In this document: positions 1-64,000 of the stretch, one piece after another
Layout of the letters: each line of letters opens with the position of its first letter
Numbering within the stretch: position 1 is the first letter of the stretch
NCBI RefSeq assembly: GCF_020731145.1
Contig: NZ_JAJFZN010000003.1
Coordinates: 496,001 to 560,000 of the forward strand
DNA from: Sneathiella sp. HT1-7
GTDB lineage: Bacteria > Pseudomonadota > Alphaproteobacteria > Sneathiellales > Sneathiellaceae
DNA length: 64,000 nt
Direction: 5' to 3'
Position numbers and translations under genes: made by a program
The notes under the pieces: model-generated
What the model was told of the DNA's origin: nothing
The model's input: only the letters and a program-made list of their open reading frames with translations
The model's database searches: none

Positions 1-1
1 C

Positions 2-1810
2 GAATGGCGGCGGCAGGCGCTCGCGCGCCTCTCAGTTCTATCGAATGTCCGGATGCTTTCCCGGACCACGGCTTTACAGAGAATAGGGGAAAGACGTCTT
101 CATGCGGAGGAACGTCCGCAACGGCATTTATCAACACGCAATCCGCATTTACCGGATCGCCGCTTCCGCCAAATTGAGGCGCGGGAAATGATCATCGAAA
201 CTGGATATGAAGATCAGATTTTTTCTTTTCAAAATAATTTATTGCAGGGAATTTTTAATCTAGAATATGCTCTTTCCCTGATCGGTCGCTATGCTGTTTT
301 ACCGGGGCATTGTATGGTGCTTTATGTCGGGCATACGGACGGGTATCGGCTCGCGGCGTCGCTGCTTGCGCGAGGGATAAAACCCACTGCGATTATTGAT
401 GCGCGCGAAAACGTCCCCTCCGTCTGCCATCATTTCGCGCGCCGTGCTGGCATCCCGCTCTATCCGCATCACCGGGTTGTTCGCGCCATCGGGTTCCGGC
501 ATATTCAGGGCATAGTGATCCAAAAGGCGGGATCCGATCCACTTAACCGCGATATCCATCTTGAGTGTGACAGCCTGATCCAGTCAGCAGGCGTTTTCCC
601 GCGCGTCATACCGGAAAACGCTGAAGGGGAGGATATGGTCAATCCAAGGCCGGAAACCCTCTCTCAAATTCGGCGCGGCCCGCTTTATGAGGCGCAGAAG
701 CGAGCGGGGGCTTTGCATCGTCCTTCGCAAGGCTGGCAACTCGCTGCTGCGTACCCTGCAAAAGATGAGACCTTGAAAGCGGCGCGCCATCGGGAGGCAC
801 GGGCCGCGTGGACGGATGTTGCCATGGCGGACCTTTCCCATCTTGGCAAGATCGATCTGCAGGGGCCTGATGCGGCTGGATTGCTCGCCCGCGCTTTCGG
901 GGAACGGGCGGAACTTGCGCCGGGGCGGATGCGTCCTGCTTTGCTGACGCAGGAAAACGGAATTGTGCTTGCTTCTGTTCTTGGTTGGTGCCTCGCGCCG
1001 CAGCACTTCATGCTTTCCACGACGGCGGGGTCATTGCTGACCGTGCGCAACCGGCTCGACACTTTGGTGGCCACTTCGGAAAGGCCACTGCGCTTGCAGA
1101 TGACGGACGTGACGGATGAATGGGGCGGTGTCGCCCTGATGGGGCCGAAGTCGGAAGCTTTGCTGGCCGATAGTCTGCCCATGTCGGTGATGGGGGAGGC
1201 GTTACCACGGATGGCGTTCCGCGATTTTACGCAGGATGAATTGCCGATCCGTCTTGCCCGGATCAATCTCGCCATCGGCTCAGGTTTCGAGATTTATACG
1301 CGTTCGGGCTATGCGGATATCCTCTGGAACCTGCTGCTGGAGAAAGGAAAAGCGCAGGGTTTAACCCTTGCCGGCACGGCAGCGCGGGAGACTTTGCGGA
1401 TTGAGGCGGGGCGCCCCGGCCCGCGTGAGATGAATGGCACAGCCACTGCGGCTGACCTCGGCCTTGCGCCACCGGAACGGCTGGAAGGGCGGCATCGCGC
1501 TCGGTGGCAGCTTGTCGGATTGAAATCTGTCTCCTATGAGGTGGAGGGGAAGGCGACTCCGCCACTCAGCGTCAGAATGAACCTCTATGAGGGTGACGGC
1601 ACGGAGGCAATGGGTCCGGGCATCGGGGAGATTACCTCTGCTTGCTACAGCCCCAGCCATGATCGGGAGATTGCGCTGGCGCTTTTGAGTGACGGTCGTG
1701 CGCGGGAGGGAACCCTGATCCGCGCCGCCACGGCAGACGGGCAAGCAGTGATCGACGTCAAGGTGCAGTCGCCGCGTGTCCTACCGCGACGGGAGATAGG
1801 CCATGGTTGA
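2..1810 (+). CDS. Sarcosine oxidase alpha subunit-like protein, 3' part (5' end outside window)
   Basis: The reading frame is open from base 2 to the stop, so the gene starts left of the window; 602 residues are visible. The first residues (NVRMLSRTTAL) resemble the end of the FAD/NAD-binding half of heterotetrameric sarcosine oxidase alpha (SoxA), followed by a pyridine-nucleotide-disulfide reductase-like segment. From about residue 275 the sequence becomes a folate-binding GCV_T/aminomethyltransferase-type domain (AWTDVAMADLSHLGKIDLQG). The enzyme family oxidatively demethylates sarcosine or related N-methyl amines in the cytoplasm and passes the methyl group to tetrahydrofolate. The next gene is a gamma subunit with an 8-base overlap, supporting a sox operon. 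Oddity: from memory of the family, the block between the reductase-like half and the folate domain is well over 100 residues shorter than in canonical SoxA. The substrate may therefore differ from sarcosine. Confidence 0.8.
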   Translation, partial: EWRRQALARLSVLSNVRMLSRTTALQRIGERRLHAEERPQRHLSTRNPHLPDRRFRQIEAREMIIETGYEDQIFSFQNNLLQGIFNLEYALSLIGRYAVLPGHCMVLYVGHTDGYRLAASLLARGIKPTAIIDARENVPSVCHHFARRAGIPLYPHHRVVRAIGFRHIQGIVIQKAGSDPLNRDIHLECDSLIQSAGVFPRVIPENAEGEDMVNPRPETLSQIRRGPLYEAQKRAGALHRPSQGWQLAAAYPAKDETLKAARHREARAAWTDVAMADLSHLGKIDLQGPDAAGLLARAFGERAELAPGRMRPALLTQENGIVLASVLGWCLAPQHFMLSTTAGSLLTVRNRLDTLVATSERPLRLQMTDVTDEWGGVALMGPKSEALLADSLPMSVMGEALPRMAFRDFTQDELPIRLARINLAIGSGFEIYTRSGYADILWNLLLEKGKAQGLTLAGTAARETLRIEAGRPGPREMNGTATAADLGLAPPERLEGRHRARWQLVGLKSVSYEVEGKATPPLSVRMNLYEGDGTEAMGPGIGEITSACYSPSHDREIALALLSDGRAREGTLIRAATADGQAVIDVKVQSPRVLPRREIGHG

Positions 1811-2387
1811 CCGTAATTCCACACTACGCGGGGAGCGTATTCATGGACGCTTTGGCAAGCTGGATAAGGTGCCGGGCGTCACTCTTTTAGAGATAAAGGA
1901 TTTCTCCTATCTGGAGGTTACCCTCTGGGATTGGAGGCAGGACAGCCTTCGCTCCAAACTCGCGGAACTGCTGAGCATTAGCGATTTACCAGAAGAAGGT
2001 GGGTCGCAACGGCTGAAAGAGGGGAGGCTACTGCATCTTAGCGAGGACCGGCTTGCCTATCTTGGGGAGGCGGCACCGGCGGATATACTGGAGGTTGCCA
2101 TCACACCGGAGGAGGGTTGTGTCGTCCCGCTCGGCCATAGTAAATGTTTGCTTCGTCTTGGTGGTCCGCAAGTCGCGGCACTTCTCCGGCGAGGCATCCG
2201 CGAAGACGTCCGAGAGAGCGCATTCGCCGTCGGGCAGGTGATGACAACTGATATCGGCGGGATTAATGTCCTGCTGCTGCGGCCGGACAAGGCACATTAT
2301 GATCTGCTCCTCCCGCGCTCCCACGCGGCGGAACTCTGGCGCTGGCTCACCCGGCGGGCGGCGCAGTTCGGCTATGAGGTATTATAG
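1803..2387 (+). CDS. soxG: Sarcosine oxidase gamma subunit-like protein
   Basis: This 194-residue protein resembles the gamma subunit (SoxG) of heterotetrameric sarcosine oxidase, a small subunit with a YgfZ/GCV_T-like fold that packs against the alpha subunit. Family-like stretches are a basic N-terminus, the LRLGGPQVAALLRRG segment in the middle and a C-terminal part with SHAAELWRWL. The ATG overlaps the stop of the alpha gene, so the two are probably translationally coupled and last in their operon. The 3' end overlaps by 6 bases the convergent HIT gene. Gamma subunits are poorly conserved, so the assignment rests on both position and sequence. Confidence 0.78.
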   Translation: MVDRNSTLRGERIHGRFGKLDKVPGVTLLEIKDFSYLEVTLWDWRQDSLRSKLAELLSISDLPEEGGSQRLKEGRLLHLSEDRLAYLGEAAPADILEVAITPEEGCVVPLGHSKCLLRLGGPQVAALLRRGIREDVRESAFAVGQVMTTDIGGINVLLLRPDKAHYDLLLPRSHAAELWRWLTRRAAQFGYEVL

Positions 2388-2795
2388 GCTTTCCAGCGCC
2401 TTACGAATGTCCTCTATTCGCGTCTCTGCTGCTTCTGCCTCATAAAGCTCGGCTGTGCCCTTGCCCCAGACCGGGGCGGGCCAGGCGGCATCACTGCGAT
2501 AGCGGACGATGATATGGACATGAAGCTGCGGTACCATATTGCCGAGCGTTGCAACATTCATCTTGTCCGCCTTGAAGAGCGCTGCCATTGCCTTGGATGC
2601 CCCGCGTATTTCCCGCGTTAGCGCGTTGTAGTCGTCATGGGTCAAATCATGGAGATCGACAAGGTCTGCTCGCTCCGGCACCAGGATGATCCAGGGAAAG
2701 CGCGCGTCATTCATCAGCAGGACCCGCGAGAGCGGTAAATTCATGATGAGAGAGGTATCTTTGGCAAGCTGGGAATGAAGCTGGAACATCGTCAT
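2382..2795 (-). CDS. HIT-family nucleotide-binding protein
   Basis: This 137-residue protein belongs to the histidine triad family, small cytoplasmic hydrolases or transferases acting on nucleoside phosphate conjugates. Residues about 25-100 form the HIT domain, with FPWIILVPER near 33-42 and the signature QLHVHIIVRY at 90-99. H92 and H94 are present, while the first position of the triad is a glutamine (Q90), as I recall in a subset of the family. The substrate cannot be predicted. The gene is monocistronic and convergent with the sox genes, sharing 6 bases at the 3' ends. On the other side it is divergent from the 5'-nucleotidase gene with only 53 bases between starts, so both promoters must lie close together or overlap. 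Confidence 0.85.
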   Translation of the reverse strand: MTMFQLHSQLAKDTSLIMNLPLSRVLLMNDARFPWIILVPERADLVDLHDLTHDDYNALTREIRGASKAMAALFKADKMNVATLGNMVPQLHVHIIVRYRSDAAWPAPVWGKGTAELYEAEAAETRIEDIRKALESL

Positions 2796-2848
2796 AATTC
2801 CTGCGATAATGGGAAATCCGAAAACTCGATCAGGGTAAGGGAAATCAC

Positions 2849-4366
2849 ATGAAACATAAATCGCTTTTTAGCCGCGTGCTCATTCTGTTGGCACCGGTGT
2901 TCCTGTTGCTCACCGTGTCTGTGTCGGCGGAACCGACAAAACTGACCTTCCTGCATTTCAATGACATCTATCAACTGTCCGGGGTCAAGGGAAATGGTGG
3001 CTTTGCCGAGCTGTCGACCCTGATCAAGGCGGAGAAGGAGCGTTCCCCTAATGCCATTGTTACCTTCGGCGGTGACTTGATCTCACCCTCCATCATGTCG
3101 GGCCTTAGCAAGGGAACCGAGATGATCGCGCTGATGAATGCGGTCGGAACTGATATTGCGGTACTCGGCAATCATGAATTTGACTTCGGGCCAGAGGTGA
3201 CAGCCAAACGGATTGCCGAATCGAACTTTCCTTGGCTCGCCACCAATGTCATCGATGCATCGGGCAAGGTAGCGCTGGGCGCGCAGTCGGCCATGATTAT
3301 AGAGATGGGCGGGTTCAAGGTCGGCTTCTTTGGTATCCTGACGCCGGAGACGGTTTATCTCTCCCAGCCGGGCAAGGGTATCGAGTTCGCTGATGTGATC
3401 GAAACATCGAAGGCGGCGGTTAAGTCGCTGCAGGAGCAGGGAGCGGAGATTATTGTCGCGCTCACACATCTTGATCTTTCAAAGGATGAGGACCTGACCG
3501 GACAGGTGGAGGGACTTCATGCGGTGTTGGCGGGCCATGACCATGTCGCGGCGACCTTCGTGAAAAACGGTGTATCTGTCATGCAGTCTGGCGCGGACGG
3601 GATTTATCTCGGCGTGCTTGACCTTGATGTCGAATGGATTGAAAGTCGCGGCAAGAAGCGCCTCTCGGTTCTGCCAAGCTGGAAAATGTTAGCGACGAAG
3701 GGTGTTACTCCGGACCTGGAAATCAAGGCAATCATCGATGATTATGAGGCCGCGCTAGACAAGGAACTTGGCGTTGCCATCGGCAAGACGGCAGTAATGC
3801 TGGATACGACGCGGGCCACTGTTCGCAGTACCGAGGCTGCGTTTGGTAGCTTGATCGCCGATGCCATGCGCGCGGAAGTGAAGGCGGATATCGGCTTTAC
3901 CAATGGCGGCGGTATTCGAGGTGACCGGCTCTATGATCCGGGCACCACATTAACGCGCAAGGATATCCTGACTGAGTTGCCCTTTGGCAATGTCACCGTC
4001 CTTGTGGAACTCAAGGGTGCGGATGTGAAGGAAATGCTGGAGACAGCCGTCTCCAAGGTCGAAGATGTGGCCGGGCGCTTTGGCCAAGTCTCGGGCGTTG
4101 CCTTCACCTATGACAAGACCCTGCCTTCAGGGTCCCGGGTGACCGAGGTTATGGTCGGCGGGGCGCCGCTGGATATGGAGAAAACCTATACCGTGGCGAC
4201 CAATGACTATATCGCCGATGGCGGCGACGGCTATGCGGTGTTGAAGGGCAAGAAACAGCTTATCAACGCCTCGGGCGGAACCCTGATGGCGACGACGGTG
4301 ATGAATTACATCCGGAGCATGGGGGGCGTCAATAAGGTCACCGGCGGACGTATCACGGCGAAATAG
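2849..4366 (+). CDS. Periplasmic bifunctional metallophosphatase/5'-nucleotidase
   Basis: This 505-residue UshA-type enzyme would release phosphate from extracellular nucleotides or nucleotide sugars in the periplasm. Residues 1-27 form a signal peptide (basic start, leucine-rich core, SVSAEP cleavage region). The metallophosphoesterase motifs follow in order: HFND (36-39), GGD (74-76), GNHEFDFG (107-114), TH (206-207) and GHDH (229-232), supplying a two-metal site. The C-terminal nucleotide-binding domain begins near residue 310 and shows NGGGIRGD and YIADGGDGY. The length is typical. The ATG at 2849 gives the signal peptide directly. The gene stands alone between the divergent HIT gene and a 125-base gap before the acyl-CoA ligase. 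Which nucleotide is preferred cannot be told. Confidence 0.9.
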   Translation: MKHKSLFSRVLILLAPVFLLLTVSVSAEPTKLTFLHFNDIYQLSGVKGNGGFAELSTLIKAEKERSPNAIVTFGGDLISPSIMSGLSKGTEMIALMNAVGTDIAVLGNHEFDFGPEVTAKRIAESNFPWLATNVIDASGKVALGAQSAMIIEMGGFKVGFFGILTPETVYLSQPGKGIEFADVIETSKAAVKSLQEQGAEIIVALTHLDLSKDEDLTGQVEGLHAVLAGHDHVAATFVKNGVSVMQSGADGIYLGVLDLDVEWIESRGKKRLSVLPSWKMLATKGVTPDLEIKAIIDDYEAALDKELGVAIGKTAVMLDTTRATVRSTEAAFGSLIADAMRAEVKADIGFTNGGGIRGDRLYDPGTTLTRKDILTELPFGNVTVLVELKGADVKEMLETAVSKVEDVAGRFGQVSGVAFTYDKTLPSGSRVTEVMVGGAPLDMEKTYTVATNDYIADGGDGYAVLKGKKQLINASGGTLMATTVMNYIRSMGGVNKVTGGRITAK

Positions 4367-4491
4367 CGCGGCTTAAACAGAAAACTGCAGGCTTCACGCC
4401 ATTCTTTGTTTTGCTTTGGCGTGAGGCAGGGGTTAATCTGCGATAAAAATATTGACACGGTCCGCTGTGACCGAATGAGAATGGAGAAAGA

Positions 4492-6072
4492 ATGAGCCAG
4501 ACCACCCCGCCGGATAGTGCCGAAGAGAGCTTTCCTTTTGTGCATTATGCAGAACGTATTCGCGCCGCCGCCGCGGCGAACCCGTCGCTTGACGTTATTA
4601 AATGTGAGGGCGAGACGCGGACCTGGGCGGAATTCCTGCCGCGCACCAATATGGTCGCCAATATGCTGGCAAGCCGTGGTCTTGGCCGGGGCGATATGGT
4701 GGCTGTCCTCGCGAAAAGCAGCATCGAGTATCTGGAGGTGTTTCTGGGAGCGCTACAGGCCGGGCTTTGCATTGTGCCGCTTTCGGGTATGGCATCCTCC
4801 GAGCAGTTGGAAGTGATGATCCGCGATAGCGGCTCGAAACTTGTTTTTGCCTCCAAATCCACCCGCGACTTGATCGAGCCTTTCCGGGGCAAGGTCGACA
4901 GTGTTCCGGCGGATGGATATGTCGCCTTCGATTTTGCGGGCGGCGGCTGGACGGCGTACGAAGATCTGATCAAGGGCGCTTCCACTGATCCTCTTTATGT
5001 GGATGTGCAGGAAACGGACCCGTTCAACCTGATCTATTCGTCGGGGACCACCGGCGTTCCCAAGGGGATCGAGCAGAGCCAGAAAATGCGCAGCCAGCAT
5101 ATCCTCCGTTTTGAGGCGCTCGGTATTCGCGAAGGGGCGGTGACACTTGTTTCCACGGCGATGTATTCAAACACGACGTTGGTCGCGCTGCTGCCGACTC
5201 TGGCGCTGGGCGGGCGGATCATTGTCATGCCCAAGTTCGACACCGAGAAGTTTCTGGAAATTGCGGCGGCCGAGAAAGTCACCCATGCCATGCTTGTGCC
5301 GGTTCAGTATCAGCGCATCCTCGCCCATCCGGATTTCGATAAATACGACCTCAGCAGCTTCGAGGTGAAACTCTCCACCAGCGCGCCGCTGCGGGAAGGG
5401 GTCAAGCGCGACATCATCACCCGCTGGCCCGGCAAGATGATTGAGATTTACGGGCTTACCGAAGGCGGTATCGGCACGGCGCTGTCCTGCACGGAATTTC
5501 CCGACAAGCTGGCCTCCGTCGGGATGGCGGGCGAGGGGACTGAACTCCGTATCATCAATGAGGCGGGCGACCAGCTTGCGCAAGGGGAGATCGGTGAGAT
5601 CGTCGGCCGGTCGGACGCCATGATGACCGGATATCACGGGCGAGAAGACCTGACCAATGACATGATCTGGCGTTCTCCCGATGGAAAGGTATTCTTCAAG
5701 AGCGGCGACATGGGCCGGTTTGACGAGGACGGCTTCCTCTTTTTGCTGGACCGCAAGAAGGACATGATTATCTCCGGTGGCTTCAATATCTACGCCGCCG
5801 ATATCGAGGTAGAACTCGCGCAGCATCCTGATGTGGCCGATGTCGCCGTGATCGGTATCCCGAGTGAAGAGTGGGGCGAAACCCCGCTCGCGCTTGTCGT
5901 GCCAAAGGCGGGATCAAGCCTGGCCGAGGATACGCTGAAAGACTGGGTGAACAACCGCCTTGGCAAGACCCAGCGGATCAGCGGGGTTGAGTTCCGTGAC
6001 AATCTCCCGCGGAGTACCATCGGCAAGGTCATGAAGCGGGAACTGCGCGTGCCCTATTGGGAAAATGCGTAA
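4492..6072 (+). CDS. AMP-dependent acyl-CoA synthetase/ligase
   Basis: This 526-residue member of the ANL superfamily activates a carboxylic acid with ATP to an acyl-adenylate and then transfers it to CoA. The phosphate-binding loop YSSGTTGVPKG is near residues 181-191, the EIYGLTEGG motif near 318, the hinge region GDMGRFDEDGFLFLLDRKKD from about 404, and the catalytic lysine within STIGKVMKREL near 508-518. All core motifs are intact, so the enzyme should be active. The acid substrate (medium/long-chain fatty acid or aromatic acid) cannot be read from the sequence. An AAGAATG start context follows a GGAGA ribosome-binding site. No operon partner is evident, and the 3' end faces a convergent small lipoprotein gene 15 bases away. 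Confidence 0.88.
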   Translation: MSQTTPPDSAEESFPFVHYAERIRAAAAANPSLDVIKCEGETRTWAEFLPRTNMVANMLASRGLGRGDMVAVLAKSSIEYLEVFLGALQAGLCIVPLSGMASSEQLEVMIRDSGSKLVFASKSTRDLIEPFRGKVDSVPADGYVAFDFAGGGWTAYEDLIKGASTDPLYVDVQETDPFNLIYSSGTTGVPKGIEQSQKMRSQHILRFEALGIREGAVTLVSTAMYSNTTLVALLPTLALGGRIIVMPKFDTEKFLEIAAAEKVTHAMLVPVQYQRILAHPDFDKYDLSSFEVKLSTSAPLREGVKRDIITRWPGKMIEIYGLTEGGIGTALSCTEFPDKLASVGMAGEGTELRIINEAGDQLAQGEIGEIVGRSDAMMTGYHGREDLTNDMIWRSPDGKVFFKSGDMGRFDEDGFLFLLDRKKDMIISGGFNIYAADIEVELAQHPDVADVAVIGIPSEEWGETPLALVVPKAGSSLAEDTLKDWVNNRLGKTQRISGVEFRDNLPRSTIGKVMKRELRVPYWENA

Positions 6073-6087
6073 GGCCGAGACCGACTG

Positions 6088-6297
6088 TTAAGGTCGGCTA
6101 TACCAGCCGTTGGCCGGATGCCACCATCCCCAGCCGCGGCCGTGACCATACACCCATTCATATCTGGGTCCGGGAGCCGCGCCAGGTCCGGGCGGAACAT
6201 AGCGAACAATTCCATTTGGTCCCGGGCCTGGCGGGGGCGGTGCGGCACAGGCAGATAGCGCCACCATGAGACTGGCTACCAGGGTAAATCTTTTCAT
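6088..6297 (-). CDS. Small proline/glycine-rich lipoprotein
   Basis: This 69-residue protein has a lipoprotein signal peptide, with basic start MKR, a hydrophobic core and lipobox LSAC at residues 14-17, so it should be lipidated at Cys17. The mature part is rich in proline, glycine, tyrosine and tryptophan (PPPGPGPNG, then YEWVYGHGRGWGWW) and ends at once. This resembles the WxPGHW-type repeats of small alphaproteobacterial envelope proteins. The function is unknown. A GGAG-like ribosome-binding site lies just upstream of the ATG. It is convergent with the acyl-CoA ligase gene. Confidence 0.7.
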   Translation of the reverse strand: MKRFTLVASLMVALSACAAPPPPGPGPNGIVRYVPPGPGAAPGPRYEWVYGHGRGWGWWHPANGWYSRP

Positions 6298-6532
6298 ACG
6301 TAGAACTCCTAATAGTTAATTTACTGTATTCCAAAATCAATCAAAATAGCGATTGCCACTATGGAATAAACCAAATGATAGGCTCTATCAACGATGAAAT
6401 TTCGGGGTATAAATCCGGTATCCTAGGCACCGCAAATCACCGTTTTACGAATGGTTAATTCTTTTCTGGGATATTCTAATATACGGTCAAATTTTTTGGT
6501 CCGGTAATGGAAGATATTCCAGGATTTTTTGA

Positions 6533-7474
6533 ATGAGCGCAGAATCGGATAGCCCGGAAACGGGCCTTAAGCCGTCGATCAAACACCGCCTGAAGGCCTG
6601 GTGGGACGGCTATGAGCTGGACGGCGGGAAACAATCCCAAAAATCCAGGGATGATAAGGCGCGTGAGGCAGTCATCGATGCCGGTCCGCCCACCGTCAAG
6701 GGGTGGAGCCTCGCCCGACAGCAATCCGTGGTCACCCTCTTCGGAGAGGGGATGACCCGTTGCGTTCCGGATGATGCAAAAACAAAGCTGACGCAACCAC
6801 TCGGTATCAATAAAGCGTTGAGCGTCGCCGAGCTAGGCAGCGGTCTCGGCGGCTTTTCCCGCTGGGTATCGGAAGAATATGACGCCTATGTCACTGGCTA
6901 CGACTCAGACCAGATTTTGCAGGATGCTGCCAATGAGATGACGACAATGGCGGGACTTGCACGGAAGGTGAACTTCTTCCATTGCGATTTTGAGAATTTC
7001 AACCCCAAACAGCGATCCGCCGATATTGTCTATGCGTCCGAGGCGCTGTTTCCCGTCGCGAACAAAGCGGGTTGTTTTGCGGCTGTATACAAGATGTTGA
7101 AGCCGTCAGGCCAGTTCATGATGTCCGACTATATGCTGGAAGGTACGAGTCCCGATGCGCCGGAATTGAAAGCATGGCGCGACGCAGAGCCGATTGGCGC
7201 GAACCCCATAGATGTCCAGGAAACGCGCAAGCTGCTGACCGCGGCCGGGTTTGAGGTTAGCATCGCCGAGAATATCACCGTCGAATACAAGGCAAACGTG
7301 CTACGTGCTTTTGCGGATTACGCCGCGCGGACGAGTAATGGCGAGAAAAGTGGCCATCTGCATGACTGGATTCTCAGTGAAGGTGAACTCTGGATGCGCC
7401 GGATCAAGGAAATAGAGGCCGGGCACCTCAAGGTTTTCCGTGTTTATGCCCGCAAACCCGTTGAAATCATCTGA
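6533..7474 (+). CDS. SAM-dependent class I methyltransferase
   Basis: This 313-residue protein contains a Rossmann-like methyltransferase core at about residues 95-230. Motif I is VAELGSGLGGFSRWV near 97-111, followed by an acidic residue in VTGYDSDQ, and a later YASEALFPV segment fills the motif IV position. The N-terminal 90 residues (a basic stretch with KHRLKAWWDGYELDGG) and the last 60 are of no recognised family. The substrate is unknown. The gene has a 235-base AT-rich leader with no recognised element. It is followed by rpmJ, which has its own promoter, so the two are probably independent. Confidence 0.72.
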   Translation: MSAESDSPETGLKPSIKHRLKAWWDGYELDGGKQSQKSRDDKAREAVIDAGPPTVKGWSLARQQSVVTLFGEGMTRCVPDDAKTKLTQPLGINKALSVAELGSGLGGFSRWVSEEYDAYVTGYDSDQILQDAANEMTTMAGLARKVNFFHCDFENFNPKQRSADIVYASEALFPVANKAGCFAAVYKMLKPSGQFMMSDYMLEGTSPDAPELKAWRDAEPIGANPIDVQETRKLLTAAGFEVSIAENITVEYKANVLRAFADYAARTSNGEKSGHLHDWILSEGELWMRRIKEIEAGHLKVFRVYARKPVEII

Positions 7475-7530
7475 TTGACGGCCAACACGGGCAACCGGCA
7501 ATTTCTTCGCTAAAACAGACCTTTTCCTCA

Positions 7531-7559
7531 TTGACAGGCCGCGCCGGGGTCAGTATGTT
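7531..7559 (+). promoter_or_regulatory. Sigma-70-type promoter of rpmJ
   Basis: TTGACA at 7531-7536 and TATGTT at 7554-7559 are separated by exactly 17 bases. The -10 box lies 38 bases before the rpmJ start codon, giving a leader of about 30 bases. This is the best consensus promoter I noticed in the window and fits a highly expressed ribosomal protein gene. Confidence 0.7.
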
Positions 7560-7597
7560 CCGGCCTTCAAATTTATTAAGTTGTTAGGATCTGGACA

Positions 7598-7723
7598 ATG
7601 AAAGTCTTGAACTCGCTCAAGTCCGCGAAAAAGCGTCATCGCGATTGTCGCGTGGTACGCCGCAAGGGACGCGTTTACGTTATCAACAAAACCAACCGCC
7701 GTTTCAAGGCGCGTCAGGGCTAA
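7598..7723 (+). CDS. rpmJ: 50S ribosomal protein L36 (bL36)
   Basis: This 41-residue basic protein begins [17 protein letters not shown] and contains [16 protein letters not shown]. It is the long-tailed bL36 form in which only one of the four zinc-binding cysteines remains (C17), as is usual in alphaproteobacteria. It binds 23S rRNA in the large ribosomal subunit. The gene is a single transcription unit, with a consensus promoter upstream and a strong intrinsic terminator 34 bases after the stop. Confidence 0.95.
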
Positions 7724-7756
7724 TCTGCCGTCGACGTTACTGGTTCTGTAATGTGG

Positions 7757-7792
7757 AAAAAACCGTAATGCTCCGGCATTGACGGTTTTTTT
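7757..7792 (+). terminator. Intrinsic terminator after rpmJ
   Basis: The arms AAAAAACCGT (7757-7766) and ACGGTTTTTT (7782-7791) are perfectly complementary. Inside the loop AATGC/GCATT pairs again, giving a long hairpin that ends in a run of T. Confidence 0.85.
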
Positions 7793-7859
7793 GTTTGCCA
7801 AGTGTCGGCTTTCCGCCCTATGTCAGGGGAACAGGAAAATCCTGAAGGGGGGAGCCGCC

Positions 7860-9350
7860 ATGTTAATGCCGAAGCCAAACGCCGATGTACTGGCAAAGCG
7901 CGATGCGCTGGTGGAGGGCTTGCGCCGGATCATTTCCGATCCGGAAGGCGTGATCGACGACAAAGACGATCTCCGTGCCTTCGAATGCGACGGCCTGAGC
8001 GCCTACCGCCAACTCCCCATGATTGCCGTCCTGCCCTCGACGGTACGGGAAATTTCCGACATCCTCAAATATTGCCAGGCCGAAGGGGTCAATGTGGTGC
8101 CGCGCGGCGCGGGCACCTCGCTTTCCGGTGGGGCGTTACCGCTTGCCGACGGGGTGCTTCTCGGCCTTGGCAAATTCAACAAGATCCTTGAAATCGACTA
8201 TGACAACCGTTGTATCGTCGCGCAGCCCGGCGTCACCAACCTCGCCATTACTGATGCGGTCAAGGCGGATGGTTTTTATTATGCGCCGGACCCGTCCAGC
8301 CAGATTGCCTGCTCCATCGGCGGCAATGTGGCGGAAAACTCGGGCGGGGTGCATTGCCTGAAATACGGCCTGACCACCCATAACCTCCTCGGGATCGAGA
8401 TGGTGACCATGGATGGCGAGATCGTCCGCCTTGGCGGCAAGCATCTCGATGCGGAGGGGTATGACCTCCTTGGCGTAATGACCGGCTCTGAGGGGCTTTT
8501 GGGAGTCATTACAGAGGTAACTGTGCGCATTCTCCGCAGTCCGGAACATATCTCGGCGCAGTTGATCGGTTTTCCTTCCAGCGAGCAGGCGGGCGATTGT
8601 GTCGGCAAGATCATCGGCGCGGGCATCATTCCGGCGGGGATGGAGATGATGGATCGCTACGCCATTCACGCGGCGGAGGAATTCTGCCACGCGGGCTATC
8701 CGCTGGATGTGGAGGCGCTGCTGATTATCGAGCTGGATGGGCCGGAAGTCGAGATTGCTCATTACCAGACCCAGATTGACGCCATCGCCAAGGACTGCGG
8801 CGCGACCGTCAGCCGGATCAGCGAGACCGAAGAGGAACGCATGACCTTCTGGGCTGGGCGCAAGGCGGCCTTCCCGGCGGTCGGGCGTATTTCCCCCGAT
8901 TATATGTGCATGGATGGCACGATCCCGCGCAACCAGCTCCCGAAGGTGCTCAAGCGCATGAACGAGTTGTCGAAACAGTATGGCCTGCGCGTCGCCAATG
9001 TCTTTCACGCCGGTGATGGTAACCTGCATCCGCTGATCCTGTTCGATGCGAATAACCCCGGCGAGCTTGAAAAATGTGAGGCTTTTGGCGCCGATATCCT
9101 GAAACTCTGTGTCGAGGTGGGCGGCGTGCTGACCGGTGAACATGGCGTCGGGATCGAGAAGCGCGACCTGATGGGGGAAATGTTCTCGGAAGAGGACCTC
9201 AAACAGCAGCAGCGGCTTAAATGCGCGTTTGATCCGGACGGGCGGCTTAACCCGGGGAAAGTCTTCCCTGTTCTGCATCGCTGCGCCGAACTGGGCAAGA
9301 TGCATGTTCATAATGGCGAATTGCCGTTCCCCGACATCCCAAGATTCTAG
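7860..9350 (+). CDS. glcD: Glycolate dehydrogenase, FAD-linked subunit
   Basis: This 496-residue GlcD-type subunit oxidises glycolate (or D-lactate-like 2-hydroxy acids) to the keto acid and passes electrons through GlcF to the respiratory chain. The FAD_binding_4 (PCMH-type) domain spans about 50-230 with PRGAGTSLSGGA and SIGGNVAENSGG. The C-terminal FAD-oxidase domain has the NVFHAGDGNLHP motif and LTGEHGVGIEK. The start at 7860 is chosen because GAAGGGGGGA lies just upstream and because it gives the usual length; an in-frame start further upstream would run into the rpmJ terminator. It begins the glcDEF operon, with glcE 6 bases downstream. Confidence 0.93.
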   Translation: MLMPKPNADVLAKRDALVEGLRRIISDPEGVIDDKDDLRAFECDGLSAYRQLPMIAVLPSTVREISDILKYCQAEGVNVVPRGAGTSLSGGALPLADGVLLGLGKFNKILEIDYDNRCIVAQPGVTNLAITDAVKADGFYYAPDPSSQIACSIGGNVAENSGGVHCLKYGLTTHNLLGIEMVTMDGEIVRLGGKHLDAEGYDLLGVMTGSEGLLGVITEVTVRILRSPEHISAQLIGFPSSEQAGDCVGKIIGAGIIPAGMEMMDRYAIHAAEEFCHAGYPLDVEALLIIELDGPEVEIAHYQTQIDAIAKDCGATVSRISETEEERMTFWAGRKAAFPAVGRISPDYMCMDGTIPRNQLPKVLKRMNELSKQYGLRVANVFHAGDGNLHPLILFDANNPGELEKCEAFGADILKLCVEVGGVLTGEHGVGIEKRDLMGEMFSEEDLKQQQRLKCAFDPDGRLNPGKVFPVLHRCAELGKMHVHNGELPFPDIPRF

Positions 9351-9356
9351 GCCGAT

Positions 9357-10595
9357 ATGCAAATCAGTAAAATCACCGAAGAACAGCAAATTGCCGATAT
9401 GCTCGACTGGGCGCTCGCTGGCAAGCATGGCCTCACGATCCAGGGCGCGGGCAGCAAGGCCGGGATCGGCCGTCCTGTCACGACGGAGCAGGGGCTTGAT
9501 CTCTCGGGCCTCACCGGAGTTGAAATGTATGAGCCGGCCGAGCTGGTAATGAAGGCGAAGGCGGGCACAAGGGTTTCCGAGATCCAGTCGCTCCTCCGCC
9601 AGAGCGAACAGCGCCTTGCTTTCGATCCACCGGATTACGGGCCATTGCTGGGCGGAGCCGCAGAGGCGGGGACCCTCGGCGGTGTCTTCTCCTGCAATCT
9701 CTCCGGTGCCGCGCGCATCAAGGCGGGCAGCGCCCGCGATCACCTGCTGGGGGTCCAGGGCTTTACCGGCCGCGCGCAAGCGTTCCAGACCGGCAGCCGG
9801 GTGATGAAGAATGTCACCGGTTATGACCTCTGCAAGCTGGTTGCCGGAAGCTACGGCACCCTCGCCATCGCCACCTCGCTCACCTTCAAGGTGTTGCCGC
9901 GGCCGGAAAAGACCCGCACGGTCCTGCTCTATGACGTGCCGCTGGAGAAGGCGCAACCTCTCATGAACCGGGGGTTGTCCTCCGTCCATGATATTGCCGC
10001 CGCCGCATGGCTGCCCGCCGATATCGCCGCCACATGCGACATTGAGTATATCCGGGGTCCGGGCAAGTCGGTGCTGGCCCTTAAAATAGAGGGGCCGGGC
10101 CCCTCTGCTGAATTCCGCTGCACCGCCATCCGCGAGATGTTCGAGGGCGAGGGCGCGCAGGAGGAATTGCACGGCCATAATTCGGAAAGCTTCTGGCGTT
10201 TTGTCAGCAATGCGAGCGCCTTTGAGGGATCGGAGCGGCCGCTCTGGAAACTCTCGCTGCCACCTGCGAATGCCGTAACGGTCATTGCCGCCATTCGCGA
10301 TAAGGCGGTGGAGGCAGACTATTTCCTCGACTGGGGCGGCGGTCTTGTCTGGGTGCAGATGCCCGACGGGCTGGCGGATGGCGGTGAAGGCCTTGTCCGG
10401 GGCGCGCTTGACGGTGCAGGCCATGCGACCCTCATTCGCGGATCGGAAGCCTTGCGGGGAAAGATCGCGCCGTTCCAGCCGCAGCCAACGGCCATCCAGA
10501 AGATCAATGCGCGCATCAAGGACGGGTTCGACCCCGAGAACATCCTCAATCCCGGGCGCATGTATGCGGGTGAAGAAATGAAGGCAAGCGTTTGA
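9357..10595 (+). CDS. glcE: Glycolate dehydrogenase, FAD-binding subunit
   Basis: This 412-residue GlcE-type protein is a second, shorter FAD_binding_4 subunit of glycolate dehydrogenase. The flavin-binding region covers about residues 20-190, with GAGSKAGIGRP, LGGVFSCNLSG and VMKNVTGYDLCKLVAGSYG. The C-terminal end FDPENILNPGRMY resembles that of GlcD-type flavoproteins. It lies between glcD (6-base gap) and glcF (1-base gap), the classical order. Both flavin subunits plus GlcF are needed for activity in the known enzyme. Confidence 0.92.
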   Translation: MQISKITEEQQIADMLDWALAGKHGLTIQGAGSKAGIGRPVTTEQGLDLSGLTGVEMYEPAELVMKAKAGTRVSEIQSLLRQSEQRLAFDPPDYGPLLGGAAEAGTLGGVFSCNLSGAARIKAGSARDHLLGVQGFTGRAQAFQTGSRVMKNVTGYDLCKLVAGSYGTLAIATSLTFKVLPRPEKTRTVLLYDVPLEKAQPLMNRGLSSVHDIAAAAWLPADIAATCDIEYIRGPGKSVLALKIEGPGPSAEFRCTAIREMFEGEGAQEELHGHNSESFWRFVSNASAFEGSERPLWKLSLPPANAVTVIAAIRDKAVEADYFLDWGGGLVWVQMPDGLADGGEGLVRGALDGAGHATLIRGSEALRGKIAPFQPQPTAIQKINARIKDGFDPENILNPGRMYAGEEMKASV

Positions 10596-10596
10596 G

Positions 10597-11898
10597 ATGA
10601 AAACAGAATTCTCCATTCTTCAGCTTGCCGACCCGAAGTTCGCCCGCTCCAACGATATTCTGCGCAACTGTGTCCATTGCGGCTTTTGCACGGCGACCTG
10701 CCCGACCTATCTGGAGCTTGGGGATGAGCGAGACAGCCCGCGTGGGCGCATTTACCTGATGCAGCAGATGTTGGAGAGCGGGGAGCCGGCCCCGGCCTCC
10801 ACGGTAAAGCATCTCGACCGCTGTCTCTCCTGCCTGTCCTGCATGACGACCTGCCCGTCGGGTGTGGATTACATGCATCTGGTGGAGCATGGCCGCGACT
10901 ATATCGAGGAAACCTACAAGCGGCCGCTGTTTGACCGGCTGCTCCGGGGTGTGCTCGGCATCGTGCTGCCGCGCCCCACGCTGTTCCGCCTCTCGCTCTT
11001 TGGGGCGAAGCTGGCGCGTCCGGCAAAAGATCTCTTTTCCGGGCCGTTGAAGGCGATGCTGGAAATGGCGCCGACCAGGCTGCCGCCGACCTCCCGCCTG
11101 GATAGCCGTCGCCTTAATCCGGCGGGCGGGAAACGGAAGATGCGCGTTGTCCTGATGGCTGGCTGCGCGCAGAAGGTACTCGCGCCGGAGATCAATGACG
11201 CCACCATCCGCCTGCTCAATCGCCACGGCGTTGAAGTGATCATCCCGAAATCGGCAGGCTGCTGCGGCGCGCTGCCGCTGCATATGGGCAAGGAAAAAGA
11301 CGCACAAGGCTTCGCCCGCGCCAATATCCGCGCCTGGAACAGCGAGATGGAAGGGCAGGGGCTGGACGCCATCATTATTAACACCTCCGGCTGTGGGACC
11401 ACAGTAAAGGATTACGGGGAGCTGTTTGCCCATCACAAGGACAAGAAACTTGCCCAGCAGGCCGGGAAGGTCGCCGCGATTGCCTGCGATATCACGGAAT
11501 TTTTGAGCCGCATCGAGCTGACGCCGCCGAAGGTGACAACCGGGCTGAAGGTTGCCTATCATTCCGCCTGTTCGCTCCAGCATGGCCAGCAAATCCGAAA
11601 AGAACCCAAAGACCTGCTGGGCCAGATGGGCTTTGAGGTGGCGGATATCCCGGAATCCCATATCTGCTGCGGGTCTGCGGGCACTTATAATTTGTTGCAG
11701 CCGGAACTCTCCGCCAAGCTGAAGGCACGGAAAGTTGCGAATATCGCGAAAACCACGCCCGATCTCGTCGCGGCGGGGAATATCGGCTGCATCGCGCAGA
11801 TTGCGTCAGGCATGGACCTGCCGGTCCTGCATACGGTGGAACTGCTTGATTGGGCGACCGGCGGCCCAAAGCCTGCCGCACTCCAGAAAGACGGTTGA
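10597..11898 (+). CDS. glcF: Glycolate dehydrogenase, iron-sulfur subunit
   Basis: This 433-residue protein has two [4Fe-4S] ferredoxin motifs near the N-terminus: C25/C28/C31/C35 (NCVHCGFCTATCP) and C76/C79/C82/C86 (CLSCLSCMTTCP). Two CCG-type domains follow (GCCGALPLHMGKE and CCGSAGTYNLLQPE), as in heterodisulfide-reductase-like electron-transfer subunits. It relays electrons from the GlcD/GlcE flavins towards quinone at the cytoplasmic membrane. Its ATG is 1 base after the glcE stop, so translation is tightly coupled. It is the last gene of the operon. Confidence 0.93.
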   Translation: MKTEFSILQLADPKFARSNDILRNCVHCGFCTATCPTYLELGDERDSPRGRIYLMQQMLESGEPAPASTVKHLDRCLSCLSCMTTCPSGVDYMHLVEHGRDYIEETYKRPLFDRLLRGVLGIVLPRPTLFRLSLFGAKLARPAKDLFSGPLKAMLEMAPTRLPPTSRLDSRRLNPAGGKRKMRVVLMAGCAQKVLAPEINDATIRLLNRHGVEVIIPKSAGCCGALPLHMGKEKDAQGFARANIRAWNSEMEGQGLDAIIINTSGCGTTVKDYGELFAHHKDKKLAQQAGKVAAIACDITEFLSRIELTPPKVTTGLKVAYHSACSLQHGQQIRKEPKDLLGQMGFEVADIPESHICCGSAGTYNLLQPELSAKLKARKVANIAKTTPDLVAAGNIGCIAQIASGMDLPVLHTVELLDWATGGPKPAALQKDG

Positions 11899-11968
11899 TC
11901 CGGGCGTTCACAAATTTTTGTTATCCGACGGCGCTACCAAAATCATCGAGCTGCGCTATACTTGTCAT

Positions 11969-12526
11969 ATGGGACGACGGTTTTTGAAATTTCTCCTGAT
12001 CGCAGGGCTCCTTTTCTGGGGAAATCCAGCGTTTGCGCGTCAGGATGACCCTAAGCTCGATGATCTCTTTGGGCAACTTTCCGAGACGAAGGATATCGAC
12101 AAGGCCAAGGTGATCGAGGGGAGTATCTGGAAAATCTGGCTCACCTCTGGCAGTGACACAGTCGATTTCCTGATGCTTCAGGGGATCAGCTATATGAGCC
12201 AGGGGCAGTTTGCCAAGGCCATCACTCTCTTCTCCACGGTGATCAAGATCGATCCGGAATTCTCCGAAGGTTGGAACAAGCGCGCGACAGTATTGTTCCT
12301 GATTGGCGAATATGACAGTTCGATCGAGGATATCGGCCGCACGCTGGAGCTGGAACCCCGCCATTTCGGCGCGCTATCCGGCCTTGGTCAGATTTATGAC
12401 CTGAAAAAGAGTGAGGAGGGCGCGCTTTCCGCCTATGAAAAGGCTGTTGCCATAAATCCGCATTTGCCAAGTGTGAAGGCCCGGCTCGATCAATTGATTA
12501 TCGAGCGGGACAAGAAACGGATTTAG
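11969..12526 (+). CDS. Secreted TPR-repeat protein
   Basis: This 185-residue protein has a signal peptide at about residues 1-23 (MGRRFLKF, a leucine-rich core, then NPAFARQ). Three tetratricopeptide repeats follow, at about 65-97, 99-131 and 133-165, with typical FSEGWNKRATVLFLIGEYDSSIEDIGRTLEL-like spacing. It is probably a periplasmic scaffold protein; the partner is unknown. The start at 11969 is chosen because it gives the signal peptide; the ribosome-binding site is weak. It begins 70 bases after glcF and may be read through from that operon, and it converges with pyk 11 bases further on. Confidence 0.75.
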   Translation: MGRRFLKFLLIAGLLFWGNPAFARQDDPKLDDLFGQLSETKDIDKAKVIEGSIWKIWLTSGSDTVDFLMLQGISYMSQGQFAKAITLFSTVIKIDPEFSEGWNKRATVLFLIGEYDSSIEDIGRTLELEPRHFGALSGLGQIYDLKKSEEGALSAYEKAVAINPHLPSVKARLDQLIIERDKKRI

Positions 12527-12537
12527 CTCTCTGCGTT

Positions 12538-13971
12538 CTAATGCTCTCCGCCGACCCAGGCAATCCTCAGGATATTTGTTGACCCCGGTGTTCCGAAGGG
12601 GACCCCGGCCATGATCACGACCCGATCTCCCGGTCGCGTGAATCCCTCAGCAAAGGAAATCTTGCAGGCTTTATCTACCATTTCCCCGAAATTCTTGGCA
12701 TCCGACGTATGCACACAATGCAGACCCCAGACGAGGGCAAGTATCCGCGCGGTTTTGAGTGCAGGGGTAAGCACCAGAAGCGAGGTTTCCCCGCGTTCGC
12801 GCGCGGCCCGTAACGCCGTGGAGCCGGAAGTCGTGTAGGTGACGATGGCGGCCGCGCCGATGGTACTTGCCACCTGCGAGGCGGCGGCGCTGATTGCGTC
12901 AGCGGTAGTAGCCTCGAGCGGTCCATGCGTGGCATCGATCACGCTTCGATACATCGGATCTTTCTCGGTCTCCACAGCAATATCGTTCATCATTGCCACG
13001 GCTTCCAACGGGAAATCACCCGCGGCACTTTCGGCTGAGAGCATGACCGCGTCCGTACCGTCATAAATGGCGTTGGCAACGTCGGTCACCTCCGCACGGG
13101 TTGGCACCGGCGCAGCGATCATACTTTCGAGCATCTGCGTCGCGACGACGACAGGCTTGCCCGCCTCTCGCGACCGGGCGATAATTCTTTTCTGAATGGA
13201 GGGGACTTCCTGGATCGGCATTTCCACCCCAAGATCACCACGCGCAACCATGATGGCATCGGCAAGGTCGATGATGCCGCCAAGGGCCTCCACCGCGGCG
13301 GGCTTTTCGATTTTTGCCATAACGGCGGCACGACCGGCGACGATTTTCTTGACCTCAGCGATATCTTCCGGCCGCTGCACAAATGAGAGGGCGACCCAAT
13401 CCACACCAAGGCTGAGCGCGAAATCTAGATCGCGCCTGTCTTTGTCAGTGAGCGGGCTCATCTTTACAAGTGCGTTCGGGATATTAACTCCCTTGCGGTC
13501 GGAAATCTTGCCGCCGACGGTGACCTTGCAGTCAACAAAATCCTTGTCCGCCTTGATGACGGTAAGTTTCAACTTCCCATCATCGAGTAACAGGATGCTG
13601 CCCTCTTCAAGGCTTTGCAATACCGCCGGATGGGGAAGGCAGACCCGGTCCTGGTTGCCCGGTGTCTCGTCGAGGTCGAGGCGGAATTTTGCGCCATTGG
13701 TCAGGATGACCGAATTGTTTTCAAAGGTGCCGAGACGGATTTTCGGGCCCTGCAGATCGGCGAGAATGCCGATGGGGCGTCCTGTCTTTTCCTCAAGCGC
13801 ACGAATAGCGGTGGCCCGTTCCTCATGGTCTTTATGTTCGCCATGACTGAAGTTAAGACGGAACACATCGGCCCCCGCCAGATGCAGTGCCTCAATGCTG
13901 TCCGCACTGGAACTCGCCGGGCCGAGAGTGGCTATGATCTTTGTTTTCCTAAGTCGTCGCATTTCACTCAC
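12538..13971 (-). CDS. pyk: Pyruvate kinase
   Basis: This 477-residue enzyme transfers phosphate from phosphoenolpyruvate to ADP, the last step of glycolysis. The TIM barrel starts with RRLRKTKIIATLGPASS and has FRLNFSHG at about residue 37. The active-site region MAKIEKPAAVEALGGI is near 217-232, with VARGDLGVEMP after it and the ATQMLESM motif near 275. The B domain lies at about 70-165 and the C-terminal regulatory domain from about 340. The length is standard. It is monocistronic, convergent with the TPR gene, and upstream of it a 107-base gap separates it from an fkbM-type gene read in the same direction. Confidence 0.95.
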   Translation of the reverse strand: MSEMRRLRKTKIIATLGPASSSADSIEALHLAGADVFRLNFSHGEHKDHEERATAIRALEEKTGRPIGILADLQGPKIRLGTFENNSVILTNGAKFRLDLDETPGNQDRVCLPHPAVLQSLEEGSILLLDDGKLKLTVIKADKDFVDCKVTVGGKISDRKGVNIPNALVKMSPLTDKDRRDLDFALSLGVDWVALSFVQRPEDIAEVKKIVAGRAAVMAKIEKPAAVEALGGIIDLADAIMVARGDLGVEMPIQEVPSIQKRIIARSREAGKPVVVATQMLESMIAAPVPTRAEVTDVANAIYDGTDAVMLSAESAAGDFPLEAVAMMNDIAVETEKDPMYRSVIDATHGPLEATTADAISAAASQVASTIGAAAIVTYTTSGSTALRAARERGETSLLVLTPALKTARILALVWGLHCVHTSDAKNFGEMVDKACKISFAEGFTRPGDRVVIMAGVPFGTPGSTNILRIAWVGGEH

Positions 13972-14078
13972 CCGTTACTGTAGGTTTTTCATACTCGCAA
14001 ATCTATACTACCCCTTTTATGACACTCATGTGAGGGGGAAACTGCGTTTTTTCCATAGATTGGAATAGTTGCGGTGTT

Positions 14079-14951
14079 TTAATCGCTGAATACGAGTAGA
14101 TCCTGTTGCGGGGTTTTGGCAAGCGCGTCAAAGTCGGTAACCGGGCCTGAACCGGCGCCAGAATTGTTGAAATCAAGGATGTTCGTGTAATTCTCTCTTA
14201 AATAGGCGATGAATTCGCGAGCCTTTTCCTCGCCAATAAAACGCGGTGAGAATTCAAAAAAGACCGGCAGACGGTTACCGAAGGTCTGGTTGATGTCCTG
14301 GAGAATGTCGAAATCGAATCCTTCGATATCCATCCAGACAAACTTCACGTCATCGGGAGCGACCTTCTCGCGCTGGACAATGCTGCCGACGGTCAGCGCT
14401 GTGACAGTGACAGAACGGGTGTTGCCGGGCAGGTTAAGCAGGGAATGGCCACCGCTTACGTCGTCTTCCTTCAAATGCAGCTCTATCGTGCCATCCTCTG
14501 TATAGACGGCGGCATGGATCGGTGTGATTTCGTTGGCCCAGTCATTAAGATGGATGTTGGTGCGCAGAAATTCGAAATTTTGCGGTGCGGCCTCGACGGC
14601 GATTACCTTGTCGAACTGATCTGTGAGTTTCAGATAAAGCGCCTGACAGCCGATATTGGCGCCGAGGTTGAGGGCAACGCCTTGCCCGTGCAGCTTGCCG
14701 ATACGTGTCAGATACTCCACAACACCACTTGTTCCTTCGCGTCCCCAATTGCCATGCAACAGAACAGAACGCCCCACCAGATCGCGCGGATCAACCATTA
14801 TTTTGTGATCGACCGTCTGCACCGTGACCGCAATGACATCATCGGGCAGAGCCTTGCTGAGTACCTTGCGGCCCTGTTTCCCCTTGAAGAATTTTTTCAG
14901 CGGTTTATTGCGGATTGCGTCGATCAAATAGGTTTCAAGCTTGCCGGGCAT
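14079..14951 (-). CDS. FkbM-family methyltransferase
   Basis: This 290-residue protein matches the FkbM type of SAM-dependent methyltransferase. The core starts near residue 90 with VALNLGANIGCQALYLKL (motif I). KVIAVEAAPQNFEFLRTNI follows about 20 residues later, then VWMDIEGFDFDILQDI near 205 and a C-terminal LPVFFEFSPRFIG segment. Known members O-methylate sugars, lipids or polyketides. The substrate here is unknown, and no biosynthetic cluster surrounds it. The 107 bases between it and pyk contain no clear terminator, so co-transcription with pyk is possible. Confidence 0.82.
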   Translation of the reverse strand: MPGKLETYLIDAIRNKPLKKFFKGKQGRKVLSKALPDDVIAVTVQTVDHKIMVDPRDLVGRSVLLHGNWGREGTSGVVEYLTRIGKLHGQGVALNLGANIGCQALYLKLTDQFDKVIAVEAAPQNFEFLRTNIHLNDWANEITPIHAAVYTEDGTIELHLKEDDVSGGHSLLNLPGNTRSVTVTALTVGSIVQREKVAPDDVKFVWMDIEGFDFDILQDINQTFGNRLPVFFEFSPRFIGEEKAREFIAYLRENYTNILDFNNSGAGSGPVTDFDALAKTPQQDLLVFSD

Positions 14952-15129
14952 GGGATCCTGCGGTGTTATATTTGGGTGAGCATTGACCCTTTTATAGCGG
15001 GTTATCGACTGACGCAGTTAGCTAAATTATCGCGCTGTTACAAAATTTGGCTTTCGAAATTCCGATCATTGTAAGACGCGGCGTGATTGGGATAGTATCC
15101 ACCGGTTCCGTACCTTATGATTGAGACCC

Positions 15130-15912
15130 ATGACAGACAGCACCGCTCCCGTATTTGATATTCAACATCCCGACAGCGACAGTGCCTTGTTGTTGACTGT
15201 GGATCACGCAAGCCGGCATATCCCCGAAAAATATAATAATCTGGGCCTGACCGATCATTCCGTGCTGGCGCGTCATATCGCGTGGGACATCGGGATCGAG
15301 GATGTGACGCGGCGGCTGTCCGACAAGATTGGGGCGACGGCAATTTATGCGCGTTTTTCGCGGCTGTTGCTGGACGCTAACCGTTATCCTGATGATCCGG
15401 CCAGCACACCCGTGATGAGCGATGGCGTTGAAATCCCGGCGAACAGGACGGTAAGCACGGAGGATCGGGAGGAGCGGGTCGAGACTTATTTCCGGCCCTA
15501 TCACGGTGCGATTACCGACCTGATCGAGAAAAAATGCGCGGTGCATGAGGTGCCACTCCTGATCTCAATGCATAGTTTTACGCCAGTGATGAATGATTTC
15601 GAGCGGCCGTGGCATATCGGTGTTCTCTGGGACAGGGACCCGCGCATTGCTTTGCCGTTGTTGAAAATCTTGCGTGAGAACAGTTCCCTCGTCGTTGGGG
15701 ATAACGAACCCTATTCGGCGCGAGAGCCAATGGGTTACACCATGAATGAGCATGGCATGAAGCGGAATATTCCCAATGTCGCCATTGAAATCAGGCAGGA
15801 CCTGATCGACACGCATCAAGGGGCGGAGAAATGGGCCAACATCATGGCGGATGCGCTTAGCCGTCTTGGGCCGCTTGCGATGTATGAGCCGGAGGGCAGG
15901 GATGAGCGTTAA
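15130..15912 (+). CDS. N-formylglutamate amidohydrolase family protein
   Basis: This 260-residue protein belongs to the N-formylglutamate amidohydrolase (HutG-like/FGase) family, zinc enzymes that cleave N-formylglutamate to glutamate and formate. Recognisable stretches are LLLTVDHASRHIPEKY near residue 20, the DIGIEDVTRRL segment, RFSRLLLDANR, and LISMHSFTPVM with a conserved histidine. The start at 15130 (MTDSTAPVF) is the first ATG in the frame and follows GAGACCC. There is no histidine utilisation operon nearby, so the true substrate is uncertain. Its 3' end overlaps the next gene by 11 bases, indicating coupling to a carboxylate-amine ligase. Confidence 0.82.
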   Translation: MTDSTAPVFDIQHPDSDSALLLTVDHASRHIPEKYNNLGLTDHSVLARHIAWDIGIEDVTRRLSDKIGATAIYARFSRLLLDANRYPDDPASTPVMSDGVEIPANRTVSTEDREERVETYFRPYHGAITDLIEKKCAVHEVPLLISMHSFTPVMNDFERPWHIGVLWDRDPRIALPLLKILRENSSLVVGDNEPYSAREPMGYTMNEHGMKRNIPNVAIEIRQDLIDTHQGAEKWANIMADALSRLGPLAMYEPEGRDER

Positions 15913-17047
15913 AGAACCGACATTCACCATCGGGATTGAGGAAGAGTATTTGCTTGTCGATCTGGAGACACGCGATCTCGCCATTGAGCCGAGTGAGGAC
16001 ATTCTTGCCGAATGCGAGCGGCGGCTGCCCGACCATCTGGTGACACCGGAATTTCTGCGCTCCCAGTTAGAGGTCGGCACGCGTGTTTGCAGTAATATCT
16101 CCGAGGCGCGCGACGCACTGACGGAGTTGCGCGGCACCACGGCGGAGGTGGCGAAGAAACACGGCCTCGGCTTGATGGCCGCCTCCATCCATCCGTTCGC
16201 TGACTGGCACCAGCTCAAGCACACCCCGAAAGAACGTTACGATACGATTGCCCGCGATTTGCAGGCGACGGTGCGGCGGATGATGATCTGCGGGATGCAT
16301 GTGCATTGCGCGATCGAGGATCCGGAACTGCGCATTGATCTGATGAATCAGGCGAGCTATTTCCTGCCGCATCTCTTGGCACTGAGTACCTCATCCCCTT
16401 TCTGGCGGGGGGAGGAAAGTGGCCTTAAATCCTACCGCGTCACGGTGTTTGACGCGCTACCACGGACAGGTCTGCCGGATCGGTTTGAGAGTTACGGCGA
16501 ATATTCCCGCCTTGTCGATACGTTGGTGGAGGCGGGAACGATTGAGGATGGGACGAAGCTCTGGTGGGATATGCGCCCGTCGGCGAAGTTCCCGACCCTG
16601 GAGATGCGGCTTGCCGATGTCTGCCCGCTGTTGGAGGATTCGCTCACAGTTGCCGCGCTTTATTCCTGTGTTCTTCGCATGCTCTTTCGCCTGCGCCGTA
16701 ATAACCAGCGCTGGCGGATCTATCCGCAGACACTGGTGGAGGAAAACCGCTGGATCGCGCAGCGCTTTGGTGTTGAAGGCAAGCTGATCGATTTTGGCAT
16801 TCCGGCGCCGGTGCCGTTCGCCGACCTGATCGAGGAGATAATCGAGCTTACCGCTGAGGATGCAGCGGCGCTAGGATGCGAGAAGGAGGTGCAACATGCG
16901 CGCGAGATAATCCGCCGTGGCACGTCGGCGGAGCGGCAGATCGCCTGTTACCGCGCGGCGACTGAGGCGGGGGACAGCAAAAAGGCAGCGCTGATAAAAG
17001 TTGTCGATCAGGTCTTGAATGAAACTGTTTCCGGCATAGACTCATAA
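15902..17047 (+). CDS. Carboxylate-amine ligase of the GCS2 (YbdK) family
   Basis: This 381-residue protein belongs to the glutamate-cysteine ligase type 2 family, ATP-dependent enzymes that join a carboxylate (often glutamate) to an amine. The N-terminal FTIGIEEEYLLVD (residues 8-20) is the family signature. MMICGMHVHCAIEDP near 130 and LWWDMRPSAKFPTLEMRLAD near 220-240 carry further active-site residues. The length fits. The start at 15902 is preferred because it follows GGGCAGGGATG and gives the conserved N-terminus. It overlaps the amidohydrolase gene by 11 bases, which suggests the two act on a common glutamyl or acyl-amino compound. The product is unknown. Confidence 0.85.
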   Translation: MSVKEPTFTIGIEEEYLLVDLETRDLAIEPSEDILAECERRLPDHLVTPEFLRSQLEVGTRVCSNISEARDALTELRGTTAEVAKKHGLGLMAASIHPFADWHQLKHTPKERYDTIARDLQATVRRMMICGMHVHCAIEDPELRIDLMNQASYFLPHLLALSTSSPFWRGEESGLKSYRVTVFDALPRTGLPDRFESYGEYSRLVDTLVEAGTIEDGTKLWWDMRPSAKFPTLEMRLADVCPLLEDSLTVAALYSCVLRMLFRLRRNNQRWRIYPQTLVEENRWIAQRFGVEGKLIDFGIPAPVPFADLIEEIIELTAEDAAALGCEKEVQHAREIIRRGTSAERQIACYRAATEAGDSKKAALIKVVDQVLNETVSGIDS

Positions 17048-17077
17048 ATAACGGCGCAATGACAAAGGGAGAAGAAA

Positions 17078-17371
17078 ATGGACCAGCAGACACTTGAACT
17101 TGAAGCAGCTGCCTTTCGTCGCCTGCGCGATCACTTGCGCACCCGCACTGATGTGCAGAATATCGACCTGATGAACCTCGGCGGCTTCTGTCGTAACTGC
17201 CTCTCTAATTGGTATATGGAGGCGGCGAACGAGAAGGGCATCGAGATGGACAAGATGCAGGCGCGCGAGATTGTTTATGGCATGCCGTTCGATGAATGGA
17301 AGGCGAAATACCAGACAGAGGCCACGCCGGAGCAGCAAGCTGCCTTCAAGGAAAGTCATAAGGATCACTAA
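17078..17371 (+). CDS. DUF1244 (SMc04008-like) family protein
   Basis: This 97-residue protein matches the DUF1244 family, common in alphaproteobacteria and in some eukaryotes. The core is FRRLRDHLRTRTDVQNIDLM, then GGFCRNCLSNWY with two conserved cysteines, and REIVYGMPFDEWKAKYQ. Its function is not known. A strong ribosome-binding site (AAAGGGAGAAGAAA) precedes the ATG. It lies 30 bases after the carboxylate-amine ligase, so it is probably in the same operon. In many relatives this family sits beside an N-formylglutamate amidohydrolase, gapR and pyk, as here. Confidence 0.88.
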   Translation: MDQQTLELEAAAFRRLRDHLRTRTDVQNIDLMNLGGFCRNCLSNWYMEAANEKGIEMDKMQAREIVYGMPFDEWKAKYQTEATPEQQAAFKESHKDH

Positions 17372-17494
17372 GCATTTCGGGATAGCAAAAATATTGCTGA
17401 AAAGGCATAGATTTGTCTAGCGGAGAAATGCTAGAAAGCCTGTCCGGATTTCATTCCGGTTTATGGGCATATATATTCACGGAGAAGGTAAGTC

Positions 17495-17797
17495 ATGGCT
17501 GATGTCGGCGGAGTAGCCGCGGATCATTTACGGTCCTATATCGAAAGAATTGAGCGTCTGGAAGAAGAGAAAAAGGGTATCGCGGACGATATCAAGGAAA
17601 TCTTCGCCGAGGCCAAGGGTACCGGATTTGACGTCAAGGCCATGCGCGCCGTGCTGCGCCTGCGCAAGATGGACAAGGCCGACGTGCAGGAGCAGGAATA
17701 TATGATTGACCTGTATAAACATGCACTTGGCATGGCAGCGGAGGAAAATCCCGCTGAGGATGATGCGGAGAATGAGCCGGAAGCCGCCGCCTTTTAA
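17495..17797 (+). CDS. gapR: Nucleoid-associated protein GapR (DUF2312)
   Basis: This 100-residue protein matches the GapR/DUF2312 family. The coiled-coil region [21 protein letters not shown] lies near residues 12-31. The diagnostic [19 protein letters not shown] follows at about 32-50, then the ALRLRKMD-like basic stretch and a C-terminal acidic tail ([14 protein letters not shown]). In Caulobacter GapR forms dimers and tetramers that clamp overtwisted, AT-rich DNA ahead of replication and transcription forks and stimulate topoisomerases. The ribosome-binding site GGAGAAGG precedes the ATG. The gene is 123 bases from the DUF1244 gene and probably has its own promoter. Confidence 0.93.
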
Positions 17798-17850
17798 GGA
17801 TCGGGTCGCACCTCTTGTATTCTGCGCCTGCAATAATTAAGTGCAGAACA

Positions 17851-17872
17851 CACCTGTAATAAACCCACAGGT
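17851..17872. repeat. Short inverted repeat in front of a small gene
   Basis: CACCTGT (17851-17857) and ACAGGTG (17866-17872) form a perfect 7-base inverted repeat with a 9-base loop. It ends 11 bases before the ATG of the downstream gene and abuts its TTTGGAG ribosome-binding site. It could be an operator or an mRNA hairpin influencing initiation; nothing decides between these. Confidence 0.4.
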
Positions 17873-17883
17873 GGTTTGGAGCG

Positions 17884-18201
17884 ATGACGAAATTTTCCAC
17901 CGATGCGGCGGGCTTCGCGGCCCTCACCATCTCTGAATTGATGTTGCAGCAATGCGTGCTGAACGGCCTGTTCACGGGCGAAGAGGCCCGGCGGCTGCTC
18001 ATCTCCGCGGCAATGCGGCATGAAGAGGCGGCGGACGGCACCGAGGAAAAAATCGCCCTCAATATGGAGGCGGCACATCTGATCCGCGCGCTTGTCTCCG
18101 GGCTGGAACCGCTCTTTCGTGAAGCGCGAAACACGGCCCCGCCCAAAACGCCCCAACCGAAGACCGGGAGCCGACCGAACTGGGTGCGCTTCCCGGACTA
18201 A
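17884..18201 (+). CDS. Hypothetical protein, small helical
   Basis: I do not recognise this 105-residue protein. The first 80 residues look helical and amphipathic (TISELMLQQCVLNGLFTGEE, then ARRLLISAAMRHEEAADG). The tail is proline-rich (APPKTPQPKTGSRPNWVRFP). There is no signal peptide or membrane segment. A TTTGGAG ribosome-binding site and 87 bases after gapR support it as a real gene. It may be transcribed with gapR, and it meets the convergent DUF1272 gene end to end with no gap. Confidence 0.6.
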   Translation: MTKFSTDAAGFAALTISELMLQQCVLNGLFTGEEARRLLISAAMRHEEAADGTEEKIALNMEAAHLIRALVSGLEPLFREARNTAPPKTPQPKTGSRPNWVRFPD

Positions 18202-18432
18202 CTATTTCTTGGCGTGAACGCGCTTGGTGCTTTGCGGGAACCGGGCGAGGGCGGCGGCGGGCCGCACGGGGCGCAGGGTGAAATTCCCGCCGCAATTGGG
18301 GCAGGCGCCCTTATGCACTCCCTCCACGCAATCTGCACAGAAGGTGCACTCAAAGGTGCAGATAAAGGCATCGACCTCGCCATTCGGCAGGTCCTTATCG
18401 CATGTTTCGCAGTTCGGTCTAAGTTCGAGCAT
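18202..18432 (-). CDS. DUF1272 zinc-ribbon-type small protein
   Basis: This 76-residue cysteine-rich protein matches DUF1272. It begins MLELRPNCETCDKDLPNGE and has FICTFECTFCADCVE and CPNCGG. The four CxxC-like pairs should hold two zinc ions. Its function is unknown. The start at 18432 is chosen because AAGGAGA lies 7 bases upstream and because the family begins with MLELRPNC; an earlier in-frame ATG lacks such a site. Its stop abuts the stop of the convergent gene. Confidence 0.82.
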   Translation of the reverse strand: MLELRPNCETCDKDLPNGEVDAFICTFECTFCADCVEGVHKGACPNCGGNFTLRPVRPAAALARFPQSTKRVHAKK

Positions 18433-18731
18433 CGCTATCTCCTTTTCCTCTCTATAGCGGGAGAAAGCGCGTCCGGACAGGTCCAATAAAGCCCTATCCG
18501 GGGAACCACTTATAGCGAGATGTGTTTACCTCGGATTTCTCAGATACACGGCCTTGGATACGGTTAAGGTCTGCTTTTGATCCTATGCGGACGACGAAAC
18601 ATCAATTCGCTTGAAATTCAGGCAAAAAAGCTCACGCCGTTACTGAAAGTCCATAGTCAACTTGACCGAAAAATAAAACCTCTGCAATATGCCCAGAAAT
18701 TTTACGCCTCCTGGACTCGAAAGAAGTAGCA

Positions 18732-19163
18732 ATGACCACATATCACGCAAGCTGTTCCTGTGGCGCTATAGGAATCGAGGCCGATGGAGAGCCCGTTGTA
18801 CAGTGCTATTGTCATTGCAATAGCTGTCGGAGTTTTACGGGCTGCCCTGTCAATGCGCCAGTGCTATGGCCGCGGGACAAAGTTCGGATCGTTAGGGGTG
18901 AGGACAAATTGCGGCACTACTCTAAAACGGGTCATGCCCAAGCCGGCCGCTATTCCTGCAGTATTTGTAATGGTCTCGTTGGTATTGATTTATTTGAGGC
19001 TGGCCTTTACGACATTTTTGCTGGTCTGGTGCATGATCTGACATTTACCCCGACAATTCATATTAATTATGAAAACACCATTCTACCGATTAAGGACGGC
19101 CTTCCGAAATTTAAGGACATGCCTGAAGAAGCTGGTGGTAGCGGTGAGATAATGCCGGAATGA
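18732..19163 (+). CDS. GFA (glutathione-dependent formaldehyde-activating)/CENP-V-type protein
   Basis: This 143-residue zinc protein belongs to the GFA family. The motifs are ASCSCGAIGIEADG (residues 6-19), CYCHCNSCRSFTGCP (26-40) and the later CSICNGLVGIDLF. These cysteines form the Mss4-like zinc sites. The first characterised member of the family catalyses S-hydroxymethylglutathione formation, but most GFA homologues have unknown substrates. It stands alone after a 245-base region (18487-18731) in which I see nothing. A perfect 11-base inverted repeat follows it. Confidence 0.85.
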   Translation: MTTYHASCSCGAIGIEADGEPVVQCYCHCNSCRSFTGCPVNAPVLWPRDKVRIVRGEDKLRHYSKTGHAQAGRYSCSICNGLVGIDLFEAGLYDIFAGLVHDLTFTPTIHINYENTILPIKDGLPKFKDMPEEAGGSGEIMPE

Positions 19164-19200
19164 TCTAAAGAATGACAGCAACAAAAATTGGTATGGAACG

Positions 19201-19227
19201 CGCCTTACAGTAAATCACTGTAAGGCG
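19201..19227. repeat. Perfect 11-base inverted repeat between convergent genes
   Basis: CGCCTTACAGT (19201-19211) and ACTGTAAGGCG (19217-19227) pair perfectly across a 5-base loop. It sits between the 3' ends of the GFA gene and the indolepyruvate oxidoreductase gene. Neither strand has a T run after it, so it is not a textbook terminator, but a bidirectional barrier to transcription is the likeliest role. Confidence 0.6.
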
Positions 19228-19276
19228 GCAGAACTCGAATATATTTAAGTTTGACTGTTAGATCAGGGCATTAGTC

Positions 19277-22200
19277 CTATTCCGCCGCCTGTTTCTGCGG
19301 CTCGGGGTTTTTGAAGCTGGTGAGCATATTTTCCAGATCACCGCGATAGACTTTTATAGCCTTGTCCTTCACATGGCCATAACCGCGGATTTGCATGGGC
19401 AGAGCGGCAATCTCGACGGCGATGGCGTGGTTTTCCGCCGTCAGGCCGTCCATCAGCTCAGCGACCAGTTTTTCGAACTCCTTGATCAGCGCGCGCTCGG
19501 TTTTGCGCTCTTCCTGATAGCCGAAGATATCAAGCGGTGTGCCGCGCAAGGATTTGAACTTCGCGAGGAAGCGATAGGCCTTCATCATATAGCCGCCAAA
19601 CTCCTTCTTTTTCAGCTCCCCGGTATCCGGATCGCGTTTCGAGAAGAGCGGCGGAGCAAGATGGAATTTGAGGGAATAATCGCCGTCCATCATCCGCTCC
19701 ACCCGTTTCATGAAGCTTGTATCTGTATAAAGCCGCGCGACTTCATACTCATCCTTATAGGCGAGCAGCTTGAAGTAGCTCCGCGCGACGGCCTCGGAGA
19801 GGGACGTCGTGCCCGGCATGATCTCGCTTTCGCGCATCCGGACACTGGCCACAAGATCGCCATAGCGGCGGGCGTAGCGAGCGTTTTGATAGCCGGTCAG
19901 GAACTCTACCCGACGGGAGATCATTTCATCGAGATCATCCGTCGGCTCCATGCGCAGCGCGGGGCCTTTCAGATCCGCAACTTCCTTCATCACCCGGTCC
20001 GGATCCGCCGCCATCACGCGGCCCCAGCCAAACGCCTTCTTGTTGAAGGGCACGGCAACGCCGTTGAGTTCGACCGCGCGCAGAAGCGCTTCTTCGCTAA
20101 GCGGGATCAGCCCCTTCTGATAGGCGAAGCCGAGCATAAAGAGGTTGGTCGCGATGGAATCACCGAGGAGCGTTGTCGCAATCTCGCTCGCTTCGATCAA
20201 ATCGCATTGATCCGGGCCGATGGCTTCGCGGATATGATCGAGCGTGTCCTTCACCGGGAAGGGCGCGTCGGGATCGAGGGTGAAATCCATGGTTGGCGAT
20301 GGATGCGCGTTGATCACCGCATGGGCGACATTGACGTCGAACTTCGCGAGGGAATCATAGGAGCCAGACACCACCATGTCGCAGCCGATGAGCAAGTCAG
20401 CGCGCCCCGCGGGGATGCGAACAGCGTTAATATCTTCCGGCTTCGGCGCGATATGCACATGGCTGGTCACCGCGCCGCCCTTTTGGGCGAGGCCTGCCTG
20501 ATCTAAGACGGAAATGCCTTTTTCCTCCAGATGCGCGGCCATGCCGACAATGGCGCCGATGGTGACAACGCCGGTGCCGCCGATCCCGGTAATCAGGATG
20601 CGATAAGGACCGTTCAATTCCCGCGCAGCCGGGGCGGGCAAGCCTTCCGCCGGGTTTTCTGCGGCATGGGGCGCGGCTTTCCTGAGTTCGCCACCCTCGA
20701 TGGTGACGAAGCTCGGGCAGAAGCCTTTCACGCAGGAAAAGTCCTTGTTGCAGGTGGACTGGTTGATGGTCCGCTTACGGCCGAATTCTGTCTCGATCGG
20801 TTCAACCGAGAGGCAGTTCGACTTGACGGAACAATCGCCGCAGCCTTCACAGACGAGATCATTGATAATCACGCGCTTGGCAGGATCGGGGAAGGTGCCG
20901 CGTTTGCGACGGCGACGTTTCTCGGCGGCGCAGGTCTGGTCATAGATGAGGATGGAGACGCCCTTTTCCTCCCGCAGATGCCGCTGGATCTTGTCCAGGT
21001 CATCCCGATGATGAATGGTCGTGCCTTTCGGCCAAGGCGTGCCTTCGGGGTATTTTTCAGGCTCGTCCGTCACCACGCGGATAACAGAGACGCCTTCGCC
21101 TTCGAGTTGCTGGGCGATCTGCCAGGGCGTGAAGTTATCGCCGAGCGATTGTCCACCGGTCATGGCGACCGCGTCGTTATAAAGGATCTTGTAGGTCATG
21201 TTGGCCTTCGCCGCGACCGCCTGACGGATCGCGAGAATGCCCGAATGATGATAGGTGCCATCGCCGAGATTGGCGAAGATATGTTGCTCGTCGGTAAAAT
21301 GCTGTTGCCCGACCCACGGCACGCCTTCGCCGCCCATCTGGGTGAAGGTGTCGGTGTTGCGGTTCATCCAGGTGACCATGAAATGACAGCCGATCCCGGC
21401 AACGGCGCGGCTCCCCTCCGGCACGACGGTGGAGGTGTTATGCGGGCAGCCGGAGCAGTAGAACGGCGTCCGCACCAGCTTCGCCGGTTTTGCGTCGAGT
21501 TGCTTTTCCTTGCGGTCGAGGAAGGCGAGGCGGTTCTCAATCGAGTCCGATGTGTAGAAACGCCGGATACGGGCCGCGATGGTGCGCGCGACCATGGCCG
21601 GGGTCAATTCCCCGGTGGAGGGTTGCAGCGGCTTCTTGTCCTCGTCAAACTTGCCGAGGATACGCGGGCGCACACCGGTGTCCCAGTTATAGAGCTGCTC
21701 CTTCATCTGGTTCTCGATGACGGCGCGTTTTTCCTCGATCACCAGCACTTCTTCCAGCCCTTCGGCGAACTGGCGGATTCCATCCGGCTCCAGCGGCCAG
21801 GGCATGCCGACCTTGTAGACGGTGAGACCGATTTCAGCGGCAAGGTCATCATCGATCCCGAGGTCACGGAGTGCCTGACGCACGTCATAATAGGACTTGC
21901 CCACTGTCACGATGCCGAAGCGGCGCTTGGGGCTGTCCATGGTCACCCGGTCGATATGGTTGGCGCGGGCAAAGGCGCGGGCGGCATAGATTTTATGCTG
22001 GTTGAGGCGGATTTCCTGATCAAAGCGGTTGTCATGGGGCTGGATATTGAGGCCACCCTCCGGCATCTCGATATTCGGGCGGATAAAATTGCCACGGGTA
22101 GGGGAGACATAGACGGATGCGCCGCCCTCCACAGTTTCGGATATGCATTTAAAACCGATCCAGAGGCCGGAGAAGCGGGACATCTCGATGCCGAGGAGGC

Positions 22201-22747
22201 CATAGTCGAGAATCTCCTGCACATTGGCCGGGTGCAACACCGGCATCATCCAGCCGGCGAAGCTATGCTCACTCTGATGCGCGATGGAGGAGGAGACAAT
22301 GCCGTGATCATCGCCCGCAAGCGCGAGAACCCCGCCATACTTGGAAGTGCCGGCGCTGTTCGCGTGGCGGAAAACGTCGCCGGTCCGGTCGACGCCCGGT
22401 CCCTTGCCGTACCACAGACCGAACACGCCATCATAGCGCGCGCCCTTGAACATATTAAGTTGCTGGCTGCCCCAGACGGCGGTCGCCGCGAGGTCTTCAT
22501 TGACGCCCGGTTCAAACTGGATGTCATTTTCTTTAAGGATTTTGGAGGCTTTCCAGAGCGACTGGTCATAACCTGCGAGCGGAGATCCGCGATAGCCTGA
22601 AATAAAGCCCGCTGTGTTGAGGCCCGCCGCACGATCGCGTTCCTTCTGCATTAACGGCAGGCGAACAAGCGCCTGAATACCTGTCAGGAAAATACGGCCT
22701 TCTTCAAGCGTGTATTTGTCGTCCAGTGAAACATTCGCCAACTGCAT
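19277..22747 (-). CDS. Fused indolepyruvate (2-oxoacid) ferredoxin oxidoreductase
   Basis: This 1156-residue protein fuses the alpha and beta subunits of indolepyruvate ferredoxin oxidoreductase. It decarboxylates aryl or branched 2-oxoacids from amino-acid breakdown to acyl-CoA and reduces ferredoxin. Residues 1-420 are the IorA-like pyrimidine/TPP halves (TAGFISGYRGSPLAGYD at 46-61). The TPP site lies in LGDGTYHHSG (494-503) with CSGCPHN just before it (431-437). A cysteine cluster follows, with C633, C636, C639 and C645, then C666, C672 and C677. The IorB-like gamma domain (ITGIGGTGVVTIG) runs from about 718. All TPP and cysteine motifs appear intact. The start is preceded by GGGAGTAAGG. 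The gene is monocistronic. Fusion is usual in proteobacteria. Confidence 0.93.
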   Translation of the reverse strand: MQLANVSLDDKYTLEEGRIFLTGIQALVRLPLMQKERDRAAGLNTAGFISGYRGSPLAGYDQSLWKASKILKENDIQFEPGVNEDLAATAVWGSQQLNMFKGARYDGVFGLWYGKGPGVDRTGDVFRHANSAGTSKYGGVLALAGDDHGIVSSSIAHQSEHSFAGWMMPVLHPANVQEILDYGLLGIEMSRFSGLWIGFKCISETVEGGASVYVSPTRGNFIRPNIEMPEGGLNIQPHDNRFDQEIRLNQHKIYAARAFARANHIDRVTMDSPKRRFGIVTVGKSYYDVRQALRDLGIDDDLAAEIGLTVYKVGMPWPLEPDGIRQFAEGLEEVLVIEEKRAVIENQMKEQLYNWDTGVRPRILGKFDEDKKPLQPSTGELTPAMVARTIAARIRRFYTSDSIENRLAFLDRKEKQLDAKPAKLVRTPFYCSGCPHNTSTVVPEGSRAVAGIGCHFMVTWMNRNTDTFTQMGGEGVPWVGQQHFTDEQHIFANLGDGTYHHSGILAIRQAVAAKANMTYKILYNDAVAMTGGQSLGDNFTPWQIAQQLEGEGVSVIRVVTDEPEKYPEGTPWPKGTTIHHRDDLDKIQRHLREEKGVSILIYDQTCAAEKRRRRKRGTFPDPAKRVIINDLVCEGCGDCSVKSNCLSVEPIETEFGRKRTINQSTCNKDFSCVKGFCPSFVTIEGGELRKAAPHAAENPAEGLPAPAARELNGPYRILITGIGGTGVVTIGAIVGMAAHLEEKGISVLDQAGLAQKGGAVTSHVHIAPKPEDINAVRIPAGRADLLIGCDMVVSGSYDSLAKFDVNVAHAVINAHPSPTMDFTLDPDAPFPVKDTLDHIREAIGPDQCDLIEASEIATTLLGDSIATNLFMLGFAYQKGLIPLSEEALLRAVELNGVAVPFNKKAFGWGRVMAADPDRVMKEVADLKGPALRMEPTDDLDEMISRRVEFLTGYQNARYARRYGDLVASVRMRESEIMPGTTSLSEAVARSYFKLLAYKDEYEVARLYTDTSFMKRVERMMDGDYSLKFHLAPPLFSKRDPDTGELKKKEFGGYMMKAYRFLAKFKSLRGTPLDIFGYQEERKTERALIKEFEKLVAELMDGLTAENHAIAVEIAALPMQIRGYGHVKDKAIKVYRGDLENMLTSFKNPEPQKQAAE

Positions 22748-22941
22748 CTTAACCTTACTCCCATTAGAAAAAGACGATTACTGCTGATTGATATAAGCAG
22801 ATTATCATGAAAAGCAAAAAAGGTCAATAATACTGACTTATATAGATTTTATTTAGGGAGTCATCCGATTTTTTTAACTCTTTCGGAGCAAAATAGCATT
22901 AGGATGGCCCCTTAGTTTTTATTCATTCTCGAAAGCAAATC

Positions 22942-23925
22942 ATGACCATTCTGGTGACAGGGGCGGCGGGCTTTATCGGCATGCATGTGTCGGAGGCACT
23001 GCTGGCGTCGGGGGAGAGAGTTGTCGGTGTTGACAACCTCAACGACTATTATGATGTCGGGTTGAAAAAAGACCGGCTCGCGCAGCTTGAGGAGCGGGAA
23101 GGGTTCACTTTTTGCAAGGTCGATCTGGCAAATCGGGACGCCTTCACGGCGGCGATGGCGGATCAGGATGACATCACCGGGGTTATCCATCTGGCCGCGC
23201 AGGCCGGGGTGCGCCGCAGCCTGACCCATCCGTTCGATTATGCGGATGCAAATGTCACCGGCTTCCTTACTATACTGGAGTATTGCCGCCATCTTGAGAC
23301 GCTCCCGCATCTGGTTTATGCCAGTTCCAGTTCCGTCTATGGCGCCAATAGCGAGCTGCCCTATTCGGTGGGGCAGGCGACGGATCGGCCGATCTCTCTC
23401 TATGCGGCGACGAAGAAGGCCAACGAACTGATGGCTTATACTTACGCCCATCTCTATGGCGTGCCGTCAACGGGGCTACGGTTCTTTACGGTTTATGGCC
23501 CGTGGGGCCGACCGGATATGGCCTATTGGCTGTTCACCGAAAAAATCCTGAAAGGCGAGCCGGTTCAAATCTATAATCAGGGTGACATGATGCGCGACTT
23601 CACTTATGTCGACGATGTGGTGACAGGCATTCTTTCTGTGCTGGCGCATCCGCCTCAAAAAACCGATGCAGAGCCGCCTCATAAAGTCTATAATCTTGGT
23701 AATAATCGGGCGGAGCAACTGCTTGATTTTGTAACGATCATCGAGAAGTCTCTCGGGATGACGGCGATGCGGGAGCTTCTGCCCATGCAGCCGGGCGACG
23801 TGAAAGCGACCTACGCCGATATTGATCCGATCCGTCAGGATGTGGGATATGAGCCCACGACGTCTCTCGAGGAGGGTCTCCCAAAATTCGTCAAATGGTA
23901 CCAAGAATACAGTAATAAGGACTAA
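22942..23925 (+). CDS. NAD-dependent epimerase, UDP-glucuronate 4-epimerase-like
   Basis: This 327-residue extended SDR enzyme has the NAD-binding GAAGFIG at residues 7-13, a serine-rich VYASSSSVYGANS near 127-138 and the catalytic YAATK with Y154 and K158. The sequence around DNLNDYYDVGLKKDRL and GPWGRPDMAYWLFTEKIL resembles UDP-glucuronate 4-epimerases (CapI/WcaG-like), which make UDP-galacturonate for surface polysaccharide. No glycosyltransferases are adjacent. Two hotdog thioesterase genes follow 6 bases and then -4 bases later, an unusual partnership that suggests a three-gene operon. The start is the first ATG, after CGAAAGCAAATC, with a weak ribosome-binding site. Confidence 0.88.
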   Translation: MTILVTGAAGFIGMHVSEALLASGERVVGVDNLNDYYDVGLKKDRLAQLEEREGFTFCKVDLANRDAFTAAMADQDDITGVIHLAAQAGVRRSLTHPFDYADANVTGFLTILEYCRHLETLPHLVYASSSSVYGANSELPYSVGQATDRPISLYAATKKANELMAYTYAHLYGVPSTGLRFFTVYGPWGRPDMAYWLFTEKILKGEPVQIYNQGDMMRDFTYVDDVVTGILSVLAHPPQKTDAEPPHKVYNLGNNRAEQLLDFVTIIEKSLGMTAMRELLPMQPGDVKATYADIDPIRQDVGYEPTTSLEEGLPKFVKWYQEYSNKD

Positions 23926-23931
23926 AATTAC

Positions 23932-24408
23932 ATGTCGATAGAATTCGATATAAGCCAGATTCAGAATATTCTGGAACATGGCATCCCCCATGCCGCAGAG
24001 ATTGGCTTAAAAGTGCATGAAATGAACGAAGATGGGGTGGTTTTCAGCTTGCCTTATCAGGAGCGGTTTGCCGGGAACCCGGTTAATGGCGTGTTGCATG
24101 GCGGGATTATTACTACTCTGATCGACTCGGCCGCGGGCATGTGCATCTACGCAAAAATCAAGGAATATATCCCGCTCGCTACACTGGATTTGCGCATCGA
24201 CTATCTGAACCCTGCAACGCCGGGGGAGGATGTCTTCACCCGCGCGACCTGCTACAAGGTGACGAAACAGATCGCCTTTGTTCGCGCCATCGCTTATCAC
24301 AGCGATCCAGAGGACCCGATTGCAAATTCCGTCGGCACCTTCATGCTGCGATCCACTGATACGCCGCCTCTTAATTATTCGGCGAAGAGGAAGGGAGCGG
24401 CAGAATGA
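23932..24408 (+). CDS. PaaI-family hotdog thioesterase (first of two)
   Basis: This 158-residue protein belongs to the 4HBT/PaaI hotdog thioesterase family, which hydrolyses acyl-CoA or aryl-CoA thioesters. The signature NPVNGVLHGGIITTLIDSA near residues 44-62 includes the HGG loop and the acidic residue expected at the active site. TLDLRIDYLNPA follows. The gene begins 6 bases after the epimerase and overlaps the next thioesterase gene by four bases (ATGA), so the three are probably one operon. The substrate is unknown. Confidence 0.83.
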   Translation: MSIEFDISQIQNILEHGIPHAAEIGLKVHEMNEDGVVFSLPYQERFAGNPVNGVLHGGIITTLIDSAAGMCIYAKIKEYIPLATLDLRIDYLNPATPGEDVFTRATCYKVTKQIAFVRAIAYHSDPEDPIANSVGTFMLRSTDTPPLNYSAKRKGAAE

Positions 24409-24854
24409 GTGAGATGACACCAGAAGATTTCGTCAAGATGATCAACTCGGCGAAGGAAACCATGGACTGGAAGCCGGTCTTCGATATCATTCCTTATTAC
24501 AGCTTCCTCGGGCTGCAACTCGCGCCCTGGGGCGGCGGGTTGACCTGTGTGCTCCCTGAAAACAAGAAATTCATCGGCAATCCCACCTTGCCGGCATTGC
24601 ATGGCGGCGTAGTTGGGGCGTTTCTGGAAAGTACAGCCCTCGTCCATCTGCTGGCAACGCAGGAGGTGACGCGCCTGCCCAAGATCATCAATATCACGGT
24701 GGAATATTTGCGCTCCGGCAAGCCTGTTGAAACCTATGCAGAGGCCGTTGTCACCAAGCCGGGCCGCCGCGTTGCCAATTTGCGCATCGAGGCCTGGCAA
24801 CAGGACCGAAAAAAACCGATTGCCTCTGCCCATGCCAATTTTCTTGTTAGTTAG
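24405..24854 (+). CDS. PaaI-family hotdog thioesterase (second of two)
   Basis: This 149-residue protein is a second hotdog thioesterase with NPTLPALHGGVVGAFLEST near residues 53-71 and IINITVEYLRSGKP later. It overlaps the preceding thioesterase by four bases. The two are paralogous in layout, but their HGG segments differ: LIDSA in the first and FLEST in the second, so the acidic active-site residue is Asp in one and Glu in the other. They could form a heteromeric enzyme or act on different thioesters. The next gene, pepF, starts 54 bases later after GTTGGAGTGAG. Confidence 0.82.
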   Translation: MSEMTPEDFVKMINSAKETMDWKPVFDIIPYYSFLGLQLAPWGGGLTCVLPENKKFIGNPTLPALHGGVVGAFLESTALVHLLATQEVTRLPKIINITVEYLRSGKPVETYAEAVVTKPGRRVANLRIEAWQQDRKKPIASAHANFLVS

Positions 24855-24908
24855 GGAATGCTTCCTAAATGAACAGGAAGTGCCTTTTTTCGTTGGAGTG
24901 AGTTATAC

Positions 24909-26681
24909 ATGACCGAGTCTGCCCTTGCCAATTTGCCCGAATGGGACCTGAGCGATCTTTATCCGTCCCGTACCTCGCCGGAACTTGTTGAGGATCTGGA
25001 CACGGCGGCGCGGGATGCAAAGGCCTTCGCCGAGCAGTACAAGGGTAAGCTGACCTCCCTTGATGGGCAGGAGCTTTACCTCGCCATCGCCAAATATGAA
25101 GAAATTGGCGAGCTGGAAGGCCGGATCATGTCCTACGCCTATCTTGTCTATGCGGGCGATATGTCGGACCCTGATATCGGCAAGTTCTTCCAGACCATGC
25201 AGGAGAAAATCAGCGCCATCGGTACTGATCTTTTATTCTTCACGCTGGAACTCAACCGGATCGAGGAAGACACGCTACAGGCGATGTATGAGGGGAGCAG
25301 CCTCAAGAAATATGAGCCTTGGCTGAATAATGTGCGGGCGCTCAAGCCTTACCAGCTTTCCGACGAGATCGAGAAGCTCTTGCATGAGAAAGACATTTCG
25401 GGCCGAAGCGCCTGGGTGCGCTTGTTCGATGAGACCGTGGCGGGCCTCAAGTTCGAGGTGGATGGCGAGGAAATGGCCTCTCAGCAGGCCTTGCACCTTC
25501 TGTCCAGCCCGAATGCGGAAATCCGTAAGAAAGCCGCGAAAAATATCGGCAAGGTTTTCGGCGAAAATGTCCGGCTCTTTTCCTTGATCACCAACACGTT
25601 GGCAAAAGATAAGGCGATTGAAGATGAATGGCGCGGCTCCCCGGAGCCGGCCGCTATGCGACATCTCTCCAATCAAGTAGAGGCGGAGGTTGTTGACGCT
25701 TTATCCGAGGCTGTGCAGGCTGCCTATCCGACGCTCTCGCATCGCTATTATGCGATCAAGGCAAAATGGATGGGGCAGGACAAAATTGATTATTGGGACC
25801 GCAATGCGCCGCTCCCTGATTCCGATGATCGCATCATCCCATGGAAAGAGGCGCGGGATACGGTTCTGGATGCTTATGGGCGTTTTTCGCCGGAACTATC
25901 AGAACTTGGCAAGGAGTTCTTTGAAAAGCCTTGGATTGATGCGTCCGTGCGCCCCGGAAAGTCGCCAGGTGCCTTCGCGCATCCCACAGTGCCGAGCGTG
26001 CATCCATATCTCTTGCTCAACTATCAAGGCAATATCCGCGATGTGATGACACTCGCCCATGAACTCGGCCATGGTGTGCATCAGCTTCTGGCCGCACCGC
26101 AGGGTGGGTTGCTGGCCGATACGCCACTCACGCTGGCTGAGACAGCAAGTGTTTTTGGAGAGCAACTTACTTTCCGGGCGTTGCTGGAAAAAGAGGCCGA
26201 TCCGGATAAACGGCGGATTATGCTGGCGGGCAAGGTAGAGGATATGCTCAACACCGTGGTGCGGCAGATCGCTTTTTATGAATTTGAGAAACGCCTGCAT
26301 GATGCGCGGCGGAAAGAGGAACTCTCCCCCGACCAGATCGGCAAGATCTGGATGGAGGTGCAGAAGGAAAGCCTCGGCCCTGCGATCCGGCTGCATGATG
26401 AATATCAGTATTTCTGGAGCTATATCCCGCATTTCATCCATTCGCCCTTCTATGTTTACGCTTATGCGTTCGGGGATTGTCTGGTGAATGCGCTCTATGC
26501 CATCTATCAGGATGCGGAGAGCGGCTTTCAGGAGAAATATTTCGATATGCTGAAAGCAGGCGGCACGCTCCGGCATAAGGAATTGCTGGCGCCGTTCAAT
26601 CTTGATGCATCCGATCCCGCATTCTGGTCGAAGGGCCTTAGCGTGATCGAGGGCTTTATCGATGAATTGGAGGCGCTCTAG
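24909..26681 (+). CDS. pepF: M3-family oligoendopeptidase F
   Basis: This 590-residue zinc metallopeptidase of family M3 cleaves short peptides in the cytoplasm. The zinc site HELGHGVH lies at about residues 384-391 (H384, E385, H388), with the third ligand in the LAETASVFGEQLTF helix near 412. The N-terminal 180 residues are the helical oligopeptidase F N-domain. A hallmark C-terminal FIHSPFYVYAYAFGDCLV segment is present. The length is that of PepF. The ATG follows GTTGGAGTGAGTTATAC. It may be transcribed from the thioesterase operon (54-base gap). Confidence 0.93.
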   Translation: MTESALANLPEWDLSDLYPSRTSPELVEDLDTAARDAKAFAEQYKGKLTSLDGQELYLAIAKYEEIGELEGRIMSYAYLVYAGDMSDPDIGKFFQTMQEKISAIGTDLLFFTLELNRIEEDTLQAMYEGSSLKKYEPWLNNVRALKPYQLSDEIEKLLHEKDISGRSAWVRLFDETVAGLKFEVDGEEMASQQALHLLSSPNAEIRKKAAKNIGKVFGENVRLFSLITNTLAKDKAIEDEWRGSPEPAAMRHLSNQVEAEVVDALSEAVQAAYPTLSHRYYAIKAKWMGQDKIDYWDRNAPLPDSDDRIIPWKEARDTVLDAYGRFSPELSELGKEFFEKPWIDASVRPGKSPGAFAHPTVPSVHPYLLLNYQGNIRDVMTLAHELGHGVHQLLAAPQGGLLADTPLTLAETASVFGEQLTFRALLEKEADPDKRRIMLAGKVEDMLNTVVRQIAFYEFEKRLHDARRKEELSPDQIGKIWMEVQKESLGPAIRLHDEYQYFWSYIPHFIHSPFYVYAYAFGDCLVNALYAIYQDAESGFQEKYFDMLKAGGTLRHKELLAPFNLDASDPAFWSKGLSVIEGFIDELEAL

Positions 26682-26726
26682 GCGCAGGTATTTCAGCTTT
26701 TTATTGCATCGCACACGACATTCTGT

Positions 26727-26745
26727 TGCCCGACGGGCATTTTTC
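26727..26745 (+). terminator. Possible weak terminator after pepF
   Basis: TGCCC (26727-26731) and GGGCA (26735-26739) form a short stem with a 3-base loop followed by TTTTTCGG. The stem is short, so this is tentative. Confidence 0.4.
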
Positions 26746-26800
26746 GGTATATTTCAGGTCAAATTAAAACAGTACCGAAATAGACGAGGGGTTTGTTGTT

Positions 26801-26929
26801 ATGCATGAAAACGGAAGTATGGACATTTCAGCCCAGAAGGAAAGCTTCAATGCTTTCATCAAGCTGTTCAAATATGGCACCATTTTTCTGGTGATCCTGT
26901 TGATCCTGATGGCGATTTTCCTGACCTAG
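26801..26929 (+). CDS. aa3-type cytochrome c oxidase subunit IV-like small membrane protein
   Basis: This 42-residue protein has a short polar N-terminus (MHENGSMDISAQKESF) and one membrane helix (FLVILLILMAIF) at the end. It matches the bacterial aa3-type cytochrome oxidase subunit IV family (COX4_pro_2). In alphaproteobacteria this gene very often sits directly upstream of the pnt genes, as here (97 bases before pntAA). The single helix packs against the oxidase in the Rhodobacter and Paracoccus structures. The ribosome-binding site is a GAGGGG about 12 bases upstream. Confidence 0.82.
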   Translation: MHENGSMDISAQKESFNAFIKLFKYGTIFLVILLILMAIFLT

Positions 26930-27026
26930 TGGATAAGCGGGCTGCCTTGTGCGCGGCCCGCATCATTCTCTGGCGCGGCGGGGCGCCTGTCATTCCTGCA
27001 TCAAATAACAGACAAGAGGATCGATT

Positions 27027-28178
27027 ATGAAGATCGCCATCCCCCGGGAGCGTCGGGAAAATGAAAAGCGCGTCGCGGCATCGCCGGACACCGTGAAAAA
27101 ATTCGTCGGTCTCGGCGCAGAGGTCATTATCGAGACAGGCGCAGGCAATGCCAGTTCCTTTTCCGATGCGGATTTTGAGGCCGCGGGCGCAAAAATCGCC
27201 GCCGATGAGGCCGCTGCGCTGAAAGACGCCGATATTGTCCTGAAAATTCAGCGCCCCCTGACCAAGGATGAGGGTGAGGATGAAATCGCGCTGATGAAGA
27301 AGGGCGCGACCCTGATCGGGCATCTCGCCGCCCTTCAACATAAGGATTTGGCGGCGGCTTATGCGAAAGCAGGGATCACCGCGATCTCGCTGGAGCTGCT
27401 GCCGCGCATCAGCCGCGCGCAGTCCATGGATATTCTTTCCAGCCAGTCGAACCTCGCAGGGTATAAGGCCGTGCTGGACGCAACGGCGGAATATGGCAAG
27501 GCGCTGCCGATGATGATGACAGCGGCCGGGACTATTGCGCCCGCCAAATGCTTCATCATGGGCGTCGGCGTTGCCGGACTTCAGGCGATTGCCACCGCCC
27601 GCCGTTTGGGTGCCGTCGTGACGGCAACAGACGTGCGTGCTGCCACGAAAGAGCAGGTCGAGAGCCTCGGCGCGAAATTTGTCATGGTCGAAAGTGATGA
27701 GACCGGCGAGACGGAGGGCGGCTACGCCAAGGAAATGAGCGACGACTACAAGAAACGCCAGGCGGAGCTTGTGTTCGAACATATCAAGAAGCAGGACATC
27801 GTGATCACCACGGCGCTTATTCCGGGGCGCACCGCGCCGATTTTGATTACGGATGAAATGCTCGCCGTGATGAAGCCGGGATCGGTCATTGTTGATCTCG
27901 CGGTTGAGGCGGGCGGGAATGTCACCCAGTCGAAACCGGGCGAGGTTGTGACGACGGATAATGGCGTCAAGATCGTCGGCCATCTTAATGTGCCGAGCCG
28001 ACTTGCCAGCGACGCGTCATCATTGTTCGCGAAAAATCTTTTCAATTTCCTGAACCCCATGATCGACAAGGAAACGGGGAATTTGAACCTGAACTGGGAG
28101 GACGAGCTTGTTCTCGGCACCGCGCTCACCCGCGATGGCAACATTATCCACCCGCAACTAACTGAGGGAGGGAACTGA
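27027..28178 (+). CDS. pntAA: NAD(P) transhydrogenase subunit alpha part 1
   Basis: This 383-residue protein is domain I, the NAD(H)-binding part, of proton-translocating transhydrogenase, which uses the proton gradient to make NADPH from NADH. It starts [20 protein letters not shown]. It has the nucleotide-binding [17 protein letters not shown] near residue 179 and the long mobile loop further on, and ends with the conserved [16 protein letters not shown]. It is split from the membrane part as in Rhodospirillum. AGAGGATCGATT precedes the ATG. It is the first pnt gene, with pntAB 2 bases downstream. Confidence 0.95.
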
Positions 28179-28180
28179 TT

Positions 28181-28474
28181 ATGGATATGGTAGATCCAAC
28201 CGTTTTCCGGCTGGCGATTTTTGTGCTCGCCATTTTTGTTGGCTATTACGTGGTCTGGAGCGTGACACCCGCTCTGCATACGCCGCTGATGGCTGTGACG
28301 AACGCCATCTCCTCGGTGATTATCGTCGGTGCGCTGATTGCAGCGGGCCCGGCAGAGGTAAACCTCGCCAAGATTTTCGGCTTTATCGCCATCGTGCTCG
28401 CCTCGGTCAATATCTTCGGGGGATTCCTCGTGACCCAGCGGATGCTGTCCATGTACAAGAAAAAACAGAAATAA
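28181..28474 (+). CDS. pntAB: NAD(P) transhydrogenase subunit alpha part 2
   Basis: This 97-residue membrane protein is the alpha-side half of the proton channel (domain II). It has three hydrophobic segments, at about 7-25, 33-55 and 60-82, and the conserved [20 protein letters not shown] with the channel histidine region. The last residues are basic (YKKKQK). It starts 2 bases after pntAA and is followed by pntB after 12 bases. Confidence 0.94.
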
Positions 28475-28486
28475 GGGGGACGATCC

Positions 28487-29875
28487 GTGTCAGCTAACTT
28501 TACGGCGCTTGCCTATCTGATCTCCGCCATTCTTTTCGTTCTGGCGCTGCGTGGTCTGTCCTCACCGGACAGCTCCCGGCGCGGGAATATCATGGGCATG
28601 GCCGGTATGGCCATTGCCATTATCGTCACCATCCTGCGTCCCGATGTTGTTTCCTATGAGTGGATCATCGGTGGTATCGTCGTTGGCGGCGCCATCGGTG
28701 CGGTGATTGCCCAGCGCATCGCCATGACCGCCATGCCGCAGCTTGTCGCGGCGTTCCATAGTCTCGTCGGCCTTGCCGCCGTGCTGGTTGCCGCGGCCGC
28801 CTTCTATAACCCGGACGCCTATGGCATTCTCGGGGCAGGGGGTGAACTGACGGTTCTCTCCCGGATCGAGATGTCCATTGGTATCGTGGTCGGTGCGATC
28901 ACCTTCTCCGGCTCCATCATCGCCTTCACCAAGTTGCAGGGGCTCGTCTCCGGTAATCCGGTCACCTTCCCGGGCCAGCATTTCGTCAACCTGTTGATCG
29001 GTATTGCCATCGTCGGTCTGATCATCTGGTTCTGCGTCGATCTTGATCCGCGCATTTTCTGGGCGATGACCTTCCTGGCCTTCCTCATCGGCTTCCTGAT
29101 CATCATCCCGATCGGCGGCGCCGATATGCCGGTGGTGGTCTCGATGCTGAACAGCTATTCCGGCTGGGCGGCGGCGGGTATCGGCTTCACGCTGGAAAAC
29201 ACCGCGCTGATCATCGTCGGCGCGCTGGTCGGCTCCTCGGGTGCGATCCTCTCCTACATCATGTGTAAGGCGATGAACCGCTCCTTCTTCAGCGTCATCC
29301 TCGGCGGCTTCGGCGGCGATACGGCAGCGGCCGGTCCCGACAAGGGCGACCGTCCGTACAAGGCGGGCTCTGCCGATGATGCGGCCTTCATCATGAAGAA
29401 TGCCGGCAAGGTCATCATCGTGCCGGGCTACGGCCTCGCGGTGGCGCAAGCGCAGCATGCCCTGCGCGAGATGGTCGATGCCCTGAAAGCGGAAGGGGTC
29501 GAGGTTGTCTATGCCATTCATCCGGTCGCGGGCCGTATGCCCGGCCATATGAATGTGCTGCTGGCCGAGGCTCAGGTTCCCTATGACGAGGTGTTCGAGC
29601 TGGAGGAAATCAACTCCGACTTCTCCGGTGCCGATGTGGCGCTGGTGGTGGGGGCGAACGACGTGACCAACCCGGCCGCGCGCGATGACCCGTCCAGCCC
29701 GATCTACGGCATGCCGATCCTCGATGTGGACAAGGCGCGGACGGTGCTGTTCGTGAAGCGATCCATGTCGTCCGGTTACGCCGGTATCGACAACGATCTT
29801 TTCTACAAGGACAACACCATGATGCTCCTCGCCGACGCGAAGAAAATGGTCGAGGATATCACCAAGGCGCTATAA
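28487..29875 (+). CDS. pntB: NAD(P) transhydrogenase subunit beta
   Basis: This 462-residue protein has about eight or nine membrane helices in residues 1-265 (the beta part of domain II). The NADP(H)-binding domain III follows, with VPGYGLAVAQAQHALREM and IHPVAGRMPGHMNVLLAEA and a C-terminal DNDLFYKDNTMMLL. All family signatures are present. It uses a GTG start at 28487 behind AAGGGGGACGATCC. It is the last gene of the pnt operon and is followed by a strong terminator 19 bases after the stop. Confidence 0.95.
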   Translation: MSANFTALAYLISAILFVLALRGLSSPDSSRRGNIMGMAGMAIAIIVTILRPDVVSYEWIIGGIVVGGAIGAVIAQRIAMTAMPQLVAAFHSLVGLAAVLVAAAAFYNPDAYGILGAGGELTVLSRIEMSIGIVVGAITFSGSIIAFTKLQGLVSGNPVTFPGQHFVNLLIGIAIVGLIIWFCVDLDPRIFWAMTFLAFLIGFLIIIPIGGADMPVVVSMLNSYSGWAAAGIGFTLENTALIIVGALVGSSGAILSYIMCKAMNRSFFSVILGGFGGDTAAAGPDKGDRPYKAGSADDAAFIMKNAGKVIIVPGYGLAVAQAQHALREMVDALKAEGVEVVYAIHPVAGRMPGHMNVLLAEAQVPYDEVFELEEINSDFSGADVALVVGANDVTNPAARDDPSSPIYGMPILDVDKARTVLFVKRSMSSGYAGIDNDLFYKDNTMMLLADAKKMVEDITKAL

Positions 29876-29894
29876 AAACCGCGCCACCCAAAAC

Positions 29895-29926
29895 AAAAGC
29901 CGCTGGTGAGAGCCAGCGGCTTTTTT
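29895..29926 (+). terminator. Intrinsic terminator of the pnt operon
   Basis: AAAAGCCGCTGG (29895-29906) and CCAGCGGCTTTT (29913-29924) are perfectly complementary across a 6-base loop and end in TTTTTT. It marks the border between GC-rich core sequence and the AT-rich stretch that follows. Confidence 0.92.
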
Positions 29927-30021
29927 GTTGCTCGGTATTTTAATTAATAGTATAAAATATTAAAAATTCTATCAGGTGTGGTGGTGAGATTAAAAAAGTT
30001 CTTAATTGTTATTTTGGTAAT

Positions 30022-30399
30022 TTGCGCAATTTTTTAGTCGATTTTTTACTGGCTGGATTAGCAAATCTGTTAATTCTCGCGAATGACGCTGACTTCGAAG
30101 AAGAATTTTCAAAGGTAGAGTTGGACTATACACCCATAAATGACGAGGTTTTCGGAAAGAAAGTGTGCTCGTTTAAGTACAAATTCTTTATTTATGGTTA
30201 TCAAACGTGTTTTAGGCCGCGCGGGATTTTAGGACGTGAGAGTTCAGAGGTAGGATATGTTTATGTATATCATAAGCCGCGCCCGAAATTAGCACTTTTG
30301 TTTCGCGGTGATGGGCCTGATAATTATTACTTTAGAGAAAATTATCTAGGCGAAGCTACCAAGTTTATTCCGAAAATTGATGATCAAGGTATGAAATAA
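30022..30399 (+). CDS. Hypothetical protein, possibly frameshifted at its 5' end
   Basis: I do not recognise this protein (125 residues from a TTG start). It has a hydrophobic N-terminal segment (FLLAGLANLLILAND), then a soluble part rich in aromatic and basic residues with two cysteines (KVCSFKYKFFIYGYQTCFRP). Upstream, a GTG at 29984 in another frame would encode VRLKKFLIVILVICAIF and stops right after a run of six T at 30030-30035. A one-base change there would join it to this frame and give a longer signal or anchor segment. The start and even the intactness are therefore uncertain. The base composition is clearly more AT-rich than pntB. Confidence 0.5.
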   Translation: MRNFLVDFLLAGLANLLILANDADFEEEFSKVELDYTPINDEVFGKKVCSFKYKFFIYGYQTCFRPRGILGRESSEVGYVYVYHKPRPKLALLFRGDGPDNYYFRENYLGEATKFIPKIDDQGMK

Positions 30400-30450
30400 A
30401 AAACTTGCAGAAACACGCGGCTTTTTCTTCGAGTTGAACTTGGTGAAACA

Positions 30451-30699
30451 ATGAATATAAGCATAGTGCTCAGCATACTACTGATCATAGTAATCGCATT
30501 TATGGCAGTAAAAATTATCAGAGAGCTTGGATACTATCGCTCAGTGAAATGGGATTTTTCGAGAGATCGCCATCACGTTCCTCGCTTTATTAGGCTTTTG
30601 TCGGAGTATTTTGGCATTGCAGTAGGGTTGTGTAAGTTGCTTATACTAGCATCAGTTTTGATTATGTTAATTGCAATACTCAAAGACGTCGGCGGTTAG
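30451..30699 (+). CDS. Hypothetical small membrane protein
   Basis: I do not recognise this 82-residue protein. It has two predicted membrane helices, at about residues 3-23 (ISIVLSILLIIVIAFMAVKI) and 54-78 (FGIAVGLCKLLILASVLIML). A basic connecting loop (RDRHHVPRFIRLL) lies between them. The ATG follows GTTGAACTTGGTGAAACA, with no strong ribosome-binding site. It lies 51 bases after the preceding unknown gene and 4 bases before the next, so the four genes from 30022 to 31419 may be one unit. Confidence 0.5.
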   Translation: MNISIVLSILLIIVIAFMAVKIIRELGYYRSVKWDFSRDRHHVPRFIRLLSEYFGIAVGLCKLLILASVLIMLIAILKDVGG

Positions 30700-30703
30700 T
30701 TGA

Positions 30704-31168
30704 TTGGAAAATAAATTGATATCCAGTGAGGAAAAAAAATTCACTTACGATCCAGATGAAGATACGATTTATCTGATTGATGATCCGTCGATCAGTCTGA
30801 AAATTATAGGGTTTCGGCCGGAACAGGGGTTTGTCTGGGTGCTGGGGTATCGGGGCAGAAAAATCGGTCTGACCACCCTGGATCAGGACGGGACGAAATA
30901 TTTTCCGGAAAAGGCGGAAGATGGATCGAACATCAGAATTATTGCCGATATCGGGGTTTATGTAAGCCGTGGAAGTCGGCGCCCCCCTCTTGCTCCGTCC
31001 TTTTATTTTAGGAACCGGCAGGAGCTGGAAGAAACTTTGGGCGTCATTCAAAAGGTTTTCTCCGTCTTGCCGGACGATAACAAATTTGAAAAAGGCACGG
31101 GAAGCGGAAAGCTTCGCTTTTCAAACGGCATGCTGGAGAGGATTGAAAACGGGGCCTATATCCGGTGA
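30704..31168 (+). CDS. Hypothetical soluble protein
   Basis: I do not recognise this 154-residue protein. It is mixed alpha/beta in character, begins with an acidic, lysine-rich stretch (ENKLISSEEKKFTYDPDED), has a basic patch YVSRGSRRPPLAPSFYFRN in the middle and no membrane segment. The start is uncertain: TTG at 30704 or TTG at 30716, neither with a convincing ribosome-binding site. It overlaps the downstream small membrane gene by four bases (GTGA), which argues for translational coupling and for both being real. Confidence 0.5.
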   Translation: MENKLISSEEKKFTYDPDEDTIYLIDDPSISLKIIGFRPEQGFVWVLGYRGRKIGLTTLDQDGTKYFPEKAEDGSNIRIIADIGVYVSRGSRRPPLAPSFYFRNRQELEETLGVIQKVFSVLPDDNKFEKGTGSGKLRFSNGMLERIENGAYIR

Positions 31169-31419
31169 ACGAACTCCCTTTTACCCTGATCATAATGGCA
31201 GTGAACTTTGTGATAGTCGTTATTTGGTATCAGCAGCTTGTCAGGGAGTTACTAAAGGCAGGAGTAGATAGGGAAGAGCTGGCCATTGCTAAGATATGGC
31301 TGCTTCAATACAAGAGAGCCTCGAATGACGTTAAAGGGGCGTTGGTTAAATTTTATTGCAAGCTGTTTGTGTTGTTCCTGGTGTCATTAGCTCTAAAATT
31401 CATTGTTGGTTTTCAATAG
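31165..31419 (+). CDS. Hypothetical small membrane protein
   Basis: I do not recognise this 84-residue protein. It has an N-terminal membrane helix (FTLIIMAVNFVIVVIWYQQL), a basic and acidic cytosolic loop, and a C-terminal helix (LFVLFLVSLALKFIVGF). It starts with GTG overlapping the stop of the preceding gene. Its two-helix layout is like that of the gene at 30451-30699, though the sequences are not obviously similar, so the cluster may hold two soluble/membrane pairs. Confidence 0.5.
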   Translation: MNELPFTLIIMAVNFVIVVIWYQQLVRELLKAGVDREELAIAKIWLLQYKRASNDVKGALVKFYCKLFVLFLVSLALKFIVGFQ

Positions 31420-31628
31420 AGTCTGTCGCCTTTTGTGATCCGGCGCGCTTGACCTTCTCCGCGAAAAGCTCATTTCCCTAGAGCGTGATTAACGAAGGAT
31501 TTTAGCGATGCGTATTTTCACCGATGACCGGCTTGTCACTCAATGAAAATATATCCTATAATGGAATATGATATGAATTAAAACATGCATAAATATTTTT
31601 TTGAGTTCAGTTGTTTACGGATCGTAAC

Positions 31629-32639
31629 ATGCGCAGAATAGTCTCATCCTTCCTCTTGTCCTGTCTCTTTCACCTTCCCGCTGTCGCGCTCGCCCATGAT
31701 AATACGGCGCCGCTGGCGGGGGAGGAGGCGTTTACACCTCCCACGGTTTATGAGCAATTGCTGCGCGCATTAATGCCGGATGCTGAAGCCTCGGCGACCA
31801 TAACAGTTGATGGGAATTATCGATTGATCCAGGGGAATGGATATCCCGACTATACGCCGGGGAATTTCCCAAACGCCCACAACCCGAATGCGATCCGCAA
31901 AAAGAATTACCAACTGCGCGTCCCGCTTAATCCTGTTATGGGGGCGCCGCGGGCAACAGTGCGCACGCCCTTTGGCATTGCACTCAATGGCGTTCTTTTC
32001 GATCCGGGCACAGCGGAGTATTGGCGTAATGACCGAAATTCAGGTTGGAATTACGAGGCGCTTGGCGGTGCCTGCCAGCTTGGCCTCGATTTCAGTAATG
32101 CGCATGTCCAGCCAAACGGCGCCTATCATTATCATGGCTTGCCGACAGGCTTGCTCGATAGATATGCCTATCGCAACAGCCCGGCGCTGCTTGGGTATGC
32201 AGCGGACGGTTTCCCTATTTACGGGCCCTATGGATATAAGAAAGCCGATGATCCGGCGAGCAGTATGACGCAACTGAAGCCGGGCTACCGGGTTAAATCC
32301 GGCACTCGGCCGAGCGGGCCGGGCGGTGCATATGACGGCGTATTCGTTCAGGACTGGACCTATGATAAGGAACTGGGCGATCTTGATGAATGCAATGGCC
32401 GCGTCGGTGTCACGCCGGAATATCCGGACGGCACCTATTACTATGTGGTTTCCGGCGAATATCCCTTTATTCCGCGCTGTTGGCGCGGGACGCCGGATTC
32501 AAGTTTTGCCGCCTTAAAGGGAGGGCCGGGAGGCCGACCCCCTGGCGCTGGCGGCAATCACCAACCGGGTGGGCGCCCGCCTCAGGGGGGGATGGGGGGA
32601 CGGCCGCCAATGGGCGGGGCGCCCTGCCAAGGAAGCTGA
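31629..32639 (+). CDS. Secreted YHYH-domain protein with glycine/proline-rich tail
   Basis: This 336-residue protein has a signal peptide at about residues 1-23 (MRRIVSSFLLSCLFHLP then ALAHDN). A YHYH domain follows, named for the motif seen in GAYHYHGLPTGLL at about residue 163. FPIYGPYGYKKADD and CNGRVGVTPEYPDGTYYYVV come after it. The last 40 residues are very rich in glycine, proline and arginine (GGRPPGAGGNHQPGGRPPQ), probably disordered. YHYH proteins are exported and of unknown function; a metal-binding role has been supposed from the histidines. The ATG at 31629 is chosen because it gives the signal peptide. The 209 bases before it are AT-rich and empty. Confidence 0.8.
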   Translation: MRRIVSSFLLSCLFHLPAVALAHDNTAPLAGEEAFTPPTVYEQLLRALMPDAEASATITVDGNYRLIQGNGYPDYTPGNFPNAHNPNAIRKKNYQLRVPLNPVMGAPRATVRTPFGIALNGVLFDPGTAEYWRNDRNSGWNYEALGGACQLGLDFSNAHVQPNGAYHYHGLPTGLLDRYAYRNSPALLGYAADGFPIYGPYGYKKADDPASSMTQLKPGYRVKSGTRPSGPGGAYDGVFVQDWTYDKELGDLDECNGRVGVTPEYPDGTYYYVVSGEYPFIPRCWRGTPDSSFAALKGGPGGRPPGAGGNHQPGGRPPQGGMGGRPPMGGAPCQGS

Positions 32640-32724
32640 GAATTATATTTATGTCGCTTTCTTGATTTTTTCCGCGAATGGCGCATGTCCTAGTGAGAGG
32701 GGCAGCCAATAAGGAAAAGTCATT

Positions 32725-32841
32725 ATGCGCATTTTATTGATCGGCGTGGCGTTGTTAATGCTCGCGGCCTGTCAGACGACGACGGCGGAGCAGGACCCGA
32801 ACCTGATGTGCTGCACCTGGGGCAATAACCAGCATCCGTAA
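32725..32841 (+). CDS. Very small lipoprotein
   Basis: This 38-residue protein has a lipoprotein signal (MRILLIGVALLMLAACQ) with the lipid-modified cysteine at residue 16. The mature peptide has only about 23 residues (QTTTAEQDPN, then MCCTWGNNQHP) and contains a Cys-Cys pair. A good ribosome-binding site (AAGGAAAAG) is present. Its function is unknown. It lies 85 bases after the YHYH gene and converges with the FMN protein gene 18 bases on. Confidence 0.65.
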   Translation: MRILLIGVALLMLAACQTTTAEQDPNLMCCTWGNNQHP

Positions 32842-32859
32842 GGACGCTGGGGCTTCGCC

Positions 32860-33477
32860 TTAATAGAGATTTTCTTTATAGGCGACTTCCAGATAGGCGT
32901 CGGATTGTTCTGCGTCCATGCCGGCGATCTGGTCGGCGAGTACCTGGCCAAGTGTCGGGAAGACTGATCGTTCAACCTTGGTTTCCGGGTCCCAGAGTTT
33001 CGAGCGGATCAGCGCCTTTGCGCAATGCATATAGGCGGACGTGACTTTCACCAGCAGCACAGAGCGGGGCAGCTTGCCATCGACCGCATGGGCCTCCATC
33101 AACTCAGGGTCGAGGCTGATCGTTGCCGTTCCGTTGATGCGCAGGGTCTCGTTAATTCCCGGCACCAGGAAGATCATGCCGACGGCAGGATTGCGAAGGA
33201 TGTTGAGCAGGCTGTCGAGGCGGTTGTTGCCGGGCCGGTCGGGAATGGCGAGCGTATTATCGTCCAGCACCGTGACAAAACCCGGCGCATCTCCGCGCGG
33301 GGAGGCGTCGGCCGTCCCGTCGCTGCCATCGGTACTCAGCACGAGGAAAGGGGACAGCGCGATAAAGTTGCGGCAGTGTTGGTCGAGTTTCGGAATTTCC
33401 TTCTGCACGGCGCGCTCCGCCGGTTGCTTATAGACGCTGTATAATTCCTCGATGGTGGTGATATTATGTTTTGTCAT
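32860..33477 (-). CDS. Pyridoxamine 5'-phosphate oxidase-family FMN-binding protein
   Basis: This 205-residue protein belongs to the split-barrel flavin-binding family related to pyridoxamine phosphate oxidase (the MSMEG_1061-like group). Residues about 40-140 show FLVLSTDGSDGTADASPRGD, LAIPDRPGNNRLDSLLNIL and GMIFLVPGINETLRINGTA, the usual beta-barrel pattern with the NRLD segment near the flavin. The C-terminal YMHCAKALIRSKLWDP is also typical. The reaction is unknown; relatives reduce varied small molecules with FMN or F420. It is transcribed alone and divergently from the cytochrome b561 gene. Confidence 0.83.
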   Translation of the reverse strand: MTKHNITTIEELYSVYKQPAERAVQKEIPKLDQHCRNFIALSPFLVLSTDGSDGTADASPRGDAPGFVTVLDDNTLAIPDRPGNNRLDSLLNILRNPAVGMIFLVPGINETLRINGTATISLDPELMEAHAVDGKLPRSVLLVKVTSAYMHCAKALIRSKLWDPETKVERSVFPTLGQVLADQIAGMDAEQSDAYLEVAYKENLY

Positions 33478-33611
33478 AACCCGAATTCCCGCATTCTCTT
33501 TTTTCAGACTTTATCGCCCGCTTTTTGTAATAATTTAATTCTGATCAATTACGACGGATTGGTAAAGGGTTATCGTACAAAGATTATCCCGCAAGATTTA
33601 GGAGCGTTCCC

Positions 33612-34202
33612 GTGTTTTATGATCGTTTTACCCGTTTCCTACACCTACTCTTTGCTTTCGGCATTGTCGCCCAGCTGTTGATCAGTGAGTGGATGGTTCA
33701 TCCAAGGCCGGACAAGGCCGGTAACTTCCTGTATGAGGTTCATGAAAAAGTCGGCATTGCAATCTTTGCTGTGCTTGTGGTCCATTGGCTCTGGTCGTTC
33801 GTCCGCGGTGGCCCTGTGTCGTTGGGAGAGCTTTTCCCGTGGTTTTCAAGCGCTCACCGGTCTGTGCTCTGGCAGGATATCAAGCGATATATGCGGGCAA
33901 TCTTCACCTTTCGCTTGCCACCGGCCAATGAGCCGAGTCCGCTTGCCGGAGCTATTCAGGGACTCGGGCTCCTGATCGCGACAGGACTTGCGGGGACGGG
34001 AACATTGATTTTCTATAATGTGGGAGAGAACTGGCAGTTCAGCAGTTGGCTCAGTCTTGTGAAGGAAGTGCATGAACTTCTCGGTCCGGCGATGTGGGCT
34101 TATCTCGTTGTGCATGTTGGCGCTTCGGTCCTGCATGAAATTTTCGGCCACCGGATCATTCATTCGATGTTCAATTTTCTCAAAAAAAACCCGGACAGCT
34201 GA
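33612..34202 (+). CDS. Cytochrome b561-family membrane protein
   Basis: This 196-residue protein has four membrane helices, at about 8-26, 44-65, 113-134 and 153-176. Histidines suited to bind two b-type hemes include H11, H44 and H58 on the N-terminal half and H154, H168 and H175 on the C-terminal half. Such proteins move electrons between quinol and small redox partners at the inner membrane. The partner is not encoded nearby unless it is the divergent FMN protein. The ATG follows GGAGCGTTCCCGTG. Its stop codon lies inside the hairpin described next. Confidence 0.85.
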   Translation: MFYDRFTRFLHLLFAFGIVAQLLISEWMVHPRPDKAGNFLYEVHEKVGIAIFAVLVVHWLWSFVRGGPVSLGELFPWFSSAHRSVLWQDIKRYMRAIFTFRLPPANEPSPLAGAIQGLGLLIATGLAGTGTLIFYNVGENWQFSSWLSLVKEVHELLGPAMWAYLVVHVGASVLHEIFGHRIIHSMFNFLKKNPDS

Positions 34203-34217
34203 CGCGGACCGGGTTCT
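34181..34217 (-). terminator. Intrinsic terminator of the chemoreceptor gene, overlapping the cytochrome gene end
   Basis: AACCCGG (34188-34194) and CCGGGTT (34209-34215) are perfectly complementary. Read on the minus strand the hairpin is followed by a run of eight T, a strong terminator for the chemoreceptor gene that ends at 34238. On the plus strand it has only TTCTTCT and covers the last codons of the cytochrome gene. Confidence 0.75.
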
Positions 34218-34237
34218 TCTCTGTATGGCAGTCGTGT

Positions 34238-36043
34238 TTAGCTGGCCATGGAGCGGATGTCTTTGAGGACTGATTCCACTTCCTCGCGCAGTTTGGAGGA
34301 GAATTGGGTGAGTTCACCAACAGAGCTCAGCAGTTGCGTCGCGCTTTCACCTGACACCGTTGCCATATTGGAGACATCAAGGACCGAGCGGGATACTTCG
34401 CCGGTGCTGGACGAGGCCTGCTGCACATTCTGGGTAATTTCCAGTGTGGCTGCGTTCTGTTCCTCGACCGCAGCCGTCATGACCTGAACCGTTTCGTCAA
34501 TCTGCACGATCATTTCCTCGATCCGCTTGACAGCTTCCACGGCTTCTGTGGTGGCGGATTGCATTCCGTCGATCTTGCGGGTGATTTCCTCGGTCGCGTT
34601 GGTGGTCTGGGAGGCCAAACCTTTCACTTCCGATGCCACGACGGCGAAGCCTTTTCCGGCCTCTCCGGCGCGGGCGGCCTCAATCGTGGCGTTGAGCGCG
34701 AGTAAATTGGTTTGCGACGCGATATTATTGATCAGCTCGATAACATTGCCGATTTCACCGGCGGAAACCGCAAGCTTGCCGACAACGATATCGGTTGATT
34801 CCGCAACTTGCATCGTCTCCTTGGAGAGTGTCGCGGAGACATTCACCTGACGGCTGATTTCCTGCAAGGAGGCAGAAAGCTCCTCCGCCGCTGAGGCAAC
34901 ACCGCTTACGTTGCCGGCTGCCTGCTCGGCGGCGGAGGCGATTGCGGTTGAGTGACGGTCCGTATCGGCGGCACTTGTCACCATGCTCTTGGCTTTTTCT
35001 TCCATGGTCTCGGCGGAGCCCATAATTTGCTGCGCGACAGTGTTGACCGTGCTTTCGAGTTTCTGGGCGAGTGCCTGAGCGAAGCTCACACGGTCTGCGG
35101 TGGATTTTGCGGCTGCTTCTTCATCGCGACGCTTCTCTTCTTCCGCGCGGGTCATTTCCTCGCGGCGACGCTCTTCTTCGGCGGCGGCTTTTTCTTGGGC
35201 GTCCTTTTCGCGCTGAACTTCCAGGGCCTTGACCTTTTCGGCATTCGCCTGGAATACCTGTACAGCGCGGGACATATCACCCACGTCGTCTTTGCGTTCC
35301 AGTCCGTCGATCGTGATGTTGCTGGCACCATCCGCAATGGAGAGCATGGCCTGCGTTAGTTGGGTGAGCGGGCGACCGATGAAGCGGCCCAGCAAAAATC
35401 CGGTGAGCAGCATAATACCAAGAAGGACGGCCCCGGTCAGCAGAAGCTGTTGTACCAGGTTTGCGGACAACTGCTCGTTAAGTTGATCGAGGCTCCATCC
35501 GAAGGCGGCAAAGCCCACAAGTTCTCCTTTTGCGGAAGTGACGGGAGTCAAGATGATCTGGTGAGATCCCGTGTTTTCCGAAAATACTTCGCCTTTTTCA
35601 AGCGCGGCTTTATGCTCTGACAGCAATTCCGTCAAACCAGGCGCGGAGGCGAGTGTCTCTGAATGATATTCGGTAACTATGGCGCCTTCGCTATCGAAGG
35701 TAAGAATATCGGCGAGAACGGAACCGTCTTTCGACGCCATCTCGTGATACACTTCAGCAACCTTGTCGGTTTTTTTCCATTTCAAACCACCTGAAAGCTG
35801 CTCGGCCATCAATTGCGAAATAGTGAGGTTATTATCTATCGCCAAATCTTCCATGGCGTGGCGCTGGTTTTGTAGTCCCAGATAGACAAGGAGCGAGAGA
35901 CCCATCAAGGTCGTCGCAAATACAACAAGTAGAATTTTGCGACTGACGGTCATCTTGACTGCAAAAGATTTTTTGTCTTTCGCAGCCAGGTTATTCACGT
36001 CAGTTTCGTTCGTTGGGCTCTCTACGCTCATCTTGTGCGTCAT
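34238..36043 (-). CDS. Methyl-accepting chemotaxis protein
   Basis: This 601-residue chemoreceptor has membrane helices at about 36-57 and 198-221. Between them is a periplasmic sensor domain of about 140 residues ([19 protein letters not shown] and [14 protein letters not shown] suggest a single Cache-like fold). HAMP follows (about 222-275), then a charged coiled coil very rich in Glu, Lys and Arg (about 280-325). The signalling domain carries the hairpin tip with [13 protein letters not shown] and [15 protein letters not shown]. It controls flagellar rotation through CheA/CheW. The second methionine (residue 5) is a possible alternative start. A gene for a separate PDC-like sensor lies 35 bases upstream in the same direction. 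Confidence 0.92.
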
Positions 36044-36078
36044 CCTTATTTATTCTTGGTGAGGACTATTGGAGATAT

Positions 36079-36663
36079 CTATTCCAGCATCTCAACATTG
36101 ACACCAACCGTTACGGCGCCGATGGCCTTGCCGGTGCTTGGATCAACAACCGCAATACTAACCTGTGACTGGTATGTCTGGGTGGATTCATCAAACTCAA
36201 CTTCGTCTATCAGAACGCCTTCCGGTCCGATGCCATATGATTGCTGCCATTTGGCTTCATCGCCCTGCCAATAGTCAGAGGTGATGTCGCTCTGGCCAAC
36301 ATTGAGGCCCTTCATGTCCATGACAAAAATTTCTGTGTATTTGCCCTCGGCCTTTTCTTTAACGCCTTTAAGATAGGTCGACAGGCTGTTGGAGAGAACC
36401 GCGTTAATCATCTTCTGATCACCACCTTTGGTTTCTGCGCGCCATTTCTTGTCCTGCGTATCAATGTCACTCTGGCTAAGTGAGATGGACGTTTCGTTTT
36501 GTCCTTTGACTGCGCTGACCACTTCGTCGGACTGTGACCAGCCACGAATTTCAGTATCAATCAGGTTGGCGACAGCGACTTTGTAGTCCTGGGCGAGGGA
36601 GGGTGTCGGCAGTCCTGCAAAAAATGCGATAACAGCGACAGAGGCAATTAGAGTGCGGATCAT
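36079..36663 (-). CDS. Stand-alone periplasmic PDC/Cache-like sensor protein
   Basis: This 194-residue protein has a signal peptide (MIRTLIASVAVIAFFAGLP, cleavage near SLAQD). The rest reads as a PDC/Cache-type ligand-binding domain: an N-terminal helix (VANLIDTEIRGWSQSD), then EIFVMDMKGLNVGQSDITSDYWQGDEAKW, which is the common pattern, and QVSIAVVDPSTGKAIGAVTVGVNVEML at the end. It has no further membrane helix or signalling domain, so it is a soluble or signal-anchored periplasmic binding protein. The start at 36663 has GGAG upstream. It lies 35 bases before the chemoreceptor gene in the same operon, which suggests that it presents a ligand to that receptor. Confidence 0.78.
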   Translation of the reverse strand: MIRTLIASVAVIAFFAGLPTPSLAQDYKVAVANLIDTEIRGWSQSDEVVSAVKGQNETSISLSQSDIDTQDKKWRAETKGGDQKMINAVLSNSLSTYLKGVKEKAEGKYTEIFVMDMKGLNVGQSDITSDYWQGDEAKWQQSYGIGPEGVLIDEVEFDESTQTYQSQVSIAVVDPSTGKAIGAVTVGVNVEMLE

Positions 36664-36837
36664 TATCAAGGCTCCATTTAGGTGTATCATTTTTAACTAT
36701 TTTATCAATCAGTGCTGGCTTGCCGGGTGCGACAATAAAACCAAGTATTCAAATACTGGCGATGAAGTGTTTATTTATAGTTAATTGGTAATATATTTCG
36801 CCCAGCGATTCCCAAGATATTTCTGCGAGGTGGGTGC

Positions 36838-38847
36838 TTAGGCAACCTGACGCCGGGCTTCCTTGGGAAAGCTCACGGTTACTTTCGTGCCCGTACCGAA
36901 TTCACTTTCGATATGAAGCTGCCCGTGATGTGCGGCAACAAAGGATTTAACAATCGAAAGACCAAGACCGACGCCTTCATGGGTAATGTCGGAGGATCTA
37001 TGGCCCTTGACGAAAGGTTGCGTGATGTTTGGCAGCTGGTCGTGCTTGATCCCGTCGCCGGTATCCTGAACCTCGATAATCACATCGGTTTCTGTGACTG
37101 ACGCGGAAACGGTGATTTTGTCTCCGGCATGGGAGAATTTGATCGCGTTGGTCAGCAAATTCAGGAATATCTGGCGCATGGCTGTTTCATCGGCGCTGAT
37201 CTCCGGCAGGGTGCTTTCCGTAAACAGCTGAACCATAATTCCTTGTGTGGCGGCACGATGGCGCACGGATTTAACGCAGTCGGCGAGCAGATGCCGGACC
37301 GAAACCGGCTCCAGAATCAAATCGCGCTTGCCCAGTTCAATCGCGGAAATATCGAGTACTTCATTGATGAGCGTCAGGAGATGCCGGCCACTTTGATTGA
37401 TGTCCTTGGCATACTCCGAGTATTTTTCATTGCCAAGCGATCCGAAATACTGTCCGACCAGAATGTCGCTGAACCCGATAATCGCGTTGAGCGGGGTCCT
37501 GAGTTCATGACTCATGGTGGCGAGGAATTTTGATTTGGCGAGGTTGGCATCTTCTGCCTTCATAAGCGCCTCTCTCAGCGCTTCCTCGGCCTTCTTGTTG
37601 GCACTTATATCCGTGATCGAGCCGCCGACCGCGATGACATTTCCTTCATCATCCATGATCGGGAACATTTGCGCGAAGGTCGGGCGGTCGCCGATGCTAT
37701 TCGTCGGGCTTACATATTCCCGCTCGACCATTTTCTTGCTGTCGATGATTTCCTTTTCCTGCTCGAGAACCTTCTGGGCATAGTCCTCGGAGAAAAATTC
37801 ATATGTATTATGCCCGCGAATTTCACGGCCTTCCGGATTAAACCATTCATGCCACTGGGAGTTGACATGCAGGTAATTCCCTTCCGTGTCCTTGATGATG
37901 ATGGCGGACGGGGAGTTTTCGATAAAAGTCCGGAACAGCTTGTCGCTCGCCTTGACATGGATCTGGCGAACCATGGCGAGATGGATGAGGTAGGCGATGG
38001 CAATCGAGAGCAGGATCAGCGTCACAAGGACAATCTCATCCACCATGCTCTGATGGGCGGCGAGGGTCTCTGCGGTGGGGACCAGGCTGATCGCCCACAC
38101 CCGGTTCCCGACGATGATCCATTTATGGAAGACAGTGTCGGAGTCCCACTCCGTCGTCGGGTCGAGCGTGCCGAATAAAAGCTCGTCCCGGTCATAGATC
38201 ATCACGTTATATTTTTTCAGCAGGCTGTTCGGCATCGCCCCCTTGATCAGGGGTTCGCTGCGGAAAACAATATTCACGAAGCCGACCAGCCGCTCCAGTT
38301 TGATCACCGGGATATAGGCGGTAAAGCCCATGCCGCCCTGCGCCAGCTCAATCGGCGAGGTGATCTGCAGGCGGCCGGTTTTCTCCGCCGCCGCGATTGC
38401 CTTTGCAGGCGTGGCAAGCTTTCGGATATCGAGATTGACCGCGGCCTCATTGCCTTTCAGCGGCGTGACCCAGCGAATAACCCCCATGGAGTCGACCCAG
38501 TTGATTGCCTGAAAATCCTTAAACAGGTCATACAGGTAGGACGCCTGGGTAAGGAATTCCTCGCGGCCGTTAATATCCCCCTTGGCGAGGGAGCTGCGGA
38601 TTTGCTGGCCGATGGCGAGGCGGGTCGTGATATGGCTCTCCAGCCGCGCTGCGAAATTACTGAGGTCGCCGCGCGCTTCCGTGATATGGCCCTGTGACTC
38701 CCGTGTCGGGGTGAGGGCCCATGCCAGAACGACAAGCAGGATCATGGCCACACCAATGGCAATAGGCACACCGATTGTATAGCGCGTCAGACGGCCAACA
38801 ACTCGTCGCAGATTATTCGGATCCTTGAAGCTTTTCATCCGATCCAT
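36838..38847 (-). CDS. Membrane PAS-domain sensor histidine kinase
   Basis: This 669-residue kinase has a membrane helix at about 24-48 (IGVPIAIGVAMILLVVLAWAL), an extracytoplasmic sensor region of about 230 residues (CHASE-like, with LFKDFQAINWVDSMGVIRWV), and a second helix near 275-297. A PAS domain follows at about 310-425 (IENSPSAIIIKDTEGNYLHV). Then come HisKA with phosphoacceptor H447 in ATMSHELRTPLNAIIGF, and HATPase_c with NLLTNAIKFS, DTGDGI and GVGLGLSIVKSF. There is no receiver domain and no adjacent response regulator, so its partner lies elsewhere. The start may be the first or the fourth residue. It is separate from the chemoreceptor operon (174-base gap). Confidence 0.9.
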   Translation of the reverse strand: MDRMKSFKDPNNLRRVVGRLTRYTIGVPIAIGVAMILLVVLAWALTPTRESQGHITEARGDLSNFAARLESHITTRLAIGQQIRSSLAKGDINGREEFLTQASYLYDLFKDFQAINWVDSMGVIRWVTPLKGNEAAVNLDIRKLATPAKAIAAAEKTGRLQITSPIELAQGGMGFTAYIPVIKLERLVGFVNIVFRSEPLIKGAMPNSLLKKYNVMIYDRDELLFGTLDPTTEWDSDTVFHKWIIVGNRVWAISLVPTAETLAAHQSMVDEIVLVTLILLSIAIAYLIHLAMVRQIHVKASDKLFRTFIENSPSAIIIKDTEGNYLHVNSQWHEWFNPEGREIRGHNTYEFFSEDYAQKVLEQEKEIIDSKKMVEREYVSPTNSIGDRPTFAQMFPIMDDEGNVIAVGGSITDISANKKAEEALREALMKAEDANLAKSKFLATMSHELRTPLNAIIGFSDILVGQYFGSLGNEKYSEYAKDINQSGRHLLTLINEVLDISAIELGKRDLILEPVSVRHLLADCVKSVRHRAATQGIMVQLFTESTLPEISADETAMRQIFLNLLTNAIKFSHAGDKITVSASVTETDVIIEVQDTGDGIKHDQLPNITQPFVKGHRSSDITHEGVGLGLSIVKSFVAAHHGQLHIESEFGTGTKVTVSFPKEARRQVA

Positions 38848-38934
38848 TCTAGTAAATAAGCCCTTAACAAACCTTAAACAACTTTCGGCAGTTTTTACGG
38901 TTTCCTAAGGTTTCCGCGACGTAAAAAGCGGCAC

Positions 38935-39657
38935 TCAGGCGGGGTGAGTTTCTTTCAGCCCGATCACATCGCGATAGAGGAAGGACGCGGTGGAGACCGT
39001 AATCGCGATGATAATGACCGAGGCAATGACATTCACGATCCCGATGGCGAGGACAATCGTGGTGGTCGAGCCGAAACCCGCGGCGATCAGCCCCGCGAGC
39101 AGGGCAGCCGCGCCCATCGGCACGACAAAGATCATCATGGCGAGCAACGCGCCCAGAATGAAGGAGAATATGAGCGTCAGCCCCTCTTGCACGAACAGGC
39201 CGCCGTCAATCGGCTGGTCAAGCGCGATGGCCGGATAGAAGAAGGCGAGCATGGCACTCGCCAGGATGACGAGGACGAACGCCACGATTATCGCCGCCGT
39301 ATCGGGCAGCACCTCGACGAGCATGGAGACGATCAGGAAGGAGGCAACGCTCACCACCACGATCAGCGCGCCGAACTTGATCTCGCGCAGGCCGAAGGAA
39401 AGGGCGAAGCCGCGCTTCTCCCGCTCGGCGGGGAGCAGGGAATAACGGTGCCAGGCGACGGCGAAAATCGCATAGAGAAAGGCCTCGATCACCTGACCGG
39501 CAATGGCGAAGGACGCATTGGTGAGATAGTTGATAAAGGTCACCACGCCCATCGCAATCACAATCGGCAGGCCGCGCATAAAGCAGGGCCCCGCATTCTG
39601 GATCACAAAGATTGTCGCGGCAATCACGGCCTTCGGCACAGTCAGCAGATTTTCCAA
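38935..39657 (-). CDS. Hypothetical polytopic membrane protein (tandem copy 1)
   Basis: This 240-residue protein has about six membrane helices. It begins MENLLTVPKAVIAATIFVI and ends with TASFLYRDVIGLKE. It also has AVAWHRYSLLPAEREKRGFA and GLREIKFGALIV in the first half and FYPAIALDQPIDGG in the middle. The adjacent gene shares all these landmarks, so the two are a tandem duplication. I know of no function; such proteins are common in alphaproteobacteria as unnamed membrane proteins. The start of each copy lies at the edge of a repeated upstream segment. Confidence 0.75.
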   Translation of the reverse strand: MENLLTVPKAVIAATIFVIQNAGPCFMRGLPIVIAMGVVTFINYLTNASFAIAGQVIEAFLYAIFAVAWHRYSLLPAEREKRGFALSFGLREIKFGALIVVVSVASFLIVSMLVEVLPDTAAIIVAFVLVILASAMLAFFYPAIALDQPIDGGLFVQEGLTLIFSFILGALLAMMIFVVPMGAAALLAGLIAAGFGSTTTIVLAIGIVNVIASVIIIAITVSTASFLYRDVIGLKETHPA

Positions 39658-39743
39658 AATAACCCTCGCGATTGTTGTATGGCAACGCTTTCGCCTTGCA
39701 GATTATCGTATTGCGACGCGGATGGATAGAGGGAAGGGGGATT
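39655..39743. repeat. Duplicated upstream segment, copy 1
   Basis: The bases before copy 1 of the membrane gene contain TTGCAGATTATCGTATTGCG and GACGCGGATGGATAGAG, preceded by CCTCGCGATT. The same blocks stand before copy 2 (40474-40562) with few changes. The upstream region is better conserved than the proteins, which suggests a shared promoter or operator. Confidence 0.75.
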
Positions 39744-40476
39744 ATTGAGGTGTTGTTGCCCCGGCTTCCTCCTGCAACCCGATTACGTCGCGATAAAGAA
39801 AGGACGCTGTGGACGCAGCAACGGCGAGGGTGAGGAAAGTAATAAGTTTTTGAAAAACGACAATCAGCACGGCTTGGCTAAGATCGCCGGGAATATATGT
39901 TAGGACAAGATAACCGAATCCAACTGTAAGGGCGGCAGGTACAAAGAAAAGCGCAACTGCCATCAAAGCAGCGAAGAGAAAGGAGAAGAACAGGCGCAAG
40001 CTATTATATAGGAACCATCCTGCATTGATCGGCTGATTGAGTGCAATGGCTGGATAGAAAAAGAGAAGAAGGTTCGTGCAAAGTAAAACAATGACGAAGA
40101 ATATGAGGGTTGCAATCCCTTCCTGAAATGCTTCGGAAAGTGCGTTCTGAGACAGCACAAAGACGACACCTGCCGCCAGAAAGAGCGCCCCGAATTTTAG
40201 TTCCCGCAGTCCGAAAGCGCCAACAAAACCTTTCTGCGCATTTTCCGAGGAAAGAACGCTGTAGCGATGCCATGAAACCATAAAAATCGCGTAGACGAAT
40301 GTCATGAGAGCTGCAATGGCATAGCCTAGCTCGGTCGAGAGAAACCCCATTAGAATTTCAAGTACGCTCGCCAATAAAATTATGGATAAAGAACGGAACA
40401 GGAATGGCTTGAAATTCCGAGCCACAAACGCAATGGCCGAAAGCGTTGCTTTCGGCACGGTCAGCAGATTTTCCAA
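39742..40476 (-). CDS. Hypothetical polytopic membrane protein (tandem copy 2)
   Basis: This 244-residue paralogue of the previous gene begins MENLLTVPKATLSAIAFVA. It has MVSWHRYSVLSSENAQKGFV, GLRELKFGALFL, FYPAIALNQPIN and SFLYRDVIGLQE at matching places. The copies are recognisably related but clearly diverged in the membrane helices, so the duplication is old. Copy 2 is the more AT-rich of the two. Its function is unknown. Confidence 0.75.
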   Translation of the reverse strand: MENLLTVPKATLSAIAFVARNFKPFLFRSLSIILLASVLEILMGFLSTELGYAIAALMTFVYAIFMVSWHRYSVLSSENAQKGFVGAFGLRELKFGALFLAAGVVFVLSQNALSEAFQEGIATLIFFVIVLLCTNLLLFFYPAIALNQPINAGWFLYNSLRLFFSFLFAALMAVALFFVPAALTVGFGYLVLTYIPGDLSQAVLIVVFQKLITFLTLAVAASTASFLYRDVIGLQEEAGATTPQ

Positions 40477-40562
40477 AACACCCCTCGCGATTTTTAGGCG
40501 ACACCCGTTTTGCCTTGCAGATTATCCTATTGCGACGCGGATGGATAGAGAGGAATGGGGGG
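40474..40562. repeat. Duplicated upstream segment, copy 2
   Basis: This matches the segment at 39655-39743: CCTCGCGATT, then TTGCAGATTATCCTATTGCG and GACGCGGATGGATAGAG, ending in a G-rich run. It is the leader of membrane gene copy 2 and also forms the left boundary of the AT-rich reverse transcriptase region. Confidence 0.75.
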
Positions 40563-40649
40563 GGTAGTATAACGGGATTTATAATACTAGAAACATGACA
40601 TTTGATTGTATATTATAAATAAGCAAGAATTCCATTCAATAGAGGGTAA

Positions 40650-42125
40650 ATGGCCTATTCCTCGCAGAAATTCCTACTGGATGATTTGTCGAAGACATTG
40701 TTTCCTATGCAAACAACTAAAATTTTGGTTGAATCTGGCTTTGATAAACTTAAAAACTATGGGAAATCAATAGCCTATGATCCAGAGGAGGACGGAAATT
40801 TTTTGCCGCAGAAAAGAGTAAACGGTATCAAGAAAGGTCTTCATTTAAGGCGAACTATAAAACTCGATCCCGTTGCTGAAGTATTCCTTTATGATTTAAT
40901 TTATCGTAATCGCAATTTCTTCAAGGCGAAAAAGAAAAAAAATCGGCTAAATTTTGGCTATCATTTTTCTAACAGTACGCCGGTGTCATCTGTTGCGGCA
41001 TATAAAGAATTTAAGGACAACATTTCTATCAACGAAATGTGGTATGAGCACTATGCGTCGTTTGACGTGTCTTCATATTTCAATCATTTGTATCATCATG
41101 ATTTAGTACAGTGGTTTGATGAGCGTGGGGCAGATGAAAAAGACGTTCAGGCTTTTGGGAAGTTTTTAAGAGAAATTAATTCTGGTAGGAGCACGGATTT
41201 CTTACCACAAGGCATTTATCCAGCAAAAATGATTGGCAATGATTTTTTGAAATTCATTGAAAGCTCGGGTCAAACGAATTGTGAACAAATTTTGAGATAT
41301 ATGGATGATATCTATTTATTCTCTGACGATGAGTCAAAAATAAAGCATGATTTTCTATTAATACAAGAATTGTTAGGTTTAAAAGGGCTTTCCATCAACA
41401 CTGAGAAGACAAGTTTTGACGAGAAACCAAGTGAAGAAGTTGATGAGAAAAAAATTAAACTGCTTCGACGGCGAAGGCGGGTAATTTTTGTTTCTGGAAT
41501 TGATGATGAAGATTTATGGAGCGATGATGATGACGTTATAGATCAAATTGATAGTGATGATGTCGCTTATCTAAAGTCACTTTTGTCAGAAGAGCATATA
41601 GAAGAGGATGATGCCGAACTTGCTCTATCAGTTATGAGAGATAATACTGAGGAAGTGTATGAATTTCTTGAGAATATATTAAAAGATTTCCCCAACTTAT
41701 CGAAAAGTTTTTACTACTTTTGCAACCACGTAGAAGATAAAGGCTTTCTTTCAGAGCTTGTTTCCAATGCGATAAAAAATGATGTTATCCCTGAATTTCA
41801 GTTGTTCTGGTTAGGCGTTATTGCCGAAAATCACCTTCATGGGACCGAAAAATATGGCGAAATATTATTAAGTCTGCTGAATCATCCTTCCGCTACCATA
41901 ATTTCACGTGCGAAAATTCTGGAAATTCCCGAAAAAGAATTTGGATTAGTGGAAGTAAGAGAAGAAATACTTAGGTCTGGGCAGTCAGATTGGCTTTCTT
42001 GGGCCGCGGCCGTCGGATCGTTAAGCCAAAAAAAATCGGCGCGAAATTATGCACTTGGATATTTCATGAATGGCTCCAAAATGAACAAAGTTATTGGCGA
42101 AATCCTTAAAGGGATAAAGGACTAA
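40650..42125 (+). CDS. Reverse transcriptase, probably an antiphage (unknown-group/Abi-like) type
   Basis: This 491-residue protein has an intact reverse transcriptase palm. Motif A is ASFDVSSYF with D139, the motif B region is LPQGIYPAKMIGNDF (185-199), motif C is RYMDDIYLF with D219 and D220, and motif D is LGLKGLSINTEKTSF. RRTIKLDPVAEVFLYDLIY near 67-85 resembles Abi/UG-type enzymes and not retrons or group II introns. The palm is followed by a basic then acidic linker (LLRRRRR, 271-277; 14 Asp/Glu between 285 and 310). A helical C-terminal region of about 190 residues (HEAT-like in appearance) has no recognised enzyme motif. No maturase, endonuclease or nitrilase domain is seen. The gene is AT-rich, has GAGGGTAA as ribosome-binding site, and stands alone. 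Its subgroup is not determined. Confidence 0.85.
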   Translation: MAYSSQKFLLDDLSKTLFPMQTTKILVESGFDKLKNYGKSIAYDPEEDGNFLPQKRVNGIKKGLHLRRTIKLDPVAEVFLYDLIYRNRNFFKAKKKKNRLNFGYHFSNSTPVSSVAAYKEFKDNISINEMWYEHYASFDVSSYFNHLYHHDLVQWFDERGADEKDVQAFGKFLREINSGRSTDFLPQGIYPAKMIGNDFLKFIESSGQTNCEQILRYMDDIYLFSDDESKIKHDFLLIQELLGLKGLSINTEKTSFDEKPSEEVDEKKIKLLRRRRRVIFVSGIDDEDLWSDDDDVIDQIDSDDVAYLKSLLSEEHIEEDDAELALSVMRDNTEEVYEFLENILKDFPNLSKSFYYFCNHVEDKGFLSELVSNAIKNDVIPEFQLFWLGVIAENHLHGTEKYGEILLSLLNHPSATIISRAKILEIPEKEFGLVEVREEILRSGQSDWLSWAAAVGSLSQKKSARNYALGYFMNGSKMNKVIGEILKGIKD

Positions 42126-42292
42126 TTGACAGCCTTCATTGCCTTTATTGTACGTCAATATTGACTTTTTACAAAATCTATACTAGTATATAGGCCTTCC
42201 CTAATCGTGACAAACTTTTGTCTTTTATGCGATCAGGCGAGCGGAAGCCGCGCAAGATTTCTCCGGCGCGGTTCCGTGTCGGCGGGAGGATC

Positions 42293-42697
42293 TCAGGCAG
42301 TTTGGGGACGGTGATCCCCCAGGCGCTTGAGGCCGACGGTTTGAAGGACTGCGAGGACAGCAACGGCTATGGCGAGGATCTCGACCACCCAGCTGCCCTC
42401 CACCGTCAAATGGCTCTGGAACAAGAGGAGTACGAGTCCACTCCCGACCACCCAGGCAACGTCGGCGGCAATGATGAGCTTGGCAAACAGCGGATTTATA
42501 TTTTTCCGCGTGACCGTCCAGGCGACATCGGCGGCGAAGAGCACTAAGCCCACCCCAAGCGTGTAGAGGATCCATGGAGCGATCCCCGTCCAGCGCGCGA
42601 GCGGGTCCGCGAAGGCGAGCGCCACCCCTCCGGTTAGAAGCGACGTCCCGGCATTGATCAGCAGGGTGTTCCGTAGCAGGTTTGACTTAACCATCAT
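42293..42697 (-). CDS. Small membrane protein, four helices
   Basis: This 134-residue protein has four hydrophobic segments, at about residues 10-30, 40-62, 72-95 and 102-122, and a short basic C-terminus. I do not recognise the family with certainty. The start at 42697 follows AAAGGAGATCAAG at good spacing. It is divergent from the XRE-family regulator gene, 148 bases away, and is probably under its control. The GC content is high again, so the AT-rich region ends before this gene. Confidence 0.7.
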   Translation of the reverse strand: MMVKSNLLRNTLLINAGTSLLTGGVALAFADPLARWTGIAPWILYTLGVGLVLFAADVAWTVTRKNINPLFAKLIIAADVAWVVGSGLVLLLFQSHLTVEGSWVVEILAIAVAVLAVLQTVGLKRLGDHRPQTA

Positions 42698-42845
42698 CTT
42701 GATCTCCTTTCAGTTGGGCCGACCATGGTGGCCACTGGAAGCAGGATGGCGGGGAGAGGTTATCTTCTCAATTACCTTGATGGTAATGTTCCTGATCTTT
42801 AATTCGGGGTATTCTGGATGCCGGATTATCGAGAAAGGAAAGAAG

Positions 42846-43676
42846 ATGACTGCGTCTGCCTTGCAAACCCCGGTGCCCGAGCTCGGTCGGCTCTTGAAGC
42901 ACTGGCGGCAGGTTCAGGGAATGAGCCAGCTCGATCTCGCGCTAGAGGCGGGAAGTTCGGCCCGGCACCTGAGCTTTATTGAGACCGGCCGCTCAAACGC
43001 GAGCCGGGAGATGGTGCTGCGCCTGTCGGAGGCGTTGGCGCTTCCCTTGCGGGAACGTAACCGGCTGCTGAATGCGGCGGGCTATACCGCGGCCTATCAT
43101 GCGCGCTCGCTCGATGATGCCGGGTTCGACAAGGTGCGCGAGGCGCTTGATTTTATGCTCCAGCAGCAGGAGCCATACCCCGCGATTGTCATGAACCGTA
43201 ATTTCGATGTGCTGATGATCAACGGGGCGGGGGCGAAGATGCTCGCGCTTTTGGGGCTTGCGGCGGGCGACGGGAAGGGGCCGCCGAATACGCTCCGGTT
43301 GATGCTGCACCCCGATGGCCTGCGCCCGGTCATTCGCGACTGGGAACGGGCGGCGGGCCATCTGATCGAGCGGGCGCATCGGCAGCTGAAGGGCGCCGAA
43401 GAAAATGACCCGCTCCGCCAGTTGCTGGCCGAGGTTTTGAGCTATCCGGATATTCCAGAAAGTTTCGCCGTGGAAAACCCGTCCGCCGATGCGCTGCCCG
43501 TGTTGCCGCTGGAATTTGAGTATGGCGGCAATGTCCTGTCCTGGATCACGACAGTCGCGAGTTTCGGAACCCCGCAGGATGTGACGGCGGAAGAAATTAT
43601 GGTGGAGAGTTTTTTTCCGGCGGATGAGGCGACGGATAATCTGATCCGCGCGCTCATGGCGGAGGCGGGGAAATAA
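42846..43676 (+). CDS. XRE-family transcriptional regulator with MmyB-like ligand domain
   Basis: This 276-residue regulator has a Cro/C1-type helix-turn-helix at about residues 14-70 (LLKHWRQVQGMSQLDLALEA then RHLSFIETGRSNASREMVLR). The C-terminal region (about 105-270) is of the MmyB type, with YPAIVMNRNFDVLMINGAG and the FEYGGNVLSWITTVASFG segment. Related proteins have a PAS-like pocket that binds fatty acids. The ATG at 42846 is chosen because the helix-turn-helix begins directly after it and GAGAAAGGAAAG lies upstream. It is divergent from the small membrane protein gene. It ends at a bidirectional terminator shared with rpsU. Confidence 0.88.
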   Translation: MTASALQTPVPELGRLLKHWRQVQGMSQLDLALEAGSSARHLSFIETGRSNASREMVLRLSEALALPLRERNRLLNAAGYTAAYHARSLDDAGFDKVREALDFMLQQQEPYPAIVMNRNFDVLMINGAGAKMLALLGLAAGDGKGPPNTLRLMLHPDGLRPVIRDWERAAGHLIERAHRQLKGAEENDPLRQLLAEVLSYPDIPESFAVENPSADALPVLPLEFEYGGNVLSWITTVASFGTPQDVTAEEIMVESFFPADEATDNLIRALMAEAGK

Positions 43677-43708
43677 CGCCGTTATCCCGAGATTACGCTA
43701 AAAACGCC

Positions 43709-43743
43709 AAAAGCCGCAAACCGGAGCCCCGGTGCGGCTTTTT
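43709..43743. terminator. Bidirectional terminator between the XRE gene and rpsU
   Basis: AAAAGCCGC (43709-43717) pairs with GCGGCTTTT (43734-43742), and inside it ACCGG pairs with CCGGT. A T run follows on the plus strand and an AAAA stretch precedes it, so it can serve both convergent genes. Confidence 0.88.
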
Positions 43744-43777
43744 GAATTCTGTACCCCGGCGAACCGGGAGGCGCGAC

Positions 43778-43978
43778 TTAGCCTTCGCGCTGCATCCGCT
43801 TGCGGGCGAGCTTGCGGGCGCGTCGAATGGCTTCCGCTTTCTGGCGGGCGCGCTTTTCGGACGGCTTTTCATAGGCGCCCCGGAGCTTCAGCTCACGGAA
43901 GATGCCTTCGCGTTGCATTTTCTTTTTCAGCGCACGGAGCGCCTGGTCTACATTGTTGTCACGTACAGAAACTTGCAC
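43778..43978 (-). CDS. rpsU: 30S ribosomal protein S21 (bS21)
   Basis: This 66-residue, strongly basic protein has the bS21 sequence [40 protein letters not shown] follows and the end is RKRMQREG. It sits on the small subunit near the anti-Shine-Dalgarno and helps initiation. The gene is monocistronic, with a shared terminator on one side. The 163-base interval to the divergent def gene holds TTCCCC/GGGGAA hairpin arms (44052-44070) of unknown role. Confidence 0.95.
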
Positions 43979-44141
43979 AGTTAATCGTGCTCCTATCTAA
44001 TCGTCTAAAGTTAAAACCGGTACGGAGTGGCGCGGGTTTAGCACGCTTGCATTCCCCTGTGAAGGGGGAAACCGCATTTTTAAGGTGAATTCCTTAAAGA
44101 AAAGAGTAAATAACATAAAAGACACGAAATTGGAAGGGCTT

Positions 44142-44714
44142 ATGGCAATACGCGACATTCTGAAAATGGGCAATCCGATCCTGCGGCTGCCGGCGGAGCC
44201 GCTCACGCCGCCCTTCGGCGATGATATATATCAGCTGGTCGAGGATATGCGGGACAGCCTTGAGGCCGTCGGCGGGGTCGGCCTTGCCGCGCCGCAGATC
44301 GGCGTCTCGAAATCCCTCGTCATCTTCGAGGTCCCGGCCGAGCGGGTCGAAATGGAGGAGGGGGACATGGCGGAAAGCGTCCCCTCCACCGTACTGATCA
44401 ATCCCAAGATCGAGCCTCTTTCGGACGAGACGGAACTCGGATGGGAGGGCTGCCTCTCGGTTCCCGGAATGCGCGGTCTTGTCCCGCGTCACACCCATAT
44501 CCGCTATAGCGGCCTCGGCCTCAATGGCAAGGACATCAGCGTCGAGGCGCGCGGCTTTCACGCCCGCGTCGTGCAGCATGAATGCGACCATCTTTTCGGC
44601 ATTCTCTATCCCGAACGGATGACAGACATGCGCTATCTGATGTATGAAAGTGAGGTGCAGGCCTTTATGGAGGATCTGCGCGAGAAATCCGAACCGGCGG
44701 AGGAGGAGGCATGA
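44142..44714 (+). CDS. def: Peptide deformylase
   Basis: This 190-residue enzyme removes the formyl group from the N-terminal methionine of new proteins. The three motifs are present: GVGLAAPQIGVSK (motif 1, about residues 45-57), EGCLSVPGMRGLV (motif 2, about 103-115, metal-binding cysteine) and HARVVQHECDHLFGI (motif 3, HExDH metal ligands). The start at 44142 is chosen because MAIRDILKMGNPILR is the conserved family N-terminus and GGAAGGGC lies just upstream. It overlaps the COQ9 gene by four bases (ATGA). Confidence 0.94.
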   Translation: MAIRDILKMGNPILRLPAEPLTPPFGDDIYQLVEDMRDSLEAVGGVGLAAPQIGVSKSLVIFEVPAERVEMEEGDMAESVPSTVLINPKIEPLSDETELGWEGCLSVPGMRGLVPRHTHIRYSGLGLNGKDISVEARGFHARVVQHECDHLFGILYPERMTDMRYLMYESEVQAFMEDLREKSEPAEEEA

Positions 44715-45382
44715 GCAAAAAGCAGGCAGAGACCGAGAAGGAATGGCAGACGCGCCTGCTGGACGCGGTGCTGCCCCATGTCCTGTTCGACGGGTGGAGC
44801 CGCAAGGCCATGAAGGCCGCCGCCGCGGACCTGGGGGAAGATGTCTCGACCCTCGATCTCGCCTTCCCGGACGGCGCGGTGGATATGATCCGTCTCTTTA
44901 TCGAGAATGCCGACGACGCGATGGAGGCGGAGCTTCAAAAGCGCGATGTGCTGAGCCTGAAAATACGCGACCGTATCACGCTGGCCATCAAAGTCCGGCT
45001 GGAGCTTTATGAGCCGCATAAGGAAGCGGTGCGCCGCGCCGTCAATATCCTCGCCCTGCCGCAGAATGCGGCGCTGGCCCTCAAGCTCACCGCCAATACG
45101 GTGAGCCGCATGTGGTGGGCGACGGGGGATAGCTCTGCCGATTATAACTGGTACACCAAGCGCCTGACCCTCGCGGGCGTTTACGGTGCGACGCTGCTCT
45201 ACTGGCTCGCCGACAAGTCCGAGGGGCACCACAAGACATGGGAGTTCTTGGGCCGCCGCATCGAGAATGTCATGCAGATCGAGACCGCCAAATTCAAATG
45301 CCGCGAACGCCTCAAACAAAAACCCGACTTTTCGCATATGCCGAGCGCGAAGCGCTTTTGGCGGAATTTAACGGAGCGGTGA
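44711..45382 (+). CDS. COQ9-family ubiquinone biosynthesis protein
   Basis: This 223-residue protein matches COQ9, a lipid-binding TetR-like-fold protein that assists COQ7-type demethoxyubiquinone hydroxylation. LLDAVLPHVLFDGWSRKAMK at about 16-35 forms the first helices. RRAVNILALPQNAALALKL and MWWATGDSSADYNWYTKR near 111-150 are the family signature. The alphaproteobacterial ubiquinone pathway commonly includes it. It overlaps def by four bases and so is translated with it. No other ubi gene is adjacent; ubiX lies about 13 kb to the right. Confidence 0.9.
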   Translation: MSKKQAETEKEWQTRLLDAVLPHVLFDGWSRKAMKAAAADLGEDVSTLDLAFPDGAVDMIRLFIENADDAMEAELQKRDVLSLKIRDRITLAIKVRLELYEPHKEAVRRAVNILALPQNAALALKLTANTVSRMWWATGDSSADYNWYTKRLTLAGVYGATLLYWLADKSEGHHKTWEFLGRRIENVMQIETAKFKCRERLKQKPDFSHMPSAKRFWRNLTER

Positions 45383-45483
45383 GGGGTGGGGCTATTTGAA
45401 GATTGATGGATTTATTTATTTCAGTATACTACAAGAGCTGCGCTAGGAGCTTCGAATGAGGTCACCGGCGTGGCAGCTATTTA

Positions 45484-46191
45484 CTATCTTATTATTCCGA
45501 ATTCATCGCGGCCATAAGCATTTTTAACCATTATTTTCTCTAATATATAGAATGAGTTATCGAGGCCGAGGGCGGTTTTGGAAGGAATTGGCTGCTCACG
45601 GCGCAATAGCGAATACGCACACGCATCTGCCGCTTGGACAAAGATCGATTTATTTGAGTTCCTATAAACTATGTCCTCTAGCAACCTGTCTGTTGGTAGG
45701 TTCATAGCCGTATTGCCGTCTTCCCAATTTCCAAATTGGCTTTGGATAAAGTTATGAATACCAATTCTCCTTTTAATCGCATCATAGCTTTTTCCTTCGT
45801 CACAAAAAACAACACATCTACTTCCTGCTTTGCTCATATTGACTTGTAAACGATTGAGCAGATATTCGAACGCTCTATCTTTTTCTTTTCGAGACACACA
45901 AGCATTTATTAGTTGTGCGCTTGGCAGTAGGGCAATGCCGGAAAGATAATAATCAAATAGTCGCGCTCGTCTTTCTTTACTAATTGGAAATTGAGCTATC
46001 TTGCCTTTGCCTGCCAACCAGTCCGTTGAATGTATTTCCTTTGTTACATACACCCCGTCGGATACCCGCATGCTCCGACGTACTTCTAGTAAATGTTGAA
46101 TAGACGTTCTCCACTGATCAGCAGGTATGATTAATGCTGAAAAACAAGCAACGTCGTTATCTCCTGAGTCATCGATATATACGAAGTGCAT
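45484..46191 (-). CDS. DUF3800 family protein (RNase H-like fold)
   Basis: This 235-residue protein matches DUF3800. It starts MHFVYIDDSGDN with the conserved Asp pair (D7, D8), has VVFCDEGKSYD in the middle, and FVQAADACAYSLLRRE near residue 190 with the later conserved Asp. These acidic residues resemble an RNase H/DEDD-type nuclease site. The function is unproved, though DUF3800 genes often occur in mobile or defence regions. It lies 31 bases after the Cas2-fold gene in the same direction and shares its AT-rich composition, so the two probably form an operon acquired by transfer. Confidence 0.78.
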   Translation of the reverse strand: MHFVYIDDSGDNDVACFSALIIPADQWRTSIQHLLEVRRSMRVSDGVYVTKEIHSTDWLAGKGKIAQFPISKERRARLFDYYLSGIALLPSAQLINACVSRKEKDRAFEYLLNRLQVNMSKAGSRCVVFCDEGKSYDAIKRRIGIHNFIQSQFGNWEDGNTAMNLPTDRLLEDIVYRNSNKSIFVQAADACAYSLLRREQPIPSKTALGLDNSFYILEKIMVKNAYGRDEFGIIR

Positions 46192-46222
46192 TTTGGCTTT
46201 TTGGGAATCCCGTTAGATATGT

Positions 46223-46492
46223 TTAGAGGTGCTTTTTTAGCCAATCAGTGGCCTTTTGATTGAAGCCTATCCAACATGCTTCGCCAGTTAGTGCGCCAAC
46301 AAAAAGATTGTCGTTGCTATCCAGACAACCTTTTAGATTATTTACAATATCCTCTGCGCCACTGTCAGTAGCGATAATCCAAACTGAGCCTTGCATATGA
46401 AAGTATGCGTCATATGCCTTTAGTTTTTTTTCAAGGCATTCGTAGTTTTGTCCTGCCTTGTGTAGATCATAGGTAACAATATAAGCCCTCAC
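46223..46492 (-). CDS. Cas2-fold (SinR-like) small protein
   Basis: This 89-residue protein has the ferredoxin-like layout of Cas2/VapD/SinR proteins. The first strand is MRAYIVTYDLHKAGQNYE with the conserved Asp (D9). A helix (LEKKLKAYDAYFHM) follows, then SVWIIATDSGAEDI and NLFVGALTGEACWIGF, as in SinR-annotated proteins. Cas2 proper is a metal-dependent nuclease or integration scaffold. No cas1, repeat-spacer array or other cas gene is present. It is the first gene of a two-gene AT-rich unit with DUF3800. Confidence 0.72.
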   Translation of the reverse strand: MRAYIVTYDLHKAGQNYECLEKKLKAYDAYFHMQGSVWIIATDSGAEDIVNNLKGCLDSNDNLFVGALTGEACWIGFNQKATDWLKKHL

Positions 46493-46620
46493 ATTGTGCT
46501 CCTTTGCATTGAAGAATTGGTCAATATGATCAATGTAAAATAGAGCAAAAAAGCGGAAAAAGCTATCAATTATAGTAAATAATAAATATTAAACTATTTA
46601 AAGTGTTGATTTAACAATAA

Positions 46621-46648
46621 AAAAAGGGCCGGAGAACCGGCCCTTTTT
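46621..46648. terminator. Terminator of the BCCT transporter gene (bidirectional)
   Basis: AAAAAGGGCCGG (46621-46632) and CCGGCCCTTTTT (46637-46648) pair perfectly over a 4-base loop. On the minus strand it ends in a run of seven T, 27 bases after the transporter stop. It also closes the AT-rich island on this side. Confidence 0.92.
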
Positions 46649-46674
46649 GCTTGTGCCTGTCTAGGCGTCTGGTG

Positions 46675-48252
46675 TTAGCTGCTGGCGCCCTCGATCACAT
46701 ATTTCTTCTCGTGGGCCAGCCCCATATAGAGGCAGACGCACATGGCGAGGAGGACGACCGTGAAGGGCAGCCCGACCGTGATTGCCGCCGCCTGCAGCGC
46801 GGTGAGGGCATCCGCCCCGCCGCCGAACAGCAGCGCCGCCGCGACAATCCCCTCGATCACGACCCAGAAGATCCGCTGCACCACCGGCGCATCGACCTTG
46901 CCGCCCGCCGTGATCGCGTCGATCACGAGGGAGCCGCTGTCCGATGAGGTGATGAAGAAGACCAGCACCAGCACGATCCCGATGGAGGAGGTGATGGTGG
47001 CGAAGGGTAAATTCTCCAGCATATGGAACATGGCAAGTTCCACCGATTCCAGCCCGCCCGCGAGGGAGCCGACACCGTTCTGGATCTGGTCAAGGGCGGA
47101 GCCGCCGAAGACGCTCATCCACACCAGGGTCACAATCGTCGGGATGATCAGCACGGCAATCAGGAATTCCCGCACCGTCCGGCCCTTCGAAACCCGGGCG
47201 ATAAACATGCCGACGAACGGGGACCAGCTGATCCACCAGGCCCAGTAGAACACTGTCCAGCCCTGCATCCAGGCCTCATCCTCGCGGCCGATGAAGTTAC
47301 TGTAGGCGACGATCTGGCCGAGATAGCCGATCAGCGTGTCGCCCATGGTCGCGATAATCACCGCCGTCGGGCCGACAATAAAGACGAACAATAGCAGAAT
47401 GGCCGCAATGCCCATATTGATGTTCGAGAGCAGCTTCACCCCGCCGTCAAGGCCACGAATGACCGAGAAGAGCGCGAGCGCCGTGACCACGATAATCACC
47501 GCAATCTGGGTGTTGATCCCGGCCTCGAACCCGAAGAGATAGGCGATGCCGGCCGAGGCCTGCTGCGCGCCGAACCCGAGCGATGTCGCGAGACCAAAGA
47601 GCGTCGCCAGCACCGCCACCGTGTCCACCACATGGCCGAAAAAGCCCCATGAATGATCGCCGATCAGCGGATAAAAGGCCGAGCGGATGGTCAGCGGCAA
47701 GCCCTTGTTATAGGAGAAAAACGCGAGCGACAGCGCCACAACCGCATAAATTGCCCAAGGGTGCAGTCCCCAATGGAACATCGTCGCACTCATGGCGAGG
47801 TCTGCCGCGGCTGGGGTGCGCGCCTCCACGCCGAGCGGTGTCTCGTACCAGCCGGTGTAATAAGCGGTCGGTTCCGCGACCGACCAGAACATCAGGCCGA
47901 TGCCCATGCCCGCCGCGAACAGCATCGCGAACCAGGACGGGCGGCTGAACTCGGGCTTCGCGTCCTCCCCGCCGAGGCGGATCTTGCCGACGGGCAGCAC
48001 GATCAACGCGAGGCAGAAGATAACGAAGATATTGCCTGCCAGCATGAACAGCCAGTCAAAGGCCCCGATGGACCACCATTTCGCACCGTCAAGCGCACCT
48101 TTCGCGGCACCGGGCGCTAAAAGGACCCCGACCACGAACAAAATGACCAGGCCGGAGGAGACCCAGAACACCGGGTGATGCACATCCATCCCCCAGCGTT
48201 GCAGATTACTCTGCCCCACCTCAAAATCTGTTTCATATAAGTCTTCGCTCAT
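46675..48252 (-). CDS. BCCT-family betaine/carnitine/choline transporter
   Basis: This 525-residue protein has about twelve membrane helices and belongs to the betaine-choline-carnitine transporter family. The signature WAWWISWSPFVGMFIARVSKG (here WAWWISWSPFVGMFIA) lies near residues 328-343, and GMGIGLMFWSVAEPTAYY near 115-132. The substrate box region fits a sodium- or proton-coupled quaternary ammonium transporter. Import of betaine would feed the methylated-amine route to which a sarcosine oxidase-type enzyme belongs, though the two loci are 44 kb apart. It is transcribed alone, with a strong terminator. The 294 bases upstream (48253-48546) show nothing definite. Confidence 0.9.
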   Translation of the reverse strand: MSEDLYETDFEVGQSNLQRWGMDVHHPVFWVSSGLVILFVVGVLLAPGAAKGALDGAKWWSIGAFDWLFMLAGNIFVIFCLALIVLPVGKIRLGGEDAKPEFSRPSWFAMLFAAGMGIGLMFWSVAEPTAYYTGWYETPLGVEARTPAAADLAMSATMFHWGLHPWAIYAVVALSLAFFSYNKGLPLTIRSAFYPLIGDHSWGFFGHVVDTVAVLATLFGLATSLGFGAQQASAGIAYLFGFEAGINTQIAVIIVVTALALFSVIRGLDGGVKLLSNINMGIAAILLLFVFIVGPTAVIIATMGDTLIGYLGQIVAYSNFIGREDEAWMQGWTVFYWAWWISWSPFVGMFIARVSKGRTVREFLIAVLIIPTIVTLVWMSVFGGSALDQIQNGVGSLAGGLESVELAMFHMLENLPFATITSSIGIVLVLVFFITSSDSGSLVIDAITAGGKVDAPVVQRIFWVVIEGIVAAALLFGGGADALTALQAAAITVGLPFTVVLLAMCVCLYMGLAHEKKYVIEGASS

Positions 48253-48546
48253 ATCTTATCCCTCTCTTTCCGATCTTGGCACATTATGGTTAATTACTAT
48301 CGGAACGAAAAAGATACTTCCGCCAATTCTAATAAACCCGATTAAATCCGACAGATTCTGTTCAATTGCAGCCCCATGACGACACCTCATAGCAGGTCAT
48401 GGGAAGGGCAGGCAAGGGGCGGCCCGGTTTCTATTTCGCGTGAGGGGGACGGGGCAGGCCTGTTTCCAGTGGCGATTTGCGCGGGATAGATTTCGCTTTC
48501 CCGGCATGGGTAAATCCGCTTATTCTCTCTCAAAAAAGGAGGGCGG

Positions 48547-49005
48547 ATGGTGGGCAAACTCTATTTCTCGGATATAAACACGGGCGATTTATTCGCCGGC
48601 GCAACCGTGACAGTGGATCGGGAGGAGATGCTCGATTTCGGGCGGCGCTTCGATGATCAGCCGATGCATTATGATGCCGCCGCGGCAAAGGCGCTGGGGT
48701 TTCCGGATGTGGTTGCCTGCGGCGCCTATACCTTCGCCCTCTCCTCCAAGGCAGCGACCCATGTCTGGCAGCAATGGCATTTCCTGCCGTCTGGTCTCGG
48801 GGTGCAGCTTGATTTCCTGGCGCCTGTCTTCGCGGGCGATGTGCTCACCTCCGAGATGGAGGTGCTGGACACCCGGCTTAGTTCCAAACCGGGACGCGGC
48901 TGGCTTGATACCATCCTCCGCTGCACCAATCAGAACGTGGAGGTGGTCTTCACCACCAAGGCGCATTTCCTGCTTCGGGAGCGCCCTGGCGGGACGGAGA
49001 AATAA
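48547..49005 (+). CDS. MaoC-family (R)-specific enoyl-CoA hydratase-like protein
   Basis: This 152-residue protein has the hotdog fold of MaoC dehydratases. The conserved FGRRFDDQPMHYDAAAAKAL at residues 27-46 includes the hydratase motif with Asp and His. GFPDVVACGAYTFALSSKAA follows and TKAHFLLRERP ends the sheet. It would hydrate a trans-2-enoyl-CoA, or act on a similar acyl-CoA. A strong ribosome-binding site (AAAAAGGAGGGCGG) is present. It is not near other beta-oxidation genes and converges with the porin gene. Confidence 0.83.
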   Translation: MVGKLYFSDINTGDLFAGATVTVDREEMLDFGRRFDDQPMHYDAAAAKALGFPDVVACGAYTFALSSKAATHVWQQWHFLPSGLGVQLDFLAPVFAGDVLTSEMEVLDTRLSSKPGRGWLDTILRCTNQNVEVVFTTKAHFLLRERPGGTEK

Positions 49006-49043
49006 AAAAAGGCCGTCCAGCGGGAGTAGATCGCCGGACGGCC
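49004..49043 (-). terminator. Intrinsic terminator of the TorF-type porin gene
   Basis: GGCCGTCC (49011-49018) and GGACGGCC (49036-49043) form the stem. On the minus strand it is followed by a run of seven T (49004-49010). It starts within the last bases of the convergent MaoC gene. Confidence 0.85.
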
Positions 49044-49091
49044 AAGGTAAGGATCATGGAAGGGAGACTTCAACATGACCCGCGGGAATTC

Positions 49092-49820
49092 TTAGAACGA
49101 ACGGGACAAAGCCACGGCGAAGATGCCGCAAGCGTCATCACACTGGCTGCTCGGCAGGTCTGTATCGGTCCAGCCTGCACTGAGGCCGAAACCGGCAACC
49201 TCAGTGGAGATGCTGATGCCGTAATCGGTATAATCGTCGGTGCCCCAGGCGGCGTTATCGTCAATTGCCTGATAGCCGACGGAGCCGCTTAAAGTGAAAT
49301 ATTTGCCAAGCGGAATATCTATGCCGCCATGGGTGTAATAAGCATCGCCGCTTTCACCGAAATATTCGGGGGAGTAGTTGAGACCGGCATTTACAGCCAT
49401 GAAGCCGAAGTCATAGCCGATGGACGGCGCAATCTCGAAGAAATCGTAATTCAGGCTGCTGTCCGCACCGGGATAGGTGTAATAGATCGCCGAGAGATCC
49501 CAGCTGAACATATCAACGCTGCCGCCCACACCGGCATAATAGTCAATCTCAATCGTGGCGTCCGAGAATTTCACATTCGACGCCCATATCCCTGCGCTCA
49601 CCGCGACCGGACCAAAGTCATAGGAATAATCGAAACCACCTTGGACAGCGGGATTATTGCCTGTTTGGGAGATACCACGGAATGTGTAATCGGACGTTAG
49701 GGAAATGTTGGCTGAAAATTCACCGGGAATGTCGCTTTCCTCGATCAGAGACTCAGCATTTGCCATAGAAACGACACCTAGAGAGATCATCGGGATAATC
49801 AGGAAATTTAACTTTTTCAT
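49092..49820 (-). CDS. TorF-family putative outer-membrane porin
   Basis: This 242-residue protein has a signal peptide (MKKLNFLIIPMISLGVVSMANA, residues 1-22). A beta-barrel pattern of alternating residues follows, with many aromatic residues, and it ends in the outer-membrane signature phenylalanine (FAVALSRSF). ISLTSDYTFRGISQTGNNPA near residue 40 is the TIGR02001/TorF signature. Two cysteines near the end (SSQCDDACG) could form a disulfide. Its substrate is unknown. The gene is monocistronic, with a strong terminator and a 245-base upstream gap of AT-rich sequence. Confidence 0.88.
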   Translation of the reverse strand: MKKLNFLIIPMISLGVVSMANAESLIEESDIPGEFSANISLTSDYTFRGISQTGNNPAVQGGFDYSYDFGPVAVSAGIWASNVKFSDATIEIDYYAGVGGSVDMFSWDLSAIYYTYPGADSSLNYDFFEIAPSIGYDFGFMAVNAGLNYSPEYFGESGDAYYTHGGIDIPLGKYFTLSGSVGYQAIDDNAAWGTDDYTDYGISISTEVAGFGLSAGWTDTDLPSSQCDDACGIFAVALSRSF

Positions 49821-50065
49821 TTACGTAGTCCTTACAAGACGCTGGTTGATGAAAGATTTATTGCAACCGCCGTGCCAATTATTAAAATTGTGTTAAATCA
49901 AATACTTAGTCTGATGACCGTGTGAATGATGCTGCGCCGCCGCATAATTTTTCAGCAAAAATTGCTGCAATGCACAAATTGTGGTGAATTTTTAGGCAGC
50001 AAGCATCTGGCGATTAGTAAAGATATCGCCTAGATTGGCCTCACCAACGAAAAAGGAGCGTAAGT

Positions 50066-51877
50066 GTGCAAGGGGAAATCGAGCGCAAGCTGGCCGAAGC
50101 AACGGCGTTACAGCAGCGTGGAGACAAGGACGCCGCGGCGATAATCTACCGCCAGATCCTAAAGAAAGAGCGTAAAATTGCGCCGGCCCATTATAATCTC
50201 GCACTTATCCTGAAAGAGCAGGGCAAATGGCTGGCAGCGGAGAAATCCTTTAAGGCGGCGATTGCGGCTGATCCGGGTTACCGGCTGGGCTGGCGTGGGT
50301 TCGCACGTTTCCTCGCAGAGAGGGAGAGACCACGTGAGGCCGTTCGCACCGGATTAAAGCTCGCTGGGTTTGATAATTTTTCTCCTGCGAGCTTGCAGGA
50401 ACTCGCCGATCTTCTGGAGCTGGTACCCGTCGGCGATCTCGGACCCGCGGGGGATGAGGCAATGCTTCGTTGCCTTAATTCCGACGAGGTGGAGAGTGAT
50501 CGCTTTATTCTGGCCCTGCTCGCGCGTATTCGGCGCCAGAAAGGCATTGTGAAGATGCTGGACGGGACGGGTGGCCTTGCCGGTCTGGAAGGCGCATTGA
50601 ATGAGCCGGTCATCGCGGCGGCCTTTTCCCGGCTGATCCTGCCCTCACCGGAATTGACTACCCTGATCGAGAAGGCGCGGGCGCAGCTATTGCTGGAAAC
50701 ATGGGAAATGGCGCAGGAGTTGATGGCTCTGCTCGCGTTGCAGCTCGCGCTCACAGAATATGCCTTGGAAACACCGCCCGGCACACCGCCGGAACCGGAC
50801 GCGCTGGAGCCTGCGCTTCGGGCTGCGCTTTATGCCCCACTGGATCCTGATGTGGCCACCGAATTGCTCATCCAGGAAGAGGCGCAACTCGCAACCCGAC
50901 CCTGGTGCCGGCTTTTGCTCACTAGGATGGGGCCGCAGACCTTGCGAGAGCGGGAAATCGCATGCGCTCTGCCAAGTCTCTCCGCGAGCGCCGATGCGGT
51001 GTCCGGCGCGGTGCAGGCCCAATATGAGGAAAGCCCCTATCCGCGCTGGCGGGAGCTTCGAAGTGGAGGGGAGACAACATTGCCCGCACTTCTAAAGCGG
51101 TTGTTCCCGACTATTACGCCCCCGTTGCCTGCCGAGAAACCGGCTGTATTGATCGCCGGTTGCGGCACCGGACGGCATGCGCTTCGCACGGCCAAGCGGG
51201 TCATCGGGTCGGAGGTGACGGCAATTGATCTATCGCGGCGTTCTCTGGCCTATGGCGCAAGGCAGGCGGAGGCACATGGCATTACGAATGTCACCTTCGC
51301 TCAGGCGGATCTTGTCGATTTGCCGGACAATCTCGGACGGTTTGATCTGATCGAGGCCTGCGGCGTGCTGCATCATATGGCCGACCCGGAGGCCGCGTGG
51401 AAAGGCCTGCTCTCCTTTCTTGCGCCCCATGGCGTGATGAAGGTTGCACTCTACAGCGAACAGGCTCGTCAGGATGTGATTGCCGTGCGGGAGATGGTGG
51501 GGAAGCGGATTGATCGGCTCACCCTCGATGAAATCCGAAGCTTGCGTAAGGAATTGATGGCGCTCCCGGAGGATCATCCGGCGGCATCGGTAACCAAAGA
51601 GCTTGATTTCTATTCTTTAAGTGGCTGCCGTGACTTTCTCTTCCACCGGCATGAACAACGCTTCGACATTCCGCGTATCGCCAAGGCGATTGACGATTTG
51701 GGCCTCGATTTTCTTGGCTTTGAGTTTGCCGATCCAAAGGTCATGACCGCTTATCGCGCCCGCTATCCCGATGACCCGTCAGGCCATATTCTCGCCAACT
51801 GGCAGGCGATTGAGGCGGAAAACCCCACGCTCTTTCGGGGAATGTATCAGTTCTGGTGCCGGATGCAGAGGGGGTGA
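50066..51877 (+). CDS. TPR-containing methyltransferase
   Basis: This 603-residue protein starts with tetratricopeptide repeats (about 1-90: HYNLALILKEQGKWLAAEKS and ADPGYRLGWRGFARFLAE). A long helical middle of about 250 residues has no recognised domain. Residues about 355-600 form a class I methyltransferase: VLIAGCGTGRHALRTAKRV near 360, TAIDLSRRSLAYGARQAE, and FDLIEACGVLHHMADP near 430. Such TPR-methyltransferases modify proteins or glycans. It uses GTG at 50066 with AAAAAGGAGCGTAA as ribosome-binding site. It stands alone. The substrate cannot be inferred. Confidence 0.82.
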   Translation: MQGEIERKLAEATALQQRGDKDAAAIIYRQILKKERKIAPAHYNLALILKEQGKWLAAEKSFKAAIAADPGYRLGWRGFARFLAERERPREAVRTGLKLAGFDNFSPASLQELADLLELVPVGDLGPAGDEAMLRCLNSDEVESDRFILALLARIRRQKGIVKMLDGTGGLAGLEGALNEPVIAAAFSRLILPSPELTTLIEKARAQLLLETWEMAQELMALLALQLALTEYALETPPGTPPEPDALEPALRAALYAPLDPDVATELLIQEEAQLATRPWCRLLLTRMGPQTLREREIACALPSLSASADAVSGAVQAQYEESPYPRWRELRSGGETTLPALLKRLFPTITPPLPAEKPAVLIAGCGTGRHALRTAKRVIGSEVTAIDLSRRSLAYGARQAEAHGITNVTFAQADLVDLPDNLGRFDLIEACGVLHHMADPEAAWKGLLSFLAPHGVMKVALYSEQARQDVIAVREMVGKRIDRLTLDEIRSLRKELMALPEDHPAASVTKELDFYSLSGCRDFLFHRHEQRFDIPRIAKAIDDLGLDFLGFEFADPKVMTAYRARYPDDPSGHILANWQAIEAENPTLFRGMYQFWCRMQRG

Positions 51878-52006
51878 CCCAACGGACAACTTGTGAGACA
51901 TGACGGTCTCCTTATTGTTGCGCTGCAATATATTTCTTTCCAAGGCGGCGTAAATACACTATGTTCCGCGGCAAATTGACATCTCCAAAAACTGGAAATT
52001 TATCAC

Positions 52007-53614
52007 GTGATCAAGCCAACGCTTGCCGCCGTTACCGGCCTGTTTTCTGCCGGACGCAACAGCGCTGACCCTATTCGGTTTACGCCGGGCCGGATCAAGA
52101 CCGAACTGCTGTCCGGTCTGACTGTCGCCCTCGCCCTGGTGCCGGAGGCTGTGGCCTTCGCCTTTGTCGCGGGTGTGCATCCGCTCGTCGGACTTTATGC
52201 GGCCTTTATCGTCGGGCTGGTGACGGCGCTGATCGGCGGCCGTCCGGGAATGATCTCCGGCGCGACCGGCGCGCTGGCCGTTGTCATGGTCTCCCTCGTC
52301 GCATTACATGGGGTGGAGTATCTCTTCGCGACTGTCGTGCTGATGGGCATATTGCAGATTTTGGCAGGGGTGTTCCGCCTCGGGAAATTTATCCGGCTGG
52401 TGCCACATCCGGTGATGCTTGGCTTTGTGAACGGTCTTGCCATTGTGATTTTCATGGCGCAGCTAACCCAGTTCAAGACGGTCGATACTTATGGCGAGAT
52501 TGTCTGGATGACAGGCTTGCCGCTTATCATCATGCTGGGCCTTGTGGCCGCGACCATGACGATCATCTGGTTGATGCCGAAGGTAACAAAAGCCATTCCG
52601 GCGCCACTAGCCGGCATTGCTGTCATCGCCGGGATCGTGATTTTCTTTGGCATTGATGTGCCGCGTGTCGGCGATCTGGCCTCCATCAAGGGCGGCCTTC
52701 CGGAATTTCATATCCCGATGGTACCGATTAATCTGGAAACCCTGAAAATTATCTTCCCCTTCGCCCTGATCCTTGCGGCGATTGGCCTGATCGAGAGCTT
52801 GTTGACCCTCAACCTCGTCGGTGAGATTACCGAACAGAGCGGCGGCGCGTCGCAGGAATGTGTGGCGCAAGGCCTCTCCAACACGATTACCGGATTTTTC
52901 GGCGGAATGGGGGGCTGTGCCATGATCGGGCAGTCGATGATCAATATGAAATCGGGCGGGCGCACGCGCCTTTCGGGCATCGCCTCGGCGCTCTTTCTGC
53001 TTGCCTTCATCCTTTTCGCCTCCCCAATGATAGAGCAGATTCCGCTTGCCGCGCTTGTTGGCGTGATGTTCATGGTGGTGATCGGGACGTTTGCGTGGCA
53101 GAGCTTGCGGATCATGCGGATCATTCCGCTCTCCGATACGCTGGTTATTATTCTTGTGACTGCGGTGACGGTTTTAAGCGATCTGGCCGTTGCGGTTGTC
53201 GTAGGCGTTATTGTCTCGGCGCTGGTCTATGCGTGGAACAACGCGCGGCGCATTCATGCTATCTCGGAAATTAATGAGGATGGCGCGAAGGTCTATAAGA
53301 TCGAGGGGCCGCTCTTCTTTGGTTCCACCGATGGCTTTGCGGAGATTTTTGACATCAAGGGTGATCCCGACCTAGTCATTGTCGACTTTATGAACAGCCG
53401 GGTGGTGGATCAGTCGGCCTTGCAGGCGATTGAGGTGTTGGCGTCGAAATACAACGCGGTCGGCAAGCATATCCAGCTTCGCCATCTGTCGCGCGACTGT
53501 CACCGTTTGCTGAACCGTGCCGGGCAGTTGATGGTTGATTCCGATGACGATCCCAATTATGGCGTTGCCGTCAACTATTCGGTCAAGACAGGAATATTGG
53601 GCGGGAATCACTAG
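52007..53614 (+). CDS. SulP-family anion (sulfate/bicarbonate) transporter with STAS domain
   Basis: This 535-residue protein has about twelve to fourteen membrane helices in residues 35-430 (ELLSGLTVALALVPEAVAFA is the SulP signature, then HPLVGLYAAFIVGLVTALIGG). A STAS domain follows at about 435-535 (KVYKIEGPLFFGSTDGFAEI and VIVDFMNSRVVDQSALQAIE). Members exchange or co-transport sulfate, bicarbonate or dicarboxylates. It uses a GTG start at 52007 without a clear ribosome-binding site, so a nearby alternative start is possible. It stands alone before the dehalogenase-like gene (77-base gap). Confidence 0.9.
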   Translation: MIKPTLAAVTGLFSAGRNSADPIRFTPGRIKTELLSGLTVALALVPEAVAFAFVAGVHPLVGLYAAFIVGLVTALIGGRPGMISGATGALAVVMVSLVALHGVEYLFATVVLMGILQILAGVFRLGKFIRLVPHPVMLGFVNGLAIVIFMAQLTQFKTVDTYGEIVWMTGLPLIIMLGLVAATMTIIWLMPKVTKAIPAPLAGIAVIAGIVIFFGIDVPRVGDLASIKGGLPEFHIPMVPINLETLKIIFPFALILAAIGLIESLLTLNLVGEITEQSGGASQECVAQGLSNTITGFFGGMGGCAMIGQSMINMKSGGRTRLSGIASALFLLAFILFASPMIEQIPLAALVGVMFMVVIGTFAWQSLRIMRIIPLSDTLVIILVTAVTVLSDLAVAVVVGVIVSALVYAWNNARRIHAISEINEDGAKVYKIEGPLFFGSTDGFAEIFDIKGDPDLVIVDFMNSRVVDQSALQAIEVLASKYNAVGKHIQLRHLSRDCHRLLNRAGQLMVDSDDDPNYGVAVNYSVKTGILGGNH

Positions 53615-53691
53615 GCGCCAGATCGATCTTGCCTTTGCCGGGTTAGGTCCTATTGTTGGGGATATTCACTCTCAACAATCGGGACATAACA

Positions 53692-54423
53692 ATGCTGAAC
53701 AATAAAATCATCCTGATCACTGATGCGCTGCATTTTCTGGGCAAGACGGGCAGCCGTGTCATGACGGCAGAGGGCGCAACGGTTTATGCGCAGGACGAAG
53801 CCTTTACTGATGCCGCGACGCGCGCAGAGTTCGAAGCGGACATTCCGGGCACGAAAGCCCTTGCCGAGCAGGACCCCACGGAGATTGTCGATAAGATCAT
53901 CGCCACCGAGGGGCGGATCGATGTGATGATCAATAACGACGCGTTTCCTGCGCTGAAGGCGTCCATTGATGAGGCGGATATCGGGGACTTCCGCCGGACG
54001 GTTGAGAACCTGATGGTGCGCGGCTTTCATTTTGCGAAGGAAGCCTCAAAACATATGAAGAAGGCGGGGCAGGGGAAAATCCTGTTTATTTCATCCGCCG
54101 CGCCAAAAAACGGCATTCCCAACTACTCCATGTATGTGGCGGCGCGGGGCGGGACAAATGCCCTTGCGCAGACCCTCGCCAAGGAACTCGGGCGATATAA
54201 TATTCAGGTGAACGCGCTGGCACCTAATTTCGTTGAAAGCCCGGATTATTTCCCGAAAGAACTGCTGGAGAATGAGGCCGCGTTCAAGAAGATCACCTCA
54301 CAAATTCCCTTGGGCCGTCTCGGCACGCAGGAAGAGGCGGGCGACTACCTTCTCTTTCTCGCTTCCGACAAATCAAACTTCATTACCGGGCAGGTGCTCT
54401 ATTTCGCGGGCGGCTGGGCGTAA
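53692..54423 (+). CDS. Probable halohydrin dehalogenase (SDR fold)
   Basis: This 243-residue protein has the short-chain dehydrogenase fold but not the dehydrogenase chemistry. The NAD glycine motif is replaced by TDALHFLG (T10, F15, G17), which fits the halohydrin dehalogenase motif T-x4-F/Y-x-G. The catalytic residues fit S-x12-Y-x3-R: S135, Y148 and R152, with Arg where dehydrogenases have Lys. Segments such as YAQDEAF, INNDAF, AKELGRYNIQV and GRLGTQEEAG also recall HheC as I remember it. Halohydrin dehalogenases close vicinal halohydrins to epoxides with release of halide, and reverse this with azide or cyanide. The start at 53692 matches the family N-terminus. It is alone, beside SulP and purEK. 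Activity is inferred. Confidence 0.8.
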   Translation: MLNNKIILITDALHFLGKTGSRVMTAEGATVYAQDEAFTDAATRAEFEADIPGTKALAEQDPTEIVDKIIATEGRIDVMINNDAFPALKASIDEADIGDFRRTVENLMVRGFHFAKEASKHMKKAGQGKILFISSAAPKNGIPNYSMYVAARGGTNALAQTLAKELGRYNIQVNALAPNFVESPDYFPKELLENEAAFKKITSQIPLGRLGTQEEAGDYLLFLASDKSNFITGQVLYFAGGWA

Positions 54424-54425
54424 CT

Positions 54426-55514
54426 TTACGCTTTCGGCTTCTGGGTGAGGGGCATCAGGCGGGTGACATGGCCCATCTTGCGGCCCTCCCGCGCTTCCTT
54501 TTTGCCATAGAGATGCAGGCTGTTCTCAGGGTCCTCCAACAGGGTGCCCCAAGCCTCGATCTCGTCACCGATAAGGTTTTTCATCACTGCGTTTGAATGG
54601 CGGGCAGGATCACCGAGAGGAAGGCCGCAGACGGCGCGGATGGCCTGTCGATACTGGCTGGTGGCGCATCCCTCAATCGTCCAATGACCGGAGTTATGTG
54701 GCCGGGGGGCCAGTTCGTTGACGAGGATCTGGTTATCCTGTGTGACGAACATTTCCACCGCCATCAGCCCGATAAGCTCAATTTTCGTGGCAATTCTCTC
54801 GGCCATCTCGATGGCTTTTTCGGCAAGCCAGTCCGGGATATCGGCGGGCGCGAGCGTGACATCGAGAATGTGGTTCTTGTGCCGGTTCTCCACCGGGCAA
54901 AAGGCGGCGGTTTCCCCCGCCGGGTTGCGTGCAACGATAACGGAGACTTCCATCTTGAAATTGACACGCCCCTCAAGAATGGAGGGGGTGTCCTTCATCT
55001 CGGCCCAGACCTTATCGAGATCGCTGGCGCCGGTGATCTTCACCTGTCCCTTGCCATCATAACCGAGCCGGCGGGTCTTCAGGATCGCCGGGGCCTTGAT
55101 CTGCTTGACCGCCTGGATCAGTTCCTCCATGGATTCCACATTCGCGAAGGTCGCCGTACCGATGCCGATATTGTTGATGAAGCTCTTTTCGAATAATCTG
55201 TCCTGCGTGATTTCCAGCACTTTTGCGCCCGGGCGGACCGGCACGACCTTGCTCAGGAATTCGACTGTATCGGTCGGGATATTCTCAAACTCCAGCGTAA
55301 CCACATCCACGCTTTTGGCAAAGGCGGTGAGGGCCTCCTGATCGCTGTAGCTGGCGACGGTAGAGCGATGGCTGACCTGCGCGGCGGGGCTGTCCTCCTC
55401 CGGGCCGAAGACATGAACGAAATAGCCCATCTCAGCGGCGGCAATGGCCATCATGCGGCCAAGCTGTCCGTCTCCCAGAATGCCTATATGTCCACCGGGT
55501 GCAACTGTTGTCAT
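54426..55514 (-). CDS. purK: N5-carboxyaminoimidazole ribonucleotide synthase
   Basis: This 362-residue ATP-grasp enzyme carboxylates 5-aminoimidazole ribonucleotide with bicarbonate and ATP in purine synthesis. It starts MTTVAPGGHIGILGDGQLGR, and has LKTRRLGYDGKGQ near 146-158 (ATP-grasp lysine), EVSVIVARN, LVNELAPRPHNSGHWT near 267-282 and the TSQYRQAIRAVCG segment. The start at 55514 is chosen because it is the conserved N-terminus; earlier in-frame starts lie inside purE. It follows purE by 16 bases in one operon. Its 3' end lies 2 bases from the convergent dehalogenase-like gene. Confidence 0.94.
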   Translation of the reverse strand: MTTVAPGGHIGILGDGQLGRMMAIAAAEMGYFVHVFGPEEDSPAAQVSHRSTVASYSDQEALTAFAKSVDVVTLEFENIPTDTVEFLSKVVPVRPGAKVLEITQDRLFEKSFINNIGIGTATFANVESMEELIQAVKQIKAPAILKTRRLGYDGKGQVKITGASDLDKVWAEMKDTPSILEGRVNFKMEVSVIVARNPAGETAAFCPVENRHKNHILDVTLAPADIPDWLAEKAIEMAERIATKIELIGLMAVEMFVTQDNQILVNELAPRPHNSGHWTIEGCATSQYRQAIRAVCGLPLGDPARHSNAVMKNLIGDEIEAWGTLLEDPENSLHLYGKKEAREGRKMGHVTRLMPLTQKPKA

Positions 55515-55530
55515 TTTTACTATTATGCCT

Positions 55531-56019
55531 CTATTTGGGCTCGTCGGCCACGGCTTCGGTTTGTCGCATGCGCCAGTCATTGACGGCCGTCGCATAGGCG
55601 TCGTTTTCAAGGGCGAGGATTTGCCCGGCCAGCAGTGCGGCATTGATCGCGCCCGCCTTACCAATGGCGAGGGTGCCGACGGGCACGCCGCCGGGCATCT
55701 GGACGATGGAGAGAAGGCTGTCCATGCCTTTCAGCGATTTGCTTTCGATTGGGACACCAAGAACGGGAAGCGCCGTCATGGAGGCCGCCATGCCCGGAAG
55801 ATGCGCCGCGCCGCCGGCGCCGGCGATAATCACTTTCAGGCCGCGCGCCGCGGCATGGGTTGCATATTCATAGAGACGGTCCGGCGTCCGGTGTGCCGAG
55901 ACGATTTTAGACTCGAACGGAATTCCCAGCGTTTCCAGCGTGTCGGCGGCATTCTTCATGGTTTCCCAGTCAGACTGGCTGCCCATGATAATCCCGACTT
56001 CTGCTTCCCGGTTGGTCAT
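55531..56019 (-). CDS. purE: N5-carboxyaminoimidazole ribonucleotide mutase
   Basis: This 162-residue enzyme (class I PurE) moves the carboxyl group of N5-CAIR to carbon 4 of the imidazole. [13 protein letters not shown] near residues 9-21, [15 protein letters not shown] and [15 protein letters not shown] are the family signatures, with the serine and histidine of the active site present. The start at 56019 follows AGGGAAG at good spacing; a GTG nine bases earlier is less likely. It is first in the purEK operon. Confidence 0.95.
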
Positions 56020-56220
56020 AGATTGCACTTCCCTGTTGTGACCTTGACGGTTTGAAGCAGGCGATTATAGGCATGCCGGCCAAAGACGCAAGTGAAGGTT
56101 GCTGTCATTTCAGGCGGGACGTGCATTTGCAGCGAAAGCGGCGGAACACTTTGAGTTCTCAGTTAAATTGTTATACAGTTCCGCCTAAATAAATCACCTA
56201 TGAAGGGCAAGGGAGAAGTC

Positions 56221-56952
56221 ATGAAAATCGGATCAGGCGGTGGGAACCGCCCCGTGACAAGTGGCACGAACAGAAAAACCGGAAAAACCGGTACGAAAGG
56301 TCTTTTTACATCACCCCGACAGATCGACGACAGCGCTTCCGTCCTTGGTATCCCGGATACAGAACTTACCCCGCGTGTGCAGGTGGCGATCCGCAAGCTG
56401 ATGGCGGAGGTGGACGGACTGCGGGAGAAGGTCAAGGAACTGACGCGGCGCGTGAGCGAGGCGGAGCATATTGCCGATCAGGATCCACTCCTGCCGATAT
56501 ACAACCGCCGTGCCTTTGTGCGCGAACTGACCCGCGTGCAGGCTTCGGTTGAGCGGTACCAGACCGAAGCGAGCCTCGTTTATCTCGATCTCAACCGCTT
56601 TAAGTCAATCAATGACGACCTCGGTCATGAGGCGGGGGATTATGTGCTCTCTCAGGTCGCACTCCGGCTGAAAGAAAGCGTGCGCGATACAGACATTGTC
56701 GGGCGTCTCGGCGGGGATGAGTTTGGCCTGATCCTGTCGCGCACGAAGGCAGAGGATGCGCGCAATCTGATTGACCGGCTGCCGAAACTGTTCGCGGAAA
56801 ACCCGATTATCTGGAAAGGGGCCTCGCTGAATACGTCGCTTTCCTCAGGCGTTGTCTCCATCCATTCCGGCCAGAATCCGGAACAGACATTAAGCGCTGC
56901 CGATAGCGAAATGTATAAGGAAAAGCAGCAAAGCAGCCACCCCGACGCGTAA
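56221..56952 (+). CDS. GGDEF-domain diguanylate cyclase
   Basis: This 243-residue protein carries a GGDEF domain at about residues 87-240, with the intact active site GGDEF at 164-168 (RLGGDEFGLIL). The likely inhibitory I-site RDTD stands five residues before it (155-158). YLDLNRFKSINDDLGHEAGD is also conserved. It should make cyclic di-GMP from two GTP and be subject to product inhibition. The N-terminal 50 residues are Gly/Thr/Lys-rich and look disordered; residues 52-83 look like a coiled coil. There is no membrane or known sensor domain, so the input is unclear. The ATG at 56221 follows AAGGGAGAAGTC; an ATG 21 bases earlier has no such site. Confidence 0.88.
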   Translation: MKIGSGGGNRPVTSGTNRKTGKTGTKGLFTSPRQIDDSASVLGIPDTELTPRVQVAIRKLMAEVDGLREKVKELTRRVSEAEHIADQDPLLPIYNRRAFVRELTRVQASVERYQTEASLVYLDLNRFKSINDDLGHEAGDYVLSQVALRLKESVRDTDIVGRLGGDEFGLILSRTKAEDARNLIDRLPKLFAENPIIWKGASLNTSLSSGVVSIHSGQNPEQTLSAADSEMYKEKQQSSHPDA

Positions 56953-56970
56953 GCCGGACGAGCGGCTCAA

Positions 56971-57180
56971 TCAGGCGATAATATCCGGCAGCATCATATT
57001 TTGCGTCGCATAGATCTGGTCCTTCAGGATCAGCTTGCGCTTTTTCAACCGTTGCAGTTGCAGCGAGTTGTAGTTACCGGTTTCGATCAGGGCGTCTATT
57101 GCCCGATCCAGGTCGCCATGTTCGGTTTTCAACTGTTCCAGCTCCGCGCGCAGCATTTCCTGCTCGTCAATTTCCGCCAT
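56971..57180 (-). CDS. YdcH-like (DUF465) small coiled-coil protein
   Basis: This 69-residue protein begins MAEIDEQEMLRAELEQLKTE and has the DUF465/YdcH core LQRLKKRKLILKDQIYATQN. It is wholly helical with two predicted coiled-coil segments (about 5-30 and 45-62). The function of the family is unknown. The start at 57180 is chosen because it gives the conserved N-terminus; GGAG lies 13 bases upstream. It is convergent with the cyclase gene. A second DUF465 protein occurs at 59341-59523. Confidence 0.8.
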   Translation of the reverse strand: MAEIDEQEMLRAELEQLKTEHGDLDRAIDALIETGNYNSLQLQRLKKRKLILKDQIYATQNMMLPDIIA

Positions 57181-57343
57181 GATAAAAAGGCACTCCGACA
57201 ACTATTTTCCAATGAAGCGACAGCTATGCTACCCTAACGCGGGTAACGATGTAGCGTGACGCGAATATTAGCACTTTTCCGCGCCAAAGCCTAGGGTCAG
57301 GCATTCAAGTGCAGATGTTTTTTTGAAGGGGGAGCTGTTCAGG

Positions 57344-57910
57344 ATGGCGATTTTTTCCTCGGCCGTGTTTCCGCCCAGTCAACTCTGGGATTATGCGGTC
57401 AAGCTTTATAACGATGCCGAGGTGTCAGCGGCATGCCTGCGCCTGCAGGATCGGCGCGCCCTGGATGTGAACATGCTGCTGTTCTGTGTTTGGACGGCGG
57501 CGAGTGGGCGCGGACGGCTCAGCCCGGAAGAACTTGAGGCCGGGATCGAGGCAGGGATGCGTTGGCAGGCCGAGGTGGTCGCGCCGCTCCGTCATGTGCG
57601 CCGATATCTGAAAGGGTCAGTCGTTCCTGCTGACGGTCGCCTCGCGTCGGAGCTTCGCCGGGGCGTTTCGGACAGTGCGCTTTTCGCCGAGCATATGGAA
57701 ATCCAGTTCCTGAATGAAATCCTGAAACGCCCTGCGACAGGCTCCTTCGGTGCGGAGGAGCGCGGGGAGGCCGCGGCCGATAACCTCGCCGCCTATCTCA
57801 ATCATGTCACGGAAATCATCGATACTGATGATTTATCTGATCTGTTGCTAATCTGGCAGCAGGCTTTCCCGGAGGCGGATCCACGTCTGACGGGTTTGTT
57901 CGGTTCCTAA
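57344..57910 (+). CDS. TIGR02444-family protein
   Basis: This 188-residue protein resembles the conserved hypothetical family TIGR02444. The pattern is LWDYAVKLYNDAEVSAACLR near 14-33, then VNMLLFCVWTAASGRG and the middle LRHVRRYLKG. It is all-helical with no signal peptide or membrane segment. The function is unknown. The start at 57344 follows AGGGGGAGCTGTTCAGG, a strong ribosome-binding site. It precedes the cysteine-rich secreted protein by 21 bases and may share a transcript. Confidence 0.75.
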   Translation: MAIFSSAVFPPSQLWDYAVKLYNDAEVSAACLRLQDRRALDVNMLLFCVWTAASGRGRLSPEELEAGIEAGMRWQAEVVAPLRHVRRYLKGSVVPADGRLASELRRGVSDSALFAEHMEIQFLNEILKRPATGSFGAEERGEAAADNLAAYLNHVTEIIDTDDLSDLLLIWQQAFPEADPRLTGLFGS

Positions 57911-57931
57911 ATTCAAACAAGAAAAAGAGTA

Positions 57932-58618
57932 ATGAAACAGAATAAACGATTCCATTTTAGCCTTTTCCCTCTGATTGCCCTTGTTGTTGTTAGCCTCACT
58001 ACCTCTGTCAGTGCGGCGAGCAAGGAAGACGACCTGCGCGATGCACTGAACAAGAACGGGCAGGCCTGCGCCCAGAAGGGCGATCAGAATTGCGCCACTG
58101 TTTGTCAGTCGGCTTCCCAAAATCTCGCGGATAAGGCCCTCGCGAGCAATTGTTTCTGGCTCTCCAAGAAATCTGCGATGAGCGGGAAACTCAAGAGAGG
58201 GGATCCAACGTTCGAAAAGATGCGGCAGCAAAGCAGGATTTGTACCGGTCACCGAGATGCCCCTTGTGCAAAGGCCTGCAATGCCGCGGCGCAAGATCCG
58301 GCGAATGCTCAACTGGTCGCGCAATGTAACGCCGAATACCAGCGGATCGTAGCTGCCAACCCGCCGCCCAAGGCCAAACCGGAGGCAAGCATGACTCTGG
58401 CGCAGCGCATCGCCCTGATGAAGGACAAGGGGGCCTATTGCAAGGTGAAGGAAAGCTATAGTCACGACGCCGGTACGCGGCGGGCGATTATGAACTGCAA
58501 GAGAACCTGTCTGGACAAACGGATTAATAACGCAAATTATACCGAGAAAATGCGGGAGAAGATGGCCGGCCAATGCGAGACGGCCTATTACAACGTCTAT
58601 AAAAAGCTCGGGAAGTAG
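57932..58618 (+). CDS. Secreted cysteine-rich protein with three four-cysteine modules
   Basis: I do not recognise this 228-residue protein. A signal peptide covers about residues 1-28 (basic start MKQNKRF, core LIALVVVSL, then SVSAAS). The mature part has twelve cysteines in three groups of four: C46, C54, C58, C74; then C104, C112, C116, C132; then C170, C189, C193, C215. The first two groups have the same spacing (7, 3 and 15 residues between cysteines) and the third has longer gaps. It is a repeat of an alpha-helical disulfide module in the periplasm or outside the cell. The third module follows a proline/lysine linker (NPPPKAKPEA). The function is unknown. Confidence 0.7.
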   Translation: MKQNKRFHFSLFPLIALVVVSLTTSVSAASKEDDLRDALNKNGQACAQKGDQNCATVCQSASQNLADKALASNCFWLSKKSAMSGKLKRGDPTFEKMRQQSRICTGHRDAPCAKACNAAAQDPANAQLVAQCNAEYQRIVAANPPPKAKPEASMTLAQRIALMKDKGAYCKVKESYSHDAGTRRAIMNCKRTCLDKRINNANYTEKMREKMAGQCETAYYNVYKKLGK

Positions 58619-58625
58619 GGGGCGG

Positions 58626-59204
58626 TTACGCGCCGTCCTTCAGCCCCCGCCATTCCCGCGCGAGGGAATTTTCCAGCCCCATCAGGTTGAGCAGATGGCC
58701 GGTGAACTGATCAATGATCTCATCGATCGTCTGTGGTTTCGTGTAGAAGGCGGGGACCGGCGGGGCGATGATTGCACCCATCTCCGATAGTTGGGTGAGG
58801 GTGCGGAGATGCCCCGTGTGAAACGGTGTTTCCCGCACCGCCAGGATAAGCCTGCGGCGCTCTTTTAAACAAACATCTGCGGCGCGGGTGAGCAGGCTGC
58901 TGGTGACTCCCGTCGCGATTTCCGACATCGTGCGGACGGAGCAAGGCACAACCACCATGCCCATGGTCTTAAATGAGCCGGACGCGATGGTGGCGCCAAT
59001 ATCGGCGGATTTATGGAAATGGGACGCAAGCGCTTTCACGTCGGAAACATTCATGTCCGTTTCCTGCGTGATGGTGATTTCCCCTGCCTTGGAGATAACC
59101 AGATGGGTCTCCACGTTGAGTTTCTGGCAGGCCTGAAGCAGGCGAATGCCGAGTTTTGCGCCCGACGCCCCGCTTATACCGATTACAAGTCGGTGGTTTT
59201 CCAT
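58626..59204 (-). CDS. ubiX: Flavin prenyltransferase UbiX
   Basis: This 192-residue enzyme prenylates FMN to make the cofactor of UbiD decarboxylases, used in ubiquinone synthesis. LVIGISGASGAKLGIRLLQA at residues 5-24 is the FMN-binding start, ASGSFKTMGMVVVPCSVRTM follows in the middle and LAVRETPFHTGHL near 120 binds the prenyl phosphate. The start at 59204 (MENHRLVIGISG) is chosen as the conserved N-terminus; an earlier in-frame start lacks conservation. It converges with the cysteine-rich gene and is 136 bases from the divergent YdcH gene. ubiD is not in the window. Confidence 0.94.
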   Translation of the reverse strand: MENHRLVIGISGASGAKLGIRLLQACQKLNVETHLVISKAGEITITQETDMNVSDVKALASHFHKSADIGATIASGSFKTMGMVVVPCSVRTMSEIATGVTSSLLTRAADVCLKERRRLILAVRETPFHTGHLRTLTQLSEMGAIIAPPVPAFYTKPQTIDEIIDQFTGHLLNLMGLENSLAREWRGLKDGA

Positions 59205-59340
59205 CGCGTTCCGATTTTCGGTCAAAATATTCTTCCCCGGAGGCATTGATTCTTGGTCATGCAGTTCATAATTCTGTAATATAGAGTTGTCTAGCGCTGG
59301 CTTGCCAGCATCCTGTCGTTTCTAACAAAGGAGATACACT

Positions 59341-59523
59341 ATGAGCACAGCAGATCATGTCGCACAGCTGACAGAAAAACACCATCAGATCGAAGAGAAA
59401 ATCGAGAATGAACTGGCCAGCCCGTCCGCAGATCATGTGCATATCAGTGAACTCAAGCGTGAAAAACTCAGGATCAAAGAGAGGATATCGACGCTCTCGG
59501 CGGAAGGAAAAGTTACCCATTAA
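59341..59523 (+). CDS. YdcH-like (DUF465) small protein
   Basis: This 60-residue helical protein begins MSTADHVAQLTEKHHQIEEK and has LKREKLRIKERISTLSAEGK, the DUF465/YdcH pattern. A very good ribosome-binding site (AAAGGAGATACACT) precedes the ATG. It is monocistronic with its own terminator. The function is unknown; it is the second such protein in 2.5 kb. Confidence 0.82.
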   Translation: MSTADHVAQLTEKHHQIEEKIENELASPSADHVHISELKREKLRIKERISTLSAEGKVTH

Positions 59524-59569
59524 CCAGCAGGTTACCTCCGTTTCCTGACCCCTTTATTTGACAAGTAAG

Positions 59570-59602
59570 AAGCGCTGAAATTCGTTTCGGCGCTTTATTT
59601 TT
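59570..59602 (+). terminator. Terminator after the YdcH gene
   Basis: AAGCGCTGAAA (59570-59580) pairs with TTTCGGCGCTT (59585-59595) with one G-T pair over a TTCG loop, followed by TATTTTTG. Confidence 0.82.
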
Positions 59603-59777
59603 GTGCGTCGGCCCGGATAGGGGAGCAGGATGATCCGGCCCCCTTGGACCGGGGTGGCCAGTCGGGTGGATGAGAGGGAAAAATAGTTTGATTGGGGGGC
59701 TGGTGCGGGCGGTATTTATGGTTAATATAGGCGGAAGACGCATTTGGTGATTCGTCAAGTTTTATTTTTTCAAAAAG

Positions 59778-59786
59778 TTTTCCACA
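59778..59786 (+). promoter_or_regulatory. DnaA-box-like site upstream of nrdA
   Basis: TTTTCCACA differs from the consensus DnaA box TTATCCACA at one position. DnaA controls nrdAB in Escherichia coli. A single near-match could be chance, and it overlaps the outer NrdR-box candidate. Confidence 0.4.
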
Positions 59787-59797
59787 AGCTGTTGACG
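59782..59797. promoter_or_regulatory. Outer (weak) NrdR-box candidate
   Basis: CCACAAGCTGTTGACG keeps the C-A-A ... T-T-G halves of the NrdR consensus but few of the central bases. Its start is 30 bases before the start of the inner box, close to the spacing of about three helical turns seen for paired NrdR boxes. Confidence 0.4.
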
Positions 59798-59811
59798 CGA
59801 TAAGCAGCTTT

Positions 59812-59827
59812 ATACAATATATAGTGG
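59812..59827. promoter_or_regulatory. Inner NrdR box
   Basis: ATACAATATATAGTGG matches the published NrdR consensus (acaCwAtATaTwGtgt, as I recall it) at 14 of 16 positions. It overlaps the possible -10 element, so the dNTP-sensing repressor NrdR would block nrdAB transcription here. Confidence 0.7.
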
Positions 59828-60018
59828 CCGCACGCGAAATCGGCGGCATATCGAGTTCAATGAACGACCGCAAAAACCACTTATTATTGTAATTATCGGA
59901 ATAGAAGCACAGCTTATCCGGCAATTGTTACAAAAATAAGGCACGTTGAACGATATTTTATTACAAATTTGGGCGAAAATCGCCGCGTAACGAGACGAAG
60001 ATTATAGGGGTAAGGCGA

Positions 60019-61896
60019 ATGCTGGATACGGTCGACATGTTAACAGATATTGTGCAGGTAAAGGATGGCGCGCGGGTCCAGATTGACCATAGCCGCGACA
60101 AATATCTGACAGAATTCGGCAAGGCCGTCTTGAAGGACCGTTACTTGTTGCCCGGCGAGAGTTTTCAGGACCTGTTCGGCCGGGTGGCAAGTGCCTATGG
60201 TGAAGGCGATTCCCACGCGCAGCGCATCTATGAATATATCAGCAAGCTCTGGTTCATGCCCTCGACGCCGGTTCTCTCCAATGGCGGTTCGACCCGGGGT
60301 CTGCCCATCTCCTGCTTCCTTAATGAATCGAATGACAGCCTGCGCGGTATTGTCGATCTCTGGACAGAAAACGTCTGGCTTGCCGCGAAAGGCGGCGGCA
60401 TCGGCAGCTATTGGGGCAACCTCCGCTCCATCGGCGAAGGGGTCGGCGCAGTCGGCAAGACCTCCGGCGTGGTGCCGTTTATCCGCGTGATGGACAGCCT
60501 GACCCTCGCCATCAGTCAGGGGTCCTTGCGGCGCGGGTCGGCGGCGGTTTACCTGCCGATCTCCCATCCGGAGATTGAGGAGTTTATCGAGATCCGCCGT
60601 CCTACCGGGGGGGATCCCAACCGCAAGACGCCGAATTTGCATCATGGTATTCTCATTTCCGATGCCTTTATGCGCGCAGTGGAGGAGGATGGCGAGTGGG
60701 CGCTGACCAGCCCGCATGACCACGCCATTGTCCGCACGGTGAGTGCGCGCAGCCTGTGGATTCGCATCCTCACGGCGCGGGTCGAGACCGGGGAACCCTA
60801 TATCATCTTCAATGACCGGGTGAACGCCCAGATGCCGGAGCATCACAAGCTTGCCGGTCTGGAAGTCAAAACCTCTAACCTTTGCGCGGAAATTACGCTG
60901 CCGACGGGGACGGATCACCTCGGTGAGGAACGCACGGCGGTGTGCTGCCTCTCGTCGCTCAACCTTGAAAAATATGACGAATGGGAAGGGCAGGACGGCT
61001 TTATTGAGGACGTGATGCTGTTCCTCGACAATGTGCTGCAGGACTTTATCGATCGCGCGCCGCACGAAATGGCGCGGGCGAAATACGCCGCGATGCGCGA
61101 ACGCAGCGTCGGCCTCGGCGTGATGGGCTTTCATTCCTTCCTACAGGCCAAGCGCGTGCCGATGGAATCGGTCATGGCGAAAGTCTGGAACAACAAGATC
61201 TTCACCCATATCCAGAAGGGCGTCGATGCGGCGTCGAAATCGCTCGCCAAACTGCGTGGCGCCTGCCCGGATGCGGCGGATTACGGCTTTGAGGAACGCT
61301 TTTCCAACAAGACGGCGATCGCGCCGACGGCCTCCATCTCCATCATCTGCGGGGGCGCCAGCCCGGGGATTGAGCCCGCGGCCGCTAACAGCTACACCCA
61401 CAAGACGCTTTCGGGCAGCTTCAACGTGCGCAATCCGCATCTGAAGGCATTGCTCGCGGAGAAGGGTCAGGATAACGAGGATGTCTGGAGTTCCATCACC
61501 GTCAAGGAAGGCTCCGTCCAGCATCTTGATTTCCTCGATGATCATGAGAAGGATGTGTTCAAGACCGCGTTCGAGCTGGATCAGCGCTGGATCATCGAAC
61601 TCGCCGCTGACCGCACGCCGATGATCGACCAGTCGCAGTCGGTGAATATCTTCCTGCCCGCCGACGTGCATAAGCGCGACCTGCACCAGATTCATTTTCT
61701 GGCGTGGAAGCAGGGGGTCAAGAGCCTCTATTACTGCCGCTCCAAATCCATGCAGCGGGCGGAAGTCGTCGCGACGAAGGAGGAACTTCCCAAGGAACTC
61801 CGCGAGCTTGCCGCGAGCCTCGCGCCCGCCGTTGCCGAGGCCGTGGAAGCCGCCGGCGAGACCACCGATTACGAAGAATGCCTCGCCTGCCAGTAG
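60019..61896 (+). CDS. nrdA: Ribonucleoside-diphosphate reductase, large (alpha) subunit
   Basis: This 625-residue protein is a class I ribonucleotide reductase alpha subunit, which reduces ribonucleotides to deoxyribonucleotides. C99 (LPISCFLNESND) and C309/C310 (AVCCLSSLNL) flank the active site, and N287, C289 and E291 (NLCAE) form the radical-transfer and catalytic group. A C-terminal CLACQ (CxxC) accepts electrons from thioredoxin or glutaredoxin. The N-terminus starts directly with the helical domain, without the roughly 90-residue ATP cone, so overall dATP inhibition through the usual cone is not expected. The gene is 44 bases before nrdB. Confidence 0.93.
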   Translation: MLDTVDMLTDIVQVKDGARVQIDHSRDKYLTEFGKAVLKDRYLLPGESFQDLFGRVASAYGEGDSHAQRIYEYISKLWFMPSTPVLSNGGSTRGLPISCFLNESNDSLRGIVDLWTENVWLAAKGGGIGSYWGNLRSIGEGVGAVGKTSGVVPFIRVMDSLTLAISQGSLRRGSAAVYLPISHPEIEEFIEIRRPTGGDPNRKTPNLHHGILISDAFMRAVEEDGEWALTSPHDHAIVRTVSARSLWIRILTARVETGEPYIIFNDRVNAQMPEHHKLAGLEVKTSNLCAEITLPTGTDHLGEERTAVCCLSSLNLEKYDEWEGQDGFIEDVMLFLDNVLQDFIDRAPHEMARAKYAAMRERSVGLGVMGFHSFLQAKRVPMESVMAKVWNNKIFTHIQKGVDAASKSLAKLRGACPDAADYGFEERFSNKTAIAPTASISIICGGASPGIEPAAANSYTHKTLSGSFNVRNPHLKALLAEKGQDNEDVWSSITVKEGSVQHLDFLDDHEKDVFKTAFELDQRWIIELAADRTPMIDQSQSVNIFLPADVHKRDLHQIHFLAWKQGVKSLYYCRSKSMQRAEVVATKEELPKELRELAASLAPAVAEAVEAAGETTDYEECLACQ

Positions 61897-61940
61897 GGCG
61901 GGGCACCCTCAACAGATTACGTGAAGAATAGAAACACGCC

Positions 61941-62900
61941 ATGTCGCTCCTCGATGCCAAGCCGGTCTACAAGCCCTTTTCCTATCCCTGGTGCTATGAT
62001 GCCTGGCTGAAGCAGCAGCAGATCCACTGGCTGCCGGAGGAAGTGCCGCTCGCCGATGACGTGAAGGATTGGCACAACACCCTGTCCGAATCCGAGCGCC
62101 ACCTGCTGACGCAGATTTTCCGCTTCTTCACCCAGTCGGATATCGAGGTCAACAACTGCTACATGCGCCATTACAGCCGCGTGTTCAAGCCGACCGAGGT
62201 GCAGATGATGCTCGCGGCCTTCTCCAATATGGAGACGGTGCATATCGCCGCCTATTCGCACCTTCTCGACACCATCGGCATGCCCGAGACCGAGTATTCC
62301 GCCTTCCTCCACTATAAGGAGATGAAGGACAAATACGACTATATGCAGCAGTTCAATGTCGAGAATAAGTCGGAGATTGCGAAGACCCTCGCCGTGTTTG
62401 GCGCCTTTACCGAGGGGCTACAGCTTTTTGCGAGCTTCGCCATCCTGCTCAACTTCCCGCGCACCGGCAAGATGAAGGGCATGGGGCAGATCGTCACCTG
62501 GTCCGTCCGGGACGAGAGCCTGCATTGCAACTCCATCATCAAGCTGTTCAAGACGTTCGTCTCTGAAAACCCGGAAATCTGGACGGCGGAGTTCTGTCAG
62601 GAGCTTTATGCGACCTGCCGCGAGATCGTCATCCATGAGGACGCCTTCATCGACCTCGCCTTCAGCGCCGGGGAGATTGAGGGGCTGACGGCGGAGGAGA
62701 TCAAGGGCTATATCCGCTATATCGCCGACCGGCGGCTGCATCAACTCGGCCTCGATGAAATCTACCATATCGAGAAAAACCCGCTCCCCTGGCTCGATGC
62801 CATCCTCAACGCTGTCGAGCATACCAACTTCTTCGAGAACCGTGCGACGGAATATTCAAAGGCCGCGACAAAGGGGACGTGGGAAGACGCGTTTGCTTGA
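61941..62900 (+). CDS. nrdB: Ribonucleoside-diphosphate reductase, small (beta) subunit
   Basis: This 319-residue protein is the radical-bearing beta subunit. AFSNMETVHIAAYSHLLDTI carries metal ligands E98 and H101 and the radical tyrosine Y105. D67 or E69 in TQSDIEVNN supplies the first ligand, and VRDESLHC and EIVIHEDAFIDLAF near 190 and 230 supply the others. A tyrosine is present, so it would be of a tyrosyl-radical class (Ia or Ib, diiron or dimanganese). No nrdI or nrdH is next to it, which favours class Ia. It is co-transcribed with nrdA. Confidence 0.93.
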   Translation: MSLLDAKPVYKPFSYPWCYDAWLKQQQIHWLPEEVPLADDVKDWHNTLSESERHLLTQIFRFFTQSDIEVNNCYMRHYSRVFKPTEVQMMLAAFSNMETVHIAAYSHLLDTIGMPETEYSAFLHYKEMKDKYDYMQQFNVENKSEIAKTLAVFGAFTEGLQLFASFAILLNFPRTGKMKGMGQIVTWSVRDESLHCNSIIKLFKTFVSENPEIWTAEFCQELYATCREIVIHEDAFIDLAFSAGEIEGLTAEEIKGYIRYIADRRLHQLGLDEIYHIEKNPLPWLDAILNAVEHTNFFENRATEYSKAATKGTWEDAFA

Positions 62901-62905
62901 GGGGG

Positions 62906-64000
62906 TTAATTATTTTGATACGGCCAGCCGATTAGCCCAAGATCATCGAGAAATTTTTTATGTAATTCATCAGTCCCTATATCGAAGCTTCTTTGATTAG
63001 GCCAGTGTGGGAAATTAAATTCTCTTCGATGCTTTTCTAATCGCTCAAACTCATTTCGTTGTTCTTCTGTTAATTGCGCCTTTACCAAATATACATTGTC
63101 TTCGTCTATGTCGGGCAAAGTGTTATTAACCCCTTCATATTCAAAGGCAAAATTGTAGCTTAGTTCTGTATCTTTTGTTCCAAAAACTAGAGCTCTTTCT
63201 TCGGCGGAGCCAAAATTGGGAATGGTTAATATATTACTTCCCGCTACAGATATTCCATAGAATTTACCTTTATTGATGGATTCGCTAAATCTTGCTGATT
63301 TGATACTGGGCTCATCAATTGTTGCATATTCAAAACGCGTTCCCCGTAATTCAGCATCAATAAATGAAGAGTAATTTAAATTAGCTCTGTAAAATTGAGT
63401 GCCCAATAATTTTGTATTGTTAAAAACTGAATGCGTAAGTCGGCATTGGTCAAACATTGCCGCTGAAAAATTTCCATTTGAAAAATCGACTTGTGATAAG
63501 TCCGTATTTCTTAGATCTAACCGGAATTTCTTCTTCCACTCTAGTGCTATTTGCGTTTTAGATCGTCGGCCAACTACGGTTATGGCGGCTTTAATATCCG
63601 CTCTAGGGGCGTCATCTTCTAACAAAGGTTTGTCCTCGTAGACAGATTTCTCAGGAGCATTTTCTCTGATATATGCGCACAGAATTTCCATGATTTGTAC
63701 ATGATCGCGCAGACTGTCTTTTGCGATACGTTCCAACGCATAGATTGCGCCTATGCGGACTTCTAGATTAGGGACGGAGCGCTCAAAGGTTTCTCGATCA
63801 ATTATAGGCGTTCCGTCCGGCCTTTTTGCTGCAATTAATTTGCCTTCGTCATCGTATTTCCATTTATTCTCGTTATTTTTCTGATAACGCGGAGTTTCTA
63901 TAACCTCCTTAATCGTTTTTTCAGAGCCAAGCCCTTCGACGGCTTTATTAATTCGATCAGTTATCTGGCCCTGTTCGGCAACATTCACTTGCTTTTGTGC
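62906..64000 (-). CDS. Pentapeptide-repeat protein, 5' end outside the window
   Basis: At least 364 residues are visible and the frame stays open to the right edge, so the gene continues beyond it. The visible N-terminal part (EQGQITDRINKAVEGLGSEK, then VRIGAIYALERIAKD) resembles the stretch before the repeats in a large alphaproteobacterial family that begins with two membrane helices. Pentapeptide repeats (A(D/N)LxX-like) cover about residues 155-225: RNTDLSQVDFSNGNFSAAMF and ANLNYSSFIDAELRGTRFE. The tail after 240 is unrecognised. The gene is AT-rich compared with nrdB. Its function is unknown; it faces nrdB with 5 bases between stops. Confidence 0.8.
   Translation of the reverse strand, partial: AQKQVNVAEQGQITDRINKAVEGLGSEKTIKEVIETPRYQKNNENKWKYDDEGKLIAAKRPDGTPIIDRETFERSVPNLEVRIGAIYALERIAKDSLRDHVQIMEILCAYIRENAPEKSVYEDKPLLEDDAPRADIKAAITVVGRRSKTQIALEWKKKFRLDLRNTDLSQVDFSNGNFSAAMFDQCRLTHSVFNNTKLLGTQFYRANLNYSSFIDAELRGTRFEYATIDEPSIKSARFSESINKGKFYGISVAGSNILTIPNFGSAEERALVFGTKDTELSYNFAFEYEGVNNTLPDIDEDNVYLVKAQLTEEQRNEFERLEKHRREFNFPHWPNQRSFDIGTDELHKKFLDDLGLIGWPYQNN

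Follow-up and report, generated by a model that had tools for sequence, protein, structure and literature searches.

Does the gene at 53692-54423 (+ strand) of the window, by which we mean the whole analysed stretch of 64,000 nucleotides from Sneathiella sp. HT1-7, encode one more SDR-type dehydrogenase, or does it encode a halohydrin dehalogenase (HHDH) on the same fold? An earlier note on this DNA had favoured the second answer. The frame is open from the ATG at 53692 to the stop codon that ends at 54423 and encodes an SDR-fold protein of 243 amino acids (P0001), whose start methionine is aligned in all Sneathiella orthologues covering that end. We judged its HHDH-type character by the sequence and its motifs, by structural relatives, by profiles and by a tree.

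Fingerprint motifs and kinship of the protein

The published fingerprints of HHDHs are T-x4-F/Y-x-G and S-x12-Y-x3-R (PMC4989007, PMC11976700). In the cited part of the 2016 review, the first is described as the nucleophile pocket that replaces the glycine-rich NAD loop and the second as the catalytic triad (PMC4989007). P0001 carries both in an SDR-like protein, exactly as had been claimed: motif 1 occupies codons 10-17 (53719..53742, + strand; T10, F15 and G17) and motif 2 occupies codons 135-152 (54094..54147, + strand), with Ser135, Tyr148 and Arg152 as the predicted catalytic residues by homology. In place of the classical SDR signatures TGxxxGxG and Y-x3-K, the protein thus has T-x4-F-x-G and Y-x3-R. 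When P0001 was aligned with 20 Sneathiella orthologues and one orthologue from a sister genus, S135, Y148 and R152 were invariant in all 22 rows, and T10, F15 and G17 were conserved in each of the 21 rows that extend over motif 1. A further segment, Pro-Asn-Phe at codons 178-180 (54223..54231, + strand), has an equivalent in the HheC structure which we take to be part of the halide site.

The SDR paralogues of the same genome served as a control. These are 45 SDR-type frames, 44 of them distinct after the partial duplicate L150_1 was dropped. Motif 2 occurs in none of the 44, the motif-1 pattern occurs somewhere in the frame in one, and no paralogue has both. The single positions follow the same line: the paralogues have Gly at position 11 in 41/44 cases (Asp in P0001), Gly at position 15 in 38/44 and Phe or Tyr there in none (Phe in P0001), Ala at position 83 in 36/44 and never Asp (D83 in P0001), Tyr at position 148 in 36/44, Lys at position 152 in 40/44 and Arg in three (Arg in P0001), and Gly at position 179 in 38/44 and never Asn (N179 in P0001). 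Positions 83 and 179 mark two more segments that serve the cofactor in SDRs. The description of plain SDRs in the earlier note, with a glycine loop and a final lysine, is borne out by the counts at positions 15 and 152. The three paralogues with Arg at 152 (L131, L138 and L147) have neither Tyr at 148 nor motif 1. L138, which lies outside the window (G000:C5:561300-562900), is a degenerate SDR paralogue without the catalytic Tyr-x3-Lys.

General annotation stays at the level of the fold. Pfam and NCBIfam label P0001 merely as SDR in the families listed, and an HHDH model is absent among the NCBIfam families listed for it (25 of 206). The AlphaFold prediction for P0001 and seven orthologues (8 rows) reached a mean pLDDT of 58.3, and such a single-chain model is too poor for judging the pocket or the HHDH architecture, a homotetramer whose halide pocket takes the place of the NAD pocket. 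Promoter and terminator scans gave counts at chance level.

The ten best matches of P0001 among solved structures all carry the label of a dehalogenase, a halohydrin dehalogenase or a halohydrin epoxidase, with E values from 1.2e-67 to 9.5e-39 (1.2e-67 for 6a41, 3.7e-43 for HheC and 6.3e-40 for HheA2). The first match without such a label is a ketoacyl-ACP reductase at 3.4e-29. The structure 7wkq, labelled halohydrin dehalogenase, ranks 20th, with several plain SDRs above it, and the best 60 matches listed do not include HheB; labels and kinship therefore diverge in parts of the HHDH family, which is known for such diversity (PMC4989007, in the part cited).

The profile contest gave the result that an HHDH predicts: P0001 scores 278.6 bits with a profile of five HHDH structure chains and 155.8 bits with one built from the SDR paralogues. 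For the paralogous frames themselves (45, of which 44 distinct) the preference is reversed, by 147.6 bits or more, partly because the SDR profile was made from these frames, and the 32 relatives found outside Sneathiella favour the HHDH profile by at least 85.2 bits.

In a tree of 60 rows, 57 HHDH rows are split from 3 SDR rows with support of 100/99, and 20 Sneathiella rows form one clade (100/97). The Sneathiella proteins lie with HheA2, HheC and 6a41 on one branch (95/96), while HheB and 7b73 lie on the other (100/99). Several inner forks of the first branch are left open and long branches are flagged there, so that a grouping with subtype A can be read only as a place on the A/C side (95/96). 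The references of the tree lack HheE, HheF and HheG; also left out are the partial HHDHs L084 and L117, three tandem partners, two truncated SDRs and PDB 8xxb, and the SDR loci L007 and L008 lie outside the sampled rows as well.

Structure matches, tree and profiles all place P0001 closer to the verified HHDHs than to plain SDRs. Together with the motifs they agree on the HHDH-type identity that had been proposed, and 53692-54423 very probably encodes a halohydrin dehalogenase, an enzyme predicted from its sequence. The Sneathiella gene is thus a predicted additional member of the known HHDH family, recognised with the motif test published for this family. A search of the literature found no paper on an HHDH of Sneathiella, and a Sneathiella sequence may already figure among the motif-mined genes.

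Locus, distribution and inheritance

The surroundings of the gene are as first reported, with a SulP gene upstream and purK downstream, and with purE recognised from its sequence and place. The SulP-family anion permease with a STAS domain (52007..53614, + strand) ends 77 bp upstream of the HHDH gene. Convergent with it, 2 bp past its stop codon, lies purK (54426..55514, - strand; start chosen from the conserved MTTVAPGG), and purE (55531..56028, - strand) was named from sequence and its position beside purK. This convergence with purK recurs in every one of the 21 Sneathiella loci; the two genes are 45 bp or less apart in 20 of them and about 2.1 kb apart in one. The upstream neighbour belongs to the SulP cluster in 9 loci and to the COQ9 cluster in 10 (in the one example on which Pfam was run, a peptide deformylase precedes), is another gene in one, and is replaced by a contig end in one. 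The SulP adjacency is treated here as context, from which a functional link to the putative HHDH does not follow.

No dehalogenation operon was recognised beside the gene in the Sneathiella loci, and the neighbours scanned give no pathway. Outside Sneathiella, 168 neighbour proteins were listed, and Pfam results for a selection of 20 likewise give mixed families and no shared pathway: XdhC with a MobA-like protein, an acyl-CoA dehydrogenase and BrkB are among them, two related loci each have a plain SDR, and seven proteins are without a family. Elsewhere in the host genome (3.83 Mb, 11 contigs), one predicted type II haloacid dehalogenase passes the curated cut-off (G000:C4:871723-872307), as is the case in 2 of 14 control genomes; it would be a weak sign of organohalide metabolism. 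A search for two epoxide hydrolase families, PF06441 and the limonene type (PF07858), found neither in the genome.

The close relatives of the host genome in the named collection all belong to this alphaproteobacterial genus: Sneathiella chungangensis, at 94% protein identity, S. sedimenti, S. litorea and MAGs of Sneathiella. A close profile (E <= 1e-60) has a match in 38 genomes, five of them Sneathiella, of a class-wide sample of 385, and in 2 of 398 genomes of a phylum sample, namely the host genome and another of the same class. The frequency therefore depends strongly on how the genomes are drawn, and in the 398-genome phylum sample the close HHDH type was not seen outside the class. The statement in the earlier note that the family is small and known from few bacteria does not agree with the class count, nor with the dozens of motif-found genes in the cited part of the 2016 review: 37 new genes were found by motifs and 26 more later, and the 19 enzymes chosen for expression were all confirmed as truly active (PMC4989007). 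The same note had presented the chromosomal copy as a new member. Its place among the HHDHs stands; it is not peculiar to the host, since 22 of the 25 genomes of the host's family, which make up the whole order sample, have the gene.

The gene lies beside purK in 21 of the 24 Sneathiella genomes examined. The other three have no match at 1e-40, and their best matches are ordinary SDR-like proteins at 1.7e-27 or weaker; the gene is thus common but not universal in the genus. One of the three (G014, 65% complete) has an apparent empty site (L127, 1501-4079): purK there directly adjoins a SulP gene of 82.6% identity, and the HHDH gene is missing between the two. In another (G024, 98% complete, 580 contigs), the 290 bases past purK contain no HHDH piece, so it counts as lacking the gene beside purK. 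In the third (G020, 91% complete) purK was not found and the site was therefore not seen.

Pairwise comparison of P0001 with 8 of the 20 Sneathiella orthologues gave dN/dS values of 0.04-0.12 at dS of 0.75-1.93. Plasmids gave no match at 1e-40, and two scans of viral contigs gave 5 and 29 pattern matches, not one of which codes for a relative. Given the purK convergence in all 21 loci, the low dN/dS and the missing plasmid match, the gene looks vertically kept. Additionally, rows of one family mostly stand together in the tree, which fits the expectation for largely vertical inheritance; the exception is the sister-genus protein L085, whose position beside Sneathiella is left open. Most members of this marine genus thus seem to have long kept the predicted HHDH gene on their chromosome, and such a degree of settlement is mildly unexpected in comparison with the first members of the family, which came from enrichment strains.

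Relatives beyond the genus show where the motifs vary. Outside Sneathiella, 33 genomes of the class had a match; the comparison covered 32 of these (all but G282) and, in addition, G001. All 32 full-length relatives have motif 2, and 26 have the published motif 1; the deviants have Trp at the aromatic place (three), or Ser (two) or Ile (one) at the Thr place. The Trp variants, T-x4-W-x-G, belong to one family group, f40 (L088:8001-8732, L096:4576-5310 and L097:7998-8732), in which L089 has Phe at this place. Since the published pattern allows F or Y at this place, a search based on it would overlook these genes. The Thr place is changed in L102:7998-8729, L108:3788-4504 and L111:8001-8729, two of which read S-x4-F-x-G and the third Ile. 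In three fetched genomes of group f97 (L111:7266-8729, L112:7995-9467 and L116:7995-9475), a motif-2 HHDH-like gene stands in tandem with a paralogue in which the catalytic Arg is changed to Gln (S-x12-Y-x3-Q); the motif-1 aromatic residue is lost in the two paralogues with a full start. Such tandems could perhaps encode a pair of an active and an inactive subunit.

Proposed chemistry, role and alternatives

We consider it highly probable that the gene encodes a cofactor-independent HHDH of the HheA2/HheC/6a41 branch that works by an HheC-type mechanism and is kept by selection in Sneathiella. The mechanism described for HheC in the cited part of the review (PMC4989007) was the source for the residue roles, which are assigned by homology. 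Ser135 would hold and orient the hydroxyl of the substrate, and Tyr148, made more acidic by Arg152, would take the hydroxyl proton. The resulting alkoxide would attack the neighbouring carbon and displace the halide, giving an epoxide. The halide would leave into a pocket derived from the former NAD site, formed by the Thr10/Phe15/Gly17 loop and Pro-Asn-Phe 178-180, and in the reverse reaction the epoxide would be opened by small anions. No cofactor would be needed, and cofactor-free dehalogenation and epoxide chemistry by a Ser-Tyr-Arg triad is likely.

In its marine setting Sneathiella would most likely use the enzyme to clear haloalcohols of natural origin or reactive epoxides, with the natural substrate being speculative. 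HHDHs are valued biocatalysts whose natural role, in the cited part of one account, is only presumed to be detoxification and degradation of natural haloalcohols (PMC11536340). That Sneathiella and other alphaproteobacterial lineages keep the HHDH as an ordinary, vertically inherited enzyme with a native marine halohydrin or epoxide role is a possibility that we put forward tentatively and with some doubt.

The same chemistry could serve another purpose: the natural job might be the opening of endogenous or environmental epoxides with a non-halide anion, dehalogenation being a side activity. The nucleophile range of HHDHs is wide (PMC4989007), HheC has probably been assayed on substrates other than its natural ones (PMC11976700), both in the parts cited, and the gene is kept by the genus with no recognised dehalogenation operon alongside. 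However, the loci hint at no particular nucleophile or epoxide, and even SulP stands upstream in only 9 of 21, so that we regard this purpose as unlikely.

Far less probable is an NAD(P)-dependent SDR dehydrogenase with drifted cofactor motifs. The SDR fold assigned by Pfam and NCBIfam and the identity of about 28-32% to the best-matching SDRs of the same genome would fit it, but the glycine loop and the NNAG, catalytic Lys and PG segments are jointly replaced by HHDH-type residues, these replacements are conserved in the orthologues, and both the profile contest and the tree favour an HHDH. We give equally little credence to the recent acquisition of a gene for the breakdown of man-made haloalcohols, comparable to HheA, HheB and HheC of enrichment strains. 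Such strains did yield the first HHDHs (PMC4989007, in the part cited), and the gene is missing in two or three Sneathiella genomes; against this stand the genus clade with its 100/97 support, the constant place beside purK, high synonymous divergence with low dN in all eight pairs, and the outcome of the plasmid and viral scans. An HHDH kept by the genus thus continues to be the preferred reading. The copies in 21 of 24 Sneathiella genomes offer natural variants that can be screened, and deleting the gene in this genus could reveal its native role, an opportunity not obviously given by the first members with their origin in enrichment strains. If the HHDH is indeed an ordinary, vertically inherited enzyme with a native marine role, the natural function of HHDHs becomes testable by knockout in a marine genus that is non-pathogenic.

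Comparison with known halohydrin dehalogenases

HheB (4zd6) and 7b73 share the HHDH-type Ser-Tyr-Arg triad with P0001; they differ from it by their separate branch (100/99, as opposed to 95/96 for the A/C side) and by identities of 26.3% and 31.4%, respectively. We take 7b73 to be HheD2, although its structure label itself is just SDR. HheA2 (1zmo) resembles P0001 in its similar length, in both motifs and in 35.4% identity, but in the tree it is closest to two rows from family f34 and not to Sneathiella. HheC of Agrobacterium radiobacter AD1 (1pwx) is alike in the motifs, the triad order and the Pro-Asn-aromatic segment, with 36.8% identity. In contrast to P0001, which ends at GGWA, it has a C-terminal extension with Trp249 (PMC4989007, in the part cited), and it carries two insertions, 3 and 4 residues long, close to positions 181 and 192. 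The closest likeness is to 6a41, labelled 'dehalogenase', for which our literature search found no account of an assay: it has 47.5% identity over 242 gap-free positions, both motifs and a length of 244 residues versus 243. It differs from P0001 in its place in the tree, where it groups with another alphaproteobacterial family (f66).
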